From Ligilactobacillus faecis (GTDB lineage: Bacteria > Bacillota > Bacilli > Lactobacillales > Lactobacillaceae): a stretch of DNA of 64,000 bases. A program made the position numbers and the translations under genes. Within the stretch, counting starts at the first letter, position 1; every line of letters starts with the position of its first letter. The DNA is taken from NCBI RefSeq assembly GCF_029889745.1, contig NZ_CP123639.1, positions 1,841,501 through 1,905,500 of the forward strand, read 5' to 3'. Below, one piece after another: positions 1 to 64,000 of the stretch. Under the pieces are notes generated by a model. That model had not been told where the DNA came from and searched no databases. It saw only the letters and a list, made by a program, of their open reading frames with translations.

Positions 1-3000
1 AAAAAGATTGGTATTTACCGGTCGCTTCATTTGAAGAGATCAAACTAGGTGAAAAGACTAAGTATCAAGCTACGATCGCGACCCCAGAATTGGTGACTTA
101 TCAAGCTGACAAACGTGATTTTTCTACGGGACACACTTTTTTGATCGATAAGACAGAAGTTTCAAATGAATACACCAACTTTGCTGAGTTGATCAAGGCG
201 ATAAAAGCTGATCCAACGGGTGATTTTATCCTCGCAGCCGATCTGAATGCTCTTGGCTTTGCTGGGACAGATGCCAATTATATCACTGAGACATTTAGCG
301 GGACTTTGCGCAGTAAAGCTGGTAATTCCTATACGATCTCCAATTTGAATAAACCACTGTTTAATGTGGTCAAGGGTGCAACGATAGCAAATATCTTGTT
401 AGAAAATGTTGAGATCAATGATAATATTGCTAACACTGGGAGTTTAGCTCGTGTCTTAGATGGAGCTTTGATCAGCAATGTCAATATAAAAGGTACGATC
501 GCTTCGACGCAAACAACTGGTGGCCTAGCAGCGCGGATCAAAAATAATACGCAGATCTCACGAGCATCATTTACCGGTACGATCACCCTAACAGGTAATG
601 CTTATGATCAAGGTGGTGGCTTAGTCGGATATGCTGAAAATTCTAGGATCGCGCGCAGCTTTGCAGATGTTTATCTGACGGCTAAGGTCTATAATACCAA
701 TGATAATGTTGGTGGCTTAGTTGGACGTTTGGCAAGTGGTGTGGTCGAAAAGAGTTATGCTACAGGGACGATAAAAAATGATGGTCTAGTAAAACGTGCT
801 GGTGGTCTGATCGGAAGTGCTTGGACAAACGGGCGCGTTGTTGATGCGATAAGTGCAGTTAAGATGGAAAATGGTTATATTTTCCACGGTGATGTTGATT
901 TCAAAAGGCCCCCTCATCAAAAGACGTACTATGTTTCTGAGGTCGCAAGTGGTCTGACTAATGATTATCCGACTGCGATCACTGAAGCGACCGCCAAGGA
1001 AATGATCCAAAATTGGCAAGTCGCTGCTCCAACGTGGAAAGCTGCGACCGTAGCTCAAATTATCGATTATTCGCAACTACCAAACTATCAAGCTGAGCGC
1101 GAATTAGCTTACAGAAATATGGAAAAATTACTGCCATTTTATGATCGGTATACTATTTTGAAATATGGAAATAAAGTTTTGCCAAGCGATAAACTTTATA
1201 CGACCGCGTTGACGGCAGTTGTCCCAATGAAAGCTGGAAAAGTGGTAGGTGATTCGGTCGTAGAGCCGGGGCAATTGACGAGCCTATTGCTCCATTTTGC
1301 TGATGAAACGGTAACTAAAGTAGCACTTGAGTCCTTAGGTGAGTATAAACAAACTAATATCAGTGAGTATCAGTTCGCTAATGGACTGCTCTATACACCA
1401 TATCAATTGGGCGGAGAATGGGATCAATTGCTCACAGAAGTCGTTACTGCTTACCAAACATTGAACTATTATGCTACAGAAACAACGGCAAGTTTGGCTC
1501 TACAACCAGCAGAAGATAGTTTGAAGAAGGCTAAAAAAACAGCCCTTGAAAATTATCAAAAAATGCATCCAGCTGAAGTGTTGACAGCTGAAAAAACTGC
1601 TGCGATCGAAGCTAAGGCGGTAGAACAATTGCGGATCGAACAGCTAAATGAGCTGTATCTCCAAGATGCATTTGCCAAAGTCCAAAAAGACATCAAAGCT
1701 CAACTGGGTTCTTTGACGACTTCAATGGCTGTTGTTGACCTAAATTCTGCGGTGATCCGTGAAGATCTCAAGCAGAGATTAGAAGCTAAGAAACTAGAAT
1801 TGACACTAGCGTTGGCGTATCTGGAACGGTTATATCACATCAATTATGGTGAGTTAGATCTGCATGCGATCGCGGCTTATTATCCAGATTTTTATGGTAA
1901 GAAAGTAGATATTTTGTCATGGTTAAGTGACTTTTCTAAGCAGGGAACAAAATTAGCGGTCAAAAATAATTATGCGACATATGCAGCCCTCTTTAGTCAG
2001 CTGACAGGTGATCAAGATGTCGTTACCTATTTAGAGCATAATCGCCGTTTGTTTGCCCCACAGTTAGATGACAACACGTGGTTCAAGGGGGCAACTAAAG
2101 CGTATGTTTATGAAGCAGCATCTAAACAAGTGCCTGATGCCACAGTTCAGATATATGATCGGCTGAAGGGCAGAAATCGTTTGGAATATCTAAACTACCT
2201 CTTACCGCTCCTCAACTTGAGTGAGAAAAATATGTTTATGTTCACGACGATGACAACCGTCTCATTTGGTATCTATGAGCGTTATATCGATGAAGCACTT
2301 AAAAGTGCCCCGACTGTGTATGCGGCTAAACAAGCCAATATTGACCGAGCTGTCGATAAGTATGCACAGGTCATGGCGGATTATTATGATACTTGGTATC
2401 GTATCGTCGATGATAAAGTGAAAAATCAATTGCTCACACGCGATATTCCGATCTGGGATGGATATTGGATCATTGATAATACTAAAACAGGCAGTTGGAA
2501 GAATCGCTGGGTCGATAAGTTCGATAAATCAGTGTCTGGAGTTTATGAATTCTTTGCTCCAGTTGGTAAGATGTATGCTCCTAATGGGGTCGGGGCCTAT
2601 GCAACTGGTTCATTAGTCAATTTTGTAGTCGATGGTCAGTTGAGTGATTACGGTGTGGCTGTAAGTTCTCATGAAATGACGCATAATCTAGATGGGGCTG
2701 TTTATTTTAACGGCTATGATCGTCGTCAAGAAATGGGAGCTGAGACTTTTGCGATGGGGCTATTAGAAGTGCCATCTACTCCAGATCAGAGTCAATATGG
2801 CTTGAACTTGGCTTTTGATTGGTCAAATAAAAAGAATTTAACACAAGCAAGTAGTTTTAGTGATTTTACTTCGAGTGCCGACCTCAAACGCTATATGAAA
2901 GGCGTCTTTGATGTTACCTATTTGTTAGATTATGCGGAAGCCCAAGCGATCGTAGCGATGAGTAATGCCGATCGGCGCCAGTATCTACGGCAGATCACTT

Positions 3001-3644
3001 ATGATACGAATGCTAAACAAGATAAGATCACTAATAGTGGTCTGACTTATGCTGAAGGTATCAAACTGACGAGTTGGGAAAGTCTGATCGATAACAACAT
3101 CGTAGTTGCACGCAGTCTTAGTGGTGGAAGTTATGGCAAGAACGCCTATATGACAGTGCCATTGTACGCTCCGATCTATGCTGGGCTTCAAAATGATAAC
3201 GGCAGTGTTGGGGGCTTGCTCTTTAGAAAGACAGCTTTTGAACTCTTAGCAGATCGTGGTTGGGAAGAAGGCTTTATCCCATACGTCTCCAATCAATATA
3301 AAAATCAGGCTAAAGCTGAAGGCGAAGTCTTTGGTGATGCCTATATCTTTAAACAGATCTGGGGTACAGAGTATGCAAATTATGCTGAATTCAAAAAAGC
3401 GATGTTCAATGAACGGATCGCTAAAAAAGATAATTTAAGAGCGATCACGATCACGTACAACAAGAAACAAGAAACGATCGATTCGTTTGCTAAGTTACAG
3501 ACGTTGATGGACCAAGCAAGTGCAGCTGATATGTTATTGATGCGTGCGGGTAAGCGAGCTGTCAACGTAGATAATCTAAAGAAGGCGATCATGGTCGAAT
3601 ATCATTCTCTGACTGATAGTTTTAAGACTTCGATCTTTAACTGA
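1..3644 (+). CDS. M26-like zinc metalloprotease with GLUG repeats, 5'-truncated by window edge
   Basis: The reading frame is open to the left edge (first full codon at base 3), so the true start lies outside; the TTG at 90 is internal. About 1,213 codons are visible. Residues roughly 100-300 contain GLUG-type repeats (GGLVGYAENSR, GGLVGRLASG, GGLIGSA). A long helical region follows, then the zinc site HEMTH at 2670-2684 with a Glu 24 residues after the first His (2742-2744), the spacing known for IgA1 protease and Zmp-type M26 peptidases. These are secreted, wall-attached proteases of host-associated bacteria that cut host glycoproteins. No LPXTG anchor is present at the C-terminus; in pneumococcal relatives the anchor is N-terminal, which would be off-window here. 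Family is well supported, substrate unknown. Confidence 0.88.
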   Translation, partial: KDWYLPVASFEEIKLGEKTKYQATIATPELVTYQADKRDFSTGHTFLIDKTEVSNEYTNFAELIKAIKADPTGDFILAADLNALGFAGTDANYITETFSGTLRSKAGNSYTISNLNKPLFNVVKGATIANILLENVEINDNIANTGSLARVLDGALISNVNIKGTIASTQTTGGLAARIKNNTQISRASFTGTITLTGNAYDQGGGLVGYAENSRIARSFADVYLTAKVYNTNDNVGGLVGRLASGVVEKSYATGTIKNDGLVKRAGGLIGSAWTNGRVVDAISAVKMENGYIFHGDVDFKRPPHQKTYYVSEVASGLTNDYPTAITEATAKEMIQNWQVAAPTWKAATVAQIIDYSQLPNYQAERELAYRNMEKLLPFYDRYTILKYGNKVLPSDKLYTTALTAVVPMKAGKVVGDSVVEPGQLTSLLLHFADETVTKVALESLGEYKQTNISEYQFANGLLYTPYQLGGEWDQLLTEVVTAYQTLNYYATETTASLALQPAEDSLKKAKKTALENYQKMHPAEVLTAEKTAAIEAKAVEQLRIEQLNELYLQDAFAKVQKDIKAQLGSLTTSMAVVDLNSAVIREDLKQRLEAKKLELTLALAYLERLYHINYGELDLHAIAAYYPDFYGKKVDILSWLSDFSKQGTKLAVKNNYATYAALFSQLTGDQDVVTYLEHNRRLFAPQLDDNTWFKGATKAYVYEAASKQVPDATVQIYDRLKGRNRLEYLNYLLPLLNLSEKNMFMFTTMTTVSFGIYERYIDEALKSAPTVYAAKQANIDRAVDKYAQVMADYYDTWYRIVDDKVKNQLLTRDIPIWDGYWIIDNTKTGSWKNRWVDKFDKSVSGVYEFFAPVGKMYAPNGVGAYATGSLVNFVVDGQLSDYGVAVSSHEMTHNLDGAVYFNGYDRRQEMGAETFAMGLLEVPSTPDQSQYGLNLAFDWSNKKNLTQASSFSDFTSSADLKRYMKGVFDVTYLLDYAEAQAIVAMSNADRRQYLRQITYDTNAKQDKITNSGLTYAEGIKLTSWESLIDNNIVVARSLSGGSYGKNAYMTVPLYAPIYAGLQNDNGSVGGLLFRKTAFELLADRGWEEGFIPYVSNQYKNQAKAEGEVFGDAYIFKQIWGTEYANYAEFKKAMFNERIAKKDNLRAITITYNKKQETIDSFAKLQTLMDQASAADMLLMRAGKRAVNVDNLKKAIMVEYHSLTDSFKTSIFN

Positions 3645-3647
3645 GAA

Positions 3648-3671
3648 AGTCTGAGAGATCAGGCTTTTTTA
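3648..3671 (+). terminator. Intrinsic terminator of the metalloprotease gene
   Basis: A 7-bp stem AGTCTGA/TCAGGCT (one G-U pair) with loop GAGA is followed by six T. It starts 3 bases after the stop codon. Confidence 0.8.
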
Positions 3672-3681
3672 GTATAAAAGT

Positions 3682-3735
3682 TGAAGTGGCCCCCCTAAGT
3701 TGGCCAAAAGGATCTAGCTTAGGGGGACCACTTCA
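3682..3735. repeat. 18-bp inverted repeat with 18-nt loop
   Basis: TGAAGTGGCCCCCCTAAG (3682-3699) pairs with 3718-3735 with a single mismatch that is a G-U pair in RNA. The arms resemble terminal repeats of IS3-type elements, but no transposase is present. It may be an extra terminator, an IS footprint or a tiny MITE. It directly precedes the diverged repeat at 3742-3905. Confidence 0.6.
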
Positions 3736-3741
3736 TTTTGA

Positions 3742-3905
3742 GTGTGGAATTTTTTATTTTAGTAGACCGAATTCTTCTGCTAGGAAGAAATTTTACCTGA
3801 AAATACCTGGCGAGTCAGTCTAATATGCAATCACGATCACGCACCAAAGCCCAAATCGTTGATATATAAAGACTCTTCAAAGTAACTTTGAATGATATAA
3901 TATTT
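3742..3905 (+). repeat. Diverged intergenic repeat, copy A
   Basis: This stretch aligns along its length with 62601-62770 upstream of rluD. Shared blocks include GTGTGG, TTATTTTAGTAG, a CAGTC/AATAT block, CACCAAAG, TATATA and the end TTTGAATG(A/G)TATAAT. By eye about two thirds of positions agree with few indels. Both copies end in an extended -10 motif (TGATATAAT here, 3893-3901). In this copy the promoter-like end points into the 3' end of the convergent glycerophosphodiesterase gene, so any transcript would be antisense to it. Confidence 0.6.
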
Positions 3906-5634
3906 AATTTGGAAAGAAGATCAAGTAGTCAAGCAACCGCGAGGCGTAACTCTTGTTTGTCTTGAGTTCTTGGTAAACTTGTTTAGCTTCAGTGACATTA
4001 TCAGTAATTACTCCATCAACGTCTAAAAACGCTGCTTCTTTAAAACTCTCTTCATCATTGACTGTCCAAGAATAGACTTTTTTCAAACTGAGTTTAGCTT
4101 GGGTGACAAAAGTCGAGTTAAGGGTCGTTTTTTCCATTGTATATCCGTTGGCAGGTGTTTGAGGAAAAATAAAATTGTAAGGTAAAATGTAATAAGTTGC
4201 TAATTTTGGTGTATATTTTTTAGCTGCTGTAATAACCGCATAATCTAATGATTGAAGTTGCGCATTTTGTTGGAGCAGTTTAGGTCCATATTCTTTAAAG
4301 AAATTAGGCAACATTTGTTTAGAATCACGAGCAGTCGTCTTGATCTCGACTAAAAGTTTTTGATGATAACGAGCAGCAGCTTTGAGATATTCATCCAAAC
4401 TAGGGATCTTAGCTGTATATCCATTTTCTTGTACTGTTAAAGCAGTCAGTTGTGCTAGAGTCAATTCTTGGGGACTGACATCGCGTCCTGTTAGTTCTTT
4501 GAGATTTTCATCATGCATAACGACAAAGCGCTGGTCTTTTGTCTCTTGGACATCGATCTCAACATAATCTGGCTTTGATTTTGCTGTTTTTCGTAAAGCA
4601 GGCAATGTATTTTGGACACCATTTTCATTATCAACGCCACGGTGTGAGATGATCAAAGGCATGTTTCCGATATTTACTAAATAAAATCCGTTACTTAAGA
4701 GAGTGAGCCCGCTGAATAAAAAGACTAGCAGACGAGCTGAACGTTCTAGACGACTTCTTTTCGTGCTCTTATATGCAGAGAGCTCAAATTCATGTGGTAA
4801 GAGTAGCCGAAAGAGCGTAACACTTACCCAGATCGTGATCAAAAAGCTTCCGAGTTGTAATAAAGTGACGTTGAGGCTTCCTGCGCTTAGTGCCAACCAG
4901 GCTGAACGTTGATCAAACCAAGTTTGAAGTAGGTATAAGCCACCAAGTAAGAGAAAATTACCACTAAAGGCGAGTAAGGAGAGCTTAAGTAATTTTAAAC
5001 TAAAAAAGACAAAACGTCCTTTAGTCAACTGAAAACTCGTTGCTACAGCTTTTTTAAGTGATTGTTTTTTTAAAAGGAGGACAGGTAAAACATAAAGCAG
5101 GCGGATACTTATGATAAAAACAATTAAATAAAAGAGCGTGATCAAGCTTGCATAGAGCGGTTTTTTGAAGAGAAATTCGAGAATAAATTCAGGGACGACG
5201 ACCTTACTTAACAGTGGACTTTTTAAAAATATACCACTAAATGGAACGATCAGTAAGAAATAGAAAGTAAAAAAGATCATTCCCAATGGATCGAGATGTT
5301 TAAATTGTGAGAAGGTATCATAAAAGAGTGCAGTGAAACTAAATTGTTTTTTTTCGATCCGAGCAACTCCGTTTAAGATAAAGGCAAACTGGATGAATAC
5401 ACAAGCGATCAAGCAGAGTAGCTCAAGAAAAAGACTTAGGGTGACAAAAGGGTGAGCCGTGATGACTTGGAAAGCATTAGTGTACGAAAGATAGGGGATC
5501 TTGCCTAAATGGAGCAGTAAGGAAGTCAAACTGTTGAACAAAGGGACAACAAGTAGTTCGAGAAAGAGGTCGACACTCAAAAAAAGTACTAGGTACTGCT
5601 TCCAATGAAGGCGAAAGTCACGGATAGAATGCAT
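3904..5634 (-). CDS. Membrane-anchored glycerophosphodiester phosphodiesterase
   Basis: The protein has 576 residues. The first ~320 hold several hydrophobic segments of the GDPD membrane-domain type (PF10110-like). A cytosolic or surface GDPD barrel follows: HRG at residues 331-333, VEIDVQ metal ligands and MHDEN with the second catalytic His. Such enzymes hydrolyse glycerophosphodiesters or lipoteichoic-acid-type polyglycerolphosphate to glycerol-3-phosphate; the substrate here is not known. The gene stands alone, convergent with the M26 gene. The start ATG has no Shine-Dalgarno nearby; a strong AAAGGAG lies 53 nt upstream, separated by a hairpin (see separate entry). No later in-frame start gives a better context. 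Confidence 0.88.
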   Translation of the reverse strand: MHSIRDFRLHWKQYLVLFLSVDLFLELLVVPLFNSLTSLLLHLGKIPYLSYTNAFQVITAHPFVTLSLFLELLCLIACVFIQFAFILNGVARIEKKQFSFTALFYDTFSQFKHLDPLGMIFFTFYFLLIVPFSGIFLKSPLLSKVVVPEFILEFLFKKPLYASLITLFYLIVFIISIRLLYVLPVLLLKKQSLKKAVATSFQLTKGRFVFFSLKLLKLSLLAFSGNFLLLGGLYLLQTWFDQRSAWLALSAGSLNVTLLQLGSFLITIWVSVTLFRLLLPHEFELSAYKSTKRSRLERSARLLVFLFSGLTLLSNGFYLVNIGNMPLIISHRGVDNENGVQNTLPALRKTAKSKPDYVEIDVQETKDQRFVVMHDENLKELTGRDVSPQELTLAQLTALTVQENGYTAKIPSLDEYLKAAARYHQKLLVEIKTTARDSKQMLPNFFKEYGPKLLQQNAQLQSLDYAVITAAKKYTPKLATYYILPYNFIFPQTPANGYTMEKTTLNSTFVTQAKLSLKKVYSWTVNDEESFKEAAFLDVDGVITDNVTEAKQVYQELKTNKSYASRLLDYLIFFPN

Positions 5635-5694
5635 AGTTATTTGACTATATCAATGTAAGATCATCTGATCAGAAAGAAAGATAGTTTCTCCTTT
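5635..5694 (-). promoter_or_regulatory. Distant Shine-Dalgarno plus hairpin in leader of the glycerophosphodiesterase gene
   Basis: On the minus strand AAAGGAG (5688-5694) is followed after two A by ACTAT (5681-5685), a 32-nt loop, and ATAGT (5644-5648). The start ATG (5634) comes 9 nt later with no purine-rich Shine-Dalgarno between. Closing the hairpin would bring the distant Shine-Dalgarno to about a normal distance. The 5-bp outer stem is short. The inner GATC..GATC (4 bp) adds some structure. Confidence 0.5.
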
Positions 5695-5801
5695 ACAAAA
5701 AAATTTAGTAAGTGGACTCTGGTTACATTTTAACTTTCTCCAGAGATCAAAATTATAGTTTTCTTAACTATATTGTACCCAACCGAATTGTGTGAGACAA
5801 C

Positions 5802-5846
5802 AAAAAATCTCCTAAAGATAAAAAGCGATATTTTATCTTTAGGAGA
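5802..5846 (-). terminator. lexA: Intrinsic terminator of lexA
   Basis: A long stem, TCTCCTAAAGATAAAA paired with 5831-5846, has a 6-nt loop. On the minus strand it is followed by six T. It lies 19 bases past the lexA stop codon. Confidence 0.88.
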
Positions 5847-5865
5847 CTAATAATAATTTTTTGGC

Positions 5866-6489
5866 TCAGATCATATCCCGATAAAGACCGATAACTTTAC
5901 CTAAGATCGTAACTTGTTGTAAGATGATCGGTTCCATCGTCTCATTTTCTGGTTGAAGCCGAAAATGATCGACTTCTTTGAAAAAACGTTTACATGTTGC
6001 TTCATCGTCTTCAGTCATAGCGATCACGATGTCGCCATTATCAGCGCTAGCTTGTTTTCTGACGATAACTAAGTCACCATCATATATCCCAGCATCGATC
6101 ATACTTTCACCACGGATATTGAGCATGAAAAGGTCACTTGCGTCTTTTAAGTTAGGTGGAAGTGGGAAGTAATCTGTTGTCTCTTCGACTGTTAATATCG
6201 GAACACCGGCAGTAACAGTGCCCACGATCGGGATCTGATCGTGCTCTTCTTCGATCCCTAAAGCTTCAAGACCAGCTTGAGTGACTTCCATTGCACGGGG
6301 CTTAGTAGGATCGCGTTTGAGCAAACCTTTTTTTGTCAGCCGAGCTAAGTGTCCGTGGACAGTTGAAGTTGAGGAAAGTGAGACTGCACGCCCGATCTCA
6401 CGCACCGTTGGGGGATATCCTTTACTTTCGACCATATTATAGATGAAACGCAAAATGTTCATTTGTCTTGTCTCGGATGATTTTGTCAT
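5866..6489 (-). CDS. lexA: LexA SOS repressor
   Basis: LexA represses DNA-damage genes and cleaves itself when RecA is activated. Counting from the ATG at 6489, residues 1-65 form the winged-helix DNA-binding domain. The self-cleavage bond is A94-G95 in TAGVP. The catalytic pair is S129 (GESM) and K167 (TCKRF). The length, 207 residues, is normal. An in-frame GTG three codons earlier overlaps the Shine-Dalgarno GAGG, so the ATG 8 nt after it is preferred. Transcription diverges from the ynzC-like gene, the same neighbourhood as in Bacillus. Its own promoter carries a LexA box, so it is autoregulated. Confidence 0.97.
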
Positions 6490-6520
6490 TTTGAACACCT
6501 CGTTGCATATTTATAAATAG

Positions 6521-6560
6521 AGTATAGCATAGAAGTTGATTTGTGACAAACGGATGTTTG
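6521..6560 (-). promoter_or_regulatory. lexA: lexA promoter with overlapping LexA box
   Basis: On the minus strand the -35 TTGTCA (6544-6549) is 17 bp from the -10 TATACT (6521-6526). A palindrome CAAACATCCGTTTG (6547-6560) matches the Bacillus-type LexA box (CGAACnnnnGTTCG-like) and overlaps the -35. Bound LexA would block RNA polymerase. The same box lies upstream of the divergent gene's promoter. Confidence 0.85.
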
Positions 6561-6578
6561 TTTTTGTAGAGGGAATAG

Positions 6579-6607
6579 GTGACTTTTAAAGGGATTTGAG
6601 CTAAAAT
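6579..6607 (+). promoter_or_regulatory. Probable promoter of the ynzC-like gene
   Basis: GTGACT (6579-6584) and TAAAAT (6602-6607) are separated by 17 bp. The -35 is weak. The LexA box at 6547-6560 lies about 20 bp upstream of the -35. Confidence 0.45.
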
Positions 6608-6642
6608 ATAGTTGTATATCAGCTGTGAAAAGAGGAATTATG

Positions 6643-6936
6643 ATGTCAGAAAAAGAAGAAAAAGAATTAGAAGCTGTTGAAGAACAAAAGAAGGGTGCGA
6701 TCCCACAAGAATTGATCGATCGGATCAATGAACTTGCCAAGAAGAAAAAAGAAGGAACTTTAACAGACGAAGAGGCAAAAGAACAACAAGAATTGCGCAA
6801 AACATATTTAGCGATGTTTCGTGAAAACTTCCGTAGCCACGTTGAAATGCTTCAAATCTATGACAAAGATGGAAAAGAAGTTACGCCAGAAAAAGTTAAA
6901 AAGATCCAACGTGAACGGGGCTTGCGTGATAACTGA
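6643..6936 (+). CDS. DUF896 (YnzC/UPF0291) family small protein
   Basis: A highly charged protein of about 97 residues. It has the family core IPQELIDRINELAKKKK followed by LTDEEAKEQQELR and ends in QRERGLRDN. Family members are short helical-hairpin proteins of unknown exact role, in Bacillus linked to the SOS-region gene cluster next to lexA. The Shine-Dalgarno AGAGGA (6631-6636) best serves the ATG at 6643; the adjacent ATG at 6640 is also possible, while a GTG at 6625 is too early. The division inhibitor gene yneA, which sits here in Bacillus, is absent. Confidence 0.9.
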   Translation: MSEKEEKELEAVEEQKKGAIPQELIDRINELAKKKKEGTLTDEEAKEQQELRKTYLAMFRENFRSHVEMLQIYDKDGKEVTPEKVKKIQRERGLRDN

Positions 6937-7018
6937 GTAAAATCGCGCTCAGGCTTTATTTTTAAGGGCTAGTTGTGTAGAATAAGATATTGAATGAATT
7001 CTTAATAAAGGGGGTGCA

Positions 7019-7246
7019 ATGATGTCGACAGGAATTTGGGTAGTGATCGTGATCGTAGCTCTGATCCTTGGTTTTGTTGGGGGCTTTTTTGCCGCTCGGA
7101 GATACATGGAAGATTATTTGAAGAAAAATCCTCCGATCAATGAACAAATGCTTCGAACAATGATGATCCAAATGGGTCAAAAACCTTCAGAAAAGAAATT
7201 GCATCAGATGATGGCCTCCATGCGATCAAATATGTCAAAGAAATAA
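7019..7246 (+). CDS. YneF (UPF0154) family membrane protein
   Basis: The 75-residue protein has one N-terminal transmembrane helix (roughly residues 5-27, [20 protein letters not shown]). A basic cytosolic tail with the family signature [20 protein letters not shown] follows. Function is unknown; the family is conserved in Bacillales and Lactobacillales near lexA. The Shine-Dalgarno AAAGGGGGTG stands 4-8 nt before two consecutive ATG codons (7019 and 7022); either may be used. Confidence 0.9.
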
Positions 7247-7251
7247 GCGAA

Positions 7252-7299
7252 AGCTTACTAAAAAAGCAGACCTTTAAGAGTCTGCTTTTTTAGTAAGCT
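7252..7299. terminator. Bidirectional terminator between yneF-like gene and plsC
   Basis: A 20-bp perfect stem (AGCTTACTAAAAAAGCAGAC and its complement at 7280-7299) encloses an 8-nt loop. The internal A and T runs give a T-rich 3' arm in both directions, so it can end both convergent genes. Confidence 0.85.
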
Positions 7300-7331
7300 G
7301 AATACTGCATTATTTAATGATCGAGGCCAAG

Positions 7332-7961
7332 TCACTTATTATTTTGGCTAGGATCGATATATTTGAAATTTGGATCGAGCGCTGTATCAAGTTCATGAAA
7401 AGCCTTTTCCATCTCAGCGATCACTTTGGCTTGATTTTCATCATTGATCTTCATTTTGCGATCGACGTAAAATGGTTTACCAAAGCTGACAGTTGCTTTT
7501 TTTCGACTAAATAAGGCTTTGAAAGTCAAAGGACCTTGGTAAACTGCTGGAACGATCGGCACCCCAGTCATTTTAGCGATCAAAACGACGCCACCTTTCA
7601 TTTCTTGTGAATGTCGTGTTCCAGATGGAAACATGATCAAAGAAAGATCACTTTTCTTTAATAATTTGACAGGTGTTTTGATCACTGAAGGTCCTGGATT
7701 TTTACGATCTACTGGAAAAGCGTTGGCATGTCTTAAAATAAAACGCAAGATCGGATTTTTAAAGAGCTCCTCTTTAGCCATAAAACTGAATTTTTTAGGT
7801 GAAGCAGCTAAGGCAAAATAGAGGGGATCAAACCAAGTTCGGTGTGGCCCAACTAAAATGTAGTTACCTGTGGGCAAGTTTTCTTTACCAACGTATCGTG
7901 GCTTACCGTTGATCAAAACGACGAGACCATGGACTAGCGCACGAATGAATGAATAAAACAC
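7332..7961 (-). CDS. plsC: 1-acyl-sn-glycerol-3-phosphate acyltransferase
   Basis: It transfers a fatty acyl chain to lysophosphatidic acid to make phosphatidic acid at the inner membrane face. With the GTG start at 7961 the catalytic HX4D motif is H40-RTWF-D45, and the acceptor-binding motif FPSGTR follows near residue 110. Residues 1-20 are hydrophobic. The length of 209 residues is typical. An in-frame ATG 18 nt upstream overlaps the Shine-Dalgarno AAAGGGGA, which stands 7 nt before the GTG, so the GTG is preferred. It stands alone and is convergent with the yneF-like gene. Confidence 0.93.
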   Translation of the reverse strand: MFYSFIRALVHGLVVLINGKPRYVGKENLPTGNYILVGPHRTWFDPLYFALAASPKKFSFMAKEELFKNPILRFILRHANAFPVDRKNPGPSVIKTPVKLLKKSDLSLIMFPSGTRHSQEMKGGVVLIAKMTGVPIVPAVYQGPLTFKALFSRKKATVSFGKPFYVDRKMKINDENQAKVIAEMEKAFHELDTALDPNFKYIDPSQNNK

Positions 7962-8177
7962 AAGACTTTCCCCTTTCATCTAAAAAAAGTAAGTGAGTGC
8001 TGTTATTAAGCGCCAAACTTACTATTTAACATGCTCTATATTATACTACATCGTGCATTGTTTGCAAAACGCGCACGTTGATTTTTGACAAGCTACTGAG
8101 CATAGTATACATTGGAAAGTAAAACTGGTTTTTGCTTTTTGACCAGTGAAGTTAAATTTGACGAAGAAGGTGTCTAT

Positions 8178-8936
8178 ATGACTGATTTTGCACTGACGGC
8201 AGATGAACGGATCGATCAATTATACGCAAATGATATCAAGATAATCCAAAGCCCAAGTGTTTTTTCATTCTCGCTGGATGCAGTCTTACTAGCACATTTT
8301 GCTGCACCACCGTTAAAGAGCCAAGCTAAGATCGTGGATCTTTGTGCGGGTAATGGAGCAGTGGGGTTGTTTTTGACTGCTAAGACTAAAGCTCAGATCA
8401 TTGAGATCGAATTACAAGAACGCTTAGCTCAGATGGCTCAACGCAGTGTCTATTTAAATCAGCTTGAAGATCAGGTCGCTGTTTTGAATATCGATCTAAA
8501 TGATACATTCAAATATTTGAACAAAGATACTTATGACGTAGTGACTTGTAATCCGCCATATTTTTCTGATCTTCCTAAAAGTAAAAAGAACCCCAACCAG
8601 TATTTAGCCATCGCACGCCATGAGATCACAGTAACTTTAGAAGAGACGCTCCAAGTAACAAGTGGTCTTTTAAAAACACGTGGTAAAACATATTTTGTCC
8701 ATCGCCCAGAGCGTTTATTTGAGATCACAGAATTGATGAAAAAACATCGCCTAGCGCCTAAAAAGATCCAACTTGTTTATCCTAAAGCTGGTCGAGAAGC
8801 TAATATGGTCTTGATCGAAGCAATAAAAGATGGGCGTACGGGAGGTGTGCGTTTCTTGCCACCGATCACTGTATATGATGAAAATGATGAGTACTTGCCT
8901 TTTATCAAAGAGGTCCTATATGGAAAAAAAGACTAA
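8178..8936 (+). CDS. tRNA1(Val) (adenine-N6)-methyltransferase family (TrmN6/YabB)
   Basis: A class I SAM-dependent methyltransferase. The SAM-binding loop is VDLCAGNGAVGLF, and the amino-methyltransferase motif NPPYF is visible at 8550-8564, characteristic of enzymes methylating exocyclic amines. Family members methylate A37 of tRNA1(Val). The ATG at 8178 follows an AAGGTG Shine-Dalgarno; longer frames back to a TTG at 8112 lack support. The 3' end overlaps the next gene by 17 nt, an arrangement also found in Bacillus (yabB-yazA). Confidence 0.9.
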   Translation: MTDFALTADERIDQLYANDIKIIQSPSVFSFSLDAVLLAHFAAPPLKSQAKIVDLCAGNGAVGLFLTAKTKAQIIEIELQERLAQMAQRSVYLNQLEDQVAVLNIDLNDTFKYLNKDTYDVVTCNPPYFSDLPKSKKNPNQYLAIARHEITVTLEETLQVTSGLLKTRGKTYFVHRPERLFEITELMKKHRLAPKKIQLVYPKAGREANMVLIEAIKDGRTGGVRFLPPITVYDENDEYLPFIKEVLYGKKD

Positions 8937-9195
8937 ATGCTACTATTTTTATGTTTTGCAATGTTGCGATCAAACTTTATACAGTGGTTTTACTGTTGAC
9001 CTTGCCAAGCGACTCAAAGTGCATAATCAAGGTAAAGGTGCTAAATATACGCGAGCGCGACGCCCTGTTAAGTTGATCTACCACGAATGTTTTTCGACTA
9101 AGCGCGCAGCACTGCAAAAAGAGTATGCTTTTAAACAGTTAAAGCGTAAGCAAAAACTCAAATATTTGTGCGAGCAAGGGATCGTAATTGAATAA
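8920..9195 (+). CDS. GIY-YIG nuclease-superfamily protein (YazA-like)
   Basis: The 91-residue protein shows the GIY-YIG fold motifs as YYFYVLQC and LYSGFTVDLAKRL, with a conserved basic region KYTRARRPVKLIYHE. It is the stand-alone domain type found beside the tRNA methyltransferase gene in Firmicutes; cellular role and activity are not established. It starts at the ATG inside the end of the preceding gene, with AGAGGT as Shine-Dalgarno, so the two are translationally coupled. Confidence 0.9.
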   Translation: MEKKTKCYYFYVLQCCDQTLYSGFTVDLAKRLKVHNQGKGAKYTRARRPVKLIYHECFSTKRAALQKEYAFKQLKRKQKLKYLCEQGIVIE

Positions 9196-9431
9196 AAGGT
9201 CTTTAGTATTTTAGACTAACGGTCAGTGAAAAAATTTTGTTAAAATAAGATCAGTGGTCTATTCTAATAGATCTGGCTTTGATATCACCAGAAGGAACAA
9301 AAATGTGACAAGATATCAGGTATAAAAACTAAGTTAAAGCAGTTTATCGTATTTAGGATAACTGCCAATAAAATTTGTGAAAGGAAATCTATAAGCTTTC
9401 TAGTCAGTCACATCTTATAGAATTTAGTTTT
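9196..9431 (+). promoter_or_regulatory. ldhD: ldhD leader with distant Shine-Dalgarno and bridging hairpin
   Basis: No clear consensus promoter was found. The leader holds an inverted repeat TGATATC/GATATCA in its middle. At the end AAAGG (9380-9384) is followed by an 8-bp perfect stem TCTATAAG (9388-9395) / CTTATAGA (9414-9421) with an 18-nt loop, then 10 nt (ATTTAGTTTT) and the ATG at 9432. There is no Shine-Dalgarno between hairpin and ATG. Folding would place AAAGG at a workable distance from the start. Confidence 0.6.
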
Positions 9432-10415
9432 ATGAAATTTATTGCATATAACGTACGCCAAGACGAACAAAATTATTTTGAAAAATGGGCAAAAGAAAAT
9501 GCTGTCCCAGTCAAATTAGTCACTGAAGAGTTGACTGATGAGAATCTTCCGCTAGCCAAAGGGTATAATGCTGTGATCAGTTTTCAGACTGGAGTCTATC
9601 CAAGTGATCTCTTTGACAAACTTGCTAGCTATGGAGTAAAAGATATTTCGATCAGAAATGTCGGTGTCGATAATCTAGATCTAGCTTCAGCTAAGGCAAA
9701 TAAGATCGCAGTAACTAATGTTCCCGCTTATTCGCCAAATGCGATCGCTGAATTTTCCGTTGCAACGTTACTGCAACTTTTACGTAATCAAAATATTTAT
9801 CGTAAGCGGATGGCTAAAAACGATTATCGTTGGGCACCTTTTGTAGGTAAAGAGATCCGCGCTTTGACGATCGGCTTGGTCGGAACTGGTCGGATCGGCA
9901 AAGCTGCACTTGAGATCTATCGTGGTTTTGGAGCTAAAGTGATCGCTTATGATCCTTATCATGACCCAAAACTTGAAGCACAGGGGCTTTATGTCGATAC
10001 ATTAGAAGAACTAGTATCCCAAGCAGACGTTGTGACACTTCATATGCCAGGGTCAGAAGGCTATTTGATCGATGAAGCTTTGATCAAAAAAATGAAACCA
10101 GGAGCTTATATTATCAATACAGCTCGGGGCTCTTTGATCGATTCGAAAGCTTTACTGGAAGCTTTAAAAGCTGGACGTCTTGGAGGAGCTGCTTTAGACA
10201 CGTATGAATATGAAACACCGATCTTTAATCATGATCTAGAAGATATTGGTGTCAAAGACGAACTCTTTAATGAACTAGTAGCGCTTGATAATGTGGTCAT
10301 GACACCGCATATCGCTTTTTATACAGAAACTGCGGTCGAAAATATGGTGACGATCGCGCTTGATTCGGCCAAAGCAGTACTTGAGACAGGGACTGCGCCG
10401 ACTTTAGTTGAATGA
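9432..10415 (+). CDS. ldhD: D-lactate dehydrogenase (D-2-hydroxyacid dehydrogenase)
   Basis: It reduces pyruvate to D-lactate with NADH, regenerating NAD+ in fermentation. The protein has 327 residues. The Rossmann motif GTGRIG begins at G151. The substrate-binding and catalytic residues are R232 (NTARGS), the Glu in DTYEYE and the His in TPHIAFYT, in the order of the D-LDH family. The overall sequence resembles lactobacillar D-LDH more than 3-phosphoglycerate dehydrogenase; a D-hydroxyisocaproate dehydrogenase activity cannot be excluded. It is monocistronic. The start fits the family N-terminus (MKFIAYNVR) although the Shine-Dalgarno is 47 nt away. Confidence 0.9.
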   Translation: MKFIAYNVRQDEQNYFEKWAKENAVPVKLVTEELTDENLPLAKGYNAVISFQTGVYPSDLFDKLASYGVKDISIRNVGVDNLDLASAKANKIAVTNVPAYSPNAIAEFSVATLLQLLRNQNIYRKRMAKNDYRWAPFVGKEIRALTIGLVGTGRIGKAALEIYRGFGAKVIAYDPYHDPKLEAQGLYVDTLEELVSQADVVTLHMPGSEGYLIDEALIKKMKPGAYIINTARGSLIDSKALLEALKAGRLGGAALDTYEYETPIFNHDLEDIGVKDELFNELVALDNVVMTPHIAFYTETAVENMVTIALDSAKAVLETGTAPTLVE

Positions 10416-10449
10416 TCAAAAAGTAATTAAATATTTTACTACTTAATTA

Positions 10450-10602
10450 TTGCAAATGTGTAGTTATTACTTTATAATGTTAGAAGTGCCTCTTGAGGTA
10501 CAATTCACACTCTATGCGATGGATAAAAGAGTGCTCGGAGCTGAGTTTTTTATTCGTTGAACATAGGGGAGGATAATAAAACTATTTTGGAGGTTAATTG
10601 TA
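10450..10602 (+). promoter_or_regulatory. rpsB: rpsB promoter and structured leader
   Basis: TTGCAA (10450-10455), a 17-bp spacer and TATAAT (10473-10478) form a strong promoter. The ~120-nt leader contains two hairpins: GTGCCTC/GAGGTAC near 10486-10501 and CACTCT/AGAGTG further on. Ribosomal-protein leaders of this kind often bind the encoded protein; whether S2 does so here is inference. A strong GGAGG precedes the ATG. Confidence 0.7.
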
Positions 10603-11397
10603 ATGGCTGTTATTTCCATGAAACAATTACTTGAAGCTGGTGTACATTTCGGTCACCAAACACGTCGTTGGAATCCTAAGATGAAGAAATATATCTTCAC
10701 AGAACGTAATGGGATCTACATCATCGACTTACAAAAAACGGTTAAGTTGATCGATGAAGCTTATGACTTCATGAAAGATGCTGCTGCAAACGACGGCGTT
10801 ATCTTATTTGTTGGTACAAAGAAACAAGCACAAGATGCGATCGAAGAAGAAGCAAAACGTGCAGGTCAATACTACGTAAACCATCGTTGGTTAGGTGGTA
10901 CATTGACAAACTGGAACACGATCCAAACACGTATCAAGCGTTTGAAAGAGATCAAAGCGATGGAAGAAGATGGTACATTTGAAGTGCTACCTAAGAAAGA
11001 AGTTGCTTTATTGATCAAAGAACGTGATCGTCTTCAAAAATTCCTTGGTGGTATCGAAGATATGCCACGCATCCCAGATGTATTGTTCATCGTTGACCCA
11101 CGCAAGGAACGTATCGCAGTTAAGGAAGCTCAAAAACTTAACATTCCTATCGTTGCTATGGTCGACACAAATGCTGATCCAGATGAGATCGATGTTAAGA
11201 TCCCATCAAACGATGACGCTATCCGTGCCGTTCGTTTGATCACATCTAAGATGGCAGATGCAATCATCGAAGGTCGTCAAGGTGAAGATGATGCTCCTGT
11301 TTCAGAAGAAACATTCAACGCTAACGATGAAGAAGTAGAATCAATCGAAGAGATCGTTGAAGTTGTTGAAGGTAACAACGATACAGATGCTGAATAG
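10603..11397 (+). CDS. rpsB: 30S ribosomal protein S2
   Basis: The 264-residue protein has the typical start [26 protein letters not shown]-type core (visible as [13 protein letters not shown]) and the S2 signature TNWNTIQ. It ends in an acidic tail common in lactobacilli. S2 joins the small subunit late and helps mRNA binding. It is the first gene of the rpsB-tsf unit, with a partial terminator in between. Codon use is that of a highly expressed gene. Confidence 0.98.
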
Positions 11398-11407
11398 TTA
11401 ATAAACT

Positions 11408-11465
11408 TAGGCTGTCTCAGGTTAGGTAGGCATTTTGGCCTTAGTCCTTGAGACAGTCTTTTTTA
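11408..11465 (+). terminator. Read-through terminator between rpsB and tsf
   Basis: The stem CTGTCTCA/TGAGACAG encloses an inner stem-loop and is followed by six T. No separate tsf promoter is obvious downstream, so it probably sets the ratio of S2 to EF-Ts by partial termination. Confidence 0.8.
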
Positions 11466-11497
11466 AAATAATATTACTTTAAGGAGGCCACTAGGCT

Positions 11498-12373
11498 ATG
11501 GCAAAAGTTACTGCTGCTCAAGTAAAAGAATTACGTGAAAAAACTGGCGTTGGTATGATGGACGCTAAGAAAGCTTTAGTTGCTGTTGATGGTGACATGG
11601 ACAAAGCTATTGATTTCTTACGTGAAAAAGGGATGGCAAAGGCTGCTAAGAAGAGCGACCGTGTTGCAGCTGAAGGCTTAGCAGACGTTGAGATCGTTGG
11701 TAACACAGCGGCTGTCGTTGAGATCAATGCTGAAACTGACTTCGTTGCTCAAAACCAACAATTCAAAGATCTTGTTAAGCGTATCGCTAAATTGATCGCT
11801 GAAAACAAGCCAGCTGACCTTGAAGCTGCTTTAGCTATCAAGACAGACAAAGGGACAGTGCAAGATGAGATCATCGAAGCAACACAAGTTATCGGTGAAA
11901 AGATCACTTTACGCCGTTTTGAATTAGTTGACAAAGCTGACAACGAAAACTTTGGTGCATACTTACACATGGGTGGTAAGATCGCTGTGTTAACAGTTGT
12001 TGAAGGTGCTGACGAAGCTGTTGCTAAAGACGTTGCAATGCACGTTGCTGCGATCAACCCTAAATATGTAAACCGCGATGAAGTTCCTGCTAGTGAAGTA
12101 GAACATGAAAAAGCAGTTTTGACTGAAGAAGCTAAAAACGAAGGTAAGCCAGAAAACATCATCGAAAAGATGGTTGCTGGCCGTTTGAACAAATTCTTTG
12201 CTGAAGTTGCTTTAGATGACCAAGCATTTGTCAAAGATCCAGACTTGACAGTTGCAAAATTCGTTGCTTCTAAAGACGGTAAAGTCAAATCATTTATCCG
12301 TTACGAAGTTGGTGAAGGTATCGAAAAGAAAGCCGACAACTTTGTTGAAGAAGTTATGTCACAAGTTAAATAA
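11498..12373 (+). CDS. tsf: Translation elongation factor Ts
   Basis: EF-Ts releases GDP from EF-Tu. Residues 1-50 hold the UBA-like helix bundle, with the signature [16 protein letters not shown], and the TDFVA motif (ETDFVAQN) near residue 80 inserts into EF-Tu. The length of 291 residues is standard. AAGGAGG lies 10 nt before the ATG; a 4-bp GGCC/GGCT hairpin occupies that gap. Confidence 0.98.
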
Positions 12374-12381
12374 TTGTCAAG

Positions 12382-12410
12382 AGCCCTTGCATGTGCGAGG
12401 GCTTTTTTTT
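12382..12410 (+). terminator. Intrinsic terminator of tsf
   Basis: AGCCCTTGC/GCGAGGGCT with a 4-nt loop is followed by a run of T. The T-run abuts the MITE-like element that begins at 12411. Confidence 0.9.
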
Positions 12411-12603
12411 GAGGCTGTGATATAAGTAAAAAGACATCTTCAAATTTCGAATGTTAGAATTTTGAAGATGCCTTTCTTTATTCTGAAAATACTAGTTTTA
12501 GGACTTTACAGGACCAAGTAACAACTAAACAACGAATAGTAATTCTTTAGCGGTAGTTTTTATTAATATATATGATACTAAAAACTACTTATGTCACAGC
12601 CTC
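12411..12603. mobile_element. 193-bp MITE-like element related to the IS at 20477
   Basis: The ends GAGGCTGTGATATAAGT (12411-12427) and ACTTATGTCACAGCCTC (12587-12603) are inverted repeats identical, bar one base, to the ends of the complete IS at 20477-22278. The inside has no coding capacity but keeps the same plan as the IS left end: just after the repeat comes a strong hairpin (CATCTTCAAA.../...TTTGAAGATG, about 12435-12470). Runs of T (8 left, 7 right) flank it, a possible target duplication of the tsf terminator tail. Movement by the full IS's transposase in trans is inferred. Confidence 0.8.
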
Positions 12604-12613
12604 TTTTTTTACT

Positions 12614-12916
12614 TTATTCAAATTCAAGTTCGATCACGGCTTCACTTAGTTGATCTAAGATCTCATAACTTTCGATATATTCAAGCCATTTTTCTTCGCT
12701 TTTACCTTTGAGCGCTCCGTTGAGCTTATCATAGATGTTTGCAGAAAAAGTTGCTAGCATATCTTCTGTCGCCCGTTCGACACGACGTTCATTCCAACGG
12801 CGAGCGGCGGGACGGTCGTCGTTTTTAGCTGTTTGATAAGCAAAAGCTTTGTCATAAAACTTAGTTAAAATGTCGCTATTTTCTTCGATATACGCTAAAA
12901 GTTCATTTTTATCCAT
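12614..12916 (-). CDS. Conserved hypothetical protein, acidic helical
   Basis: I do not recognise this 100-residue family. It is charged and predicted helical throughout, has no membrane segment, and contains an Arg-rich stretch DDRPAARRWNERRVER. Starting at MDKNELLAYI places an AAAGGA Shine-Dalgarno 11 nt upstream; an earlier in-frame start at 12964 is not supported. The Shine-Dalgarno sits in the loop of a small ACATT/AATGT hairpin, which could moderate translation. It stands alone next to the MITE-like element. Confidence 0.7.
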   Translation of the reverse strand: MDKNELLAYIEENSDILTKFYDKAFAYQTAKNDDRPAARRWNERRVERATEDMLATFSANIYDKLNGALKGKSEEKWLEYIESYEILDQLSEAVIELEFE

Positions 12917-13137
12917 AAGTACATTGATCCTTTCGAATGTATGTTCTACTAAATTATAGCACATTTGTTCGCTTAAGAGCTATTACTTTCCATAAAAATT
13001 GCTTTTTTTAAATTTGTATTTAATTTTACGGATTTCTGAGTACAAAGATTGCTTTTATGGTATAAAATAGTAATATTAAAGGTGAGAAGAAGTTTTTTAG
13101 CTCATGTCAAATCAGTAAAGGAAGGGATCCAGCGTAG

Positions 13138-13647
13138 ATGAAAAGAGACCTATGGCAAAATGATGAAGAGTATATGAGTTATGTCGGTGAGTTATTGGAA
13201 AAACCAGAAGTAAAACGCTTGGCGGACTATACCCAACACCATTTTTCAACTCGACTGGAACATTGTATCGCTGTGTCCTATGAAAGCTATTTGATCGCTA
13301 AAAGATTTCATTTGGACGCAAAGGCAACAGCTCGAGCTGGACTTTTGCATGACTTATTTTATTATGACTGGCGTGTGACAAAGTTTGATCGGGGGACGCA
13401 TGCGTGGATCCATCCACGGATTGCTGTGCGAAACGCTGAAAAGTTAACGACATTGACACCAAAAGAAAAAGATATCATCATCAAGCATATGTGGGGGGCA
13501 ACGACTTGTCCACCAAAGTATGCTGAAGGTTATATCGTCACGCTTGTTGATAAGCAACTTGCAACAGAGGAGTATAGTCACCATCTCTCACTCAAACTTT
13601 TAAGTTCGCTAAAACAAGTTCTAGGCTTTGCTAAAGTAAGTGAATAG
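13138..13647 (+). CDS. HD-domain phosphohydrolase family protein
   Basis: The 169-residue protein shows HD-superfamily metal ligands: an early His in TRLEHCIAVSY, the HD pair in AGLLHDLFYYDW and a later His in IIKHMWG. It resembles predicted HD-type hydrolases found in lactobacilli, whose substrate is unknown. AAAGGAAGGG precedes the ATG by about 10 nt. An extended -10 (TGGTATAAA) lies about 70 nt upstream. Confidence 0.8.
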   Translation: MKRDLWQNDEEYMSYVGELLEKPEVKRLADYTQHHFSTRLEHCIAVSYESYLIAKRFHLDAKATARAGLLHDLFYYDWRVTKFDRGTHAWIHPRIAVRNAEKLTTLTPKEKDIIIKHMWGATTCPPKYAEGYIVTLVDKQLATEEYSHHLSLKLLSSLKQVLGFAKVSE

Positions 13648-13685
13648 TGTAAAATAGTGGTGAGCACTATGATTGCATAGTATAT

Positions 13686-13715
13686 GACCCGCATTTCATC
13701 AGTGCGGGTCTTTTT
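13686..13715 (+). terminator. Intrinsic terminator after the HD-domain gene
   Basis: The stem GACCCGCA/TGCGGGTC has a 9-nt loop and is followed by five T. Confidence 0.9.
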
Positions 13716-13747
13716 AGTAATATTTTTTAGAAGAGGGGTAGAGACTA

Positions 13748-14086
13748 GTGAGTGAAACAAAGGTAAGTTTTAAAGTCTGTCCTAAGTTTCAAAAAACATT
13801 TGGGATCTTAGGCAAAAAATGGAATGGTTTGATCATTGAAGTTTTATTAAATGAAGGACCACAGCGCTTTAAGGAATTAGCACAAAAAGTCGAAAAGTGT
13901 AGCGATCGTGTGTTAGTTGAACGCTTAAAAGAGCTTGAAAAAGAAGATCTTGTTGAAAGGATCACACCAGAAAATAGTGCTCGGGCTGTTTATCAATTAA
14001 CAGTTCGAGGTGAAGATCTAAGGGATATTATGCAAGATATCCATATTTGGTCAGAAAAGTGGTATTCTTTAGAAGATTGTAATTAA
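13748..14086 (+). CDS. HxlR-family winged-helix transcriptional regulator
   Basis: The 112-residue protein has the HxlR layout: an N-terminal Cys (KVCPKF, here VCPKFQKTFGILGKKW), then the wHTH with GPQRFKELAQKVEKCSDRVLVERLKELE. Such regulators often sense redox or electrophiles through the N-terminal Cys. It starts with GTG after AGAGGGGT. The target is unknown; no divergent gene sits next to it, and the T-box of pheST follows. Confidence 0.92.
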   Translation: MSETKVSFKVCPKFQKTFGILGKKWNGLIIEVLLNEGPQRFKELAQKVEKCSDRVLVERLKELEKEDLVERITPENSARAVYQLTVRGEDLRDIMQDIHIWSEKWYSLEDCN

Positions 14087-14089
14087 CGC

Positions 14090-14365
14090 TTGACTAATCT
14101 TTAGGCTACGCTTAAACTGAACTGTATAGTTAATAAAGACGTAGACGGAAAATAGTAGGTCAGCAAACGAGTCAGGGAAGAGCTGGTAACTGGAAAAGCT
14201 CGCTCGCTTTGATGATTGAATTTCACTTCCTGAGTTGCTGTTGGGATTCTAGTAAGATGAATAACAGATCGGTTCATGACCGTTTTATCATGGAAAAGTG
14301 CTGTTAGATCAACAGAACAAGGGTGGTACCGCGAAGCCTCGTCCCTTTTTAGGGAGGGGCTTTTT
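14090..14365 (+). ncRNA. T-box leader (tRNA-Phe sensing) with promoter, upstream of pheST
   Basis: The promoter is TTGACT (14090-14095), 17 bp, TAAACT (14113-14118). The leader carries the T-box sequence AGGGTGGTACCGCG (14320-14333), which pairs with the acceptor end of uncharged tRNA. The terminator AAGCCTCGTCCCT/AGGGAGGGGCTT with a T-run follows (about 14334-14366). TTC within GAATTTCACTTCC is a plausible Phe specifier. When tRNA-Phe is uncharged the antiterminator forms and pheST is transcribed. Confidence 0.93.
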
Positions 14366-14402
14366 ATTTTGCGTTGAAAATAAGTTAAGCTCGAAAGGAA
14401 CG

Positions 14403-15455
14403 ATGACTGTGAACCTGAAGGAAAAACTTGAAGAGATCAAGAAGAATGGTCTAGAAGAGATCAAACAGGCTGAAAATAGCAACCACATCAACGATGTCCG
14501 GGTCAAATTATTAGGAAAAAAAGGCTCGATCACTGAAGTTTTACGTGGTATGCGCGATCTAAGTGCCGAAGAACGCCCGAAAGTTGGGAGTTTTGCTAAT
14601 AAGATCAGAGATGAGTTGACAGAAGCGATCACTAAAAAACACGAAGAACTGGAAGAAAAGAAATTAGCTAAACGTTTAGCAAGTGAGACACTTGATGTGA
14701 CCTTGCCGGCAACAGAAGTAAAGTTAGGCACACCACATGTTTTAGTTCAAGTGATCGATGAGATCGAAAAGCTCTTTTTAGGGATGGGCTTCCAAGTTGT
14801 CGATGGTCCTGAAGTTGAAGAAGATCACTATAATTTTGAAATGCTGAACCTACCTGCTGATCACCCTGCACGGGATATGCAAGATACATTTTATATCACT
14901 AAACAACTTTTGATGCGGACGCAAACTTCGCCTGTCCAAGCACGGACGATGGAAGTTCATGATTTTGCTCAAGGCCCGCTCAAAATGATCTCGCCAGGGA
15001 AAGTTTACCGACGCGATACGGATGATGCTACACACTCGCATCAATTTCACCAGATCGAAGGCCTTGTGATCGATAAAAATATTACGATGGGCGATCTGAA
15101 AGGAACCCTTGAATTGATCGCGAAAAAAGTCTTTGGGGCTGAACGTGAGATCCGTTTGCGTCCAAGTTATTTCCCGTTTACTGAACCATCCGTTGAAGTT
15201 GATGTTTCTTGTTTTAAATGTGGTGGAGCAGGTTGTTATGTCTGCAAAAACTCAGGGTGGATCGAAGTTCTTGGAGCAGGGATGGTCCATCCAAATGTCT
15301 TAAAGATGGCAGGGATCGATCCCGAAGTTTATGGAGGCTTTGCCTTTGGTCTAGGACCAGACCGCTTTGCGATGTTAAAATATGGCGTTGATGACATTCG
15401 CGAGTTTTACTTGAACGATGTGCGCTTTTTAGAACAATTTTCTCAGAAAGGATAG
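14403..15455 (+). CDS. pheS: Phenylalanyl-tRNA synthetase alpha subunit
   Basis: The alpha chain of the (alpha-beta)2 enzyme charges tRNA-Phe. It has an N-terminal coiled coil (residues 1-90), then class II motifs: TQTSPVQAR, the motif 2 region [25 protein letters not shown] (key residues R and HxxxFHQ) and the C-terminal [10 protein letters not shown] motif 3. [13 protein letters not shown] cluster is the usual zinc-like insertion. The 350-residue form starts at ATG 14403, 2 nt after AAAGGAAC; a longer frame running back into the T-box terminator is spurious. Confidence 0.97.
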
Positions 15456-15461
15456 TAATCC

Positions 15462-17876
15462 ATGAAAGTTTCAACAAAATGGTTAAATGAATATGTTCCG
15501 GTAGCAGATCTTGATCCGATCGCACTATCAGAAAAAATCGAAAGGACAGCAGTCGAAGTTGCTAGTACGACACGCTTAGCTGACGGGCTAAAGAAGATCG
15601 TAGTTGGCCACACACTAGAAGTAAAAGATCACCCTAATTCTGATCATTTGCATATTTGCCAAGTTGATGTTGGGGAAGAAGAACCGCTTCAGATCGTCTG
15701 TGGTGCTCCAAATATCAAAGCTGATCAAAAGGTGATCGTTGCTTTACCAAATTCACGGATCGCAGGAAATGTTAAGATCAAGCGCGGAAAAATGCGTGGT
15801 GAAGTTTCCGAAGGTATGATCTGTGCTTTACAAGAATTAGGTTTTTCTGAAAGTGTCGTTCCAAAAGAATTTGCTGATGGGATCTACGTTCTACCAGCTG
15901 ATGCTAAGCCAGGAGATGCTGTCTTTGATTATCTTGGCATGGATGAGACTGTGATCGATCTAGATATTACACCAAACCGTGGTGATCTTTTGAGCATGCG
16001 TGGTGCTGCACATGAGATCGCTGCGATCTATGATCGCGAAGTGACTTTGACGCATCCGACCGTAATAGAAGATCAAACAACGACTGTAACTGATGAATTA
16101 ACTGTTACAGCTGATCCAGCTTTAGCACCAACGTATTTGATCAGAACGATCAAAAATGTCACAGTCAAAGAAAGCCCGCTTTGGTTACAGACTCGTTTAT
16201 GGAATGCAGGGATCCGTCCGATCAATAATATCGTTGACGTGACAAATTATATTTTATTAGATTATGGACAACCATTACATGCTTTTGATCAAGCTAAACT
16301 TCCTGCTAAAGAACTAACAGTGCGCTTAGCGCGAGCAGGTGAAGTTTTAACGACTTTAGATGGTGAAAAGCGCACGTTACAAACAGAAGATATCGTGATC
16401 ACAAGTAATGATGTTCCAGTTGCCTTAGCTGGAACGATGGGTGGGCTTGAGACCGAGATCAGTGAACAGACGACGACAGTTGCTTTGGAAGCTGCCGTTT
16501 TTAATGGACACCATATTCGGAAAACATCACGCCGTGAAAATCTCCACTCAGAAGCTTCGATGCGTTTTGAACGTGGGATCGATCAAGGCGCAGTTCAAGA
16601 GGCTTTAGACGCTGCCGCACAAATGATCGCCGACTTAGGTGAAGGGCAAGTTGTTAGTGGAACTGCTATTGGAGCTGAAACTAAACCGAAAGAAGTTACG
16701 ATCAAAACGAGTTCTGCACATATCAATAAAGTCTTAGGAACAGAGTTGACGCCAGAGGATATTTGTCAGATCTTTGCACGTTTAGGTTTTGAGACAAAAG
16801 CAAAAGAAGCTGATATTCTTGTTTTAGTTCCGACTCGACGCTGGGATATCACGATCGAAGCAGATCTAGTCGAGGAAGTTGCGCGGATCTATGGTTATGA
16901 TAATTTACCAACAACTTTACCAGCTGGGAAAGCCACGCCAGGAAGTTATACGCCAGCTCAAAAGCTGATTCGAGATGCACGCCAGATCTTAGAGGCAAGT
17001 GGTTTAGATCAGGCGATCTCGTATAGCTTGACGACGACCGAAAAAGCAACACGTTTTGCTTTGGAAAAAGGGCGACCAACTAAATTAGATCTACCAATGA
17101 GTAGTGAACATACGACTGCACGGATGAATTTAGTTTCAGGTCTCTTAGACGATGTTTTTTATAATGCTTCACGGAGTGTAAACGATGTTTTCCTTTATGA
17201 ACAAGGCCGTGTTTTTGTACGCAAAGACGATGAGGTTCGTCCAACTGAGATCGAGCATTTAGCTGGAGTTTTAACGGGACTTGTGCGTCCGCAAGCTTGG
17301 AACGAAGCGAAGGTGGTCGTTGATTTCTACTATGTTAAAGGGATCGTGGCCAACTTATTGGCAACGCTTGGTCTTAAAGATGTCACTTACAAGGCAACAA
17401 CAACTTATCCTGAGATGCATCCAGGCAGAACAGCGGAGATCGTAGTCAATGGTGAAGTGATCGGCTTTTTAGGTGAGATCCACCCTGTGATCCAAAAAGA
17501 ATATAAATTTAAGCAAAGAGTCTATGTCTTTGAATTAAACTTAACAAAAGTGATCGCTTTACCTAAACAAACTGAAGTTTATACGCCGATCTCAAAATAC
17601 CCATCAGTCACGCGTGATATTGCCTTAGCTGTAGCTGATAGTGTAACAAATCAACAATTAATCGACTGCATCAAACAAAATGGTGGAAGCTACTTGACTG
17701 ATGTCAAATTGTTTGACCTTTATGAGGGCGAACATATCACAGAAGGTTTCAAATCTTTAGCTTATACATTAGTTTACTCCGATCCAAATGGGACTTTACA
17801 AGATGAGGTCGTCACAAAAGCCTTTGAAAAAGTTCAAGCTAAATTGATCGAAGAATATAACGTTGATATTCGTTAA
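15462..17876 (+). CDS. pheT: Phenylalanyl-tRNA synthetase beta subunit
   Basis: The 804-residue protein contains, in order, the tRNA-binding OB domain (residues ~40-150), the B3/B4 editing domain, B5 (~400-470), the catalytic-like core and the C-terminal ferredoxin-fold anticodon-binding domain (~710-803, from YTPISKYPSVTRDIA). It starts 6 nt after the pheS stop with AAAGGA as Shine-Dalgarno, so it is co-transcribed under T-box control. Confidence 0.98.
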   Translation: MKVSTKWLNEYVPVADLDPIALSEKIERTAVEVASTTRLADGLKKIVVGHTLEVKDHPNSDHLHICQVDVGEEEPLQIVCGAPNIKADQKVIVALPNSRIAGNVKIKRGKMRGEVSEGMICALQELGFSESVVPKEFADGIYVLPADAKPGDAVFDYLGMDETVIDLDITPNRGDLLSMRGAAHEIAAIYDREVTLTHPTVIEDQTTTVTDELTVTADPALAPTYLIRTIKNVTVKESPLWLQTRLWNAGIRPINNIVDVTNYILLDYGQPLHAFDQAKLPAKELTVRLARAGEVLTTLDGEKRTLQTEDIVITSNDVPVALAGTMGGLETEISEQTTTVALEAAVFNGHHIRKTSRRENLHSEASMRFERGIDQGAVQEALDAAAQMIADLGEGQVVSGTAIGAETKPKEVTIKTSSAHINKVLGTELTPEDICQIFARLGFETKAKEADILVLVPTRRWDITIEADLVEEVARIYGYDNLPTTLPAGKATPGSYTPAQKLIRDARQILEASGLDQAISYSLTTTEKATRFALEKGRPTKLDLPMSSEHTTARMNLVSGLLDDVFYNASRSVNDVFLYEQGRVFVRKDDEVRPTEIEHLAGVLTGLVRPQAWNEAKVVVDFYYVKGIVANLLATLGLKDVTYKATTTYPEMHPGRTAEIVVNGEVIGFLGEIHPVIQKEYKFKQRVYVFELNLTKVIALPKQTEVYTPISKYPSVTRDIALAVADSVTNQQLIDCIKQNGGSYLTDVKLFDLYEGEHITEGFKSLAYTLVYSDPNGTLQDEVVTKAFEKVQAKLIEEYNVDIR

Positions 17877-17883
17877 TACTCAA

Positions 17884-17917
17884 AAAGACCGAGAAAATAG
17901 TATTCTTGGTCTTTTTT
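17884..17917 (+). terminator. Intrinsic terminator of pheST
   Basis: A stem formed by AAAGACCGAGAA and TTCTTGGTCTTT with a 7-nt loop is followed by T. Confidence 0.85.
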
Positions 17918-17931
17918 GTTATGAGAACGTG

Positions 17932-18165
17932 TTGCATTTAATGAACTAGACTTATATAATGGTAGGGATAGAGTTCAAGGAGTGATTAATAAAGAGCATA
18001 TTATAAGTAAATTTAAGCGGATCTAAAATGCTAAAGTTATACATAAATAAGTTGGTGAGATGCTTTTAGATCGTTCGTAATAATTTAGGAAAGGAAGCTA
18101 TATTCTTACATAGATCAGTTCGTCCAAGTAAGTCTATGCGAAAATATAGTAAGATAGGTGATATT
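17932..18165 (+). promoter_or_regulatory. mltG: mltG promoter and ~200-nt structured leader
   Basis: TTGCAT (17932-17937), 17 bp and TATAAT (17955-17960) form the promoter. The leader contains a 9-bp perfect inverted repeat GATCTAAAA (18020-18028) / TTTTAGATC (18064-18072). Then comes AAAGGA (18090-18095), directly followed by GCTATAT (18097-18103), a 40-nt loop and ATATAGT (18144-18150). The second arm overlaps the first codons if the ATG at 18136 is the start. AGGTG then precedes a TTG at 18166. Confidence 0.6.
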
Positions 18166-19269
18166 TTGGATAAGAAAGATAACGATCAAAAGAAGCCTGT
18201 AGCTAAAAAGATCATTATTGGTGTGATCGCTTTGATCGCAGTGTTGGTCGTTTTAGTGGGGGCTTTTGGTTATAACTATGTTAAAACTGCTTTACAGCCT
18301 TTAGATAGAAACTCAAATAAGCAGATCGAGGTAAAGATCCCAGTCGGTAGTACAAATAAACAGATCGGGGCGATCCTTGAAGAAAAGAAAGTGATCAAAA
18401 GTGGTTTTGTCTTTGATTACTATGTCAGAACAAATAAGCTTGCCAGTTTTAAAGCGGGTTATTATGAATTAAAACCTTCGATGAGTTTAGCAACGATCGC
18501 CAAAGAACTGCAAAAAGGTGGTGCAAGTCAACCGCTGAGTTCAGGGAAAGTTCTAGTCAAAGAAGGGGTCACGATCGATGAGATCGGTGATGTGATCGCT
18601 CAAACGACAAAATTCAAAAAGCAAGATTTTTTAGCTTTAGTCAATGATGAAAGCTTTTTGAATGAATTAAAAGCGAAATATCCTGAACTTTTGACTTCAG
18701 CACTTGAGGCTAAAGATGTCCGATACCGTTTAGAAGGTTATCTTTACCCAGCTACGTATGCTGTCCAAAAAAATGAGACTTTAAAGCAATTAGTCGAACA
18801 GATGGTGGCTAAAACAAATGAAATGCTGACACCGTATTATACAAAGATCAAAGAAAAAAACTATACGGTCCAACAAGTATTGACACTTGCTTCGTTAGTT
18901 GAACGTGAAGGCGTGACTACTAAAGATCGTTATAAGATCGCAGGTGTTTTTGAGAATCGGTTAGAGAAGAATATGAAGATCCAGTCGGATATTTCAGTCT
19001 TATATGCGCTTGGAAAGCACAAACAAAATGTTACTTATAAGGATCTTGAAGTTGATTCGCCATATAATCTTTATAAAAATGAAGGCATGGGTCCTGGACC
19101 GTTCAATAATCCAAGTATCGCTTCCGTCAAAGCTGTGCTAGATCCTATTGATAAAGATAAAGGCTATCTTTACTTTATCGCCAATATGAAGACTGGCAAA
19201 GTTTACTTCTCAAAAACTTATGCTGAACACCAAGAACTAACTAAAGAACTTGAAAAAGATAATCAATAA
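18136..19269 (+). CDS. mltG: Endolytic murein transglycosylase MltG (YceG family)
   Basis: It cleaves nascent glycan strands at the membrane and is thought to set glycan length during elongation. One transmembrane helix (about residues 25-47, from [13 protein letters not shown]) leads to a LysM-like region and the YceG catalytic domain. The catalytic Glu is in LASLVEREG (residue 256 from the ATG), with a C-terminal [10 protein letters not shown] motif. The start is uncertain: ATG 18136 lacks a nearby Shine-Dalgarno, whereas TTG 18166 follows AGGTG at 5 nt. Both leave the membrane helix intact. It leads the mltG-udk-greA run. Confidence 0.93.
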
Positions 19270-19289
19270 TTTTAAGGAGAATTACATTC

Positions 19290-19940
19290 ATGGCACAAGC
19301 AAATAAACGTCCTCGTCCGATCATCATTGGAGTAACTGGAGGTTCAGGGAGCGGGAAAACTTCTGTTTCACGTGCGATCTTTGACCAATTGCACGGCCAC
19401 TCTTTGATGATGTTGCAAGAAGATTCCTATTACAAAAGTCAAGATGATGTTCCATTTGAAGAACGCACAAAAGTCAACTACGATCACCCAAATGCATTTG
19501 ATACAGATCTCTTGATCGAACAATTAGAAGATCTTTTAGAATGGAAAACGATCGAGATCCCTGTTTATGACTATGCGGCTCATACACGTAGTAAAGAAGT
19601 CGTTGTTCAAGAACCACGCGAAGTGATCATCGTTGAAGGGATCTTGACTTTAAATGATGCACGCTTGCGTGATCTAATGGATATCAAGATCTTTGTTGAT
19701 ACAGACGATGATATCCGGATCATTCGTCGGATCCAACGAGATATCGAAGAACGAGGACGGACTTTACAGTCAGTGATCGATCAATACTTAGATACGGTCA
19801 AACCGATGTATCATCAATTTATCGAACCGTCGAAGCGTTATGCTGATATTATTGTGCCTGAAGGTGGCGAAAACCAAGTTGCGATCGACCTTTTAGTTAC
19901 AAAGGTCAGAGATATCATTCGCAAAAATGAAGCAAAATAG
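19290..19940 (+). CDS. udk: Uridine kinase
   Basis: It phosphorylates uridine and cytidine with GTP or ATP in pyrimidine salvage. The P-loop GGSGSGKTS is near residues 16-24, the base-binding QEDSYYK and DHPNAFD follow, then the EGILTL Walker-B-like strand and [12 protein letters not shown] lid. The length of 216 residues is standard. AAGGAG lies 10 nt before the ATG, 20 nt after mltG. Confidence 0.97.
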
Positions 19941-19951
19941 TCGGGCTGTGT

Positions 19952-19957
19952 TATAAT
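19952..19957 (+). promoter_or_regulatory. greA: Extended -10 element before greA
   Basis: TGTTATAAT in the udk-greA gap is an extended -10; no good -35 is seen 17 bp upstream. It suggests greA has its own promoter besides read-through from mltG-udk. Confidence 0.45.
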
Positions 19958-19995
19958 TTAAACACAAGATCCAATAATTTTAATGGGGTGTAAGA

Positions 19996-20469
19996 ATGGC
20001 TGAAGAAAAAACATTTCCAATGACATTGGAAGGTAAAGAAAAACTCGAAGTAGAATTAGAAGAATTACGTACAACTAAACGAGCAGAGATCATCGAACGT
20101 ATCAAGATCGCACGTTCTTTTGGGGATCTTTCAGAAAATTCTGAATATGAAGCTGCTAAAAATGAACAGTCGATGCTTGAAGGACGGATCAAAGAAGTTA
20201 CAAATATGTTGAACCATGCAGAGATCATCGATAACGGCTCGATCGCAGCAGATGAAGTTGCGATCGGTAAAACAGTTGTTTTCCAAGAAGATGACGATGA
20301 ACCTGAGACTTATCAGATCGTTGGGGCAGCTGAAGCAGATCCGTTTGCAGGTAAGATCTCAAATGAATCTCCGATCGCGCAAAGTTTAGTGGGGCATAAA
20401 GTTGGTGACCTCGTCACAGTTGAAACACCTGGTGGCGAGATGCAAGTTAAGATCCTCGAAGTCAAATAA
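19996..20469 (+). CDS. greA: Transcription elongation factor GreA
   Basis: GreA enters the RNA polymerase secondary channel and stimulates cleavage of backtracked RNA. The N-terminal coiled coil (residues 1-75) carries the acidic tip in [12 protein letters not shown]; the C-terminal FKBP-like domain ends with QVKILEVK. The length of 157 residues is normal. It is the last gene before the IS; no own terminator survives between its stop and the IS end 8 nt later. Confidence 0.98.
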
Positions 20470-20476
20470 TTAAGCC

Positions 20477-22278
20477 AAAAAGAGGCTGTGACATAAGTCT
20501 ACAAAATAAAGCTGGATGTATGGAAACCTTCGTGTTTCATATATCCAGCTTTTGAATTATAATCAAAGAAAAAAGGTAGCCACGCCCGGCTACCTCACAA
20601 TTACCCTCGAAAGGATAACATAAAATGATACACAGTCATTATAACATTAATCAGACTATTTTGAACATCTCTTTAGAATATATTCCTGAAAAAAATCATC
20701 CAGCTCTCTACATCAATGAACTTGTTGAAAGTTTAGAACTCAAGTATAACTATCAATTTGGACGCCCTCGTGAATATGATCTAGCTGCTATGCTAAAGCT
20801 CACTTTACTTGCTTATAGCTATGGTATCTTTAGTAGTCGAAAAATTGAGAGATTTGCTCGCGAAAATAAGCCTGCTGGTTGGTTGATCGCTGATCAAGTC
20901 CCTTCTTATCGAACTATTTGTCGTTTTCGGATCTCTGATGAGTTAGCTACCTTAACACAAGAGAGTTTAACTAAATTGACAGCTTTTCTAAAAAAACATA
21001 ATCTGATTGATGACATTTCTTTCATTGACGGTACGAAGATCCTTGCGGATGCTAATAAGTATTCTTTTGTCTGGAAGAAAAATGTCGTTCGTTTTGATGA
21101 GCTCAATCGTCAAAAAGTTGTTGAACTTTTAGGCGAGCTCCACGAAGCTAAAGTTATCGGAAAGATCCCCAAAGGATCTGACCTGACTTTGGAAGCATTA
21201 GATGTAATAATTGCCAAGTTTGAAGATTATCTAGTTGCTTTAGATCAAAAAGTCGAAGAAACTAGACAAGTATCGCCGAACCCTGCGAAACAAGAACGTC
21301 GAAAATTAAAGGCAACCTACAAAAAACTATTAACGCGTAAAGAAAAAATGCAAAATCACCAAAAACAAAAAGACATCCTTAGAGAACGAAATAGTTACTC
21401 TAAAACTGACCATGATGCTACTTTTATGCGTGTAAAAGAAGATCCAATGTTAAACGGACAACTAAAACCTGCTTATAATCTTCAAATTGCTACTAGTAAC
21501 CAGTTTATTACCGGGTATAAGTTATTTGCTAATCCAACTGATACAAGAACGCTTCCTACTTTTATTGACCATTTGAATGACAATGGCGTACTTGGTTCAA
21601 CTATCGTTGCTGATGCTGGGTATGGTTCTGAGAGTAATTATCGTTTTTGTGACGATAATTACGGTGATCGCACCGTTTTGATCCCTTATGGGACAATGCT
21701 CAAAGAGAATAGTCGCAAATGGAAAACTGATGATCATAAAATCATGAATTGGTCTTATAATGAAAAAGATGACTATTATTTAGACCTTAACGGTGTTAGA
21801 TTCAATTTTTCAAACTATTCTAAAAGAACTGATAAGTATGGATTTACTAGAGATTTTAAAGTATATACTGCTGAAAAATTTGATGATGATCATTTGATAG
21901 ATCCCCGAGCCTTAACTAAAAGTGGACACGTAAGGAAGATCATGGTCAATAATGCCTGGGAATATTTTAAAGCACAACAACGAGCTTTACTTTCATCTTC
22001 TAATACTGGATCAATCTATGCACGGCGCAAAATTGATGTTGAACCTGTTTTTGGAAGATTGAAGGCTTCTTTGGGATTCAACCGATTCTCAGTTAGGGGG
22101 AGCGAAAGAGTCGAAAAGGAAATGGGCATTGTAGTTTTGGCAATGAATATCAACAAATTAGTCACAGTAGTGACCAAGATAAACAAAATACGTAAAGAAA
22201 AAGTATCTCAGAAATCAAATTTTCGATTTCTGAGATACTTTTCTCTTATAGAGACTACTTATGTCACAGCCTCTTTTT
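20477..22278 (+). mobile_element. Complete IS1182-type insertion sequence
   Basis: Terminal inverted repeats AAAAAGAGGCTGTGACATAAGT (inside 20477-20498 and 22257-22278) bound an element of about 1.8 kb with one transposase gene. Just inside the left end a strong hairpin (about 20508-20553, AAAGCTGGAT.../...ATCCAGCTTT) can stop transcription from greA entering the element. A second terminator hairpin is at 22199-22241 near the right end. Ile codon choice is more mixed than in the host genes. No clear target duplication is visible. Confidence 0.88.
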
Positions 22279-22289
22279 TTGTACTATGA
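20625..22289 (+). CDS. IS1182-family DDE transposase
   Basis: The N-terminal third is the DUF772-type domain (FGRPREYDLAAMLKL); the DDE catalytic core shows Asp in FIDGTKILAD, Asp in IVADAGYGSES and Glu in KIDVEPVFGRLKASLGF. AAAGGA lies 9 nt before the ATG. The frame stays open through the internal terminator and the right inverted repeat and stops only 11 nt outside the element, overlapping the dapF stop region. The last ~30 residues are therefore encoded by terminator, terminal repeat and flank and are probably not conserved. Confidence 0.88.
   Translation: MIHSHYNINQTILNISLEYIPEKNHPALYINELVESLELKYNYQFGRPREYDLAAMLKLTLLAYSYGIFSSRKIERFARENKPAGWLIADQVPSYRTICRFRISDELATLTQESLTKLTAFLKKHNLIDDISFIDGTKILADANKYSFVWKKNVVRFDELNRQKVVELLGELHEAKVIGKIPKGSDLTLEALDVIIAKFEDYLVALDQKVEETRQVSPNPAKQERRKLKATYKKLLTRKEKMQNHQKQKDILRERNSYSKTDHDATFMRVKEDPMLNGQLKPAYNLQIATSNQFITGYKLFANPTDTRTLPTFIDHLNDNGVLGSTIVADAGYGSESNYRFCDDNYGDRTVLIPYGTMLKENSRKWKTDDHKIMNWSYNEKDDYYLDLNGVRFNFSNYSKRTDKYGFTRDFKVYTAEKFDDDHLIDPRALTKSGHVRKIMVNNAWEYFKAQQRALLSSSNTGSIYARRKIDVEPVFGRLKASLGFNRFSVRGSERVEKEMGIVVLAMNINKLVTVVTKINKIRKEKVSQKSNFRFLRYFSLIETTYVTASFFVL
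22199..22241 (+). terminator. Terminator hairpin inside the IS right end
   Basis: AAGTATCTCAGAAATC and its complement (ending 22240) form a 16-bp stem with a short AT-rich loop, followed by TTCTCTT. It lies inside the open transposase frame. Confidence 0.75.
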
Positions 22290-23267
22290 TCTCTGAATAA
22301 AATCTAAGTAAGCTGCTTGTTCACTTGTTTCAGTGATCGTACAGTTTTTTGAGGTAACATCGTTTTGATAGAGTGCTTGCTCATCGACATCGATCAGATG
22401 AGTGACAGTTGCATTTCCGATAAGTTGTAATTTATAAATTCCCTCTGTTTGGCTCACTTTTGTTTTGACCATCCCACCAGGATTAAAAACGGTGATCTCC
22501 TCGTTTAATGGGCAAAGTTCTGGAAAGCTAAGATGAAAGGCTAAACTTGTTGCTGACATACCTGTTCCACAAGCATTTGTAAAACCTACGCCACGTTCGT
22601 AAGTACGCACGAAAAGTTTTTTAGGGCCTAAGACCTCAGCAAAATTAACATTGACGCCATCAGTAAAATATGGGTTAGGACGGTTCAATTTCTGTCCGAG
22701 CTGTTCTAATAGAGTAGCTGATGCTTTGATATCAGGCACAAACCCGATCAAATGCGGATTAGGGACAGCTAAGATCGAAAAGCGGATCTTTGCGCTAGGG
22801 TCAAATTCTCGCAGGGGACGATCAATGATCTTGTCTGCCCCTAAGTTATCAAATGGAAGATAATGCTTCTCAAAATGGATCGGTGAGATCTCGACTCCAA
22901 AGGCTGGGACATCGGGGGCTAGTTCAGGTTCTTTACTAACAGCTAGGTCAGCTTGCAATGTCTCGACTAAAAAATGCTCGCGCTGATATTTGTCAGCTAA
23001 ATAACGTGCGACAGTACGCAAACCATTGCCACACATCGATGCTTCACTACCATCTGTATTGATCACTCGCATTTTGGCAAGAGCATTTTTGCTTGTAGGC
23101 GCTTCGATGCATAAGACACCGTCAGCTCCGCCTAAGATCCCCGTATTCGTAGCAGTTAATTTCTTAGTTAATGCGATCAATTCTTGCTCAGTCAAAGGTT
23201 GCTTAAGCAAAGTTTGATCGAGAATAAAGAAACTATTTTGTGAACCATGAACTTTTTGAAGACGCAT
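22284..23267 (-). CDS. dapF: Diaminopimelate epimerase
   Basis: It converts LL-DAP to meso-DAP, the peptidoglycan and lysine precursor. Both catalytic Cys are visible, in SMCGNGLR and TNACGTGMSA. The 327-residue length is slightly long, mainly at the N- and C-termini. AAAGGAACG precedes the ATG. It is on the opposite strand from, and separated by the L-box leader from, the other dap genes, so it is probably not under lysine riboswitch control. The IS right end lies 6 nt from its stop codon. Confidence 0.95.
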   Translation of the reverse strand: MRLQKVHGSQNSFFILDQTLLKQPLTEQELIALTKKLTATNTGILGGADGVLCIEAPTSKNALAKMRVINTDGSEASMCGNGLRTVARYLADKYQREHFLVETLQADLAVSKEPELAPDVPAFGVEISPIHFEKHYLPFDNLGADKIIDRPLREFDPSAKIRFSILAVPNPHLIGFVPDIKASATLLEQLGQKLNRPNPYFTDGVNVNFAEVLGPKKLFVRTYERGVGFTNACGTGMSATSLAFHLSFPELCPLNEEITVFNPGGMVKTKVSQTEGIYKLQLIGNATVTHLIDVDEQALYQNDVTSKNCTITETSEQAAYLDFIQRS

Positions 23268-23477
23268 AAACTTCGTTCCTTTCGTTTAATTCTCATCTAA
23301 CGTTTTTGTAAATTTTTTTATTAAATCAATACTAACAAAAGTCGATATTTAAGACAATCACTAAATAAAAAAATCTGGCTAAAGTTTTTTAACAAAATTT
23401 ATTAGTATTCTTCGCTCGAAATGTGTTTCAAAAAAACATTAAAAATCCTTGACTATATTACCGAAAGATTATAATAT
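23268..23477 (+). promoter_or_regulatory. dapF/lysA divergent intergenic region with L-box promoter
   Basis: TTGACT (23449-23454) and TAATAT (23472-23477) at 17 bp, or TATAAT (23470-23475) at 15 bp, form the lysine operon promoter. The rest is AT-rich; a dapF promoter must lie on the minus strand here but no confident pair is chosen. Confidence 0.65.
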
Positions 23478-23483
23478 TATGTT

Positions 23484-23731
23484 AAATCGAAGAGGCGCGA
23501 CTGACAAGAGTACGGTGCTTTAGCTGCTATAACAGCATTTGAGGGCATTCTGAAAGGGAAAGTCGCCGAAGTTTAGATGATTTATAGATCATTTGAACTG
23601 GGGCGTAGTTTAAGAGACTACGGACTGTCGCAACTTAGTCAACAGTTGCGGAGTGCTATCGATCAAATTGAATTTTTGCACTTATTCAGCAAGGATCTTT
23701 TTAGGCGATAGGACTAAGAAGATCCTTTTTT
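23484..23731 (+). ncRNA. Lysine riboswitch (L-box) with terminator
   Basis: The leader has the L-box landmarks: GAAGAGGCGCG at the 5' end, GAGGGCATTCTGAAAGGGAAAGTCGCCGAAG-type core (key block AAAGTCGCCGAAG), ACTGGGGCG, GACTGTCGCAAC and GTTGCGGAGTGCTATC closing the junction near 23663. The expression platform is AAGGATCTT/AAGATCCTT with T6 (23691-23731). Lysine binding favours the terminator, switching off lysA-dapD-deacetylase-dapA-dapB-asd. Confidence 0.95.
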
Positions 23732-23756
23732 AATACGAGAACAAGGTGGGGATTTT

Positions 23757-25049
23757 ATGACGATCACGACAGGTAAGACAGGACATTTAACTATTGGAGG
23801 GGTTGATGCTGTGGCTTTAGCCCATAAATATCAAACGCCACTTGTCGTTTACGATGTCGCTTCGATCAAAGAGCAGATCAAACGTTTCAAACAAGTTTTT
23901 GAAGAACAAGGAGTAGCATACGAGGTGAGCTATGCAAGTAAAGCCTTTTGTGCACTGGCGATCTATCAAGTGATCGCAGAGTTAGATTGTCATACAGATG
24001 TTGTTTCTGGAGGCGAGCTAGCAACAGCTCTAAAAGCAGGTTTTCCGGCGGAAAAGATCAGTTTTCATGGGAATAATAAATCAATGGCAGAACTAGAATT
24101 TGCAGTCAAAGCTGGTGTTGGGGCCATCATCGTTGATAATTTTTATGAGATCGAACTTTTAAAGCAAGTCTTGCAAGAACAAAAGGCGACCGCTAAAGTT
24201 ATTTTGCGAGTGACACCTGGGATCTCAGCACATACGCATGAATACGATCAAACTGGTCAAGTCGATAGTAAATTTGGCTTTGATCTTGCTTCTGGGCAAG
24301 CAGATCAAGCTTTAGAAGAACTCTTAAAACTTGAGCAGATCGAAGTTTTAGGACTTCATGCCCATATCGGTTCGCAGATCTTTGAAGTTGGTGGTTTTGA
24401 ATTAGTTGGTCAAAAGCTGATGGAAGTTGCCCATGCTTGGACTCAAAAATACGGTTACGTTGCAAAAGTCATCAATGTTGGTGGTGGCTTTGGGATCAAG
24501 TATACAGCTGAAGATACGCCATTAGCCCCTGAAAAATTTGTTGAACAGATCGTAAAAGTGATCAAGCAAAAGGCGAACGAATTTCAAATGGAAGTGCCTG
24601 AAATCTGGATCGAGCCAGGACGTTCGATCGTAGGCCCAGCCGGGTATAGCTTATATACAGTTGGCTCACGCAAAGATCTTCCTGATCACTTATCATATCT
24701 TGCTGTTGATGGTGGGATGGGTGATAATATCCGACCTGCATTATATCAAGCTAAATATACAGCGGTCTTAGCTAATGATCCGTTAAAAACTGCGACAACG
24801 ACAGTGCGTTTAGCTGGTAAATATTGCGAATCAGGTGATATTTTGGTAGCAAAAGCTGCGCTACCTGAAACAAAGCCAGGTGATATCGTCGCTTTACTTG
24901 CAACAGGGGCTTACGGGTATGCGATGGCTTCAAATTATAATCGTAATCCTCGTCCTGCAGTTGTTTTTGTAGAAGATGGAAAAGATAAGTTAGTGATCAA
25001 ACGCGAAACGTATGCTGATCTACTAGCATTAGATCTTCCCTATAAATAA
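23757..25049 (+). CDS. lysA: Diaminopimelate decarboxylase
   Basis: A PLP enzyme that decarboxylates meso-DAP to lysine. The PLP Lys is in YASKAFCA, the GGGFG phosphate-binding motif (NVGGGFGIKY) and EPGRS substrate motif follow, and the C-terminal barrel carries the active-site Cys in KYCESGD. The length of 430 residues is standard. It is first in the L-box operon, so lysine represses its own last step together with the earlier steps. Confidence 0.97.
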   Translation: MTITTGKTGHLTIGGVDAVALAHKYQTPLVVYDVASIKEQIKRFKQVFEEQGVAYEVSYASKAFCALAIYQVIAELDCHTDVVSGGELATALKAGFPAEKISFHGNNKSMAELEFAVKAGVGAIIVDNFYEIELLKQVLQEQKATAKVILRVTPGISAHTHEYDQTGQVDSKFGFDLASGQADQALEELLKLEQIEVLGLHAHIGSQIFEVGGFELVGQKLMEVAHAWTQKYGYVAKVINVGGGFGIKYTAEDTPLAPEKFVEQIVKVIKQKANEFQMEVPEIWIEPGRSIVGPAGYSLYTVGSRKDLPDHLSYLAVDGGMGDNIRPALYQAKYTAVLANDPLKTATTTVRLAGKYCESGDILVAKAALPETKPGDIVALLATGAYGYAMASNYNRNPRPAVVFVEDGKDKLVIKRETYADLLALDLPYK

Positions 25050-25069
25050 TGAAATGAGGTTTTAAGGAA

Positions 25070-25780
25070 ATGACAAATTTAAATGCCCAAGAGATCATTG
25101 ATTTTATTGCAAATGCTGAAAAAAAGACGCCAGTCAAAGCTTATGTGAACGGTGACTTAGCGCAACTTGAACTTCCGCAAGATGTTAAAATGTTTGGCAC
25201 TGATAAGAGTGCGATCTTATTTGGTGATTGGAAAGTTCTAGGGCCATTTTTGACAGCCAATCAAGCTCTGATCACAGAGCAAGAAGTTGAAGTCTTAGCG
25301 CGCAATTCGGCTGTACCATTATTAGACCAAAAAAACATCAATGCACGGATCGAACCAGGGGCATTGATCAGAGATCAAGTCGTGATCGGAGATAATGCAG
25401 TGATCATGATGGGTGCAGTGATCAATATCGGCGCTGAGATCGGAGCAGGCACAATGATCGATATGGGAGCGATCTTAGGAGGTCGTGCTTTAGTCGGCAA
25501 AAACTGTCATATCGGCGCAGGTACTGTTTTAGCTGGTGTCGTTGAGCCAGCTTCTGCCACACCAGTTGTGATCGAAGATGATGTTTTGATCGGCGCTAAT
25601 GCAGTCGTTTTAGAAGGTGTCAGAGTCGGCAAAGGTGCTGTCGTAGCCGCAGGTGCGATCGTAACTAAAGACGTCGAACCTTATAGTGTCGTAGCTGGGG
25701 TGCCGGCGACCTTTGTCAAATATACTGATGAAAAGATAAAGGAAAAGACTGGTCTTGAAGAAGATTTGAGAAAGTTGTGA
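25070..25780 (+). CDS. dapD: Tetrahydrodipicolinate N-acetyltransferase
   Basis: It acetylates tetrahydrodipicolinate in the acetylase branch of DAP synthesis. After an N-terminal helical domain (residues 1-90) come the left-handed beta-helix hexapeptide repeats (about 100-210, for example [21 protein letters not shown]). The 236-residue length matches the DapH type of Firmicutes rather than the larger succinylating DapD. It is followed by the matching deacetylase 4 nt later. Confidence 0.95.
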
Positions 25781-25784
25781 GTCG

Positions 25785-26942
25785 ATGGGATTAACAGAAA
25801 AACAGCTAAGGCAGATCTATCAAGATCTTCATCAAATACCAGAATTAGCGCTAGAAGAGTATCAGACAAAAGCTTATTTAACTAAAGTCATTCGCTCATT
25901 TGACCAAAGCTTTTTAGAGATCTATGAGCCAGAAGTTTTGCCAACCGCGCTTTTAGTTTTAGTCAAAGGGTTTGATCCTGAAAGGACGATCGGCTACCGG
26001 GCCGATATCGATGCTTTACCAGTTGAAGAAAAAACAGGATTAGCGTATGCGTCGCTTCATCCAGGGGTAATGCATGCTTGTGGTCACGATGTGCATATGA
26101 CAGTTGCTTTAGGACTTTTAGCGCATTTTGCAGAAAAAAGACCTAAAGATAATATGCTTTTCTTTTTTCAACCAGCAGAAGAAAGTAAAAATGGGGGTAA
26201 ACTAGCTTATGAAGCTGGCATTTTTCAAGGTAAGTGGCGACCTGATGAATTTTATGGTCTACATGATGCGCCTGAACTACCAGCTGGTGCGATCGGGTGC
26301 AATTTAGGCACGCTTTTTGCAGGCACGACTGAAGTTGATATCACTTTGACTGGCAAAGGTGGTCATGCAGCCTATCCACAAAAGGCAAATGATATGGTCG
26401 TTTGTGCAAGTGAATTGATCGTGGCTGCGCAAACGATCGTAGCTAGAAATGTTGATCCGACCCAAGGGGGGGTCTTGACTTTTGGGGAACTAAAAGCTGG
26501 AACGATCAGAAATGTGATCGCTGGTGAAGCTCAGATCAAAGGTACGATCAGAGGAATGACCCAAGAGATGATCACCTTGCTACAAAGACGTTTAAAAATT
26601 TTAGCTGAAGGGATCGCGCAAAGTTTTGAAGCTAAATTAGACCTGCGGCTTGAACAAGGAGGCTATTTACCCGTTGAAAATGATGAGAAATTGACGCGCT
26701 TTTTGATCGAATATGCTAAAAAAACACCAACACTCGAATTTATTGAGACAACACCCAAAATGACAGGCGAGGATTTTGGCTACCTACTTTCTAAGATCCC
26801 TGGAACGATGTTTTGGTTAGGTGTAAATGCGAAAGCTTCGTTACATAGTGCGCATTTAGCCCCAGACCAAACCGCGCTAGCTAAAGGCGTCATTGCGATC
26901 AGTGGCTTTTTAGAAGCAAGAATGCAAGCAAAGGAAGTGTAA
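25785..26942 (+). CDS. N-acetyldiaminopimelate deacetylase (M20 family)
   Basis: A zinc-dependent M20 amidohydrolase of 385 residues. Metal and catalytic motifs are GYRADIDALP, HACGHDVHM, PAEES and GEDFGY. Placement directly after dapD and before dapA identifies the substrate as N-acetyl-LL-DAP (Bacillus YkuR type). The N-acetyl-LL-DAP aminotransferase gene needed between the two steps is not in this operon. Start ATG 25785 is 4 nt after the dapD stop and probably coupled to it; its Shine-Dalgarno is weak. Confidence 0.93.
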   Translation: MGLTEKQLRQIYQDLHQIPELALEEYQTKAYLTKVIRSFDQSFLEIYEPEVLPTALLVLVKGFDPERTIGYRADIDALPVEEKTGLAYASLHPGVMHACGHDVHMTVALGLLAHFAEKRPKDNMLFFFQPAEESKNGGKLAYEAGIFQGKWRPDEFYGLHDAPELPAGAIGCNLGTLFAGTTEVDITLTGKGGHAAYPQKANDMVVCASELIVAAQTIVARNVDPTQGGVLTFGELKAGTIRNVIAGEAQIKGTIRGMTQEMITLLQRRLKILAEGIAQSFEAKLDLRLEQGGYLPVENDEKLTRFLIEYAKKTPTLEFIETTPKMTGEDFGYLLSKIPGTMFWLGVNAKASLHSAHLAPDQTALAKGVIAISGFLEARMQAKEV

Positions 26943-26945
26943 CAG

Positions 26946-27863
26946 TTGGAATTAAATCAAGCAGAGATCATCACCGCCTTAGTGACACCATTTGACAGTC
27001 AAAATCACCTTGATCTAACAGTTTTAAAACATTTGACCAAACATTTAGTTCAAACTGGGAGCCAAGGATTTGTGATCGGAGGAACGACAGGTGAGACCCC
27101 AACGTTGACGCATGCAGAGAAGTTGACGTTGTATCAAAAGTTTAGTCAGTTTGTACCTGCAGATCTACCAGTGATCGCGGGCTGTGGTACTAACAATACG
27201 CAAGCGACCCTGGAATTTATCAATGAAGTTGCCCAGATCGAACGGATCGATTACGCTTTAGTCGTTGTGCCTTACTATAATAAGCCAGACCAAGATGGTA
27301 TGAAAGCGCACTTTGAGTATTTGAATGAACATAGTAAATTACCGATCATTATTTATAATATTCCAGGACGAACAGGCGTTAAGATGGAAAAAGAAACGAT
27401 CGTGGAACTTGCTCAACTTGAAAAGATCGTCGGGATCAAGCAATGTGGTCCGTTAGAAGATCTACGTTATATTTTAGAGAAGACAGAAGACTTTGTAGTT
27501 TTTACTGGTGAAGATGCTCAGGCATTAGCGGCTAAAGAATTAGGTGCAACAGGAGTTATTTCAGTAGCAGCCCATATTTATGGTAAAGAGATGACTAAGA
27601 TGTATCGCTTATTGGCAACAGGTGAAGTCGCTAAAGCAAAAAGCTTACAAGAAAAGCTCTTACCTAAGATGCAAGCGTTGTTCATGTACCCTTCTCCTAG
27701 CCCAGTCAAAGCTGTTTTAAAAGCCCAAGGTTTTGCCGTTGGCGGGTTACGTTTGCCGTTACTAGCTTTAAACAAAGAAAAGAAAGCAAATTTAGCACAA
27801 GCTTTAGGCTTAGCTAAAGATGCGTTAGAACATGAATTATCATTAGAATTAGAGGTAAAGTGA
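26946..27863 (+). CDS. dapA: 4-hydroxy-tetrahydrodipicolinate synthase
   Basis: It condenses pyruvate with aspartate semialdehyde. The class I aldolase-type barrel shows GTTGETPTL near residue 45, the Tyr in YYNKPDQDG and YNIPGRTG, and the Schiff-base Lys in GIKQCG. The length of 305 residues is normal. It starts with TTG, 6 nt after AAGGAAG, only 3 nt beyond the deacetylase stop. Confidence 0.97.
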
Positions 27864-27864
27864 A

Positions 27865-28644
27865 ATGGTCAAGATCTTAGTTGCCGGTTTTTCTGGTTCG
27901 ATGGGTCAACAAGTTTTGCAGTTGATCGAAAAAACACCTGAATTTGAATTAGTTGCAGTTTATGCGCCACAAGCATCTGAAAAAGATCGAGCTCGTTATA
28001 ATTTAAAAGAGACAGTCAAGATCTATTCGCATTTAGAGGAGATCGAGCGTCAAGCCGATGTCTGGGTCGATTTTACGACACCAACGGCAGTTTATGAAAA
28101 TGTTTCATTTGCTTTGGAACACGGGATGGCACCGGTTGTCGGAACGACTGGTCTGACTGATGAGCAAGTCCAGACACTACAGGCATTAGCTCAGACTAAA
28201 GGTCTTGGTGGATTGATCGCGCCTAACTTTGGGATGTCTGCGGTCCTTTTGATGAAGTTTGCAAAAGAAGCTGCGAAATATTTCCCTGATGTTGAGATCA
28301 TCGAAATGCACCATGCAGATAAAAAGGATGCTCCTTCAGGGACGGCATTGAGTACTGCTAAAGAGATCGCTAAAAATCGTCTTCCCCACCATCAAGGGGC
28401 GCCGACCGAAGTCGAAACACTTGCCAATGTACGCGGGGGAGATTATCAAGGGATCAAGCTCCACTCAGTTCGTTTACCAGGATACGTTGCTCACGAGCAA
28501 GTTTTGTTTGGTGGGAAAGGTGAAGCTTTGACGATCCGACAAGATTCATTTGAGCGCAGTTCATTTATGGGTGGTGTCAAAGTAGCTTTGGAAAAAGTTT
28601 TAGAGTTAGATCAGCTTGTAGTTGGTTTAGAAAATATTTTGTAA
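27865..28644 (+). CDS. dapB: 4-hydroxy-tetrahydrodipicolinate reductase
   Basis: It reduces the DapA product with NAD(P)H. The nucleotide motif GFSGSMGQ lies at the N-terminus; VGTTGL and the substrate motif [15 protein letters not shown] (catalytic His and Lys) follow. The length of 259 residues is standard. It starts 1 nt after the dapA stop with AGAGGT upstream. Confidence 0.97.
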
Positions 28645-28657
28645 AAGAGGAAAAAAG

Positions 28658-29734
28658 ATGAGAGAATATACAGTTGCGATCTTAGGAGCGACCGGTGCAG
28701 TCGGGACTCGCTTATTAGAACAGTTAGAAAAATCAACGATCCCAGTCAAAGAGCTTAAATTACTGGCTTCAAAACGTTCAGTCGGAAAAAAATTGCGTTT
28801 CAAAGGTCAACAGATCGCAGTTTCTGAAGCAACACCAGATGCATTTACTGGTGTTGACCTAGTTTTAGCTTCGGCTGGCGGAGCTGTTTCGAAGCGCCTT
28901 TTACCCGAAGCAGTCAAACGTGGTGCTGTTTGTGTTGATAATACGAGTGCTTTTCGCATGGAAAAAGAAGTTCCGTTAGTCGTACCAGAAGTTAATGAAG
29001 AAGCTTTGAAAGAGCATCGTGGGATCATTGCTAACCCAAATTGTTCAACGATCCAGATGGTCGTAGCGTTAGAACCGATCCGTCAAAAATATGGACTCAA
29101 ACAAGTGATTGTTTCAACTTATCAAGCAGCTTCAGGTGCAGGACAATCGGCTTTAGAGGCGATGAAAACAGAAGCCCGTAACTATCTTTCTGGTCAAGAG
29201 ATGCACGGAGAAGTCTTTCCTGTCAAAAGTGAACCAAAGCATTATCCGCTAGCTTTCAATCTCTTACCGCAGATCGATGTTTTTGAAGAAGATGGATATA
29301 CTCACGAAGAGTGGAAGATGATCCACGAAACGAAAAAGATCATGTCAGGTGAGATGAATGATCCAACATTAAAGGTAACTGCGACATGTGTCCGTGTTCC
29401 AGTTGTGATCGGGCACGGAGAATCAGTTTATTTTACAACAAAAACGCCTGATGTGACTGTTAAAGATCTGCGTGCGCTTTTAGAAGTAGCTCCAGGAGTG
29501 GTGGTCCAAGATGATCCCAAACAACAACTCTATCCGCAACCGTTGACGGCAGAAGGCTCACGGGCAACTTATGTTGGTCGTTTACGGGCTGATCATGAAA
29601 ATCCCGGAAGTTTTAATATGTGGGTCGTTTCCGATAACTTGCTGAAAGGAGCAGCCTGGAATACAGTTCAGATCGCTGAACGTTTAGTTGCAAATGAACT
29701 AGTCTCTGTTCCAGAAGATCCATATTTAGGTTGA
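28658..29734 (+). CDS. asd: Aspartate-semialdehyde dehydrogenase
   Basis: It reduces aspartyl phosphate to the semialdehyde used by DapA and by homoserine synthesis. The NADP motif GATGAVGTRL begins at residue 8; the catalytic Cys is in NPNCSTIQ and the substrate Arg/His region in the C-terminal half (GHGESV). The length of 358 residues is normal. As the last gene of the L-box operon, it gives lysine control over a branch-point step as well. No aspartokinase gene is nearby. Confidence 0.97.
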   Translation: MREYTVAILGATGAVGTRLLEQLEKSTIPVKELKLLASKRSVGKKLRFKGQQIAVSEATPDAFTGVDLVLASAGGAVSKRLLPEAVKRGAVCVDNTSAFRMEKEVPLVVPEVNEEALKEHRGIIANPNCSTIQMVVALEPIRQKYGLKQVIVSTYQAASGAGQSALEAMKTEARNYLSGQEMHGEVFPVKSEPKHYPLAFNLLPQIDVFEEDGYTHEEWKMIHETKKIMSGEMNDPTLKVTATCVRVPVVIGHGESVYFTTKTPDVTVKDLRALLEVAPGVVVQDDPKQQLYPQPLTAEGSRATYVGRLRADHENPGSFNMWVVSDNLLKGAAWNTVQIAERLVANELVSVPEDPYLG

Positions 29735-29745
29735 GAAATACGCCA

Positions 29746-29788
29746 AATAAGACACCTAGACCGAATTAGTCTAGGTGTCTTATTTTTT
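29746..29788. terminator. Terminator of the lysine operon, bidirectional
   Basis: A 16-bp perfect stem (AATAAGACACCTAGAC and complement 29769-29784) with a 7-nt loop is followed by T on the plus strand. It also lies just past the stop of the minus-strand gene at 29787, and the A-rich left side could serve that direction. Confidence 0.9.
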
Positions 29789-30137
29789 AAGTTCTAAAAA
29801 CAAAAAGTCCCGCAAAGACCCCAGTAACTAAACTTACTGTACAAAGTGCTAAACTGACCCACGGATTAGCGATCAAATAGCGAAAATTACGTGCAGCCAT
29901 GAAAAAGATCAAGATTGAACTGATCAAAAAAAGTAAATAGATCACTTTTAAAGGGGCAAAGATAAATAAAGTAAAGAGTGCACAGAGTAAAAGTAAATTC
30001 CGAAAGTTTTTATACCAAAGGAGCGTCCCAAAAAAGGCTTGTTGATATGAAAAACTTCGATCGCGGGGCAAAGCACTAAATTTTACGATAACTAAAAGCA
30101 ACCAAAAAATATAAAGTGAGATACCAAGGATCACCAT
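29787..30137 (-). CDS. Small hydrophobic membrane protein, unknown
   Basis: This 116-residue protein has four likely transmembrane segments (roughly residues 2-22, 42-62, 65-85, 92-113) and few charged residues. I do not recognise the family. With ATG 30137 the GAGG Shine-Dalgarno is 8 nt upstream; a GTG three codons earlier overlaps it. It follows the nucleoside hydrolase by 18 nt on the same strand, so both are probably one transcript. Confidence 0.7.
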   Translation of the reverse strand: MVILGISLYIFWLLLVIVKFSALPRDRSFSYQQAFFGTLLWYKNFRNLLLLCALFTLFIFAPLKVIYLLFLISSILIFFMAARNFRYLIANPWVSLALCTVSLVTGVFAGLFVFRT

Positions 30138-30155
30138 CAGCTTCACCTCGATGCA

Positions 30156-31115
30156 CTAGTGTTCACTGAATAATTTTGTCAAGCGTTCCATAAAGCGTGC
30201 TACAAAACGTTCTTTATCAACATTGACAGCTGCTTTAGTCGTCAATGCAGGTTCGTTGATCCGTGTTTCATCGCCGATCGTCCGACCAGCATAAGGTCCT
30301 TCGGTATCGACTTTCATATTTAAGTCAAGCGTTGTCACCAAGGTTGGATCGATCGCAGCAGCTACGGCTAAAGGATCGTGAAGCGCACATCCAGCAAGGT
30401 GAGCATTAGCGACTTTATAAGCATTGATATAGTAGTCAGTCAAATCAGCATATTTTTCACCTGAAAGTGTCTTTAAGTCACGCCATTGTTGAGTTTCTTT
30501 AGGTGTAAGTAAAGTCCTTGTCGTAACGTCTAAGCCGATCATCGTCAATGGTAGTTTGCTACGGAAAACTTCATCGGCAGCTTCAGGATCTTGATTGATA
30601 TTGGCTTCGGTCACTGGTGAAACGTTACCTGGGACAGTCAAAGCGCCACCCATCAAGGTGACTTTTCCGATCAGATCAACGATCGTTGGATCTTTTTTGA
30701 TCGCAGCGGCTAAGTTTGTCAATGGACCAGTTGGAACGATCACAAGATCTTTACCATATTTGTGTGCAGCTTCGATCAAGAAATCAACACCTGGAAGTGT
30801 TTCGGGCGTACGGTCAGCTTTTTTGAGTTCAACTTCACCGATCCCGTTTTTCCCGTGGATCAAAGCGCTGATCGGCATAACTTCAAAGTTATCTTTAGTT
30901 GAAGCATGGGAAAGACCCGTATAAACCGGAACATCAGGGCGACCTAGCAACTCAAGTAAGTCAAGACTATTTTGGACTCCATCTTCAACAAGGATATTTC
31001 CGTAAGAACCAACGATCCCGATCAGATCGCATTCTTCTGATGCAAGTGCATAGGCGATCGCTAACGCGTCATCGATCCCAGTATCAAGATCAAGGATCAT
31101 TTTACATTTTGCCAT
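30156..31115 (-). CDS. Nucleoside hydrolase (IunH/Rih family)
   Basis: It hydrolyses the N-glycosidic bond of ribonucleosides, releasing base and ribose. The calcium-binding signature DLDTGIDDA lies at residues 8-16; the second Asp region TRTLLTP and the C-terminal active-site His in CALHDPLAV are present. Length is 319 residues. Whether it prefers uridine, inosine or both cannot be told. The start MAKCKMILDLD fits the family; a TTG 11 codons earlier falls inside the leader hairpin. The leader is long and structured, with a Shine-Dalgarno 71 nt upstream of the ATG. Confidence 0.93.
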   Translation of the reverse strand: MAKCKMILDLDTGIDDALAIAYALASEECDLIGIVGSYGNILVEDGVQNSLDLLELLGRPDVPVYTGLSHASTKDNFEVMPISALIHGKNGIGEVELKKADRTPETLPGVDFLIEAAHKYGKDLVIVPTGPLTNLAAAIKKDPTIVDLIGKVTLMGGALTVPGNVSPVTEANINQDPEAADEVFRSKLPLTMIGLDVTTRTLLTPKETQQWRDLKTLSGEKYADLTDYYINAYKVANAHLAGCALHDPLAVAAAIDPTLVTTLDLNMKVDTEGPYAGRTIGDETRINEPALTTKAAVNVDKERFVARFMERLTKLFSEH

Positions 31116-31194
31116 ATTAAAACCATTTACTATATAAAATGTGAACAAACATAGTAGGTCGTGTTTGTGAAAGTGATATAGCTTTTCCTTCCTT
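31116..31194 (-). promoter_or_regulatory. Distant Shine-Dalgarno and long hairpin before the nucleoside hydrolase gene
   Basis: On the minus strand AAGGAAGG (31187-31194) is followed by GCTATAT (31176-31182), 40 nt, and ATATAGT (31129-31135); the ATG comes 13 nt later. Inside the loop a second perfect 7-bp stem ACAAACA/TGTTTGT makes an almost continuous long hairpin. The arms and the 40-nt spacing are identical to those upstream of mltG (18097-18150). Confidence 0.7.
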
Positions 31195-31681
31195 AAATAG
31201 TATTTACTACTGTCAACATAGCTAGAGATGGCGTTAAAGGTATTTTCTTTAAGCTTGACGCTACTAGATCACCAGCTAACTTTAGAATTTCTGGGAGACT
31301 TTTGTTTTGTGTGAAATTCTTTATTTGATAAAATGTTGGATCTTCCTAGTATCGGCTCCACATTTTGCCTTTCTAGCAGACACTATAGGATATTTGGCGC
31401 AGTGACCATAGTAATAGCTATTTAGTTGAAAGTTAGTAATTCATACTTTTAGTTTATCAGAAATTGTTGATTTTGTACTTATTTATCGGTAAAAAATTAA
31501 TAAAATATTGATAAAAAACATAAATCATCCGTAAAAACTGCGATGACAAAAAATTACTTTAGGCAACAGTTAGCTTTTTTCAAGAAAAACGTATGCTATA
31601 ATGGATAATAATGATTTTTAAATTAAATTTAAGATAACGACCAAATGAGCTCAGCTAAAAATGCTGTTGAAGGTGGAATAT
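31195..31681. other. 487-bp divergent intergenic region
   Basis: No gene was found. On the minus strand, toward the nucleoside hydrolase gene, a compact fold is possible: CCTA..GTGTC pairs with GATACTAGG around 31345-31390 and encloses an inner GGC/GCC hairpin. It matches no riboswitch I can name. On the plus strand an extended -10 TGCTATAAT (31594-31602) faces the DUF3013-like gene. The stretch 31450-31560 is very AT-rich. Confidence 0.5.
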
Positions 31682-32170
31682 ATGGAAAAAATAGATCTTT
31701 TGACTTTTCTAGAAGATGAAAGCGAACAATTAGATTTTGACGGTCAAGTCGAAGTCTTTTGGGATAAAAAGCATAAACTTTTTGAGATCGAATTGACTTT
31801 TTATGCTGAAAATAAAAGTGGCCAAGTGATCGAAGATGTCGCTGGGGTCAGTTCAGAAGAACCGATCATCTCATTTAGTGATAGTATTTTATTATATTCA
31901 AAAGAGACTCCGGTCGAGTTTGAGGCTACAGACTATTTAGTTTGTTTACCGTATGCTGGTAAAAAAGGTTGGACTTTAGCAGAAGGTAAAGCGTTCTTTA
32001 GTTATTTACAAGTTGTTTTAGATAATGGAAGTTCTGATCTTTTAGATTTCTTAAATGATTCAATGACAGATGTTTTTGAACTCACCTGGTCAAATGTTGA
32101 ATTTGAAAAATTTATTTTAGATGCTAAAAAACATACGCCTAACGGGCAGTTACCTTATCCAAAATTTTAA
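31682..32170 (+). CDS. DUF3013-family protein
   Basis: The acidic protein of 162 residues resembles the DUF3013 family of Lactobacillales, of unknown function, usually found next to prmA. Features seen are an alternating beta pattern (QVEVFWDKKHKLFEIELTF) and a C-terminal TPNGQLPYPKF. AAGGTGG precedes ATG 31682; an upstream in-frame start at 31661 lacks support. It lies 3-18 nt before prmA depending on the prmA start and is likely co-transcribed with prmA and rsmE. Confidence 0.75.
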   Translation: MEKIDLLTFLEDESEQLDFDGQVEVFWDKKHKLFEIELTFYAENKSGQVIEDVAGVSSEEPIISFSDSILLYSKETPVEFEATDYLVCLPYAGKKGWTLAEGKAFFSYLQVVLDNGSSDLLDFLNDSMTDVFELTWSNVEFEKFILDAKKHTPNGQLPYPKF

Positions 32171-32188
32171 TGAATGGATGTGAAACGA

Positions 32189-33079
32189 TTGGATTGGATA
32201 AAATTAGCGATCACAACGACAAATGAAGCAAGCGAAGCAGTGATCAACCTTTTGCTTGAAAACGGAGCTGGTGGAGTCCAGATCGAAGACGAACAAGATC
32301 TTGATAATATAGTTTTAGCTACTTATTTTCAAGCAGACAGTCCATTGAATGAATTGACAAGTGAACTCGAACAAAAGATCAAGGATCTAAGTCGATTTGG
32401 ACTTGAACCAGGACAAGCCAAAGTTGAATTAGCTACGTTAGATGACGCTAACTGGATCGATGTTTGGAAAAAATATTATCATCCAGTACGGTTAACACGT
32501 TATTTGACGATCGTACCAAGTTGGGAAGAGTATACACCGGTTGACCAAGATGAAAAAGTTATCGTATTAGATCCCGGAAGAGCATTTGGAACAGGGACAC
32601 ATCCAACGACCCGATTAGCTTTACAAGCGTTAGAAACTGTCATTCGTGGAGGCGAAACGTTGATCGATGTTGGAACTGGTTCTGGTGTTTTAAGTATTGC
32701 AGCGCGTTATTTAGGAGTCGGACCGATCTTTGCTTACGATGTAGATGAAGTCGCTGTTTCAGCAGCAAAAGAGAATTTTGAGTTGAATCAGATGACAAAA
32801 GATATCGTCTTAGCCCCTAACGATCTTTTAAGCGGGATCGATCAAAAAGTCGATCTGATCACGGCTAATATTTTGGCAGAGATCATTGAGCCTTTGATCC
32901 CACAGGCAGTGACTTGCTTACGTCCTGGGGGGATCTTTATCACTTCAGGGATCATCAAAGATAAAAAAGATCAGATCGTAACTAAATTAACAGCGCATGG
33001 GTTTGTGGTCGACCAGATCTTGAATATGAAAGATTGGTATGCAGTTATCAGCCATGTTCCAGGTGAAGATGAGGATTAA
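32189..33079 (+). CDS. prmA: Ribosomal protein L11 methyltransferase
   Basis: It trimethylates ribosomal protein L11. The N-terminal domain (residues 1-110) recognises L11; the SAM fold has IDVGTGSGVLSIAA and the TANILAEI motif. The PrmA hallmark DPGRAFGTGTHPTT is intact. Two starts are possible. TTG 32189 follows GGATGTGA at 5 nt and gives a family-like start MDWIKLAITTT; ATG 32174 has no Shine-Dalgarno. The TTG is chosen. Confidence 0.93.
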   Translation: MDWIKLAITTTNEASEAVINLLLENGAGGVQIEDEQDLDNIVLATYFQADSPLNELTSELEQKIKDLSRFGLEPGQAKVELATLDDANWIDVWKKYYHPVRLTRYLTIVPSWEEYTPVDQDEKVIVLDPGRAFGTGTHPTTRLALQALETVIRGGETLIDVGTGSGVLSIAARYLGVGPIFAYDVDEVAVSAAKENFELNQMTKDIVLAPNDLLSGIDQKVDLITANILAEIIEPLIPQAVTCLRPGGIFITSGIIKDKKDQIVTKLTAHGFVVDQILNMKDWYAVISHVPGEDED

Positions 33080-33084
33080 AAGAA

Positions 33085-33843
33085 ATGCAACGTTATTTTG
33101 AAACTGAACTTTTAGATGTCAAAAATTTTGAATTACCAAAAGAGATCTATAAACATGCGATCGTAGTGATGCGAGCTAAAGTCGGTGATCACTTTGAACT
33201 TGTCACTGCTGATCAAAAAGTTCATCTGATGGAAGTGACTGCGATCACTAAAACCGCGGCTACAGCTAAAGAAGTTGAAGTATTTGAACAACTGACAGAA
33301 CTTCCAGTCGAAACGACGATCGTTTGTGGTCTTTCCAAAGGTGATAAAGCTGAATTTATCGTTCAAAAAGGTACGGAATTAGGTGCGGATCACTTCGTCT
33401 TCTTTAAAGGTGAATACTCTGTTGCTAAGTGGGATGATAAAAAGCAAAAGAAAAAGCTTGCTCGTTTAGAAAAGATCGCTTTAGCAGCAGCCGAACAATC
33501 ACATCGGACAACGATCCCGACAGTAGCGTATCTTTCTAGTCTCCAAGAGCTAACATTAGCTGCAGATGAAAAAGGCCTGATCGCTTACGAAGAGGCGGCT
33601 AAAGAAGGCGAAAAGGGAGCTTTAGTGACACTCTTAAAAGAAATCAAAGTAGCGCCCAAAGAAACTAAACGCCCTAAACTGCAAGTGATCTTTGGACCTG
33701 AAGGTGGTTTAGCTTTTCAAGAAGTAACAGCGTTAGAAGAAAGAGGCTATATCCGTGCGGGGCTTGGACCACGGATCATGCGAGCTGAAACGGCTCCTCT
33801 TTATCTATTGTCTTCACTTTCATTTGCGCTAGAACTAAGGTAA
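33085..33843 (+). CDS. rsmE: 16S rRNA (uracil1498-N3)-methyltransferase
   Basis: An N-terminal PUA-like domain (residues 1-70) is followed by a SPOUT knot methyltransferase. The motifs AAEQSHRTTIP, IFGPEGGL and the C-terminal LGPRIMRAETAPLY are typical of RsmE. The length of 252 residues is standard. It starts 5 nt after prmA, the usual prmA-rsmE pairing in Firmicutes. Confidence 0.96.
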   Translation: MQRYFETELLDVKNFELPKEIYKHAIVVMRAKVGDHFELVTADQKVHLMEVTAITKTAATAKEVEVFEQLTELPVETTIVCGLSKGDKAEFIVQKGTELGADHFVFFKGEYSVAKWDDKKQKKKLARLEKIALAAAEQSHRTTIPTVAYLSSLQELTLAADEKGLIAYEEAAKEGEKGALVTLLKEIKVAPKETKRPKLQVIFGPEGGLAFQEVTALEERGYIRAGLGPRIMRAETAPLYLLSSLSFALELR

Positions 33844-33879
33844 AATATAATTAATAATTTGATGAAGTAGGTAATATTG

Positions 33880-34206
33880 ATGCAAGCAAGTAAATTATCA
33901 TTTCAACGTATTGTTTGGTATTTAGCCTTTGCGCTACTGTTTAGCTTTGTGATCCCGATCTTTTTTAATTGGTTTGGGGTCGATGAGATCACGATGATGG
34001 AGATCATTTTATTTGGGATAAATGTCGTCTATGTGATCGCAACGGGGATCTACGCTGGTAAACGAGCTGAAAAATTATGGCTATTAGCTCTATTTCCAGT
34101 TTGTTATGCGATCGGCTGTGACTTTTTCTTTGATAGTCACGCGATCTATTTTGCCGTAGTATATTTGATGCTGGCTGGCTTTTCCTACGGTATGGTCAGG
34201 GATTAA
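33880..34206 (+). CDS. Small membrane protein, unknown
   Basis: The protein of about 108 residues has three to four hydrophobic helices (near residues 11-30, 38-58, 66-85, 88-105). I do not recognise the family. An ATG at 33880 follows TAGGT by about 7 nt; a TTG one codon earlier is possible. It lies 36 nt after rsmE and ends before a stem-loop at 34230. Confidence 0.7.
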   Translation: MQASKLSFQRIVWYLAFALLFSFVIPIFFNWFGVDEITMMEIILFGINVVYVIATGIYAGKRAEKLWLLALFPVCYAIGCDFFFDSHAIYFAVVYLMLAGFSYGMVRD

Positions 34207-34229
34207 CAACATATTGTAGCTAAGACAGT

Positions 34230-34270
34230 AGGCACTTTTTGCGAAGGTAAAAAGTGCCTCTTGCATCTTT
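34230..34270 (+). terminator. Stem-loop, probable terminator before relA
   Basis: An 11-bp perfect stem AGGCACTTTTT/AAAAAGTGCCT with an 8-nt loop is followed by CTTGCATCTTT, a poor T-tract. Either a weak terminator or an attenuator in the relA leader. Confidence 0.6.
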
Positions 34271-34285
34271 ATGGATAAAAAAATA

Positions 34286-34320
34286 GGAAAGGAAATGCTG
34301 TTTTTAACAGTGGTGCGAGT
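34286..34320 (+). promoter_or_regulatory. relA: relA Shine-Dalgarno-hairpin-start leader
   Basis: AGGAAAGG (34286-34293 region) is followed by CTGTT (34298-34302), TTT and AACAG (34306-34310), then 10 nt to the ATG at 34321. GGTG at 34312-34315 could act as a second weak Shine-Dalgarno. An ATG at 34295 directly after the first Shine-Dalgarno opens a very short frame overlapping the relA start in another frame. Confidence 0.5.
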
Positions 34321-36540
34321 ATGGAAAAAGACGTGATCTGGAGCGCAGAAGATGTGATCAATAAGTGTAAAGAGTATATGAATGAAGAACATGTAGCGAT
34401 CGTGCAAAAAGCCTGCGATTTTGCTACTTATGTTCACCGTGAACAATTTAGGAAGTCAGGTGAACCTTATATCGTTCATCCGATCCAAGTGGCTGCGATC
34501 TTAGCTGAATTGAAGATGGATCCAGAAACTGTTAGTGCGGGCTTTTTACATGATGTTGTCGAAGATACACCAGTTATTTTAGCTGATATTGGGGAATTAT
34601 TTGGAAAAGACATCGAAGTGATCGTTGATGGGGTGACCAAACTCAGTAAGATCCGGTATAAATCTCACCGTGAGCAGTTAGCTGAAAATCACCGTAAATT
34701 ATTACTTGCGATGTCAAAAGATCTGCGAGTGATCATTGTTAAATTGGCTGACCGTTTGCATAATATGCGCACTTTGAAGCACTTACGTCCAGATAAGCAA
34801 CGACGGATCGCAAATGAGACTTTAGAGATCTATGCTCCATTAGCAGATCGTTTGGGGATCAGTACGATCAAATGGGAATTAGAAGATACTTCTTTACGCT
34901 ATTTGAACCCACAACAATACTATCGGATCGTCCATTTAATGAACTCAAGACGTGATGAACGCTTGCAATACATCAACCAAGCGATCCAAGAGATCAAAGA
35001 TGCGATCGCTGATCTAAAACTTGATTGCGAGATCTATGGTCGACCAAAACATATCTATTCTATTTACCGCAAGATGCGCGATCAACATAAACAATTTAAT
35101 CAGATCTATGATCTTTTAGCGATCCGTGTGATCGTTAAGTCGATCAAAGATTGTTATGCTGTTTTGGGGGCGATCCATACAAAATGGACACCGATGCCAG
35201 GGCGTTTCAAAGACTATATCGCGATGCCAAAAGCTAATATGTATCAGTCTTTGCACACAACTTTGATCGGTCCGAAGGGGACCCCCTTTGAAGTCCAGAT
35301 CAGAACAGAAGAGATGCATCGTGTGGCTGAATATGGTATTGCAGCTCACTGGGCTTATAAAGAAGGGAAAACAGATGGTGTCAAGGCAACATCGACTGGT
35401 GAAAAGTTAAATTTATTCAAAGAGATCATTGAATTGCAAAATGAAGCTAGTGATGCTAATGATTTTATGGAAAGTGTCAAAGGAGATCTCTTTTCAGATC
35501 GAGTCTATGTTTTCACTCCTAAAGGTGATGTTTTCGAATTACCTAAGGGCGCTGGTCCATTAGATATGGCGTATTCGATCCACACTGAGATCGGAAATCA
35601 TACGACAGGAGCTAAAGTCAATGGTAAGATCGTCCCGCTTGATTATCAAGTGAAAAATGGTGATATCGTTGACATTTTGACCTCGCAAAATTCAGCTGGA
35701 CCTAGCCGTGATTGGCTTGACTTAGTGCATACGAATAAGGCACGAAATAAAGTCAAACGCTTTTTCAAACAGCAAGATCGTTTACAAAATATCGATCGTG
35801 GGAAAGATATTCTAGAGACAGCTCTTTTAGAAGATGGCTACGCTGTTCATCAAGTTTTGACGGCTAAAAATATCGACCGCGTCTTAGAAAGAAGGCATAT
35901 TTCGACTGAAGATGATATGTATGCTGCGATCGGCTTTGGTGAGTTACAACCAGCTGGGATCGTCAATATCTTGACGCAAGATATTCGCGAAGAGCAGGAG
36001 TTAAAACGTAAACAACAACAAGAAAAAGAACTGTTGGAAGATCATAAAGGGATCAAGAATGTTTCTGCTGATAAAAAGAAAAAACATGAAGAAGGCGTTT
36101 TGATCGAGGGGATCGATAATCTCTTAGTGCGCATGAGCCATTGTTGCAGTCCGATCCCTGGGGATGATATCGTCGGTTATATCACCAAAGGTCGTGGTGT
36201 CTCAGTTCATCGGATCGATTGTCCAAACGTTAAAAATGCTGAAAAAAATGGGACGCGGTTGATCGACGTTAGTTGGAATGTTTTACCAGATGCAAGAACA
36301 CATTATGATACTGACCTTGAGATCCAAGGCTATAATCGTTCAGGTCTATTGAATGACGTCTTGCAAGCGATCAACAATACGACTAAACAGTTGAATTCGA
36401 TCAATGGACGGATCGACCATAATAAGATGGCCACGATCGATGTGACTGTCGGGATCCGAGATAAAGTTCATCTACAACGTGTAATGGATGGGATCAAACG
36501 TGTGCCTGATGTTTATGTTGTGAAAAGAACGATCCACTAA
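34321..36540 (+). CDS. relA: Bifunctional (p)ppGpp synthetase/hydrolase (RSH)
   Basis: It makes and degrades the stringent-response alarmone. The 739-residue protein has the HD hydrolase domain (HPIQVAAIL, FLHDVVEDT near residue 70), the synthetase domain (SIYRKM and MPGRFKDYIAMPK), TGS (about 390-450, VYVFTPKGDVFELPKGAG), a helical/zinc-finger linker with CCSPIPGDDIVG, and a C-terminal ACT domain. An intact HD motif argues for a Rel-type bifunctional enzyme. It leads relA-dtd-HAD gene. No separate promoter pair was assigned. Confidence 0.97.
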   Translation: MEKDVIWSAEDVINKCKEYMNEEHVAIVQKACDFATYVHREQFRKSGEPYIVHPIQVAAILAELKMDPETVSAGFLHDVVEDTPVILADIGELFGKDIEVIVDGVTKLSKIRYKSHREQLAENHRKLLLAMSKDLRVIIVKLADRLHNMRTLKHLRPDKQRRIANETLEIYAPLADRLGISTIKWELEDTSLRYLNPQQYYRIVHLMNSRRDERLQYINQAIQEIKDAIADLKLDCEIYGRPKHIYSIYRKMRDQHKQFNQIYDLLAIRVIVKSIKDCYAVLGAIHTKWTPMPGRFKDYIAMPKANMYQSLHTTLIGPKGTPFEVQIRTEEMHRVAEYGIAAHWAYKEGKTDGVKATSTGEKLNLFKEIIELQNEASDANDFMESVKGDLFSDRVYVFTPKGDVFELPKGAGPLDMAYSIHTEIGNHTTGAKVNGKIVPLDYQVKNGDIVDILTSQNSAGPSRDWLDLVHTNKARNKVKRFFKQQDRLQNIDRGKDILETALLEDGYAVHQVLTAKNIDRVLERRHISTEDDMYAAIGFGELQPAGIVNILTQDIREEQELKRKQQQEKELLEDHKGIKNVSADKKKKHEEGVLIEGIDNLLVRMSHCCSPIPGDDIVGYITKGRGVSVHRIDCPNVKNAEKNGTRLIDVSWNVLPDARTHYDTDLEIQGYNRSGLLNDVLQAINNTTKQLNSINGRIDHNKMATIDVTVGIRDKVHLQRVMDGIKRVPDVYVVKRTIH

Positions 36541-36558
36541 AAGAGGTAAGGGAAAAGT

Positions 36559-37005
36559 ATGCGCGTAATATTACAGAGAAGTAAAAATGCTAAAGTTTCG
36601 ATCGCAGGCGAAGTCGTAGGGCAGATCGATCATGGACTCGTTTTGTTAGTCGGCTTTACAGCGACTGATAGTCGTGATGAGATCGAATATTTAGTTAAAA
36701 AGATCGTAAATTGTCGGATCTTTAGCGACGAAGATGGAAAACTCAATTTAAATGTCAAGCAAGTTCAAGGTGAGATCCTCTCAGTCTCGCAATTTACCTT
36801 ATACGCAGACACTAAAAAAGGAAATCGTCCAAGCTTTAGCAAAGCCCAAGCTCCTGAGCAAGCTCAAGCGAACTATGAACTCTTTAACGAAATGCTAGCT
36901 CAAACAGGAGTATCTGTAAAAACAGGTAGTTTTGGTGCTGATATGCAAGTAGAGTTGGTCAATGATGGTCCTGTAACGATCATTTTTGATACTGATAATA
37001 AGTAA
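36559..37005 (+). CDS. dtd: D-aminoacyl-tRNA deacylase
   Basis: It removes D-amino acids mischarged to tRNA. The 148-residue DTD fold shows the SQFTLYAD motif (SxQ) and the second signature GNRPSFSKAQAP (GxxP-like cross-subunit loop). It starts 18 nt after relA with AGAGGTAAGGG, the conserved relA-dtd pairing in Firmicutes. Confidence 0.97.
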   Translation: MRVILQRSKNAKVSIAGEVVGQIDHGLVLLVGFTATDSRDEIEYLVKKIVNCRIFSDEDGKLNLNVKQVQGEILSVSQFTLYADTKKGNRPSFSKAQAPEQAQANYELFNEMLAQTGVSVKTGSFGADMQVELVNDGPVTIIFDTDNK

Positions 37006-37018
37006 AGTAGGCAAAAGC

Positions 37019-37633
37019 ATGAAATATCAAAATTATTTTTTTGACTTTGATGGAACGTTATATGATACGTATCCTGGAATGGTCAAGGCTTTTTGTGAAG
37101 CTTTTTCAAAGCAAGGCAAAAAGCTTGATCCAAAAGAAGTTTATCAAGTGATGCGAAGTAGATCGGTACGTGAAGCTTATCGGCGTTATACTACACCTGA
37201 ATTAGATGAGGCAAAGCTTCATGCTGATTACAAAAACTTTGAAGCTCGCTATCAAAAAGAAGCTCACCCTTTTTCTGGAGCTCAAAAGCTTCTGGAAAAG
37301 ATCAAGGCAAGCGGTGGGCAAAGTTTCTTATTGACTCACCGAGATAAAAGTTCACTTGCACTTTTAAAGCGTGATGGCTTAGTTGGTTTTTTCTGTGATT
37401 TTTCAACGGCAGATGATGGTTTTAAAAGAAAGCCAGATCCAGAAGCCTTAAATTATCTTGTCTCAAAATATGGACTAGTGACAAGTGAAAGTGTCATGGT
37501 CGGAGATCGAAGTTTAGATATCGAAGCAGGACACAATGCGTTGATGGCAGGGGTCTTATTTGATCCTGATAAAAAGATCCCTGCAACTTTAGAAGTTGAA
37601 CAACGAGTGCAAAATTTAATTGAGATCATGTAG
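37019..37633 (+). CDS. HAD-superfamily hydrolase (phosphoglycolate phosphatase-like)
   Basis: The motif I FFDFDGTLYDT is at the N-terminus, followed by a helical cap, LLTHRDKSS as motif II, the Lys in FKRKPDPEAL and motif III MVGDRSLDIEAG. It is a subfamily IA phosphatase of 204 residues; substrate unknown. The start ATG 37019 has a GTAGGC Shine-Dalgarno; a longer frame overlapping dtd is not supported. Confidence 0.9.
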   Translation: MKYQNYFFDFDGTLYDTYPGMVKAFCEAFSKQGKKLDPKEVYQVMRSRSVREAYRRYTTPELDEAKLHADYKNFEARYQKEAHPFSGAQKLLEKIKASGGQSFLLTHRDKSSLALLKRDGLVGFFCDFSTADDGFKRKPDPEALNYLVSKYGLVTSESVMVGDRSLDIEAGHNALMAGVLFDPDKKIPATLEVEQRVQNLIEIM

Positions 37634-37642
37634 TAAAAAGGG

Positions 37643-37671
37643 GCGAGGAAATTTATCCTCGCTCTTTTTTT
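37643..37671 (+). terminator. Intrinsic terminator of the relA-dtd-HAD unit
   Basis: GCGAGGA/TCCTCGC with a 6-nt loop is followed after two bases by seven T. Confidence 0.9.
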
Positions 37672-37679
37672 GTGAATAA

Positions 37680-37696
37680 ATTTTGATAATCAAAAT
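37680..37696. promoter_or_regulatory. Perfect FabT-box-like palindrome
   Basis: ATTTTGATAATCAAAAT is a perfect 17-nt palindrome around its centre and resembles the FabT operator (AGTTTGATTATCAAATT type). It lies about 225 bp upstream of the FASII promoter, so it may be an auxiliary site. Confidence 0.55.
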
Positions 37697-37904
37697 AATT
37701 TTGAAATTTAATGATCCATTTTTGATAGTTATTAACTAATTTTTATATAAAAAATATTTATAAATATTGTCGATCATTTTCTAGAATTAGACCTTGGTCT
37801 ACAGGTTTTGACAGCGTTTATTTCATGATATCAAAGTATTTTAAGGTCAGTTGATAAAATATACAAAATTTGATATTTCTTAGAAGAACTGCGCTAAAAT
37901 TGAG

Positions 37905-37963
37905 TTGACAGTTAAAAATAAATATAATATTATTTTGTCATCGAATAGTTTGATATTCGAAAT
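37905..37963 (+). promoter_or_regulatory. FASII operon promoter with FabT operator
   Basis: TTGACA (37905-37910), 17 bp and TATTAT (37928-37933) form the promoter. AGTTTGATATTCGAAAT (37947-37963) is an imperfect FabT box just downstream of the likely start point. FabT with acyl-ACP as corepressor would block the operon when long acyl chains are plentiful. The stretch 37697-37904 is AT-rich with further TTTGAT half-sites (37870, 37831 region) and no gene. Confidence 0.75.
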
Positions 37964-37987
37964 ACTTTTTTAGAGTGGGGTGATAAT

Positions 37988-38437
37988 TTGGGAAAAATAA
38001 TGGATGCACAAACTATTATGGAGTTGATCCCTAATCGTTATCCACTTTGTTATATCGATTATGTTGAAGAACTCGTCGTAGGTGAAAAGGTGATCGCAGT
38101 CAAAAACGTAACGATCAATGAGCCATTTTTCCAAGGACATTTTCCTAAAAATCCAGTGATGCCAGGGGTCTTGATCATTGAAACGCTTGCGCAAGCAGCT
38201 TCGATCATGATCTTAAAAGATCCCGCTTTTCAAGGTAAGACGGCCTATCTTGGGGCGATCCATAATGCGCGTTTTCGTAAGATCGTCCGTCCAGGTGATG
38301 TCTTACGTTTAGAAGTAACACTGACTAAGCAAAAAGAAAATATGGGTCTAGTAGATGCCAAAGCTTTTGTAGGGACAAAGAAAGTCTGTACTGCCGAATT
38401 GATGTTTATCGTTGGAAACGGAGAAAATAGAATCTAA
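37988..38437 (+). CDS. fabZ: 3-hydroxyacyl-ACP dehydratase, first copy (FabZ or FabN type)
   Basis: The hot-dog-fold dehydratase has the active-site His in FFQGHFPKNPVMPGV and the helix Glu in LIIETLAQ. Two FabZ homologues occur in this operon. In enterococci and some lactobacilli one of the pair (FabN) also isomerises the trans-2 to cis-3 bond to start unsaturated fatty acids; which copy does so here cannot be told by eye. The TTG at 37988 follows GGGGTGAT; an ATG at 38000 is the alternative. Confidence 0.92.
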   Translation: MGKIMDAQTIMELIPNRYPLCYIDYVEELVVGEKVIAVKNVTINEPFFQGHFPKNPVMPGVLIIETLAQAASIMILKDPAFQGKTAYLGAIHNARFRKIVRPGDVLRLEVTLTKQKENMGLVDAKAFVGTKKVCTAELMFIVGNGENRI

Positions 38438-38464
38438 TGGTAATTGCCAATAATATTTGGTATT

Positions 38465-38481
38465 ATTTTGATATCCAAACT
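38465..38481. promoter_or_regulatory. Possible second FabT box between fabZ and fabT
   Basis: ATTTTGATATCCAAACT is a near palindrome of the FabT type, 35 bp before the fabT start. It suggests that fabT and the downstream genes have additional autoregulation. Confidence 0.5.
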
Positions 38482-38515
38482 ATATGGACTTCAAAATAAT
38501 AAGGCAGGGATCATG

Positions 38516-38962
38516 ATGGATAATACGAGTAAATATATCAATGACGCATTGGTCAAAGTTTATAGCGATATTTTGTGGATCGAAGAGCGAGAACTAAAAA
38601 AAAGTCGTTTCCGAGATCTTACGATCAAGGAAATGCATGCGATCAATGCGATCTCAATGTATAATCACAAAACAGCTTCAGAAGTCGCAAAAGAATTACA
38701 TTTGACGCCTGGTTCATTGACAGCGACAGTCGATCGACTAGTGAAAAAAGGTTACGTTGAACGACTACGTGGAAATGATGACCGCCGGATCATCCGGTTA
38801 GGTCTAACTAAAAAAGGGCGTTTGATGTACCGGGCCCATGATGCTTTTCACCATAAGATGGTCGAAAGTTTTTTACATGGCATGTCACTAAATGAAGTTA
38901 AGATCGTTGAAAAAGCGATCAGAAACTTAGAAGAATTTTTAGAAGATCATACTAAAGATTAG
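38516..38962 (+). CDS. fabT: MarR-family fatty-acid repressor FabT
   Basis: A winged-helix MarR protein of 148 residues starting MDNTSKYINDALVKVY. The recognition region is TASEVAKELHLTPGSLTATVDRLVKKG and the wing is RGNDDRRIIRLGLT. Its position as second gene of the FASII operon identifies it as FabT, which with acyl-ACP represses the operon. ATG 38516 is preferred: AGGGA lies 5 nt upstream. An ATG directly before it is too close, and an earlier start at 38444 is unsupported. Confidence 0.95.
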   Translation: MDNTSKYINDALVKVYSDILWIEERELKKSRFRDLTIKEMHAINAISMYNHKTASEVAKELHLTPGSLTATVDRLVKKGYVERLRGNDDRRIIRLGLTKKGRLMYRAHDAFHHKMVESFLHGMSLNEVKIVEKAIRNLEEFLEDHTKD

Positions 38963-38976
38963 AGGCTAAAAAGACG

Positions 38977-39957
38977 ATGGAAGAGTTAAAGATCATCCAA
39001 ACAGCCGGTTTTATTCCTGAAAAAGAAGTTAAAAATGCTGACCTAGCGCAAATAATGTCAACTTCAGATGAGTGGATCCAAACGCGTACAGGGATCAAAA
39101 AGCGGCATATCAGTTTGCAAGCCAACACTTCGGACCTATGCATTAAAGTGGCGCAAAAATTGCTTGAAAAAAGCCAGATCTCAGCTCAGATGCTTGATCT
39201 GATCATTGTAGCTACGATGTCGCCTGATAGCACCACACCAGCGACAGCTGCTATCGTTCAAGGTGCACTCAATGCCAAAAATGCTTATGCTTTTGATATT
39301 TCAGCAGCTTGCGCTGGATTTGTGTATGGATTGAAGACAGCTGCTAATTTTTTGAAAGATCCGAAAATAAAATATGTTTTATTGATCGGAGGCGAAGTTT
39401 TATCAAAGTTAGTCGCTTGGGATGACCGTTCTACGGCTGTTCTTTTTGGCGATGGCGCGGCGGGAGCTTTGCTAGCTATTGATCAGCAAACAGAAAGCGG
39501 GATCTTAGGCAGTGATCTTAAAACTTTCGGGCAGTTTAACACAAGTTTGACGGCTGCTAAAACACAGCCACTAAGTGAATTTCCGCCCAAAACAAATGAA
39601 AAGCGGTATACACCTTTTATGATGGATGGACGTGCAGTTTATAATTTTGCAACTGAGCAAGTGCCACGTTCATTACGTGACGCTTGTCAAGATGCAGGTC
39701 TCTCACTAGCTGAGATCGATCTTTTTCTGTTACATCAAGCAAATGAACGGATCATTAAGAGCATAGCCAAAAGATTAGACTTGCCGCTCGCAAAATTTCC
39801 GTTAGGGCTAGCTGAACTTGGAAATACTTCGGCAGCAAGTATTCCACTTTTGCTTGATGACTTGATCCAGAGTAAGAAGGTCACACGCGGGCAAACATTA
39901 GCTCTTTGTGGTTTTGGTGGTGGATTGACTATCGGTACACTGATCATCAAATTTTGA
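38977..39957 (+). CDS. fabH: Beta-ketoacyl-ACP synthase III
   Basis: It starts chains by condensing acetyl-CoA or a branched acyl-CoA with malonyl-ACP. The catalytic triad is Cys in DISAACAGFVYG, His in LLHQANERI and Asn in LGNTSAAS. The length of 326 residues is typical. AGAGG lies 10 nt before the ATG, 14 nt after fabT. Confidence 0.97.
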   Translation: MEELKIIQTAGFIPEKEVKNADLAQIMSTSDEWIQTRTGIKKRHISLQANTSDLCIKVAQKLLEKSQISAQMLDLIIVATMSPDSTTPATAAIVQGALNAKNAYAFDISAACAGFVYGLKTAANFLKDPKIKYVLLIGGEVLSKLVAWDDRSTAVLFGDGAAGALLAIDQQTESGILGSDLKTFGQFNTSLTAAKTQPLSEFPPKTNEKRYTPFMMDGRAVYNFATEQVPRSLRDACQDAGLSLAEIDLFLLHQANERIIKSIAKRLDLPLAKFPLGLAELGNTSAASIPLLLDDLIQSKKVTRGQTLALCGFGGGLTIGTLIIKF

Positions 39958-40077
39958 GCTAGCAGACATAAGCGACTAAAAAGCTTATGTTCTCAGTAGT
40001 TGAGTAAGCGCTATCTTTTTAGGGATATACCAATATATGAAAGGAAAGCTACGGTAAGCGTAGTCAAGGAAAGATAA
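39958..40077 (+). promoter_or_regulatory. fabH-acpP gap with two hairpins and a doubled Shine-Dalgarno
   Basis: ACATAAGC (39966-39973) / GCTTATGT (39983-39990) form an 8-bp hairpin. Then AAAGGA (40040-40045) is followed by GCTACG (40048-40053), a 5-nt loop and CGTAGT (40059-40064). A second AAGGA (40066-40070) precedes the acpP ATG. It could stabilise or separately boost the acpP message, since ACP is needed in excess. Confidence 0.5.
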
Positions 40078-40329
40078 ATGACACAAGAAGAAATTTTAAC
40101 AAAGATCCAAACGATCGTAAGTGAACAATTAGATGTAGATGCTGCAAAGATCGTTTTGACAGCTAATATCAAAGAAGATCTTGATGCTGATAGTTTAGAT
40201 GTCTTTGAGATCATGAACGAATTAGAAGATGAATTAGAGATCCAGCTTGAGGCAGACGAAAAGATCCAAACGATCCAAGATGTCGTCGATCATGTTAGTG
40301 CACAACTTGCTGCAAATGATGAAGCATGA
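40078..40329 (+). CDS. acpP: Acyl carrier protein
   Basis: The acidic four-helix protein of 83 residues carries growing acyl chains on a phosphopantetheine attached to the Ser in LDADSLDVFEIM. The C-terminal tail is longer than in E. coli ACP by a few residues. Its stop overlaps the fabD start by 4 nt. Confidence 0.97.
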   Translation: MTQEEILTKIQTIVSEQLDVDAAKIVLTANIKEDLDADSLDVFEIMNELEDELEIQLEADEKIQTIQDVVDHVSAQLAANDEA

Positions 40330-41255
40330 AAAAAGCACTGGTCTTATATAGTGGGCAGGGTTCCCAATTTGCTGGACTTGGACTTGATTTTTATGCGACT
40401 TATCCAGCATTTAAAAAAAGCATCGATACTGCAACAGAAGTGACAGGGCTAGAAGTGTTAAAGATCTTGGAGCATTGTCAGCAGGCCGCGACAAAAGAGC
40501 TCCAAGTCGCTTTGACTGCTTACTCTATTGGTGTTTATAACTGTTTATGTCACGAACATGTAGTAAAGGTCAAAGGAGCTTTAGGGTTATCGTTAGGTGA
40601 ATATCCGGCTTTGATCACAAGTGGTGCGTTAGATTTTTATGCGGGATTGAAACTCGTACAAAAGCGTGCAAAATTGATGCATAAAGAAGCAAAAGTTCAT
40701 ACCGGCGCATTGTTAGCCGTATTAGCACCAGATCTGCAAGAGATAAAAAGACTTTTGCAAAAATATAATACACCAAATGAAAAGATCTGGTTTGCAAATT
40801 ATAATGCACCCAAACAGGTCGTTTTAGGTGGTGGCAAGAAGGATCTGGTGCAATTTCAACAAGAGCTAAAAGAGCTAGGTAAAAAAGCGATAATGTTGAA
40901 TGTGGCAGGTGCTTTTCATACGCCATTATTTGCCCAAACAAGTAATGCGTTAAAAGCAGAAATGGCACAATGTACTTTTCAAGAACCATGTTTTCCTGTC
41001 TTTAGTAATACGACAGGGTCTGCATTTACGAAAGAAAACATACCTGAAATATTGGTTCAGCAAGTGATGCAACCGACTTATTTTGAAAAATGTCTATACA
41101 AAATGCTTGCACAAGAAAAGCCCGATATTTTACTTGAGATCGGACCTGGGAATACACTAAGCAAATTTGCACGGCAGTTGAGTGGAGCACCAAAATGTTA
41201 TCGTTTAGATACTGTCCGTGCTTATCAGCAAACTTTAACAGAGTTGAAAGGATAG
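40326..41255 (+). CDS. fabD: Malonyl-CoA:ACP transacylase
   Basis: It loads malonyl units on ACP. The nucleophile elbow is GLSLGEYPAL (Ser), with the GQGSQ motif at the N-terminus (YSGQGSQFAGL) and the catalytic His in GAFHTPLF. The length of 309 residues is normal. Its ATG overlaps the acpP stop (ATGA), so translation is coupled. Confidence 0.96.
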   Translation: MKKALVLYSGQGSQFAGLGLDFYATYPAFKKSIDTATEVTGLEVLKILEHCQQAATKELQVALTAYSIGVYNCLCHEHVVKVKGALGLSLGEYPALITSGALDFYAGLKLVQKRAKLMHKEAKVHTGALLAVLAPDLQEIKRLLQKYNTPNEKIWFANYNAPKQVVLGGGKKDLVQFQQELKELGKKAIMLNVAGAFHTPLFAQTSNALKAEMAQCTFQEPCFPVFSNTTGSAFTKENIPEILVQQVMQPTYFEKCLYKMLAQEKPDILLEIGPGNTLSKFARQLSGAPKCYRLDTVRAYQQTLTELKG

Positions 41256-41257
41256 CT

Positions 41258-41989
41258 ATGGAACTAAAAGGAAAAAATGTGTTTGTCTCTGGTTCCTCAC
41301 GCGGGATCGGGGCCCAGATCGCATATGAATTCGCATTAAAGGGAGCAAATGTTATTTTGAACGCTCGAAAAGAGATCGAGCTTGAACTGTTGGAAAAGAT
41401 CAAAGCAACAGGAGTCAAATGTGAGATCGTCTTAGGAGATATCGCTAGCACAGCTGATGTTACGCGCATGGTCCAAGAAGCTACCGAAAAATTGGGTCAG
41501 ATCGATATTTTAGTAAATAATGCTGGGATGACTCGTGATAATTTATTGATCAGGACTACTGACAAAGACTTTGATGAAGTCGTAGCGATCGATCTTGGAG
41601 GAACGTTTAAGATGACGAAAGCTTTTTTACAAAAGATGATGAAAAAAAGAGCAGGCGTGATCATCAATCTTTCTTCAGTCGTTGGGCTCTATGGAAATGT
41701 TGGTCAAGCTAGTTATGCAGCTAGTAAGGCTGGGATCATCGGGCTGACTAAGACGACTGCTAAAGAAGGAGCTTTGCGTAATATTCGTTGCAATGCGATC
41801 GCTCCTGGGATGATCACGACCCAAATGACAGCTGAACTAGATGATAAAACTAAAAAAGCGATCCAAGAAAAAATTTTATTGAAGCGGTTTGGAACACCCA
41901 CAGAGATCGCTAAAACAGCACTTTTTTTAGCAGAAAATGATTATATTACTGGTCAAGTCATCACAGTTGATGGTGGTCTAGCGTTTTAA
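41258..41989 (+). CDS. fabG: 3-oxoacyl-ACP reductase
   Basis: An NADPH-dependent SDR. The cofactor motif is SGSSRGIGAQIA, the NNAG motif is present (VNNAGMTRDN), and the Ser-Tyr-Lys triad is in NLSSVVG and YAASKAG. ATG 41258 with GAAAGGA upstream gives 243 residues; a longer frame reaching back into fabD is spurious. It starts 2 nt after fabD. Confidence 0.97.
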   Translation: MELKGKNVFVSGSSRGIGAQIAYEFALKGANVILNARKEIELELLEKIKATGVKCEIVLGDIASTADVTRMVQEATEKLGQIDILVNNAGMTRDNLLIRTTDKDFDEVVAIDLGGTFKMTKAFLQKMMKKRAGVIINLSSVVGLYGNVGQASYAASKAGIIGLTKTTAKEGALRNIRCNAIAPGMITTQMTAELDDKTKKAIQEKILLKRFGTPTEIAKTALFLAENDYITGQVITVDGGLAF

Positions 41990-42007
41990 TGAAAAGGAGT
42001 TGTCGAT

Positions 42008-43243
42008 ATGACAAGAGTTGTCGTGACAGGGATGGGAGCTGTGATGCCGTTAGGAAATGATCTAAAAGAATTTCGCCAAAATCTCTTTGCAGGACATTTA
42101 GGGATCGGACCGATCACTAAATTTGATGCGACTACAACGGGGATCACCAATGCTGGTGAAGTTAAAAATTTTGATGTGAGCGTACGTCTAGGAAAAAAAG
42201 CAGCTAAGCGCATGGATCTATTTTCGCAATATGCAGTTGATAGCGCTTTACAAGCAGTCGAGCAAGCGCAGATCACCCCTGAAAATACTGCTGCTAAAGA
42301 TCTGGGGGTCATCTTTAGTTCAGGGATCGGAGGTTTGACGACGATCCAAGAACAAGTTATTAAAATGCAACAAAAAGGCCCCCGTAAAGTGACACCGCTT
42401 TTTGTTCCTACAGCGATCATCAATATGGCGGCTGGCAATATCGCTTTGAGGATCGGAGCCAAAAATATTTGTACAGCGGTAGTTACTGCTTGTGCTTCAG
42501 GGACAAATGCGATCGGTGAGGCATATCGTCAGATCAAAGAAGGTCGTGCTCAAGTGATGGTCACTGGGGGAGCTGAAGCTTCGATCAATGAGATCGGGAT
42601 CGCTGGTTTTGCGGCTTTGACAGCTTTGTCACCTGAGATCGATCCTGCTAAAGCTTCGTTACCATTTGATAAAAAACGCTCTGGATTTGTGATGGGTGAA
42701 GGAAGTGGAGCTTTAGTGCTTGAGAGTTTGGAACACGCTAAAAAAAGGGGAGCTTCGATCTTAGGGGAGATCGTTGGCTATGGGAGCAATTGTGATGCTT
42801 ATCATATCACTGCGCCTGATCCAAATGGAACTGGAGCCATCGAAGCGATGCGGCAAGCTTTAGCTGAAGCAAACCTTGAGCCAGAAAAGATCGATCATAT
42901 CAACGCGCATGGAACAGCCACTAAAGCAAATGATACTGCCGAAGCTCAAGCGATCGCCAAAGTTTTTGGGGAAAATTCAGTTCTAGTTAGCAGCACAAAA
43001 GCGATGACGGGCCATTTACTTGGCGCAAGTGGTGCAGTTGAAGCGATCGCAGTTTTATTGAGTCTAGCTGCAGGGCAACTTCCGCTCAACCTAGGTCTAA
43101 AAGAGCAAGACCCAGAATGCCCAGTTACCCTTGTTACTAAAGAAAATAAAACGCCGTCACGTCTTGAGTACGCTTTGAGTAATTCACTAGGCTTTGGAGG
43201 GCATAATGCTGTTTTAGCTTTTAAAAAGTGGGGTGAAGATTAA
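42008..43243 (+). CDS. fabF: Beta-ketoacyl-ACP synthase II
   Basis: The elongating condensing enzyme. It has the active-site Cys in TACASGTNAIGEAYR and two His residues in NAHGTATKAND and AMTGHLLGASGA, followed by the C-terminal NSLGFGGHNAVL loop. The length of 411 residues is standard. AAAAGGAG precedes the ATG. It is the only fabF/B in the operon. Confidence 0.97.
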   Translation: MTRVVVTGMGAVMPLGNDLKEFRQNLFAGHLGIGPITKFDATTTGITNAGEVKNFDVSVRLGKKAAKRMDLFSQYAVDSALQAVEQAQITPENTAAKDLGVIFSSGIGGLTTIQEQVIKMQQKGPRKVTPLFVPTAIINMAAGNIALRIGAKNICTAVVTACASGTNAIGEAYRQIKEGRAQVMVTGGAEASINEIGIAGFAALTALSPEIDPAKASLPFDKKRSGFVMGEGSGALVLESLEHAKKRGASILGEIVGYGSNCDAYHITAPDPNGTGAIEAMRQALAEANLEPEKIDHINAHGTATKANDTAEAQAIAKVFGENSVLVSSTKAMTGHLLGASGAVEAIAVLLSLAAGQLPLNLGLKEQDPECPVTLVTKENKTPSRLEYALSNSLGFGGHNAVLAFKKWGED

Positions 43244-43660
43244 GTGGAGTTTAAAGAACTCGAACGATTATTGAATAACTTTGAAGCTTCTGAACTAAAT
43301 GAATTGGAAGTAAAAACTGAAGATCTACAATTATATCTAAGTAAGGCGTCCAAAAGAGTGCCGTCAAAAGATGTAGGGCTAAAGCAAGTGCCACCTGAGA
43401 AAAATACTGGTCTTTTTTTACGTGCTCCTGTAGTGGGCAGTGTTTACCTTCAAGCTAAGCCAGGCCAAAAGCCTTACGTGGCAGTCGGGACTAAAGTCGA
43501 AAAGGGAGATGTTGTTTGTATCATCGAAGCGATGAAAACAATGACTGAAGTTAGAAGTGATCAAGCTGGGGTCATCCAAGAAGTTTTAGTTACAAACGAA
43601 GACTTGGTCGAATATGATCAACCACTCTTCAAACTTAGTAAGGAAGATGCAAATGAGTAA
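43244..43660 (+). CDS. accB: Biotin carboxyl carrier protein of acetyl-CoA carboxylase
   Basis: The 138-residue protein has a variable linker (residues 1-65) and a biotinyl domain with the biotin-accepting Lys in IEAMKTM. It starts with GTG immediately after the fabF stop, with GGGGTGAA as Shine-Dalgarno. Its end overlaps the second fabZ by 8 nt. Confidence 0.96.
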   Translation: MEFKELERLLNNFEASELNELEVKTEDLQLYLSKASKRVPSKDVGLKQVPPEKNTGLFLRAPVVGSVYLQAKPGQKPYVAVGTKVEKGDVVCIIEAMKTMTEVRSDQAGVIQEVLVTNEDLVEYDQPLFKLSKEDANE

Positions 43661-44051
43661 TGAGTCACGTCCTACCTCACTTTTACCTCATCGGGCACCC
43701 TTTTTATTTTTAGAAAAAATAGTTGCCTTAGATCCTGGAAAAAGCGCGCAAGCTCTGCATTATGTGGCTGAAGGTTCTGACAATGAGGTGTTTCCAGAAG
43801 TTTTAGTTATCGAAGCTTTAGCTCAAACAGGGGCCTGTGCCTTATTGGCTCAAAAAGAGCTTCGGCAAAAGACAGCCTATTTTGGCGGGATCAAGCAAGC
43901 TTCTTTCAAAGGACAAGTAGTGTCTGGGGATATATTAGAACTCAGTGTGACATTGATAAAATGCAAGCAAAATATCGGACTAGGAAAAGGGATCGCTAAA
44001 GTCAACGGACAAGTGGTCTGTCAAGCAGAATTGACATTTATTCTTGGATAA
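43653..44051 (+). CDS. fabZ: 3-hydroxyacyl-ACP dehydratase, second copy
   Basis: A hot-dog-fold dehydratase of 132 residues, starting MSNESRPTSLLPHRAPFLFLEKI. Unlike the first copy, the usual GHFPxxPxxPGV loop is shortened to SDNEVFPEVLVIEALAQ. The active-site Glu (IEALAQ) is kept, but the His in the GHFP segment is missing. That is unusual for a FabZ and may mean altered or lost dehydratase activity. ATG 43653 lies inside the end of accB with AAGGAAG upstream. Confidence 0.85.
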   Translation: MSNESRPTSLLPHRAPFLFLEKIVALDPGKSAQALHYVAEGSDNEVFPEVLVIEALAQTGACALLAQKELRQKTAYFGGIKQASFKGQVVSGDILELSVTLIKCKQNIGLGKGIAKVNGQVVCQAELTFILG

Positions 44052-44062
44052 GAGGTGAGAAA

Positions 44063-45433
44063 ATGTTTTCTAAAGTTTTAGTTGCCAATCGTGGAGAGAT
44101 CGCTGTACGGATCATTCGTTCTTTAAAAGAATTAGGGATCAAGACAGTCGCGATCTATTCGACGGCAGACCGTGAAAGTCTGCATGTCAAATTAGCTGAT
44201 CAGGCAGTTTGCGTTGGTTCAGCGCGCCCAAAAGATTCATATTTAAAGATGAAAAACATTTTGAGTGCAGCACTTTTGACGGGTGCCCAAGCGATCCATC
44301 CTGGGTTTGGCTTTTTAGCTGAAAATAGTCGCTTCGTGAGTCTATGTGAACTATGTGGGTTAGTCTTTATCGGTCCACGTTCAGAGACGATCGAATTGAT
44401 GGGCAATAAAGCTAATGCGCGCGCACAAATGCAAGCTAATCAGATCCCAGTGATCCCTGGTAGTCAAGGTTTTTTAAAAGATATCACTGAAGCACGTCAA
44501 GTGGCAAAAGAAGTTGGTTATCCAGTGTTATTAAAAGCAGCCGCTGGTGGAGGTGGACGTGGGATCAGGCGTGTCACCTCTGCTAAAGAACTCGAAAAAG
44601 CCTTTGACGAAGCTAAGCGAGAAGCTAAACTTGCTTTTGGTGATGATCGAATGTATCTTGAAAAGATCATGCAAAATGTCAAGCATATCGAAGTCCAAGT
44701 TTTTTGTGATCACCAAGGGGACGCGGTTTATTTTCCAGAACGTGATTGCTCTTTGCAACGCAATAAGCAAAAAATGATCGAAGAAAGTCCGTGTAGTTTA
44801 TTGACAGCTACTCAGCGAAAAAAATTGGGTACTTTAGCAGTCAAAGCTGCTAAGGCGATCAACTATTTGAATACTGGGACTTTAGAATTTTTGATGGATG
44901 AAGAAAATAATTTTTACTTCATGGAGATGAATACGCGGATCCAAGTCGAACATACAGTGACGGAGATGGTGACTGGGATCGATCTTGTCAAAGCTCAAGT
45001 CAAAGTCGCTGCTGGAGAGCTTTTGCCATTTAGCCAAGAAGATATCAAACTTTTAGGCGTGGCGCTTGAATGTCGGATCAACGCCGAAGATCCAACTAAA
45101 AATTTTACCCCAGCTGTAGGAACGATCGATTTTTTATATTTTCCAGTGGGAAATTTAGGGATGCGGATCGATTCAGATCTTTATCCCGGCTTAAAGATCT
45201 CACCTTTTTATGATTCGATGATCGCAAAAGTGATCGTTTTGGGGAAAGATCGTTTTGAGGCGCTTGAAAAATTAAAACGTGCCTTAAATGAGCTTGTGAT
45301 CAAAGGCCTCACCACAAATCAGGCTTTGTATCTACAGATCCTCCAAGATCAAAAATTTTTAACGGGGACCTTTCAAACTGACTATTTAGAAAAAGTTCTC
45401 TTACCCCGATGGCAAGCAGGTGAAAGAAAATGA
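44063..45433 (+). CDS. accC: Biotin carboxylase subunit of acetyl-CoA carboxylase
   Basis: It carboxylates biotin on AccB with ATP and bicarbonate. The ATP-grasp fold shows the glycine-rich loop KAAAGGGGRGIRR, EKIMQNVKHIEVQ, the RDCSLQRNKQK motif and the catalytic EMNTRIQVEH. The length of 456 residues is standard. AGAGGTGAG precedes the ATG. Its end overlaps accD by 4 nt. Confidence 0.98.
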   Translation: MFSKVLVANRGEIAVRIIRSLKELGIKTVAIYSTADRESLHVKLADQAVCVGSARPKDSYLKMKNILSAALLTGAQAIHPGFGFLAENSRFVSLCELCGLVFIGPRSETIELMGNKANARAQMQANQIPVIPGSQGFLKDITEARQVAKEVGYPVLLKAAAGGGGRGIRRVTSAKELEKAFDEAKREAKLAFGDDRMYLEKIMQNVKHIEVQVFCDHQGDAVYFPERDCSLQRNKQKMIEESPCSLLTATQRKKLGTLAVKAAKAINYLNTGTLEFLMDEENNFYFMEMNTRIQVEHTVTEMVTGIDLVKAQVKVAAGELLPFSQEDIKLLGVALECRINAEDPTKNFTPAVGTIDFLYFPVGNLGMRIDSDLYPGLKISPFYDSMIAKVIVLGKDRFEALEKLKRALNELVIKGLTTNQALYLQILQDQKFLTGTFQTDYLEKVLLPRWQAGERK

Positions 45434-46284
45434 GTCCTTTTTTAGAAAATGAGCAAAACGTGAAAAAACATCAAAAAGCGTTAAAAGAAGCCGAAGACAA
45501 AGTCCCTGCCGGTCTGTGGAAAGTTTGTCCTCAATGTGGGACTGAGAGTTTTTGGCAAGATCTGGGGCGGTATAATGCATGTCCTAAGTGTGCTTATGGA
45601 TTCCGACTCAAGGCCCGTGCCCGGCTAACTTGGCTAGTTGATTCTTTTTTGGAAATGGATCAAGAATTAGTGACAGATGATCCCTTGGATTTTCCAAACT
45701 ATCAAGCTAAATTAGTAAAAGCACAGCAAGAGACACAGTTGAATGATTCGATCTTGACAGGGATCGCTACGATCGGAACTGAAAAATTTGCTTTAGGGAT
45801 CATGGAACCTAACTTCATCATGGGTTCACTTGGAAAAGTAACAGGTGAAAAATTGGCGCGGCTTTTTGAAAGAGCACGGCAAGAAAATTTACCAGTTGTT
45901 GTTTTTACAGCTTCAGGTGGCGCGCGAATGCAAGAAGGGATCGCTTCTTTGATGCAGATGGCTAAAGTTTCGAATGCGATCGCCCAACACGCAGCTGCAG
46001 GTCTCTTTTATCTCTCAGTCTTATGTGATCCAACGACTGGTGGCGTTTTAGCTAGCTTTGCTTCTCAAGCAGATATCATTTTGGCCGAGCCTCATGCACT
46101 TATAGGCTTTACAGGTCGCCGCGTGATCGAGCAGACTTTGCACCAAAAGATCGCACCTGATCTTCAGCAGGCAGAAACAGTTTTAAGAAATGGTTTTATC
46201 GATGCGATCGTTGAACGTAAACACGAAAAACAACTTTTACAGAAGTTGTTGAAGTTACACACTGGGGGGAAGGTCAATGGATAA
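45430..46284 (+). CDS. accD: Acetyl-CoA carboxylase carboxyltransferase subunit beta
   Basis: It moves the carboxyl group from biotin to acetyl-CoA together with AccA. The N-terminal zinc ribbon has CPQCG and CPKCAYG pairs, followed by the crotonase-like fold with ASGGARMQEGI and DPTTGGVLASFA. The length of 284 residues is standard. It overlaps both neighbours, so accC-accD-accA are translated in step. Confidence 0.98.
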   Translation: MSPFLENEQNVKKHQKALKEAEDKVPAGLWKVCPQCGTESFWQDLGRYNACPKCAYGFRLKARARLTWLVDSFLEMDQELVTDDPLDFPNYQAKLVKAQQETQLNDSILTGIATIGTEKFALGIMEPNFIMGSLGKVTGEKLARLFERARQENLPVVVFTASGGARMQEGIASLMQMAKVSNAIAQHAAAGLFYLSVLCDPTTGGVLASFASQADIILAEPHALIGFTGRRVIEQTLHQKIAPDLQQAETVLRNGFIDAIVERKHEKQLLQKLLKLHTGGKVNG

Positions 46285-47050
46285 AAGAAGTGCAGCCCAG
46301 ATCGTAGCGGCAGCGCGAGCAAAGGGGAAACTCACACCAGGGATCATTATCAATAGTCTTTTTTCAGATTTTTTCGAATTGCATGGTGATCGAGCAACTG
46401 GTGATGATCTTGCCTTACGTACTGGGATCGCTTATTTTGAGGAGTTACCGGTGACGATTGTTTTAAGTGATAAAGGTACAGATTTAAAAGACCAGCAAGA
46501 AAAACATTTTGGTTCGCCTCTACCGGCAGGTTATCGTAAAGTTTTACGAGTTGCTAAGCAAGCAGAAAAATTTAACCGACCGTTACTGGCTTTTGTCAAT
46601 ACTGCCGGCGCTTATCCTGGCAAAGAAGCTGAGGAAAAAGGGCAAGGGGAAGCTTTAGCGCGTTGCTTGCTTGAGTTGAGTCAAATAAAAGTCCCTTTTA
46701 TTACTTTTATTTATGGTGAAGGTGGTAGTGGGGGCGCATTGGCGCTAGCGTGTGGTGATCGAGTCTATATGACGACGGATAGTATTTACTCGATCTTGTC
46801 ACCTGAAGGTTTTGCGACGATCTTATGGAAAGATCGTACTCAAGCTGATAAAGCCGCGCAGATCATGCGTTTGACACCGGAAGAATTGGTTAAACAACAA
46901 GTGATCGAAGGGGTAGTCTTAGAAACAAATTCTCACCAAAAAACACTGGCGAGTTTTAAAAAGATATTACACAAAGAATTGATAACTTTAAGGAAATTAA
47001 CACCAGAACGTTTGCTGGACGAACGTTATCAACGTTTTCGCAAATTTTAG
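46277..47050 (+). CDS. accA: Acetyl-CoA carboxylase carboxyltransferase subunit alpha
   Basis: The partner of AccD. The motifs are ELHGDRATGDD, NTAGAYPGKEAEEKGQGEA and GEGGSGGALALACGDRV. The length of 257 residues is shorter than the E. coli protein, as usual in lactic acid bacteria. It starts 7 nt inside the end of accD after GGGGGGAAGG. Confidence 0.98.
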   Translation: MDKRSAAQIVAAARAKGKLTPGIIINSLFSDFFELHGDRATGDDLALRTGIAYFEELPVTIVLSDKGTDLKDQQEKHFGSPLPAGYRKVLRVAKQAEKFNRPLLAFVNTAGAYPGKEAEEKGQGEALARCLLELSQIKVPFITFIYGEGGSGGALALACGDRVYMTTDSIYSILSPEGFATILWKDRTQADKAAQIMRLTPEELVKQQVIEGVVLETNSHQKTLASFKKILHKELITLRKLTPERLLDERYQRFRKF

Positions 47051-47066
47051 CTCAAGGGGGAATACG

Positions 47067-47831
47067 ATGGAAGGATTATTAGCTGGTAAAACGATCTTAG
47101 TTATGGGCGTTGCCAACCGGCGCTCGCTTGCTTGGGGATGTGCTCAAGTGATGGAAGCTCATGGAGCCAAGCTCATTTATACTTATCAAAATGAACGGTT
47201 AAAAAAGAGTCTACATAAGTTGATCGGTCCAAAAGCACATGCGATCGAATGCGATGTAGCAAGTGATCAAAGTTTAGCTCAAGCATTTACAACGATAAAG
47301 CAAGAGTATGGCAAATTAGATGGGATCTTACACGCGATCGCCTACGCTCCAAAAGAAGAGTTGACGGGAAAAGTCACAAATACAACACGAGCGGGTTTTG
47401 CGGTGACGCTTGATGTCTCGGCTTATTCTTTTTTAGCCGTCGCTAAAAAAGCTGCAGAGCTTGAGTTATTAGCTACGTCAGCTAGTTTAGTCACCTTAAC
47501 GTATATGGGAGCAACACGGGCGATCCCAAACTACAATACGATGGGGATCGCTAAAGCAGCACTTGAAGCTAGTGTACGTTATTTAGCGCGTGATCTAGGG
47601 GAAAGTGGTGTGCGTGTCAATGCGATCTCAGCTGGAGCGATCAAAACTTTAGCGGTCACTGGGATCAAAGAGCATGCCAAATTACTGGCACTTTCAAAAG
47701 AACGAACAGTCGATCAAAAAGAAGTTACGACAAAAGAAGTTGGTGGCGCGTGCACTTTTTTGATGAGTGCTTTAGCTAGTGGGGTCACAGGAGAATGTCT
47801 TTATGTTGATAAAGGCGTTCATTTGATCTAA
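47067..47831 (+). CDS. fabI: Enoyl-ACP reductase (NADH type)
   Basis: It completes each elongation cycle. A divergent SDR of 254 residues, with the FabI cofactor pattern GVANRRSLAWGCA, the HAIAYAP segment, and the catalytic Tyr-Lys in YMGATRAIPNYNTMGIAKAAL. It is the target class of triclosan. AAGGGGG precedes the ATG. Last gene of the FASII operon. Confidence 0.97.
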   Translation: MEGLLAGKTILVMGVANRRSLAWGCAQVMEAHGAKLIYTYQNERLKKSLHKLIGPKAHAIECDVASDQSLAQAFTTIKQEYGKLDGILHAIAYAPKEELTGKVTNTTRAGFAVTLDVSAYSFLAVAKKAAELELLATSASLVTLTYMGATRAIPNYNTMGIAKAALEASVRYLARDLGESGVRVNAISAGAIKTLAVTGIKEHAKLLALSKERTVDQKEVTTKEVGGACTFLMSALASGVTGECLYVDKGVHLI

Positions 47832-47842
47832 AAGGCAAAAGA

Positions 47843-47884
47843 AAGCTCCCTCTAAGATCTTTGAGTTGATCTTAGAGGGAGCTT
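47843..47884. terminator. Bidirectional terminator between fabI and the amidase gene
   Basis: A 17-bp perfect stem (AAGCTCCCTCTAAGATC and complement) with an 8-nt loop. On the minus strand it is followed by TTTCTTTTGCCTTTT; on the plus strand the tail is less T-rich. Confidence 0.85.
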
Positions 47885-47896
47885 GTTAGTTTTATC

Positions 47897-48769
47897 TTAC
47901 GGCCGTTCTCCAGTCATTTTTTGGTTACTGAAATATTTTTCAAGGCCAGTATAAACATCATCGATCACGGTGTCTTTATAGCTGTTTGAGCTGATCTGTT
48001 CAAAATCACGATCTGAGTTAATGTAGCCCATCTCAAGTAAAACCGCAGGCTCATTGATATCACGAACAACTAAAAAGTTGCCAACTTCAACACCACGATT
48101 CTCAAGCCCGATCGCGCCAAACTCTTTATTTAAAGTTTGAGCGAGTTTAAGTGAGTTTTTATGGTAATAATAGGTGGTGAAGCCTGAAGCCGTATTTTCA
48201 GTTGGTGATGAATCAAAGTGGAAACTGATAAAGGCGTCAGCATGGACTTGATCAGCTAAGGCTGGGCGCTTGCTCAATGAGATGAATGAGTCATCGCTAC
48301 GTGTCAAGTAGACTTTGGCTTTAGCTTTGCGTAATTTAGCAGCTAAGGCTTTGGCATACGCCAAAGTATAAGCCTTTTCTTCTTTTTTCTCTTGGTTCGA
48401 AGTTGCGCCTGAATCATATCCACCATGTCCAGGATCGATCACGATCGTAGCTTCGGATAGATCATTGACTGGCAGTTTATAATCATCGGAGATCATCCAA
48501 TCAGCGATCCAACCTGTCTGATCGTCATCTGTTTTAACGTAGAGCCAGTGATATTTACTTTTCAAAACAGTCAAGCGTTGATTTTTTTTAAGTGGACTTA
48601 AAGAGCGGTATTCAACTCCAGGTCCTTTTTTTAGCGTGGCAGAAGTCGTTTGAACACTTAACTGGCCAAAATATTTATAAGTGCGGTAACCTAAAATAGA
48701 ACTGAGCAACAAAAGTAGTACTAAAAGAACTTTGAAGTTGGTCGGCAGTTTACCACGGGCTTGCGCCAT
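47897..48769 (-). CDS. N-acetylmuramoyl-L-alanine amidase with SH3 domain
   Basis: A secreted cell-wall hydrolase of 290 residues. An N-terminal signal anchor (residues 12-30) leads to a bacterial SH3 domain (about 35-95, GPGVEYRSLSPL...WIADWM). The Amidase_3 catalytic domain follows, with zinc ligands His in IDPGHGGYDSG, Glu in EEKAYTLA and His in FISFHFDSS, and the catalytic Glu in LLEMGYINS. It cuts between MurNAc and L-Ala. The gene is monocistronic, with GAGGTGA before the ATG. Confidence 0.94.
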   Translation of the reverse strand: MAQARGKLPTNFKVLLVLLLLLSSILGYRTYKYFGQLSVQTTSATLKKGPGVEYRSLSPLKKNQRLTVLKSKYHWLYVKTDDDQTGWIADWMISDDYKLPVNDLSEATIVIDPGHGGYDSGATSNQEKKEEKAYTLAYAKALAAKLRKAKAKVYLTRSDDSFISLSKRPALADQVHADAFISFHFDSSPTENTASGFTTYYYHKNSLKLAQTLNKEFGAIGLENRGVEVGNFLVVRDINEPAVLLEMGYINSDRDFEQISSNSYKDTVIDDVYTGLEKYFSNQKMTGERP

Positions 48770-48872
48770 ATCTTATCACCTCAAATTAACAACTAGGGAT
48801 ATTATACCAAAAAAGTAGTGCTAGATACAGATTAATGGTCACAAGTCAAGTTTAGCCTAAGTAGAAAAAGTG

Positions 48873-48902
48873 TTGGCAAAATACTAGATAGAATGATATG
48901 AT
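48873..48902 (+). promoter_or_regulatory. pyrH: pyrH-frr promoter
   Basis: TTGGCA (48873-48878), an 18-bp spacer and TATGAT (48897-48902), 66 bp upstream of the pyrH start. Confidence 0.65.
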
Positions 48903-48967
48903 TTATTCAAATGGCTTTCGTTATAACAAACGAATTTTAGTAAATTTATTTAGGAGGATCAAGCGTA

Positions 48968-49690
48968 ATGTCTGACATTAAATATAAGCGCGTTGTGATG
49001 AAACTTAGTGGAGAGGCGTTGGCAGGTGAGCTAGGTCAAGGGATCAACCCACCAGAGATCCGGAAAGTAGCTGAAGAGATCAAAGAAGTCCATGACTTAG
49101 GCGTTGAGATCGCGATCGTTGTCGGTGGTGGCAATATGTGGCGTGGTGAATCTGGTGCGCAAATGGGTATGGAACGTGCTCAAGCTGATTACATCGGCAT
49201 GCTTGGAACAGTTATGAATGCCTTGGCTTTGCAAGATAACTTAGAATCGATCGGTGTACCTACTCGAGTTCAAACTGCGATCGAGATGCGACAAGTAGCA
49301 GAACCTTATATCCGGCGCAAAGCAATGCGTCATTTAGAAAAAGGACGGATCGTGATCTTTGCTGCTGGTACAGGTTCACCATATTTTTCAACTGATACGA
49401 CTTCCGCTTTACGAGCTTCTGAGATCAATGCTGATGTGATCTTGATGGCTAAAAACGGGGTAGATGGGATCTACTCAGCTGATCCAAAAAAAGATACGTC
49501 AGCAACTAAATATGATCGTTTGACGCATATGGAGATCATCAACAAAGGTCTCCAAGTCATGGATACGACAGCTTCGTCACTTTCAATGGACAATAACATC
49601 CCACTTGTTGTTTTCAACATGAATGAACGTGGGAATATCAAGCGCGTCGTTTTAGGTGAAACGATCGGAACAACAGTTGAAGGGAAGTAA
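48968..49690 (+). CDS. pyrH: UMP kinase
   Basis: It phosphorylates UMP to UDP, a hexameric amino-acid-kinase-fold enzyme. The motifs are [20 protein letters not shown] and the nucleotide region [12 protein letters not shown]. The length of 240 residues is standard. TAGGAGG precedes the ATG by 11 nt. It is the first gene of the pyrH-frr-uppS-cdsA-rseP-proS-polC order known in Firmicutes. Confidence 0.98.
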
Positions 49691-49696
49691 TAGAAA

Positions 49697-50260
49697 ATGA
49701 AAATTACAGATCCAATGATCTTACCATATCAAGAAAAGATGACTAAAGCAGAAGAAGCTTTACAACGTGAATTAGGTACGATCCGAGCAGGGGTAGCTAA
49801 TGCAAGTTTACTCAACCGTATCAGTGTGGAGTATTATGGCGCACCTACACCTTTGAATCAAATGGCGCAGATCACCGTTCCAGAGGCACGTGTGTTATTG
49901 ATCACACCATATGATAAATCTTCACTAAAAGACATCGAGCATGCATTATTAGCTTCTGATCTTGGGATCGCACCGATCAACGATGGCTCTGTGATCCGTT
50001 TAGTCGTACCTCAATTGACAGAAGAACGTCGAAAAGAATTGGCTAAGCAAGTTAAAGCGACATCTGAAAAAGGCAAAGTTGCTGTTAGAAACGTTCGTCG
50101 TGAAATGATGGATGCTTTGAAAAAAGCTCAAAAAAATGGTGAGCTAACTGAAGATCAACTACACGATCTTGAAGATGTTGCACAAAAAGTGACAGATAAC
50201 TCGATCAAAAATATTGAAAATATTACAGCGGAAAAGGAAAAAGAAGTTCTTGCTGGTTAA
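49697..50260 (+). CDS. frr: Ribosome recycling factor
   Basis: With EF-G it splits post-termination ribosomes. The three-helix bundle and hinge are visible; signature [18 protein letters not shown] and [16 protein letters not shown]. The length of 187 residues is standard. It starts 6 nt after pyrH. Confidence 0.98.
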
Positions 50261-50281
50261 GCAAACTTTAGAACTGCTGAC

Positions 50282-50343
50282 ATAACGGGGCAAGGGCTCG
50301 TCGAAACAGGCGCTTACTGGTCGACGAATAGTTGTCCCGTTAT
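50282..50343 (+). ncRNA. Long structured RNA element upstream of uppS
   Basis: ATAACGGGGCAA (50282-50293) pairs with TTGTCCCGTTAT (50332-50343) over 12 bp with one G-U. An inner perfect stem TCGTCGA (50298-50304) / TCGACGA (50321-50327) and an apical CAG/CTG follow. No T-run follows it, so a simple terminator is unlikely. It may be a processing or regulatory structure between frr and uppS. I know of no named family for it. Confidence 0.6.
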
Positions 50344-50378
50344 TCTATATCAATCGTGATTATTAAGTAGGTGTAAAG

Positions 50379-51152
50379 ATGTTTTCTGATCTTTTTAAAA
50401 CAAAGCGTCATAATGACCAAGATCATCTGGATAAAACAAAGATCCCAGCGCATATTGCGATCATTATGGATGGAAATGGACGTTGGGCCAAAAAAAGAGG
50501 CCTTCCACGCGTAGCCGGACATAAACAAGGGATGGAAACTGTCAAAGAGATCACTAAAGCCGCTAGTGACCTTGGCGTTAAGGTCTTGACACTATACGCT
50601 TTTTCAACTGAAAATTGGAAGCGTCCGACCGATGAAGTCGGATTTTTGATGGATCTTCCAGTCAAATTTTTTAATACGTTCGTACCTGAGTTGATCGAAA
50701 AAAATGTGCGTGTCAATGTGATGGGATATATCGATGCTTTACCAAAGGCAACTAAAAAAGCTGTTTTTGATGCGATCGAACAAACAAAAGATAATACTGG
50801 GATGGTCTTGAATTTTGCTTTGAATTACGGAAGTCGAGCCGAGATCACAAGTGCGATCAAAGAGATCGTTTGTGCAGTTCAAAAAGGCGAACTGACTGAA
50901 GCTCAGATCACCGAAGAGATCGTCTCTAAACAGCTGATGACAGCGCCGTTAGCTCCGTATGATGAGCCTGAACTTTTGATCCGGACAAGTGGTGAAGAAC
51001 GGATCTCTAACTTTTTACTTTGGCAGATCGCATATAGTGAATTAGTCTTTACTGATGTCTTATGGCCTGATTTTTCAGAAAAAGACTTAAAAGAAAGTAT
51101 CTTGTGCTTTCAACAGCGCGATCGACGCTTTGGTGGCTTGAAAAATAAATAA
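50379..51152 (+). CDS. uppS: Undecaprenyl pyrophosphate synthase
   Basis: A cis-prenyltransferase that makes the C55 lipid carrier for peptidoglycan and teichoic acid. The motifs are IIMDGNGRWAKKRGLPR (catalytic Asp), TLYAFSTENWKRP and the C-terminal LLIRTSGEERISNFLLWQ with SELVFTD. The length of 257 residues is standard. TAGGTG lies 7 nt before the ATG. Confidence 0.98.
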   Translation: MFSDLFKTKRHNDQDHLDKTKIPAHIAIIMDGNGRWAKKRGLPRVAGHKQGMETVKEITKAASDLGVKVLTLYAFSTENWKRPTDEVGFLMDLPVKFFNTFVPELIEKNVRVNVMGYIDALPKATKKAVFDAIEQTKDNTGMVLNFALNYGSRAEITSAIKEIVCAVQKGELTEAQITEEIVSKQLMTAPLAPYDEPELLIRTSGEERISNFLLWQIAYSELVFTDVLWPDFSEKDLKESILCFQQRDRRFGGLKNK

Positions 51153-51167
51153 TTATCAACTATTAGG

Positions 51168-51212
51168 AAAGGAACTTTAGTATAGAATAACTTACTAAAG
51201 TAGGAAAATAAG
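51168..51212 (+). promoter_or_regulatory. cdsA: cdsA leader: Shine-Dalgarno, hairpin, second Shine-Dalgarno
   Basis: AAAGGAA (51168-51174) is followed directly by CTTTAGTA (51175-51182), a 10-nt loop and TACTAAAG (51193-51200), a perfect 8-bp stem. Then AGGA (51202-51205) and the ATG at 51213. Same architecture as ldhD, but with a second Shine-Dalgarno after the hairpin. Confidence 0.6.
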
Positions 51213-52013
51213 ATGAAACAACGTGTTGTAACTGCGGTCGTGGCTTTACTAGTCTTTTTGCCACTCTTATATTTTGGAGGACTTCCTTTTGACATTTTAG
51301 TAGTCGCAATGGCACTTATTGCGATGGCAGAATTTTTGATCATGAAAAAGAAATTGTTAGTTTCTTTTGAAGCACTGCTTTCGTTTTTAGCGATCATAAG
51401 TGTGCTAGTTCCGGTTTTTTGGGCCGGTTTTTTGACTCAAGATACGTTAGGTGGAAGTTTTTATTTTGTGGCGCTGTTGATGCTTTTGTATACTGTGCTC
51501 TCCAAAAATCGTTTTTCGTTTGATGATGCAGGAGTTTTATTATTAGGCGCACTTTATGCAGGTCTAGGCTTTCGCTTTATGATCTTAGCACGCGCTGAAA
51601 GTCTTTGGATGATGCTTTATGCGCTTTTGATCGTTTGGGTCACTGACAGTGGTGCTTATTTGATCGGACGTAAATTAGGTAAAAATAAATTGGCTCCGCA
51701 TATCAGCCCTAACAAAACGTGGGAAGGATCAGTTGGAGGCACATTGAGTGCGGTAGTTTTAGTAGGTATCTATCTTTTCTTTGTGCAAAATTATGTTCCC
51801 CAAGCTTTTGCGTACAATTATCAAACGATGCTACTACTGACAGCTCTCTTTTCGATCGGAGGTCAGTTGGGGGATCTGATCGAATCAGCTTTTAAACGTT
51901 ACTATGGTGTTAAAGATTCAGGTAAGATCTTACCTGGACATGGTGGGATCTTAGATCGGTTTGATTCCTTGCTCTTTGTTTTACCTTTGATGCATTTTAC
52001 TGGCTTGATCTAA
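51213..52013 (+). CDS. cdsA: Phosphatidate cytidylyltransferase
   Basis: It makes CDP-diacylglycerol from phosphatidic acid, the precursor of phosphatidylglycerol and cardiolipin. Several transmembrane helices cover the protein. The C-terminal CDS signature is spread over SAFKRYYGVKDSGKILPGHGGILDRFDS (key residues KR, KD, PGHGG, DR, DS). The length of 266 residues is standard. It follows uppS in the conserved envelope gene order. Confidence 0.97.
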   Translation: MKQRVVTAVVALLVFLPLLYFGGLPFDILVVAMALIAMAEFLIMKKKLLVSFEALLSFLAIISVLVPVFWAGFLTQDTLGGSFYFVALLMLLYTVLSKNRFSFDDAGVLLLGALYAGLGFRFMILARAESLWMMLYALLIVWVTDSGAYLIGRKLGKNKLAPHISPNKTWEGSVGGTLSAVVLVGIYLFFVQNYVPQAFAYNYQTMLLLTALFSIGGQLGDLIESAFKRYYGVKDSGKILPGHGGILDRFDSLLFVLPLMHFTGLI

Positions 52014-52045
52014 GCGTTTATTTTGAGATAAGGGAGTGATCCTCT

Positions 52046-55055
<3,010 letters not shown>

Positions 55056-55071
55056 ATCGATCGTAAAATAG

Positions 55072-55109
55072 CTAAAAGGACTGGCCTTTAATATCACCAG
55101 TCCTTTTAG
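55072..55109 (+). terminator. Stem-loop between proS and polC
   Basis: CTAAAAGGACTGG and its complement (55097-55109) form a 13-bp perfect stem with a 12-nt loop. The T-run is only inside the 3' arm (CCTTTTAG), so termination is probably partial and allows read-through into polC. Confidence 0.65.
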
Positions 55110-55131
55110 TGTTCTAAAGAAAGGAAGACAA

Positions 55132-58100
55132 ATGGAAGATAAACAAGCTTTATTTTTGCGTTTATTAGAACAGATCAAATGGCAACATTTGCCAGAAGAA
55201 GTAGAACTTTTTGAAAATGCAACAATCGAAGAAGTTAAAGTCCATGCTAGATCTGGACGCTGGGAATTTGTTTTAGGTCTAAAAGAGATCTTACCTTTTA
55301 GTACGTTTTTACGGTTCAACCATACTTTGGCGACAGCCTTTGGTCCGATCGCAACGACTGAGATGACGCTAGTTCCCGAAAAGAGAGTTTTGTCAGATAA
55401 AAATTTAGGTGATTATTGGGCTTATGTCGTCTCGACTTGTGGGGTCGATTCTCCATTCATAAAAGAAGTTTGCCAAGGTAAAGTACCTTATTTAGACGGT
55501 GAACGGGTGATGCTTTTAGCTGAAAATGAGATCATCAAAAAATTTTTGACTGAACAAGCTTTAGGACCGATCGAACAAACTTATCAAAAACTGGGATTTC
55601 CTAAATTTACCATCACAACTTTGGTCGATGAATCGCATTCTCAAGAAAAGATCGCAGAATTCAAAGAAAAAAAGGCGCTCTCAGATGCCCAACTAGCTCA
55701 ACAAGCAGTTGAAGCGATCCAAAAACAAAATGAAAAACGTAAGCAAAAAAGTAAAGAAAATAAGGCAGTCACTGTCGATGGGCCCGTCCAGTTAGGCAAG
55801 AAGATCGCAGATGATACAGAGATCCGTCAACTTAAAACGATCGTTGAAGAAGAACGTTCGGTCGTGATCCAAGGATATGTCTTTGATAAAGAAGTTCGGG
55901 TCTTGAGATCAGAACGTAAATTACTGATCTTAAAAGTCACAGACTATACTTCTTCGATCGTGATCAAAAAGTTCTCACGCAATGAAGAAGATGAAGCGAT
56001 GTTTGAGGCGCTAAATGTTGGTTCATGGGTCAAAGTTCGCGGAAGTGTCCAAGAAGATAATTATATGCGTGATCTAGCAATGAATGCCTATGATATCACA
56101 GAGATCGCCCATGAAAAACGAAAAGATACTGCCCCAGAAGATAAGAAAAGAGCAGAACTCCATGTTCATTCTAATATGAGTATGATGGATGCAACTAACA
56201 GTATCTCAGATTATGTCAAACAGGCTGCTTCTTGGGGGCAAAAAGCGATCGCGATCACTGATCACAGTACACTACAAGCTTTTCCAGAAGCACATAGTGC
56301 AGGAGTCAAAAATAATGTCAAGATCTTGTATGGTGTTGAAGCAAATGTCGTTGATGATAGTCAACCGATCGCTTATAACGAACAACATGTTGATCTAAAA
56401 GAAGCGACGTATGTTGTTTTTGATACCGAAACGACAGGGCTTTCTGCGCGCTATGATAAAGTGATCGAACTGGCTGCGGTCAAGATGCAAGGTGGAACGG
56501 TGATCGATCGGTTTGAGCAATTTATTGATCCAGGGCATCCGTTATCGCAAACGACGATCAAACTGACTTCGATCACAGATGATATGGTACGTGGTTCGAA
56601 ATCTGAAAAAGAAGTTTTTGAGATGTTCCAAGAATTTTGTCGTGGTTGCATCATCGTAGGACATAATGCGACTTTTGATGTTGATTTTATGAATACAGGT
56701 TACGCTCGTCATGGACTATCTTTGATCAAAGAACCATGGCTAGATACATTACCGTTAGCACGGTTACTTTATCCTGAGATGCGTGGTTTCAGATTAAATA
56801 CGTTAGCTAAAAAATTAAATGTCTCACTCGAACATCATCACCGCGCGATCTACGATGCTGAAGCAACAGGTTATATTTATTATGCAATGTTAAAAGATGC
56901 TAACGAGCAATATCAGATCAATTATCATGATGAATTCAATCAAAATATCAATGAAAGCGATGCGTATAAACACCAACATCCATTTCATGCTGTTTTATTG
57001 GCCAAAACGCAAGCAGGTTTGAAAAATCTCTTTAAGATCGCTTCTGAATCGATGGTCACTTATTTCCACCGGATCCCTCGAGTTCCTCGTTCGTTGTTAG
57101 ATAAATATCGCGAAGGGATCATCGTGGGTTCTGGTTGTGCTGATGGTGAAGTTTTTACAGCAATGATGCAAAAAGGCTACGCTCAAGCTAGAGAAAAGGC
57201 TAAATATTATGATTACCTTGAAGTTCAACCAAAAGCTTTGTATGCACCTTTGCTTGAACAAGAGTTAGTCAAAAATGAAAGAAACTTAGAAGAGATCATC
57301 GAAAATATGGTTCAGTTAGCGGAAGAATTAGATCTTCCGCTAGCAGCAACAGGTGACGTGCATTTTATGAATAAAGAAGATGCGATCTATCGTAAGATCT
57401 TGATCCACTCTCAAGGTGGGGCCAACCCACTCAATAAATTGCAACATTTACCAGACGCACATTTTAGAACGACCGATGAGATGTTAGAAGAGTTCAGTTT
57501 TTTGGGAGAACAAAGAGCTGAAAAGATCGTCGTCACTGACCCTAATAAGATCGTTGCGCTGTGTGATGAAGTCACCCCAGTCAAAGATAAGCTCTATACG
57601 CCGAAAATGCCTGGAGCTGAAGATCAGATCCACGATCTGACTTATAACAAAGCGCATCAGTGGTATGGAGATGAATTACCGGAGATCGTGCAAGCGCGTG
57701 TCAAAAAAGAGTTAGATTCGGTCATTGGCAATGGTTTTTCGGTTATCTATTTGATCTCCCAAAAACTCGTAGCTAAATCAAATAAAGACGGATATTTAGT
57801 TGGTTCCCGGGGATCAGTTGGTTCTAGCTTAGTAGCGACTTTGACAGGGATCACAGAAGTCAATCCATTACCACCTCACTATCGCTGTCCTAATTGTAGG
57901 TGGTCGCATTTTTATGAAAAAGGCGAATACGGTTCAGGTTATGATCTACCAGATAAAGCTTGTCCAGAATGTGGTGCTGAGTTAGTTAAAGATGGGCAAG
58001 ATATTCCTTTTGAAACATTCCTTGGTTTTAAAGGAAATAAAGTTCCAGATATCGATCTGAACTTTTCAGGGGATTATCAACCAGTGGCGCATAACTATAC

Positions 58101-59475
58101 TAAAGTTTTATTTGGCGAAAATAATGTTTTTCGGGCAGGGACGATCGGAACTGTTGCTGATAAGACGGCTTATGGTTACGTCAAAGCATATGAACGTGAT
58201 ACAGAGCAGACGTTGCGGGGAGCTGAAGTTGATCGCTTAGCCAAAGGTGCGACTGGCGTCAAGCGCACCACAGGGCAACATCCAGCCGGGATCTTAGTTG
58301 TGCCTGATTATATGGACATCTATGATTTTACGCCGATCCAATATCCAGCTGATGATCTCAGTGCTGCTTGGAAAACGACGCACTTTGATTTCCACTCGAT
58401 CCACGATAATATTTTAAAACTTGACTGTTTAGGACATGATGACCCGACGATGATCCGAATGCTCCAAGACCTCTCAGGGATCGAACCAAAGACGATCCCA
58501 ACGGACGATCCAGGCGTGATGAAACTTTTCTCTGGAACTGAGATCTTAGGCGTTACTCCAGAAGCAATCCAGTCTAAGACGGGGACTCTTGGGATACCTG
58601 AATTTGGAACCCGCTTTGTGCGGGGGATGTTAGAAGAGACGCATCCTAAAACTTTTGCTGAATTAGTTAAGATCTCAGGCCTTTCGCATGGGACTGATGT
58701 CTGGTTGGGCAATGCAGAAGAATTGATCCAAAATGGAACAGTTACGATGCCTGAAGTTATCGGATGTCGTGACGATATCATGATGGACTTGATCCACATG
58801 GGCGTTGAATCGGATATGGCCTTTAAGATCATGGAACACGTGCGAAAAGGAAAAGGGATCCCAGATGAATGGCAAGCTGCAATGCGTGAAGCTAACGTGC
58901 CAGAGTGGTATATCGGTGCTTGTTTGAAGATCAAATATATGTTTCCAAAGGCTCACGCTTCAGCTTATGTTTTGATGGCTTTGCGGATCGCCTACTTTAA
59001 AGTTTACTATCCGTTAGTTTACTATGCGGCCTATTTTTCAGTACGGGCGGATGACTTTGACCTTGTTTCAATGGCTCACGGTAAAGAATCGGTCAAAGCA
59101 GCGATGAAAGAGATCAATGATAAAGGTAACGAGGCAACAGCTAAAGAGAAGAACTTGCTGACAGTATTAGAGTTAGCTAACGAAATGTTAGAGCGTGGTT
59201 TTGAGTTTAAGATGGTCGATCTTAATAAATCAGATGCTTCTGATTGGTTGATCGAAGATAAAACTTTGATCGCACCGTTTTCGGCGATCCCAGGTCTAGG
59301 TTTGAATGTTGCTAAACAGATCGTGGCGGCACGCGAAGAACAAGAATTCCTCTCCAAAGAAGATCTAGCTAAACGCGGAAAAGTGTCGGGAACGATCATC
59401 GACTTTATGACCGAAAACCATGTCTTAGATGACCTTCCTGATTCTAACCAGCTCAATTTGTTTGCTGACTTTTGA
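55132..59475 (+). CDS. polC: DNA polymerase III PolC-type alpha subunit
   Basis: The main replicative polymerase of Firmicutes, 1,447 residues. In order: N-terminal domains, OB fold (about 235-330), PHP domain (from [13 protein letters not shown], ~345), an inserted 3'-5' exonuclease ([21 protein letters not shown], ~425; [11 protein letters not shown], ~580), then the catalytic core with the zinc finger CPNCRW and [18 protein letters not shown], and the helix-hairpin-helix region. GAAAGGAAG precedes the ATG. Confidence 0.98.
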
Positions 59476-59562
59476 TATATCAACGTTTTTGAAGGTTAGA
59501 ACAATTTAATAAAAGAGATACCTGGTTTTCAAATGGGCAACAAATGGGCAAAAATAATTTAA
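59476..59562 (+). other. Short AT-rich tail, possible phage integrase 3' remnant
   Basis: The stretch contains CAAATGGGCAACAAATGGGC. Read in one frame it gives EIPGFQMGNKWAKII followed by a stop, reminiscent of C-terminal tails of lactobacillar phage integrases. There is no further coding support, so this is a weak inference drawn with the phage relics beyond the IS. Confidence 0.25.
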
Positions 59563-59588
59563 AAGCGATACTGAAAAGAGTATCGCTT
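59563..59588. repeat. 26-bp target-site duplication (left) of the IS; palindromic
   Basis: The 26 bases from AAGCGATACT to AGTATCGCTT occur identically at 61107-61132. Each copy is itself a stem-loop (10-bp arms, about 6-nt loop). Only the right copy keeps the T-run, so the original site was an intrinsic terminator. Confidence 0.92.
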
Positions 59589-59633
59589 CAGAACGTAGAC
59601 AAACTCTATTCAAATCGGATAGAGTTTGTTTTT

Positions 59634-60414
59634 TTATGTATTTTTATAACTATATACTTTGAAATATACGAATATAACAGGGTTTTTCCCCAGTATTTTT
59701 ACCAATTTTTTTAGATTTAGGCACGCAAATATCAACCCAACTTTAGCTAGAATTTTATCAATTCCTACTTCTCGGGCGTATCTCAAGTTGTGATATTCTT
59801 TTGCCGAACCAAAATTTCTTTCGATCGTCTCCTTTCGCGCTTCATACTTTAATTTTGAGCCAGTTTGATGCCTGATATCCTCACATTTTTCCATACTATC
59901 TTGCCAAACATGACGAGCGATAACTCTTTGATGATTTTTACTTTGTGTACATTTGTGCAGTAAAGGACATTTTTCACAGATTGTAGGATCACTTTTATAT
60001 TCACGATAACCACTTCGATTAGTTGTGGAGTACATTAAGATTTGATCGCCAGGACATAAATAACAATCATAATATTCATCATAAACAAAATCTTTGGGTC
60101 TAAGCGTACCAACTTTGCCCCTTGGGCGTTTATAAGGAAGAATGGGAATTATGCCTTGAGATAGTAAAAAGTGTGCGATCGTGGGTGTTTTATAGCCAGA
60201 ATCAGCGATAATATATTGTGGGTCGTACTTCCGTACTTTTTCAAATATTTCAGGAAAAAGTTGCGTATCATGGATATTTCCCGCACCGACCACATAAGCT
60301 AAGAGCCACCCATTTTTATCACAGGCAGCTTGAACGTTATAGGCAAAAACCTGTTTGTGTTCACCCTTATGAAACCATCCACTATCAGGATCAGTTTTAG
60401 ATATTTTTACTTGT
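59634..60414 (-). CDS. IS1182-family transposase, 3' part (-1 frame)
   Basis: This frame continues the upstream piece after the A9 run. It carries the second catalytic Asp in IIADSGYKTP, a Cys-rich stretch (CEKCPLLHKC) and the catalytic Glu in ARKETIERNFGSAKEYHNLRYAR. It has no start of its own in a good context; the first ATG, at 60293, would leave out part of the fold (ISKTDPDSGWFHKGEHKQ region). It is most likely made as a fusion with the upstream piece. Confidence 0.8.
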
Positions 60415-61021
60415 CTAGTTTTTTTTTAGGTTTTTCTTCTTTTAAGGGTTTCTTTTGATGTTTAGCTCTATCTACATTTATTTCTTTTTCGAGATCTTCA
60501 CTCATAAATTTTGACTTAGTTTCAATAACTTCAGTAGTATATTTACGGCTGTTAGCAGCAGCTTTCAAATGAGTTCCATCAATAAAGATATCAGTTGTGT
60601 CGATAAGATCATTTTCTAAACAGAGTTTCAAAATATGAGCAAAAATAGCTTCTATTACATGGCTTTCAGCAAATCTTCTTTTATAATTTTTACCGTAGGT
60701 AGAGAAATGAGGAACAGGATCATTTAAACCTAGTCCTAGAAACCATCGATAAGCGACATTAACTTGAATTTCTTTGATCGTTTGACGCATAGAACGAATA
60801 CCAAATAGATTTTGGATCAAAGGAATCTTTATGAGTAGTACAGGGTCAAGACTAGGACGACCATTATTTTTACAATAGGAATCTTCGACAAGATCATAAA
60901 TAAAAGAGAAATCAATAATTTGATCAATTTTACGGAGTAAATGATCTTTTGGGACCAAATCATCTAGAGAAGTACGAGCATATTCACAGCGTTTGAGATT
61001 GGGATCACTTTTGTGAAGCAT
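60407..61021 (-). CDS. IS1182-family transposase, 5' part (0 frame)
   Basis: The N-terminal domain starts MLHKSDPNLKRCEYA at ATG 61021, 6 nt after GGAGGTG. It has the DUF772-type region GRPSLDPVLLIKI and the first catalytic Asp in FIDGTHLKAAANS. Near its end the mRNA reads CCT followed by nine A; the 0 frame stops 4 codons later at TAA. A -1 slip on the A run joins it to the 3' part. An extended -10 TGTATAAT lies just upstream. Confidence 0.85.
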   Translation of the reverse strand: MLHKSDPNLKRCEYARTSLDDLVPKDHLLRKIDQIIDFSFIYDLVEDSYCKNNGRPSLDPVLLIKIPLIQNLFGIRSMRQTIKEIQVNVAYRWFLGLGLNDPVPHFSTYGKNYKRRFAESHVIEAIFAHILKLCLENDLIDTTDIFIDGTHLKAAANSRKYTTEVIETKSKFMSEDLEKEINVDRAKHQKKPLKEEKPKKKLDK

Positions 61022-61106
61022 AATGAGCACCTCCGTAACCGTTTTCTTTAATTATACAAAAAAAAGTCACCAGAGCACATACTCTGATGACTTAGTCTAC
61101 ATTCTG

Positions 61107-61139
61107 AAGCGATACTGAAAAGAGTATCGCTTTTTTGTG
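61107..61139 (+). terminator. Right copy of the duplicated stem-loop with T-run
   Basis: 61107-61132 repeats 59563-59588 exactly and is followed by TTTT, completing an intrinsic terminator. It probably ended a transcript before the IS arrived. Confidence 0.85.
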
Positions 61140-61224
61140 CTATAGAAATTTCTCAAATTGAGTGATCTTAGCTTAAGAGTCTCGATGTGTTTTTAAAGTA
61201 ATCATCGTGGGGGGCTTTTTTAGT

Positions 61225-61524
61225 ATGCGGAGGGATGAATATGAGATCTAATTCTTAAATGACTGTTACGAAACCGGTTTAGATGTTAGTATCGACAGTC
61301 TAAATGTAAATATGTTGGGCATTTCAGATCGGCAGTTCTATCAGACTATGAAAATGCGGTCTGACGATGGTTATGTCAACGATGTTAGGTTTAGGAACGC
61401 ACTTGATCATTCGAGAAATAGGCACATTACCAGCCGAGACATCCAGTATCTGGAAGAAAATTCATTGATGCAAAAAGCTTACAAAGTAGCCAAAGAAGCT
61501 AGAGACTGGTTACCGCTGATATGA
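61225..61524 (+). pseudogene. Phage-gene relic with an in-frame stop
   Basis: ATGCGGAGGGATGAATATG opens a frame (MRRDEYEI) that hits TAA at 61249 and then continues open as FLNDCYETGLDVSIDS...LGISDRQFYQTMKMR to a stop at 61522. The charged composition and location beside a scaffold-like relic suggest a phage structural-module gene. I cannot name the family. An internal ATG at 61312 could give a 70-residue product. Confidence 0.5.
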
Positions 61525-61540
61525 TAAAACAAGATTTTAA

Positions 61541-61726
61541 AAAGGAGGGATCCACTTTGGATCAGAAGAACAAAGCGTACAAGAAACTTCACAAGAGCAT
61601 GCGTCTGAACAACAAGAAAAGACATTTACTCGAGCTGAAGTTGAGCGTATCATTGTAGATCGTGTTAAGTGTAGTGAAGAGAAATTGCGCTCAAAGCGCT
61701 TTGAAAAAGGTAAGATAAACAAATAA
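61541..61726 (+). pseudogene. Relic of a phage capsid scaffold (DUF4355-like) gene
   Basis: The frame without a start codon (61541-61726) reads SEEQSVQETSQEHASEQQ then EKTFTRAEVERIIVDRVK. It resembles the acidic head and FTRAEV...IIADRV motif of DUF4355 scaffold proteins. The strong AAAAGGAGGG Shine-Dalgarno points to a TTG at 61557 in another frame, so a frameshift lies near the start. The scaffold would normally exceed 150 residues; this one ends after about 55. It is decayed. Confidence 0.55.
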
Positions 61727-61768
61727 TTAGGTTAAATTGTTATTATCGCATTAAATGTAATCATATGA

Positions 61769-61780
61769 TATAATAATGTC
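61769..61780 (+). promoter_or_regulatory. Extended -10 directly before the recombinase gene
   Basis: TGATATAAT (-10 TATAAT at about 61769-61774) lies 6 nt from the ATG at 61781 and there is no Shine-Dalgarno. The transcript would start at or next to the ATG, i.e. be leaderless. The region is framed by TTATTAT/ATAATAA (61738-61776). Confidence 0.6.
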
Positions 61781-62392
61781 ATGAAAGCAAATGAAGTGAT
61801 GAAATTATTACAGATCAGTCGTTCTACTTTATTAAGGTGGCGAAAAGATGGTATTTTAAAAGCCACAAAGTTACCTTCTGGACAATATGATTGGGACGCT
61901 AATTCTGTATTTAAGATATTAAATAAAGGTGAAACTCGGGGTGTTTATCTTTATGCTAGAGTGTCTACACCTAAACAAAAACAAGACCTTGAAAACCAAA
62001 TAGAAAACTTAAAAAGTTTTGCTATGAAGAATGGTTATCAAGTTAGCGGTCTGTATCAAGATATAGCTAGTGGCATTTCTTTTGAAAAAAGAAAGGAGTT
62101 TTTTGAATTACTTGATCTTGTAATTGAGGGTAAAGTATCAAAGATCATTATTACTTACAAAGATAGATTAAGTCGTGTTGGTTTTGACTTGTTCAAGCAC
62201 TTATTTGCCAAGTATCACACTGAAATTATCGTGATGTCAGAATTGAGTGATAAAAAGACAGACCAACGAGAAATTTTTGAGGAGATCATTAGCTTGTTAC
62301 ACGCGTTCTCAATGAAAATGTATGCAAGTAGAAGAAAGAAACTCAAGGAAGCTTTAAAAGAGGAAGAAAGTGAAAAAGACCGTCAGAAGTAA
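61781..62392 (+). CDS. IS607-family serine recombinase (TnpA)
   Basis: The 203-residue protein combines an N-terminal MerR-like helix-turn-helix (MKLLQISRSTLLRWRKDG) with a serine-recombinase catalytic domain: YARVSTPKQKQDLENQ with the catalytic Ser, and YKDRLSRVGFDL with the conserved Arg residues. It catalyses excision and insertion of IS607 elements. Ile and Leu codons (ATA, ATT, TTA) differ from neighbouring host genes. It appears intact, but its partner gene is broken. Confidence 0.9.
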   Translation: MKANEVMKLLQISRSTLLRWRKDGILKATKLPSGQYDWDANSVFKILNKGETRGVYLYARVSTPKQKQDLENQIENLKSFAMKNGYQVSGLYQDIASGISFEKRKEFFELLDLVIEGKVSKIIITYKDRLSRVGFDLFKHLFAKYHTEIIVMSELSDKKTDQREIFEEIISLLHAFSMKMYASRRKKLKEALKEEESEKDRQK

Positions 62393-62483
62393 CAAGAAAC
62401 GTTGCGCTATTATATTTACAATCAAGCTTTATATCCCTTTAGACAAGGCGTTTAAACAGTCATATAATTTTAGTATACTTTAA
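62370..62483 (+). pseudogene. Truncated tnpB remnant
   Basis: A GTG at 62370 with AGAGGAAG upstream opens a frame overlapping the tnpA end by 23 nt, as in IS607 elements. It reads VKKTVRSNKKR..TIKLYIPLDKAFKQSYNF and stops after 37 residues. The start resembles TnpB, whose full length is about 350-450 residues. The nuclease core is missing, so the element cannot be an active TnpB guide system by itself. Confidence 0.5.
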
Positions 62484-62600
62484 TTTTTAGAAAATTAATA
62501 ATTGGGACTTGCGTTATTTCAAAACAGTACTGTTTATGCGTCGCCTCCTAAAAAGCAACGCCTATTATCAAAACTAAGTGTCACACGTGAAAAATATTGG
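62484..62600 (+). other. Intergenic remnant with hairpin
   Basis: No gene. A hairpin AAGTGTCACAC / GTGTGGCACTT (about 62575-62611, one G-U pair) lies at its right end and overlaps the start of repeat copy B. GCGT..ACGC motifs around 62535-62560 could be the leftover right end of the IS607 element. Confidence 0.35.
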
Positions 62601-62770
62601 GTGTGGCACTTGCTTATTTTAGTAGGTCAGATTCTGTTATATTAGAAAGAGATCTTACTTGAAGATCCCCGATAAGTCAGTCAAATATCCAGTCATGTTC
62701 ACACACCAAAGTCAAGATCGTTTCTGTATATAGGTTCTTTTAAGTGCTTTTGAATGGTATAATACTTATT
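62601..62770 (+). repeat. Diverged intergenic repeat, copy B, with rluD promoter
   Basis: It aligns with 3742-3905 (see that entry). It ends in TGGTATAAT (extended -10, about 62755-62763) about 36 nt upstream of the rluD start, so this copy very probably supplies the rluD promoter. Both copies are preceded by a strong but sequence-unrelated hairpin. Confidence 0.6.
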
Positions 62771-62798
62771 TGAATAAAAAGATAGAGGATGATAATTT

Positions 62799-63704
62799 TT
62801 GAAGACAGCTGTGATCGAAACGCAAAGTGGTCGTTTAGATAAAGTCTTGACTAAAGTCTTTCCAGAGTATTCGCGTTCTCAGATCCAACAATTATTGGAA
62901 GCAGGCAATATTTTAGTAAATGGTGCACAGAAAAAAGGAAAGTATAAAGTCAAACAAGGTGATAAAGTTACTTTAGAAGAACCAGAATTGAAAACACTAG
63001 CTTTAGAGCCAGAAAAGATCCAACTTGATATCGTTTATGAAGATGAAGATGTGATCGTCGTCAATAAACCTCAAGGGATGGTCGTCCATCCCGCCCCAGG
63101 ACACGAAGCACATACGTTAGTCAATGCTTTGTTGTATCATTGCCCCCTCTCAACGATCAATGGAACGTTGCGACCTGGGATCGTTCATCGGATCGATAAA
63201 GACACGTCTGGTTTATTGATGGTCGCTAAAAACGATCAAGCCCATCAAAGTTTAGCTAAGCAATTAAAAGAAAAAACAAATCTCCGTGAGTATTTAGCAC
63301 TTGTGCATGGTCAGATCAAAGAAGATGAAGGAACGATCAATGCTCCTTTAGGTCGTAGTCCGAAAGACCGTAAAAAACAAGCAGTCATTGCCAATGGGCG
63401 GCCAGCCGTTACCCATTTTAAAGTTCTCAAGCGATATCAACATTATACTTTGATCAGTTGTCGGCTTGAAACAGGGCGGACACACCAGATCAGAGTCCAT
63501 TTAAAATATATCGGTCATCCGCTTGCCGGAGATCCGCTCTATGGACCTAAAAAGACGCTTAAGGGACACGGCCAGTTTTTACATGCTGCTAAATTGGGCT
63601 TCACTCACCCGAGAACGGGAGAATTTTTAACTTTTGAAGCTAAATTACCAGAAATTTTTACAAAGCAACTAGAAGACCTTGACAAAAACGAACAAATACA
63701 GTAG
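62799..63704 (+). CDS. rluD: RluD-type 23S rRNA pseudouridine synthase
   Basis: The 301-residue protein has an N-terminal S4 RNA-binding domain (residues 12-75, SRSQIQQLLEAGNILVNG) and the pseudouridine synthase core with the catalytic Asp in HRIDKDTSGLLMVAK and the GRTHQIRVHL motif. The family modifies helix 69 of 23S rRNA (RluA/RluD group; YlyB in Bacillus). It lies just before pyrR, as in Bacillus. It starts with TTG 9 nt after AGAGGA. Confidence 0.95.
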   Translation: MKTAVIETQSGRLDKVLTKVFPEYSRSQIQQLLEAGNILVNGAQKKGKYKVKQGDKVTLEEPELKTLALEPEKIQLDIVYEDEDVIVVNKPQGMVVHPAPGHEAHTLVNALLYHCPLSTINGTLRPGIVHRIDKDTSGLLMVAKNDQAHQSLAKQLKEKTNLREYLALVHGQIKEDEGTINAPLGRSPKDRKKQAVIANGRPAVTHFKVLKRYQHYTLISCRLETGRTHQIRVHLKYIGHPLAGDPLYGPKKTLKGHGQFLHAAKLGFTHPRTGEFLTFEAKLPEIFTKQLEDLDKNEQIQ

Positions 63705-63735
63705 ATTATAAATAAATAAGGAAGTCCTTTAAGAG

Positions 63736-64000
<265 letters not shown>

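Follow-up and report, generated by a model that had tools for sequence, protein, structure and literature searches.

The window analysed here, a stretch of 64,000 nucleotides from Ligilactobacillus faecis, contains two genes on opposite strands whose start codons are preceded by a hairpin with the arms GCTATAT and ATATAGT. Upstream of the nucleoside hydrolase gene, GCTATAT is followed by exactly 40 nt, by ATATAGT and, 13 nt on, by the ATG at 31115; upstream of mltG, the same arms are again separated by exactly 40 nt and followed after 15 nt by a TTG at 18166. The arms, their spacing, the Shine-Dalgarno (SD) sequence before them and the inner stems ACAAACA/TGTTTGT and CATAGA/TCTATG had been described in the initial annotation, and all were found at both genes, the arms and spacing exactly so.

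Nucleoside hydrolase leader (minus strand):
30156..31115, minus strand: nucleoside hydrolase gene, ATG start at 31115; best matches below the NCBIfam cut-offs
31129..31135, minus strand: ATATAGT, 3' arm of stem S2
31136..31145, minus strand: 3' box, TTCACATTTT
31145..31168, minus strand: inner hairpin P3, ACAAACA/TGTTTGT (shuffle test at family level)
31176..31182, minus strand: GCTATAT, 5' arm of S2
31183..31194, minus strand: transposon-supplied SD, AAGGAAGGAAAA; duplex energy -7.3
31347..31385, minus strand: hairpin P0, stem TAGTGTC/GATACTA with one G-U, loop TGCTAGAAAGGCAAAATGTGGAGCC
31357..31366, minus strand: 5' box AAAATGTGGA inside the P0 loop, complementary to the 3' box, G-U included
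31130..31428, minus strand: IS607-derived relic of about 299 nt that replaces the native SD of the gene (by-eye orthologue comparison; edges approximate)

mltG leader (plus strand):
17979..17982, plus strand: GGAG, probably a remnant of the target, at the left edge of the insertion (by eye)
17983..18149, plus strand: IS607-derived relic, also present at this position in L. animalis, L. apodemi and L. murinus; edges approximate
18020..18072, plus strand: P0-like hairpin, GATCTAAAA/TTTTAGATC (by eye; 5' box unrecognisable)
18087..18096, plus strand: transposon-supplied SD, AGGAAAGGAA
18097..18103, plus strand: GCTATAT, 5' arm of S2
18109..18138, plus strand: hairpin P3, CATAGA/TCTATG
18144..18150, plus strand: ATATAGT, 3' arm of S2; the 3' box preceding the arm is lost
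18156..18160, plus strand: AGGTG, possible re-evolved local SD; local energy -3.7
18166..19269, plus strand: mltG, probable start TTG at 18166

The two copies differ in age and state. The SD energy of the nucleoside hydrolase gene is -2.2 kcal/mol locally against -7.3 kcal/mol before the hairpin, and this gene probably depends on the distal SD. The mltG copy is more decayed. Of the 18 orthologues displayed, the four from the close species all have the relic and the remaining 14 lack it; being common to the four, the relic reflects the older insertion. Because an SD-like sequence lies near the mltG start (-3.7 kcal/mol here, -6.0 kcal/mol in L. apodemi) and the 3' box of the copy described here is lost, mltG may be escaping the arrangement, and the module is perhaps unneeded there.

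A family of modules with paired changes

Across the 2.38 Mb genome, the pattern GCTATATN{30,50}ATATAG gave 27 strand-hits, which fall at 17 places (many of them read on both strands), compared with a single hit for the reversed pattern. Two of the 17 places are the mltG and nucleoside hydrolase copies of the window; a further one, at 805969, lacked an SD and the flanking motifs and was dropped as a chance match. Since the distance between the arms varies across the family, the shared 40-nt spacing of the window copies is a coincidence and not the mark of conservation for which it had been taken. The module reads, in order, P0 hairpin, spacer, SD, GCUAUAU, P3 hairpin, 3' box, AUAUAGC and start codon, and the consensus of the aligned copies is AAGAAAGGAAAA (the SD), GCUAUAU, UUUCUUUCUC, a variable P3 hairpin and UUCACAUUUUAUAUAGC, usually with a start codon at most 16 nt on. 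The upstream hairpin P0 and the pairing of its loop with the 3' box go beyond the parts seen initially. In three copies of the same genome (L049, L052 and L058), S2 occurs in a register variant in which UAUAUAAUUC replaces GCUAUAUUUC and a downstream UUAUAUA is still complementary.

A covariance-model search, which had been proposed as a check on the two hairpins, was carried out with a model built from 33 copies. At E values up to 0.01 it found matches in 10 of 26 genomes of the genus: at least 58 in the genome described here, at least 21-22 each in L. animalis, L. apodemi and L. murinus, and at least 8, 5, 3, 2, 1 and 1 in the remaining six, all of these being lower bounds because at most 150 candidates per genome were scored in the genus and at most 10 in a wider sample of the order. 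In that sample, under stricter filters, 8 of 395 genomes matched, five of the eight outside the genus. The conserved RNA element that had been suggested is thus borne out by further copies and by covariation, although it belongs to the right end of an IS607-type transposon and its relics and, with matches in so few genomes of the order, does not form a regulon spanning the Lactobacillaceae. Of at least 142 model matches, 124 had a fetched locus, to which the mltG copy was added by hand; removing three of these 125 without a recognisable 3' arm left 122, and removing three duplicates left 119. No TnpB motif lies within 500 nt upstream in 96 of the 119, a class that includes some elements cut by contig ends and some old relics.

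Outside the genus, the order sample contains at least ten copies, eight of them readable (L168 and L172, near contig ends, were left out). Seven of the eight have a TnpB motif upstream. The eighth, L166, from genome G073 of another genus of the family, has none within 600 nt upstream and has an ATG 10 nt behind AUAUAG, so that copies lacking TnpB are not wholly confined to Ligilactobacillus, and relics or leaders may exist beyond it. Five loci with a 3'-box-like match that is not preceded by an SD and 5' arm (L055, L059, L061, L066 and L067) were kept out of the family; L059 and L061 could be truncated ends. At L061 (1996380, minus strand, same genome), left-end-like GGGGAGTGGTTTAACTGTTGC is followed directly by right-end-like CTTACATTTTATATAG with no SD between, and this locus is perhaps a much shortened derivative. 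A match in Planctomycetota (L077) was set aside as chance for want of the SD module. No Rfam family for the module was found in the window or in the scanned relic loci, where the scan returned only Transposase-1 and two sub-threshold microRNA matches. Elsewhere in the window, Rfam models at gathering score mark a lysine riboswitch (23483-23666), a T-box leader (14133-14349) and a PyrR binding site (63722-63829), all on the plus strand.

Putative stems were examined by comparing the score of each copy with its own partner to scores with partners swapped between copies. For the P0 stem around the 5' box, evaluated in the 76 of 93 copies with a strong enough box, own partners scored 15.2 and swapped partners 10.3 (maximum of 500 swaps, 11.1), and a score of at least 12 was reached in 58 of the 76 copies, against a mean of 16 and a maximum of 25 in 100 swaps. 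Pairing P1, between the 3' box and its best upstream complement, scored 18.6 with own partners and 16.7 with swapped ones, none of 300 swaps reaching the own value; the signal persists in the 65 copies whose box lacks CACATTT. Pairings seen include CAAGTGTGG with CCACACTTG, AAATATGG with CCATATTT and AAATGCGG with CCGCATTT, and in 64 of 93 copies a GAAAG-like motif stands before the best complement (background 0.107). For S2, whose positions were set by likeness to the consensus, none of 5000 swaps equalled the own value; among the 36 copies that depart from the consensus the signal is weaker, with 11 of 5000 swaps reaching it. Paired S2 variants include CTATCT with AGATAG and CTGTAT with ATACAG. 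P3 beats shuffled sequences at the 0.1 level in 72 of 84 copies; 12 have none or too little sequence. The SD/anti-SD pairing S1, through which the SD could be exposed on a signal as had been suggested initially, gave no covariation signal (own 15.03, swapped 14.99). These tests show co-variation in P0, between the P0 loop and the 3' box, and in GCUAUAU/AUAUAGC.

IS607-type elements, relics and insertion sites

Each of the two window hairpins is the fossil right end of a transposon of the IS607 type, which inserts into the ribosome-binding sites of genes. In the same genome the module terminates elements with an open tnpB (L041-L047), and it also lies behind tnpB in L. agilis, in two Limosilactobacillus assemblies and in one Lachnospiraceae genome. 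In the Limosilactobacillus element L081, a TnpA of 220 aa matching the Resolvase and MerR models adjoins a TnpB of 387 aa matching the Cas12f1-like TNB and OrfB_IS605 models, and from these matches we classify the element as IS607-type. In L042 and L044, both from the genome described here, tnpB is open while only ORFs of 105 and 104 aa, respectively, are present in the tnpA region, which suggests that the nuclease gene outlasts the gene for the transposase. Among the 20 TnpB matches of this genome, 13 belong to other TnpB groups, with open frames of 311-446 codons.

The Transposase-1 RNA (RF03014) sits between the tnpB stop codon and the module; its model ends before the SD, and the module lies outside it. 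It was matched beside the module in all eight tnpB elements scanned (L041, L043, L046, L081, L083, L245, L249 and L252) and also in the relic L025. Among copies without tnpB, L022, L049 and L098 gave no match, nor did the window at gathering score, and L021, L023 and L011 gave matches below that score. L083, from Lachnospiraceae bacterium TWA4, has the same right-end architecture with the Transposase-1 RNA outside the Lactobacillales. At the left end, the hairpin directly before the tnpA start codon, ATATCTAC-AAGAAAGATAAAATGTGAG-GTAGATAT, is P0. Several forms of decay were recognised by eye: remnants of tnpB persist in L021 (2171948), L023 (before mreD), L025 and L057, the relic L049 still has ATGGC behind P0, as in tnpA, and short relics with neither a tnpB remnant nor ATGGC also occur.

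Both ends could be set in 12 of 21 elements or relics examined (L079 and L083 are outside that set); the search used gave no right end in L256 and L257, and no usable left or right end in L045, L047, L245, L249-L251 and L255. GGAG, the SD core, adjoins the left-end motif in all 12, directly or at a distance of a few nt; the search expression that retrieved L246 itself contained GG(A/G)G, and the other 11 left-end motifs were found without it. The right end reads ATATAGC-AG, and once ATGTAGC-AG. The target thus contains GG without a longer duplication, the ends sharing at most AG, as in IS607-family transposons, which likewise have a serine recombinase TnpA, a TnpB, a GG-containing target and no target duplication (PMC6188088, PMC4227781). 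IS607 itself has been reported to insert at GG. The paper on ISFba1 gives, in the part consulted, the TAM AGGAG for IS607 TnpBs of 18 of 22 strains and GAGGG for four (PMC11061315).

Empty sites occur in relatives. Upstream of the nucleoside hydrolase gene, the relic-free sequence of L. animalis reads ..GAATTACTAACTTTAGGAGATGATTTAC-TTGGC, and at the same site AGGAG is kept in L. murinus and L. apodemi despite a few base differences. The sequence described here matches its relatives up to GAATTACTAACTTT, after which the relic of about 299 nt replaces the SD; it alone carries the relic among the 14 orthologues displayed. At rbfA, right after infB, the three close relatives carry AGGAGG a short distance ahead of the ATG, where this genome has a relic instead, alone among 18 displayed orthologues. 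The panels are partial (18 of 24 orthologues for mltG, 14 of 25 for the nucleoside hydrolase and 18 of 26 for rbfA). Because of these empty sites GGAG is assigned to the target and not to the element wherever such a site was seen, an assignment read from aligned orthologues that fits a crossover at the AG common to both ends; for elements without one, GGAG could in principle be the element's own end.

Removing the element from the written sequence at scpB leaves GGTGGGAG-AAACA-ATG, and doing so at the gene beside L081 leaves TAGAGGAG-GAAGTTGACTTTT-ATG. In five of the 12 elements (L043, L246, L248, L252 and L253) a start codon with an ORF of at least 45 codons lies 2-7 nt behind the joint. L081 has an ATG 13 nt behind it, with only 91 nt of sequence after, and L247 an ATG at 10 nt whose frame stops after 20 codons; the remaining five were judged by eye to lie away from the SD of a recognised gene. 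By the same means, L044 was seen to follow an ATG directly and L041 to lie near the end of a reading frame. Insertion at SD sequences is, taken together, well supported.

Proposed substitute ribosome-binding sites and competing readings

The start codon noted just after the window hairpins is a general feature: where no TnpB motif is present, 90 of the 96 copies are followed, at most 16 nt after the 3' arm, by a start codon that opens an ORF of 50 codons or more, against 2 of 96 in a reverse-side control. By the same measure, 10 of 23 IS-borne copies have no start codon within 16 nt. Local SDs, those lying between the module and the start codon, are weak (median -2.3 kcal/mol, with -5 or better in 9 of 89), whereas those before the hairpin (median -5.9 kcal/mol; 87 of 89) resemble those of ordinary ORFs in the window (median -5.8 kcal/mol; 28 of 43), distal strength being partly built in because the covariance model contains the SD, and local weakness not. 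These medians are best fitted by the proposal, made for the two window genes, that a distant SD is positioned by the hairpin. Because the local SD reaches -4 kcal/mol or better in 23 of 89 copies and no stronger SD precedes the hairpin in 7 of 89, some genes may do without the distal SD. With S2 closed, the GG-to-start-codon distance would be 8-22 nt, with a median of 16 (88 copies), which is longer than the usual spacing.

In the genome described here, genes behind the module include rbfA, scpB, rodA, hflX, accD, radA, gyrA, mreD, secG, dnaJ, an mprF-like gene, a DEAD-box helicase gene and a PemK/MazF-like gene; the scpB copy is IS-borne and the mreD copy has tnpB remnants. The module L201 lies directly before gyrA (746034-746104, minus strand). 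For dozens of genes, some of them essential, translation now appears to start from a folded RNA leader that derives from the transposon.

We consider it probable that insertion parts a gene from its SD and that a replacement comes with the right end, the hairpin bridging the gap from this SD to the start codon. The transposon, with its serine recombinase TnpA and RNA-guided nuclease TnpB, inserts at GGAG, the SD core, so that it often lands between SD and start codon. Its right end brings its own SD and then the P3 hairpin enclosed by S2, whose foot stands a few nt before the host start codon. Insertion, its position and the covariation are seen in the comparisons; from these we infer the bridging, in which folding would place the new SD a median of 16 nt away from the start codon and so keep the gene translated. 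After loss of tnpA and tnpB, P0 and the right-end module persist as the leader of the gene, and the P0 loop pairs with the 3' box next to S2, which probably makes the initiating fold more stable. Retention of this pairing suggests that folding is still important to the host gene once tnpA has been lost.

S1, S2 and P3 may, in the intact element, be kept as a guide-RNA scaffold, which is a point against this substitution of the ribosome-binding site as the main reading. In an extended form, which we regard as possible but on balance doubtful, the right end would have two uses, within the intact element as the 3' scaffold of the guide RNA used by TnpB, the host start region being the guide, and as a substitute translation-initiation leader when it is part of an mRNA. 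These uses would be in competition, P0-3' box pairing and S1/S2 acting as the toggle, and TAM, insertion site and SD would be one motif by adaptation. If so, the element would live inside the leaders of essential genes, and its relics would be a new class of leader RNA.

A host regulatory RNA (a riboswitch, thermometer or protein-bound leader) captured by a transposon, in which S1 hides the SD and S2 with P0-3' box pairing frees it, would be in keeping with the mutual exclusion of S1 and S2 as simple stems, with single-sequence folds that pick S1 in several copies, with the covariation of P0 and P1, and with L166, a copy without a TnpB motif in another genus. We nevertheless find it unlikely: S1 itself does not co-vary, no shared theme is evident among the host genes, the nucleoside hydrolase and rbfA insertions are recent and confined to single species, and the copies in most other genera are IS-borne, as the TnpB motifs of seven of the eight readable copies, of the two Limosilactobacillus assemblies and of the Lachnospiraceae copy indicate. 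Derivation from IS607, high copy number and several stages of decay would equally suit mobile-element debris or MITE-like units kept by transposition and having no function in translation. Such debris is improbable as an explanation of copies that sit in the sense orientation before start codons in 90 of 96 cases, mostly with a weak local SD, and that, without a TnpB motif, keep P0 stems and P0-3' box pairing through paired changes, which double-stranded DNA ends recognised by a serine recombinase should not need.

Pairing between the 5' and 3' parts of the element, and the GGAG half-site at its left edge, raise a further reading, in which P0 and the 3' box would fold the RNA so that the element is excised and a native SD is rejoined to the start codon, as in IStrons. 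This seems very improbable and was rejected as the main reading, since a cmscan search of L041, L043 and L046 at E values up to 0.5 gave only RF03014 and no group I intron, and rbfA has no SD visible by eye upstream of P0; an internal SD would, moreover, have no purpose.

Substitution of the ribosome-binding site has a parallel in hairpin-bridged split ribosome-binding sites such as that of phage T4 gene 38, where a hairpin shortens the effective spacing between SD and start codon. That is a single phage case, whereas the modules described here are a transposon-borne family with dozens of copies in one genome. Accounts of the IS607 family, in the parts consulted, describe neither SD targeting nor a right end that restores translation (PMC6188088, PMC4227781), and no description of SD targeting with a substitute SD was found in the open-access literature searched. 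ISFba1 shares a TnpB beside a structured RNA, and its TAM AGGAG equals the insertion motif found here, although its RNA model is RAGATH-18 where Rfam finds Transposase-1 in our elements; the words "ribosome" and "start codon" are absent from the main text of that paper as accessed (PMC11061315). IStrons, as presented in the sections consulted, likewise make the insertion of a mobile element harmless at the RNA level, but they splice by a group I intron, of which none was found here, where the proposed remedy is a substitute ribosome-binding site (PMC4227781).

If true, this reading would add to IStron splicing a second route by which insertion is made harmless at the RNA level, namely exchange of the destroyed ribosome-binding site. 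It would give meaning to the AGGAG motif of IS607 TnpBs and explain a large set of unusual leaders in this Ligilactobacillus, among them those of gyrA, accD, rbfA, secG and hflX, and the family would provide dozens of natural experiments on the distance that a folded RNA can put between an SD and its start codon.
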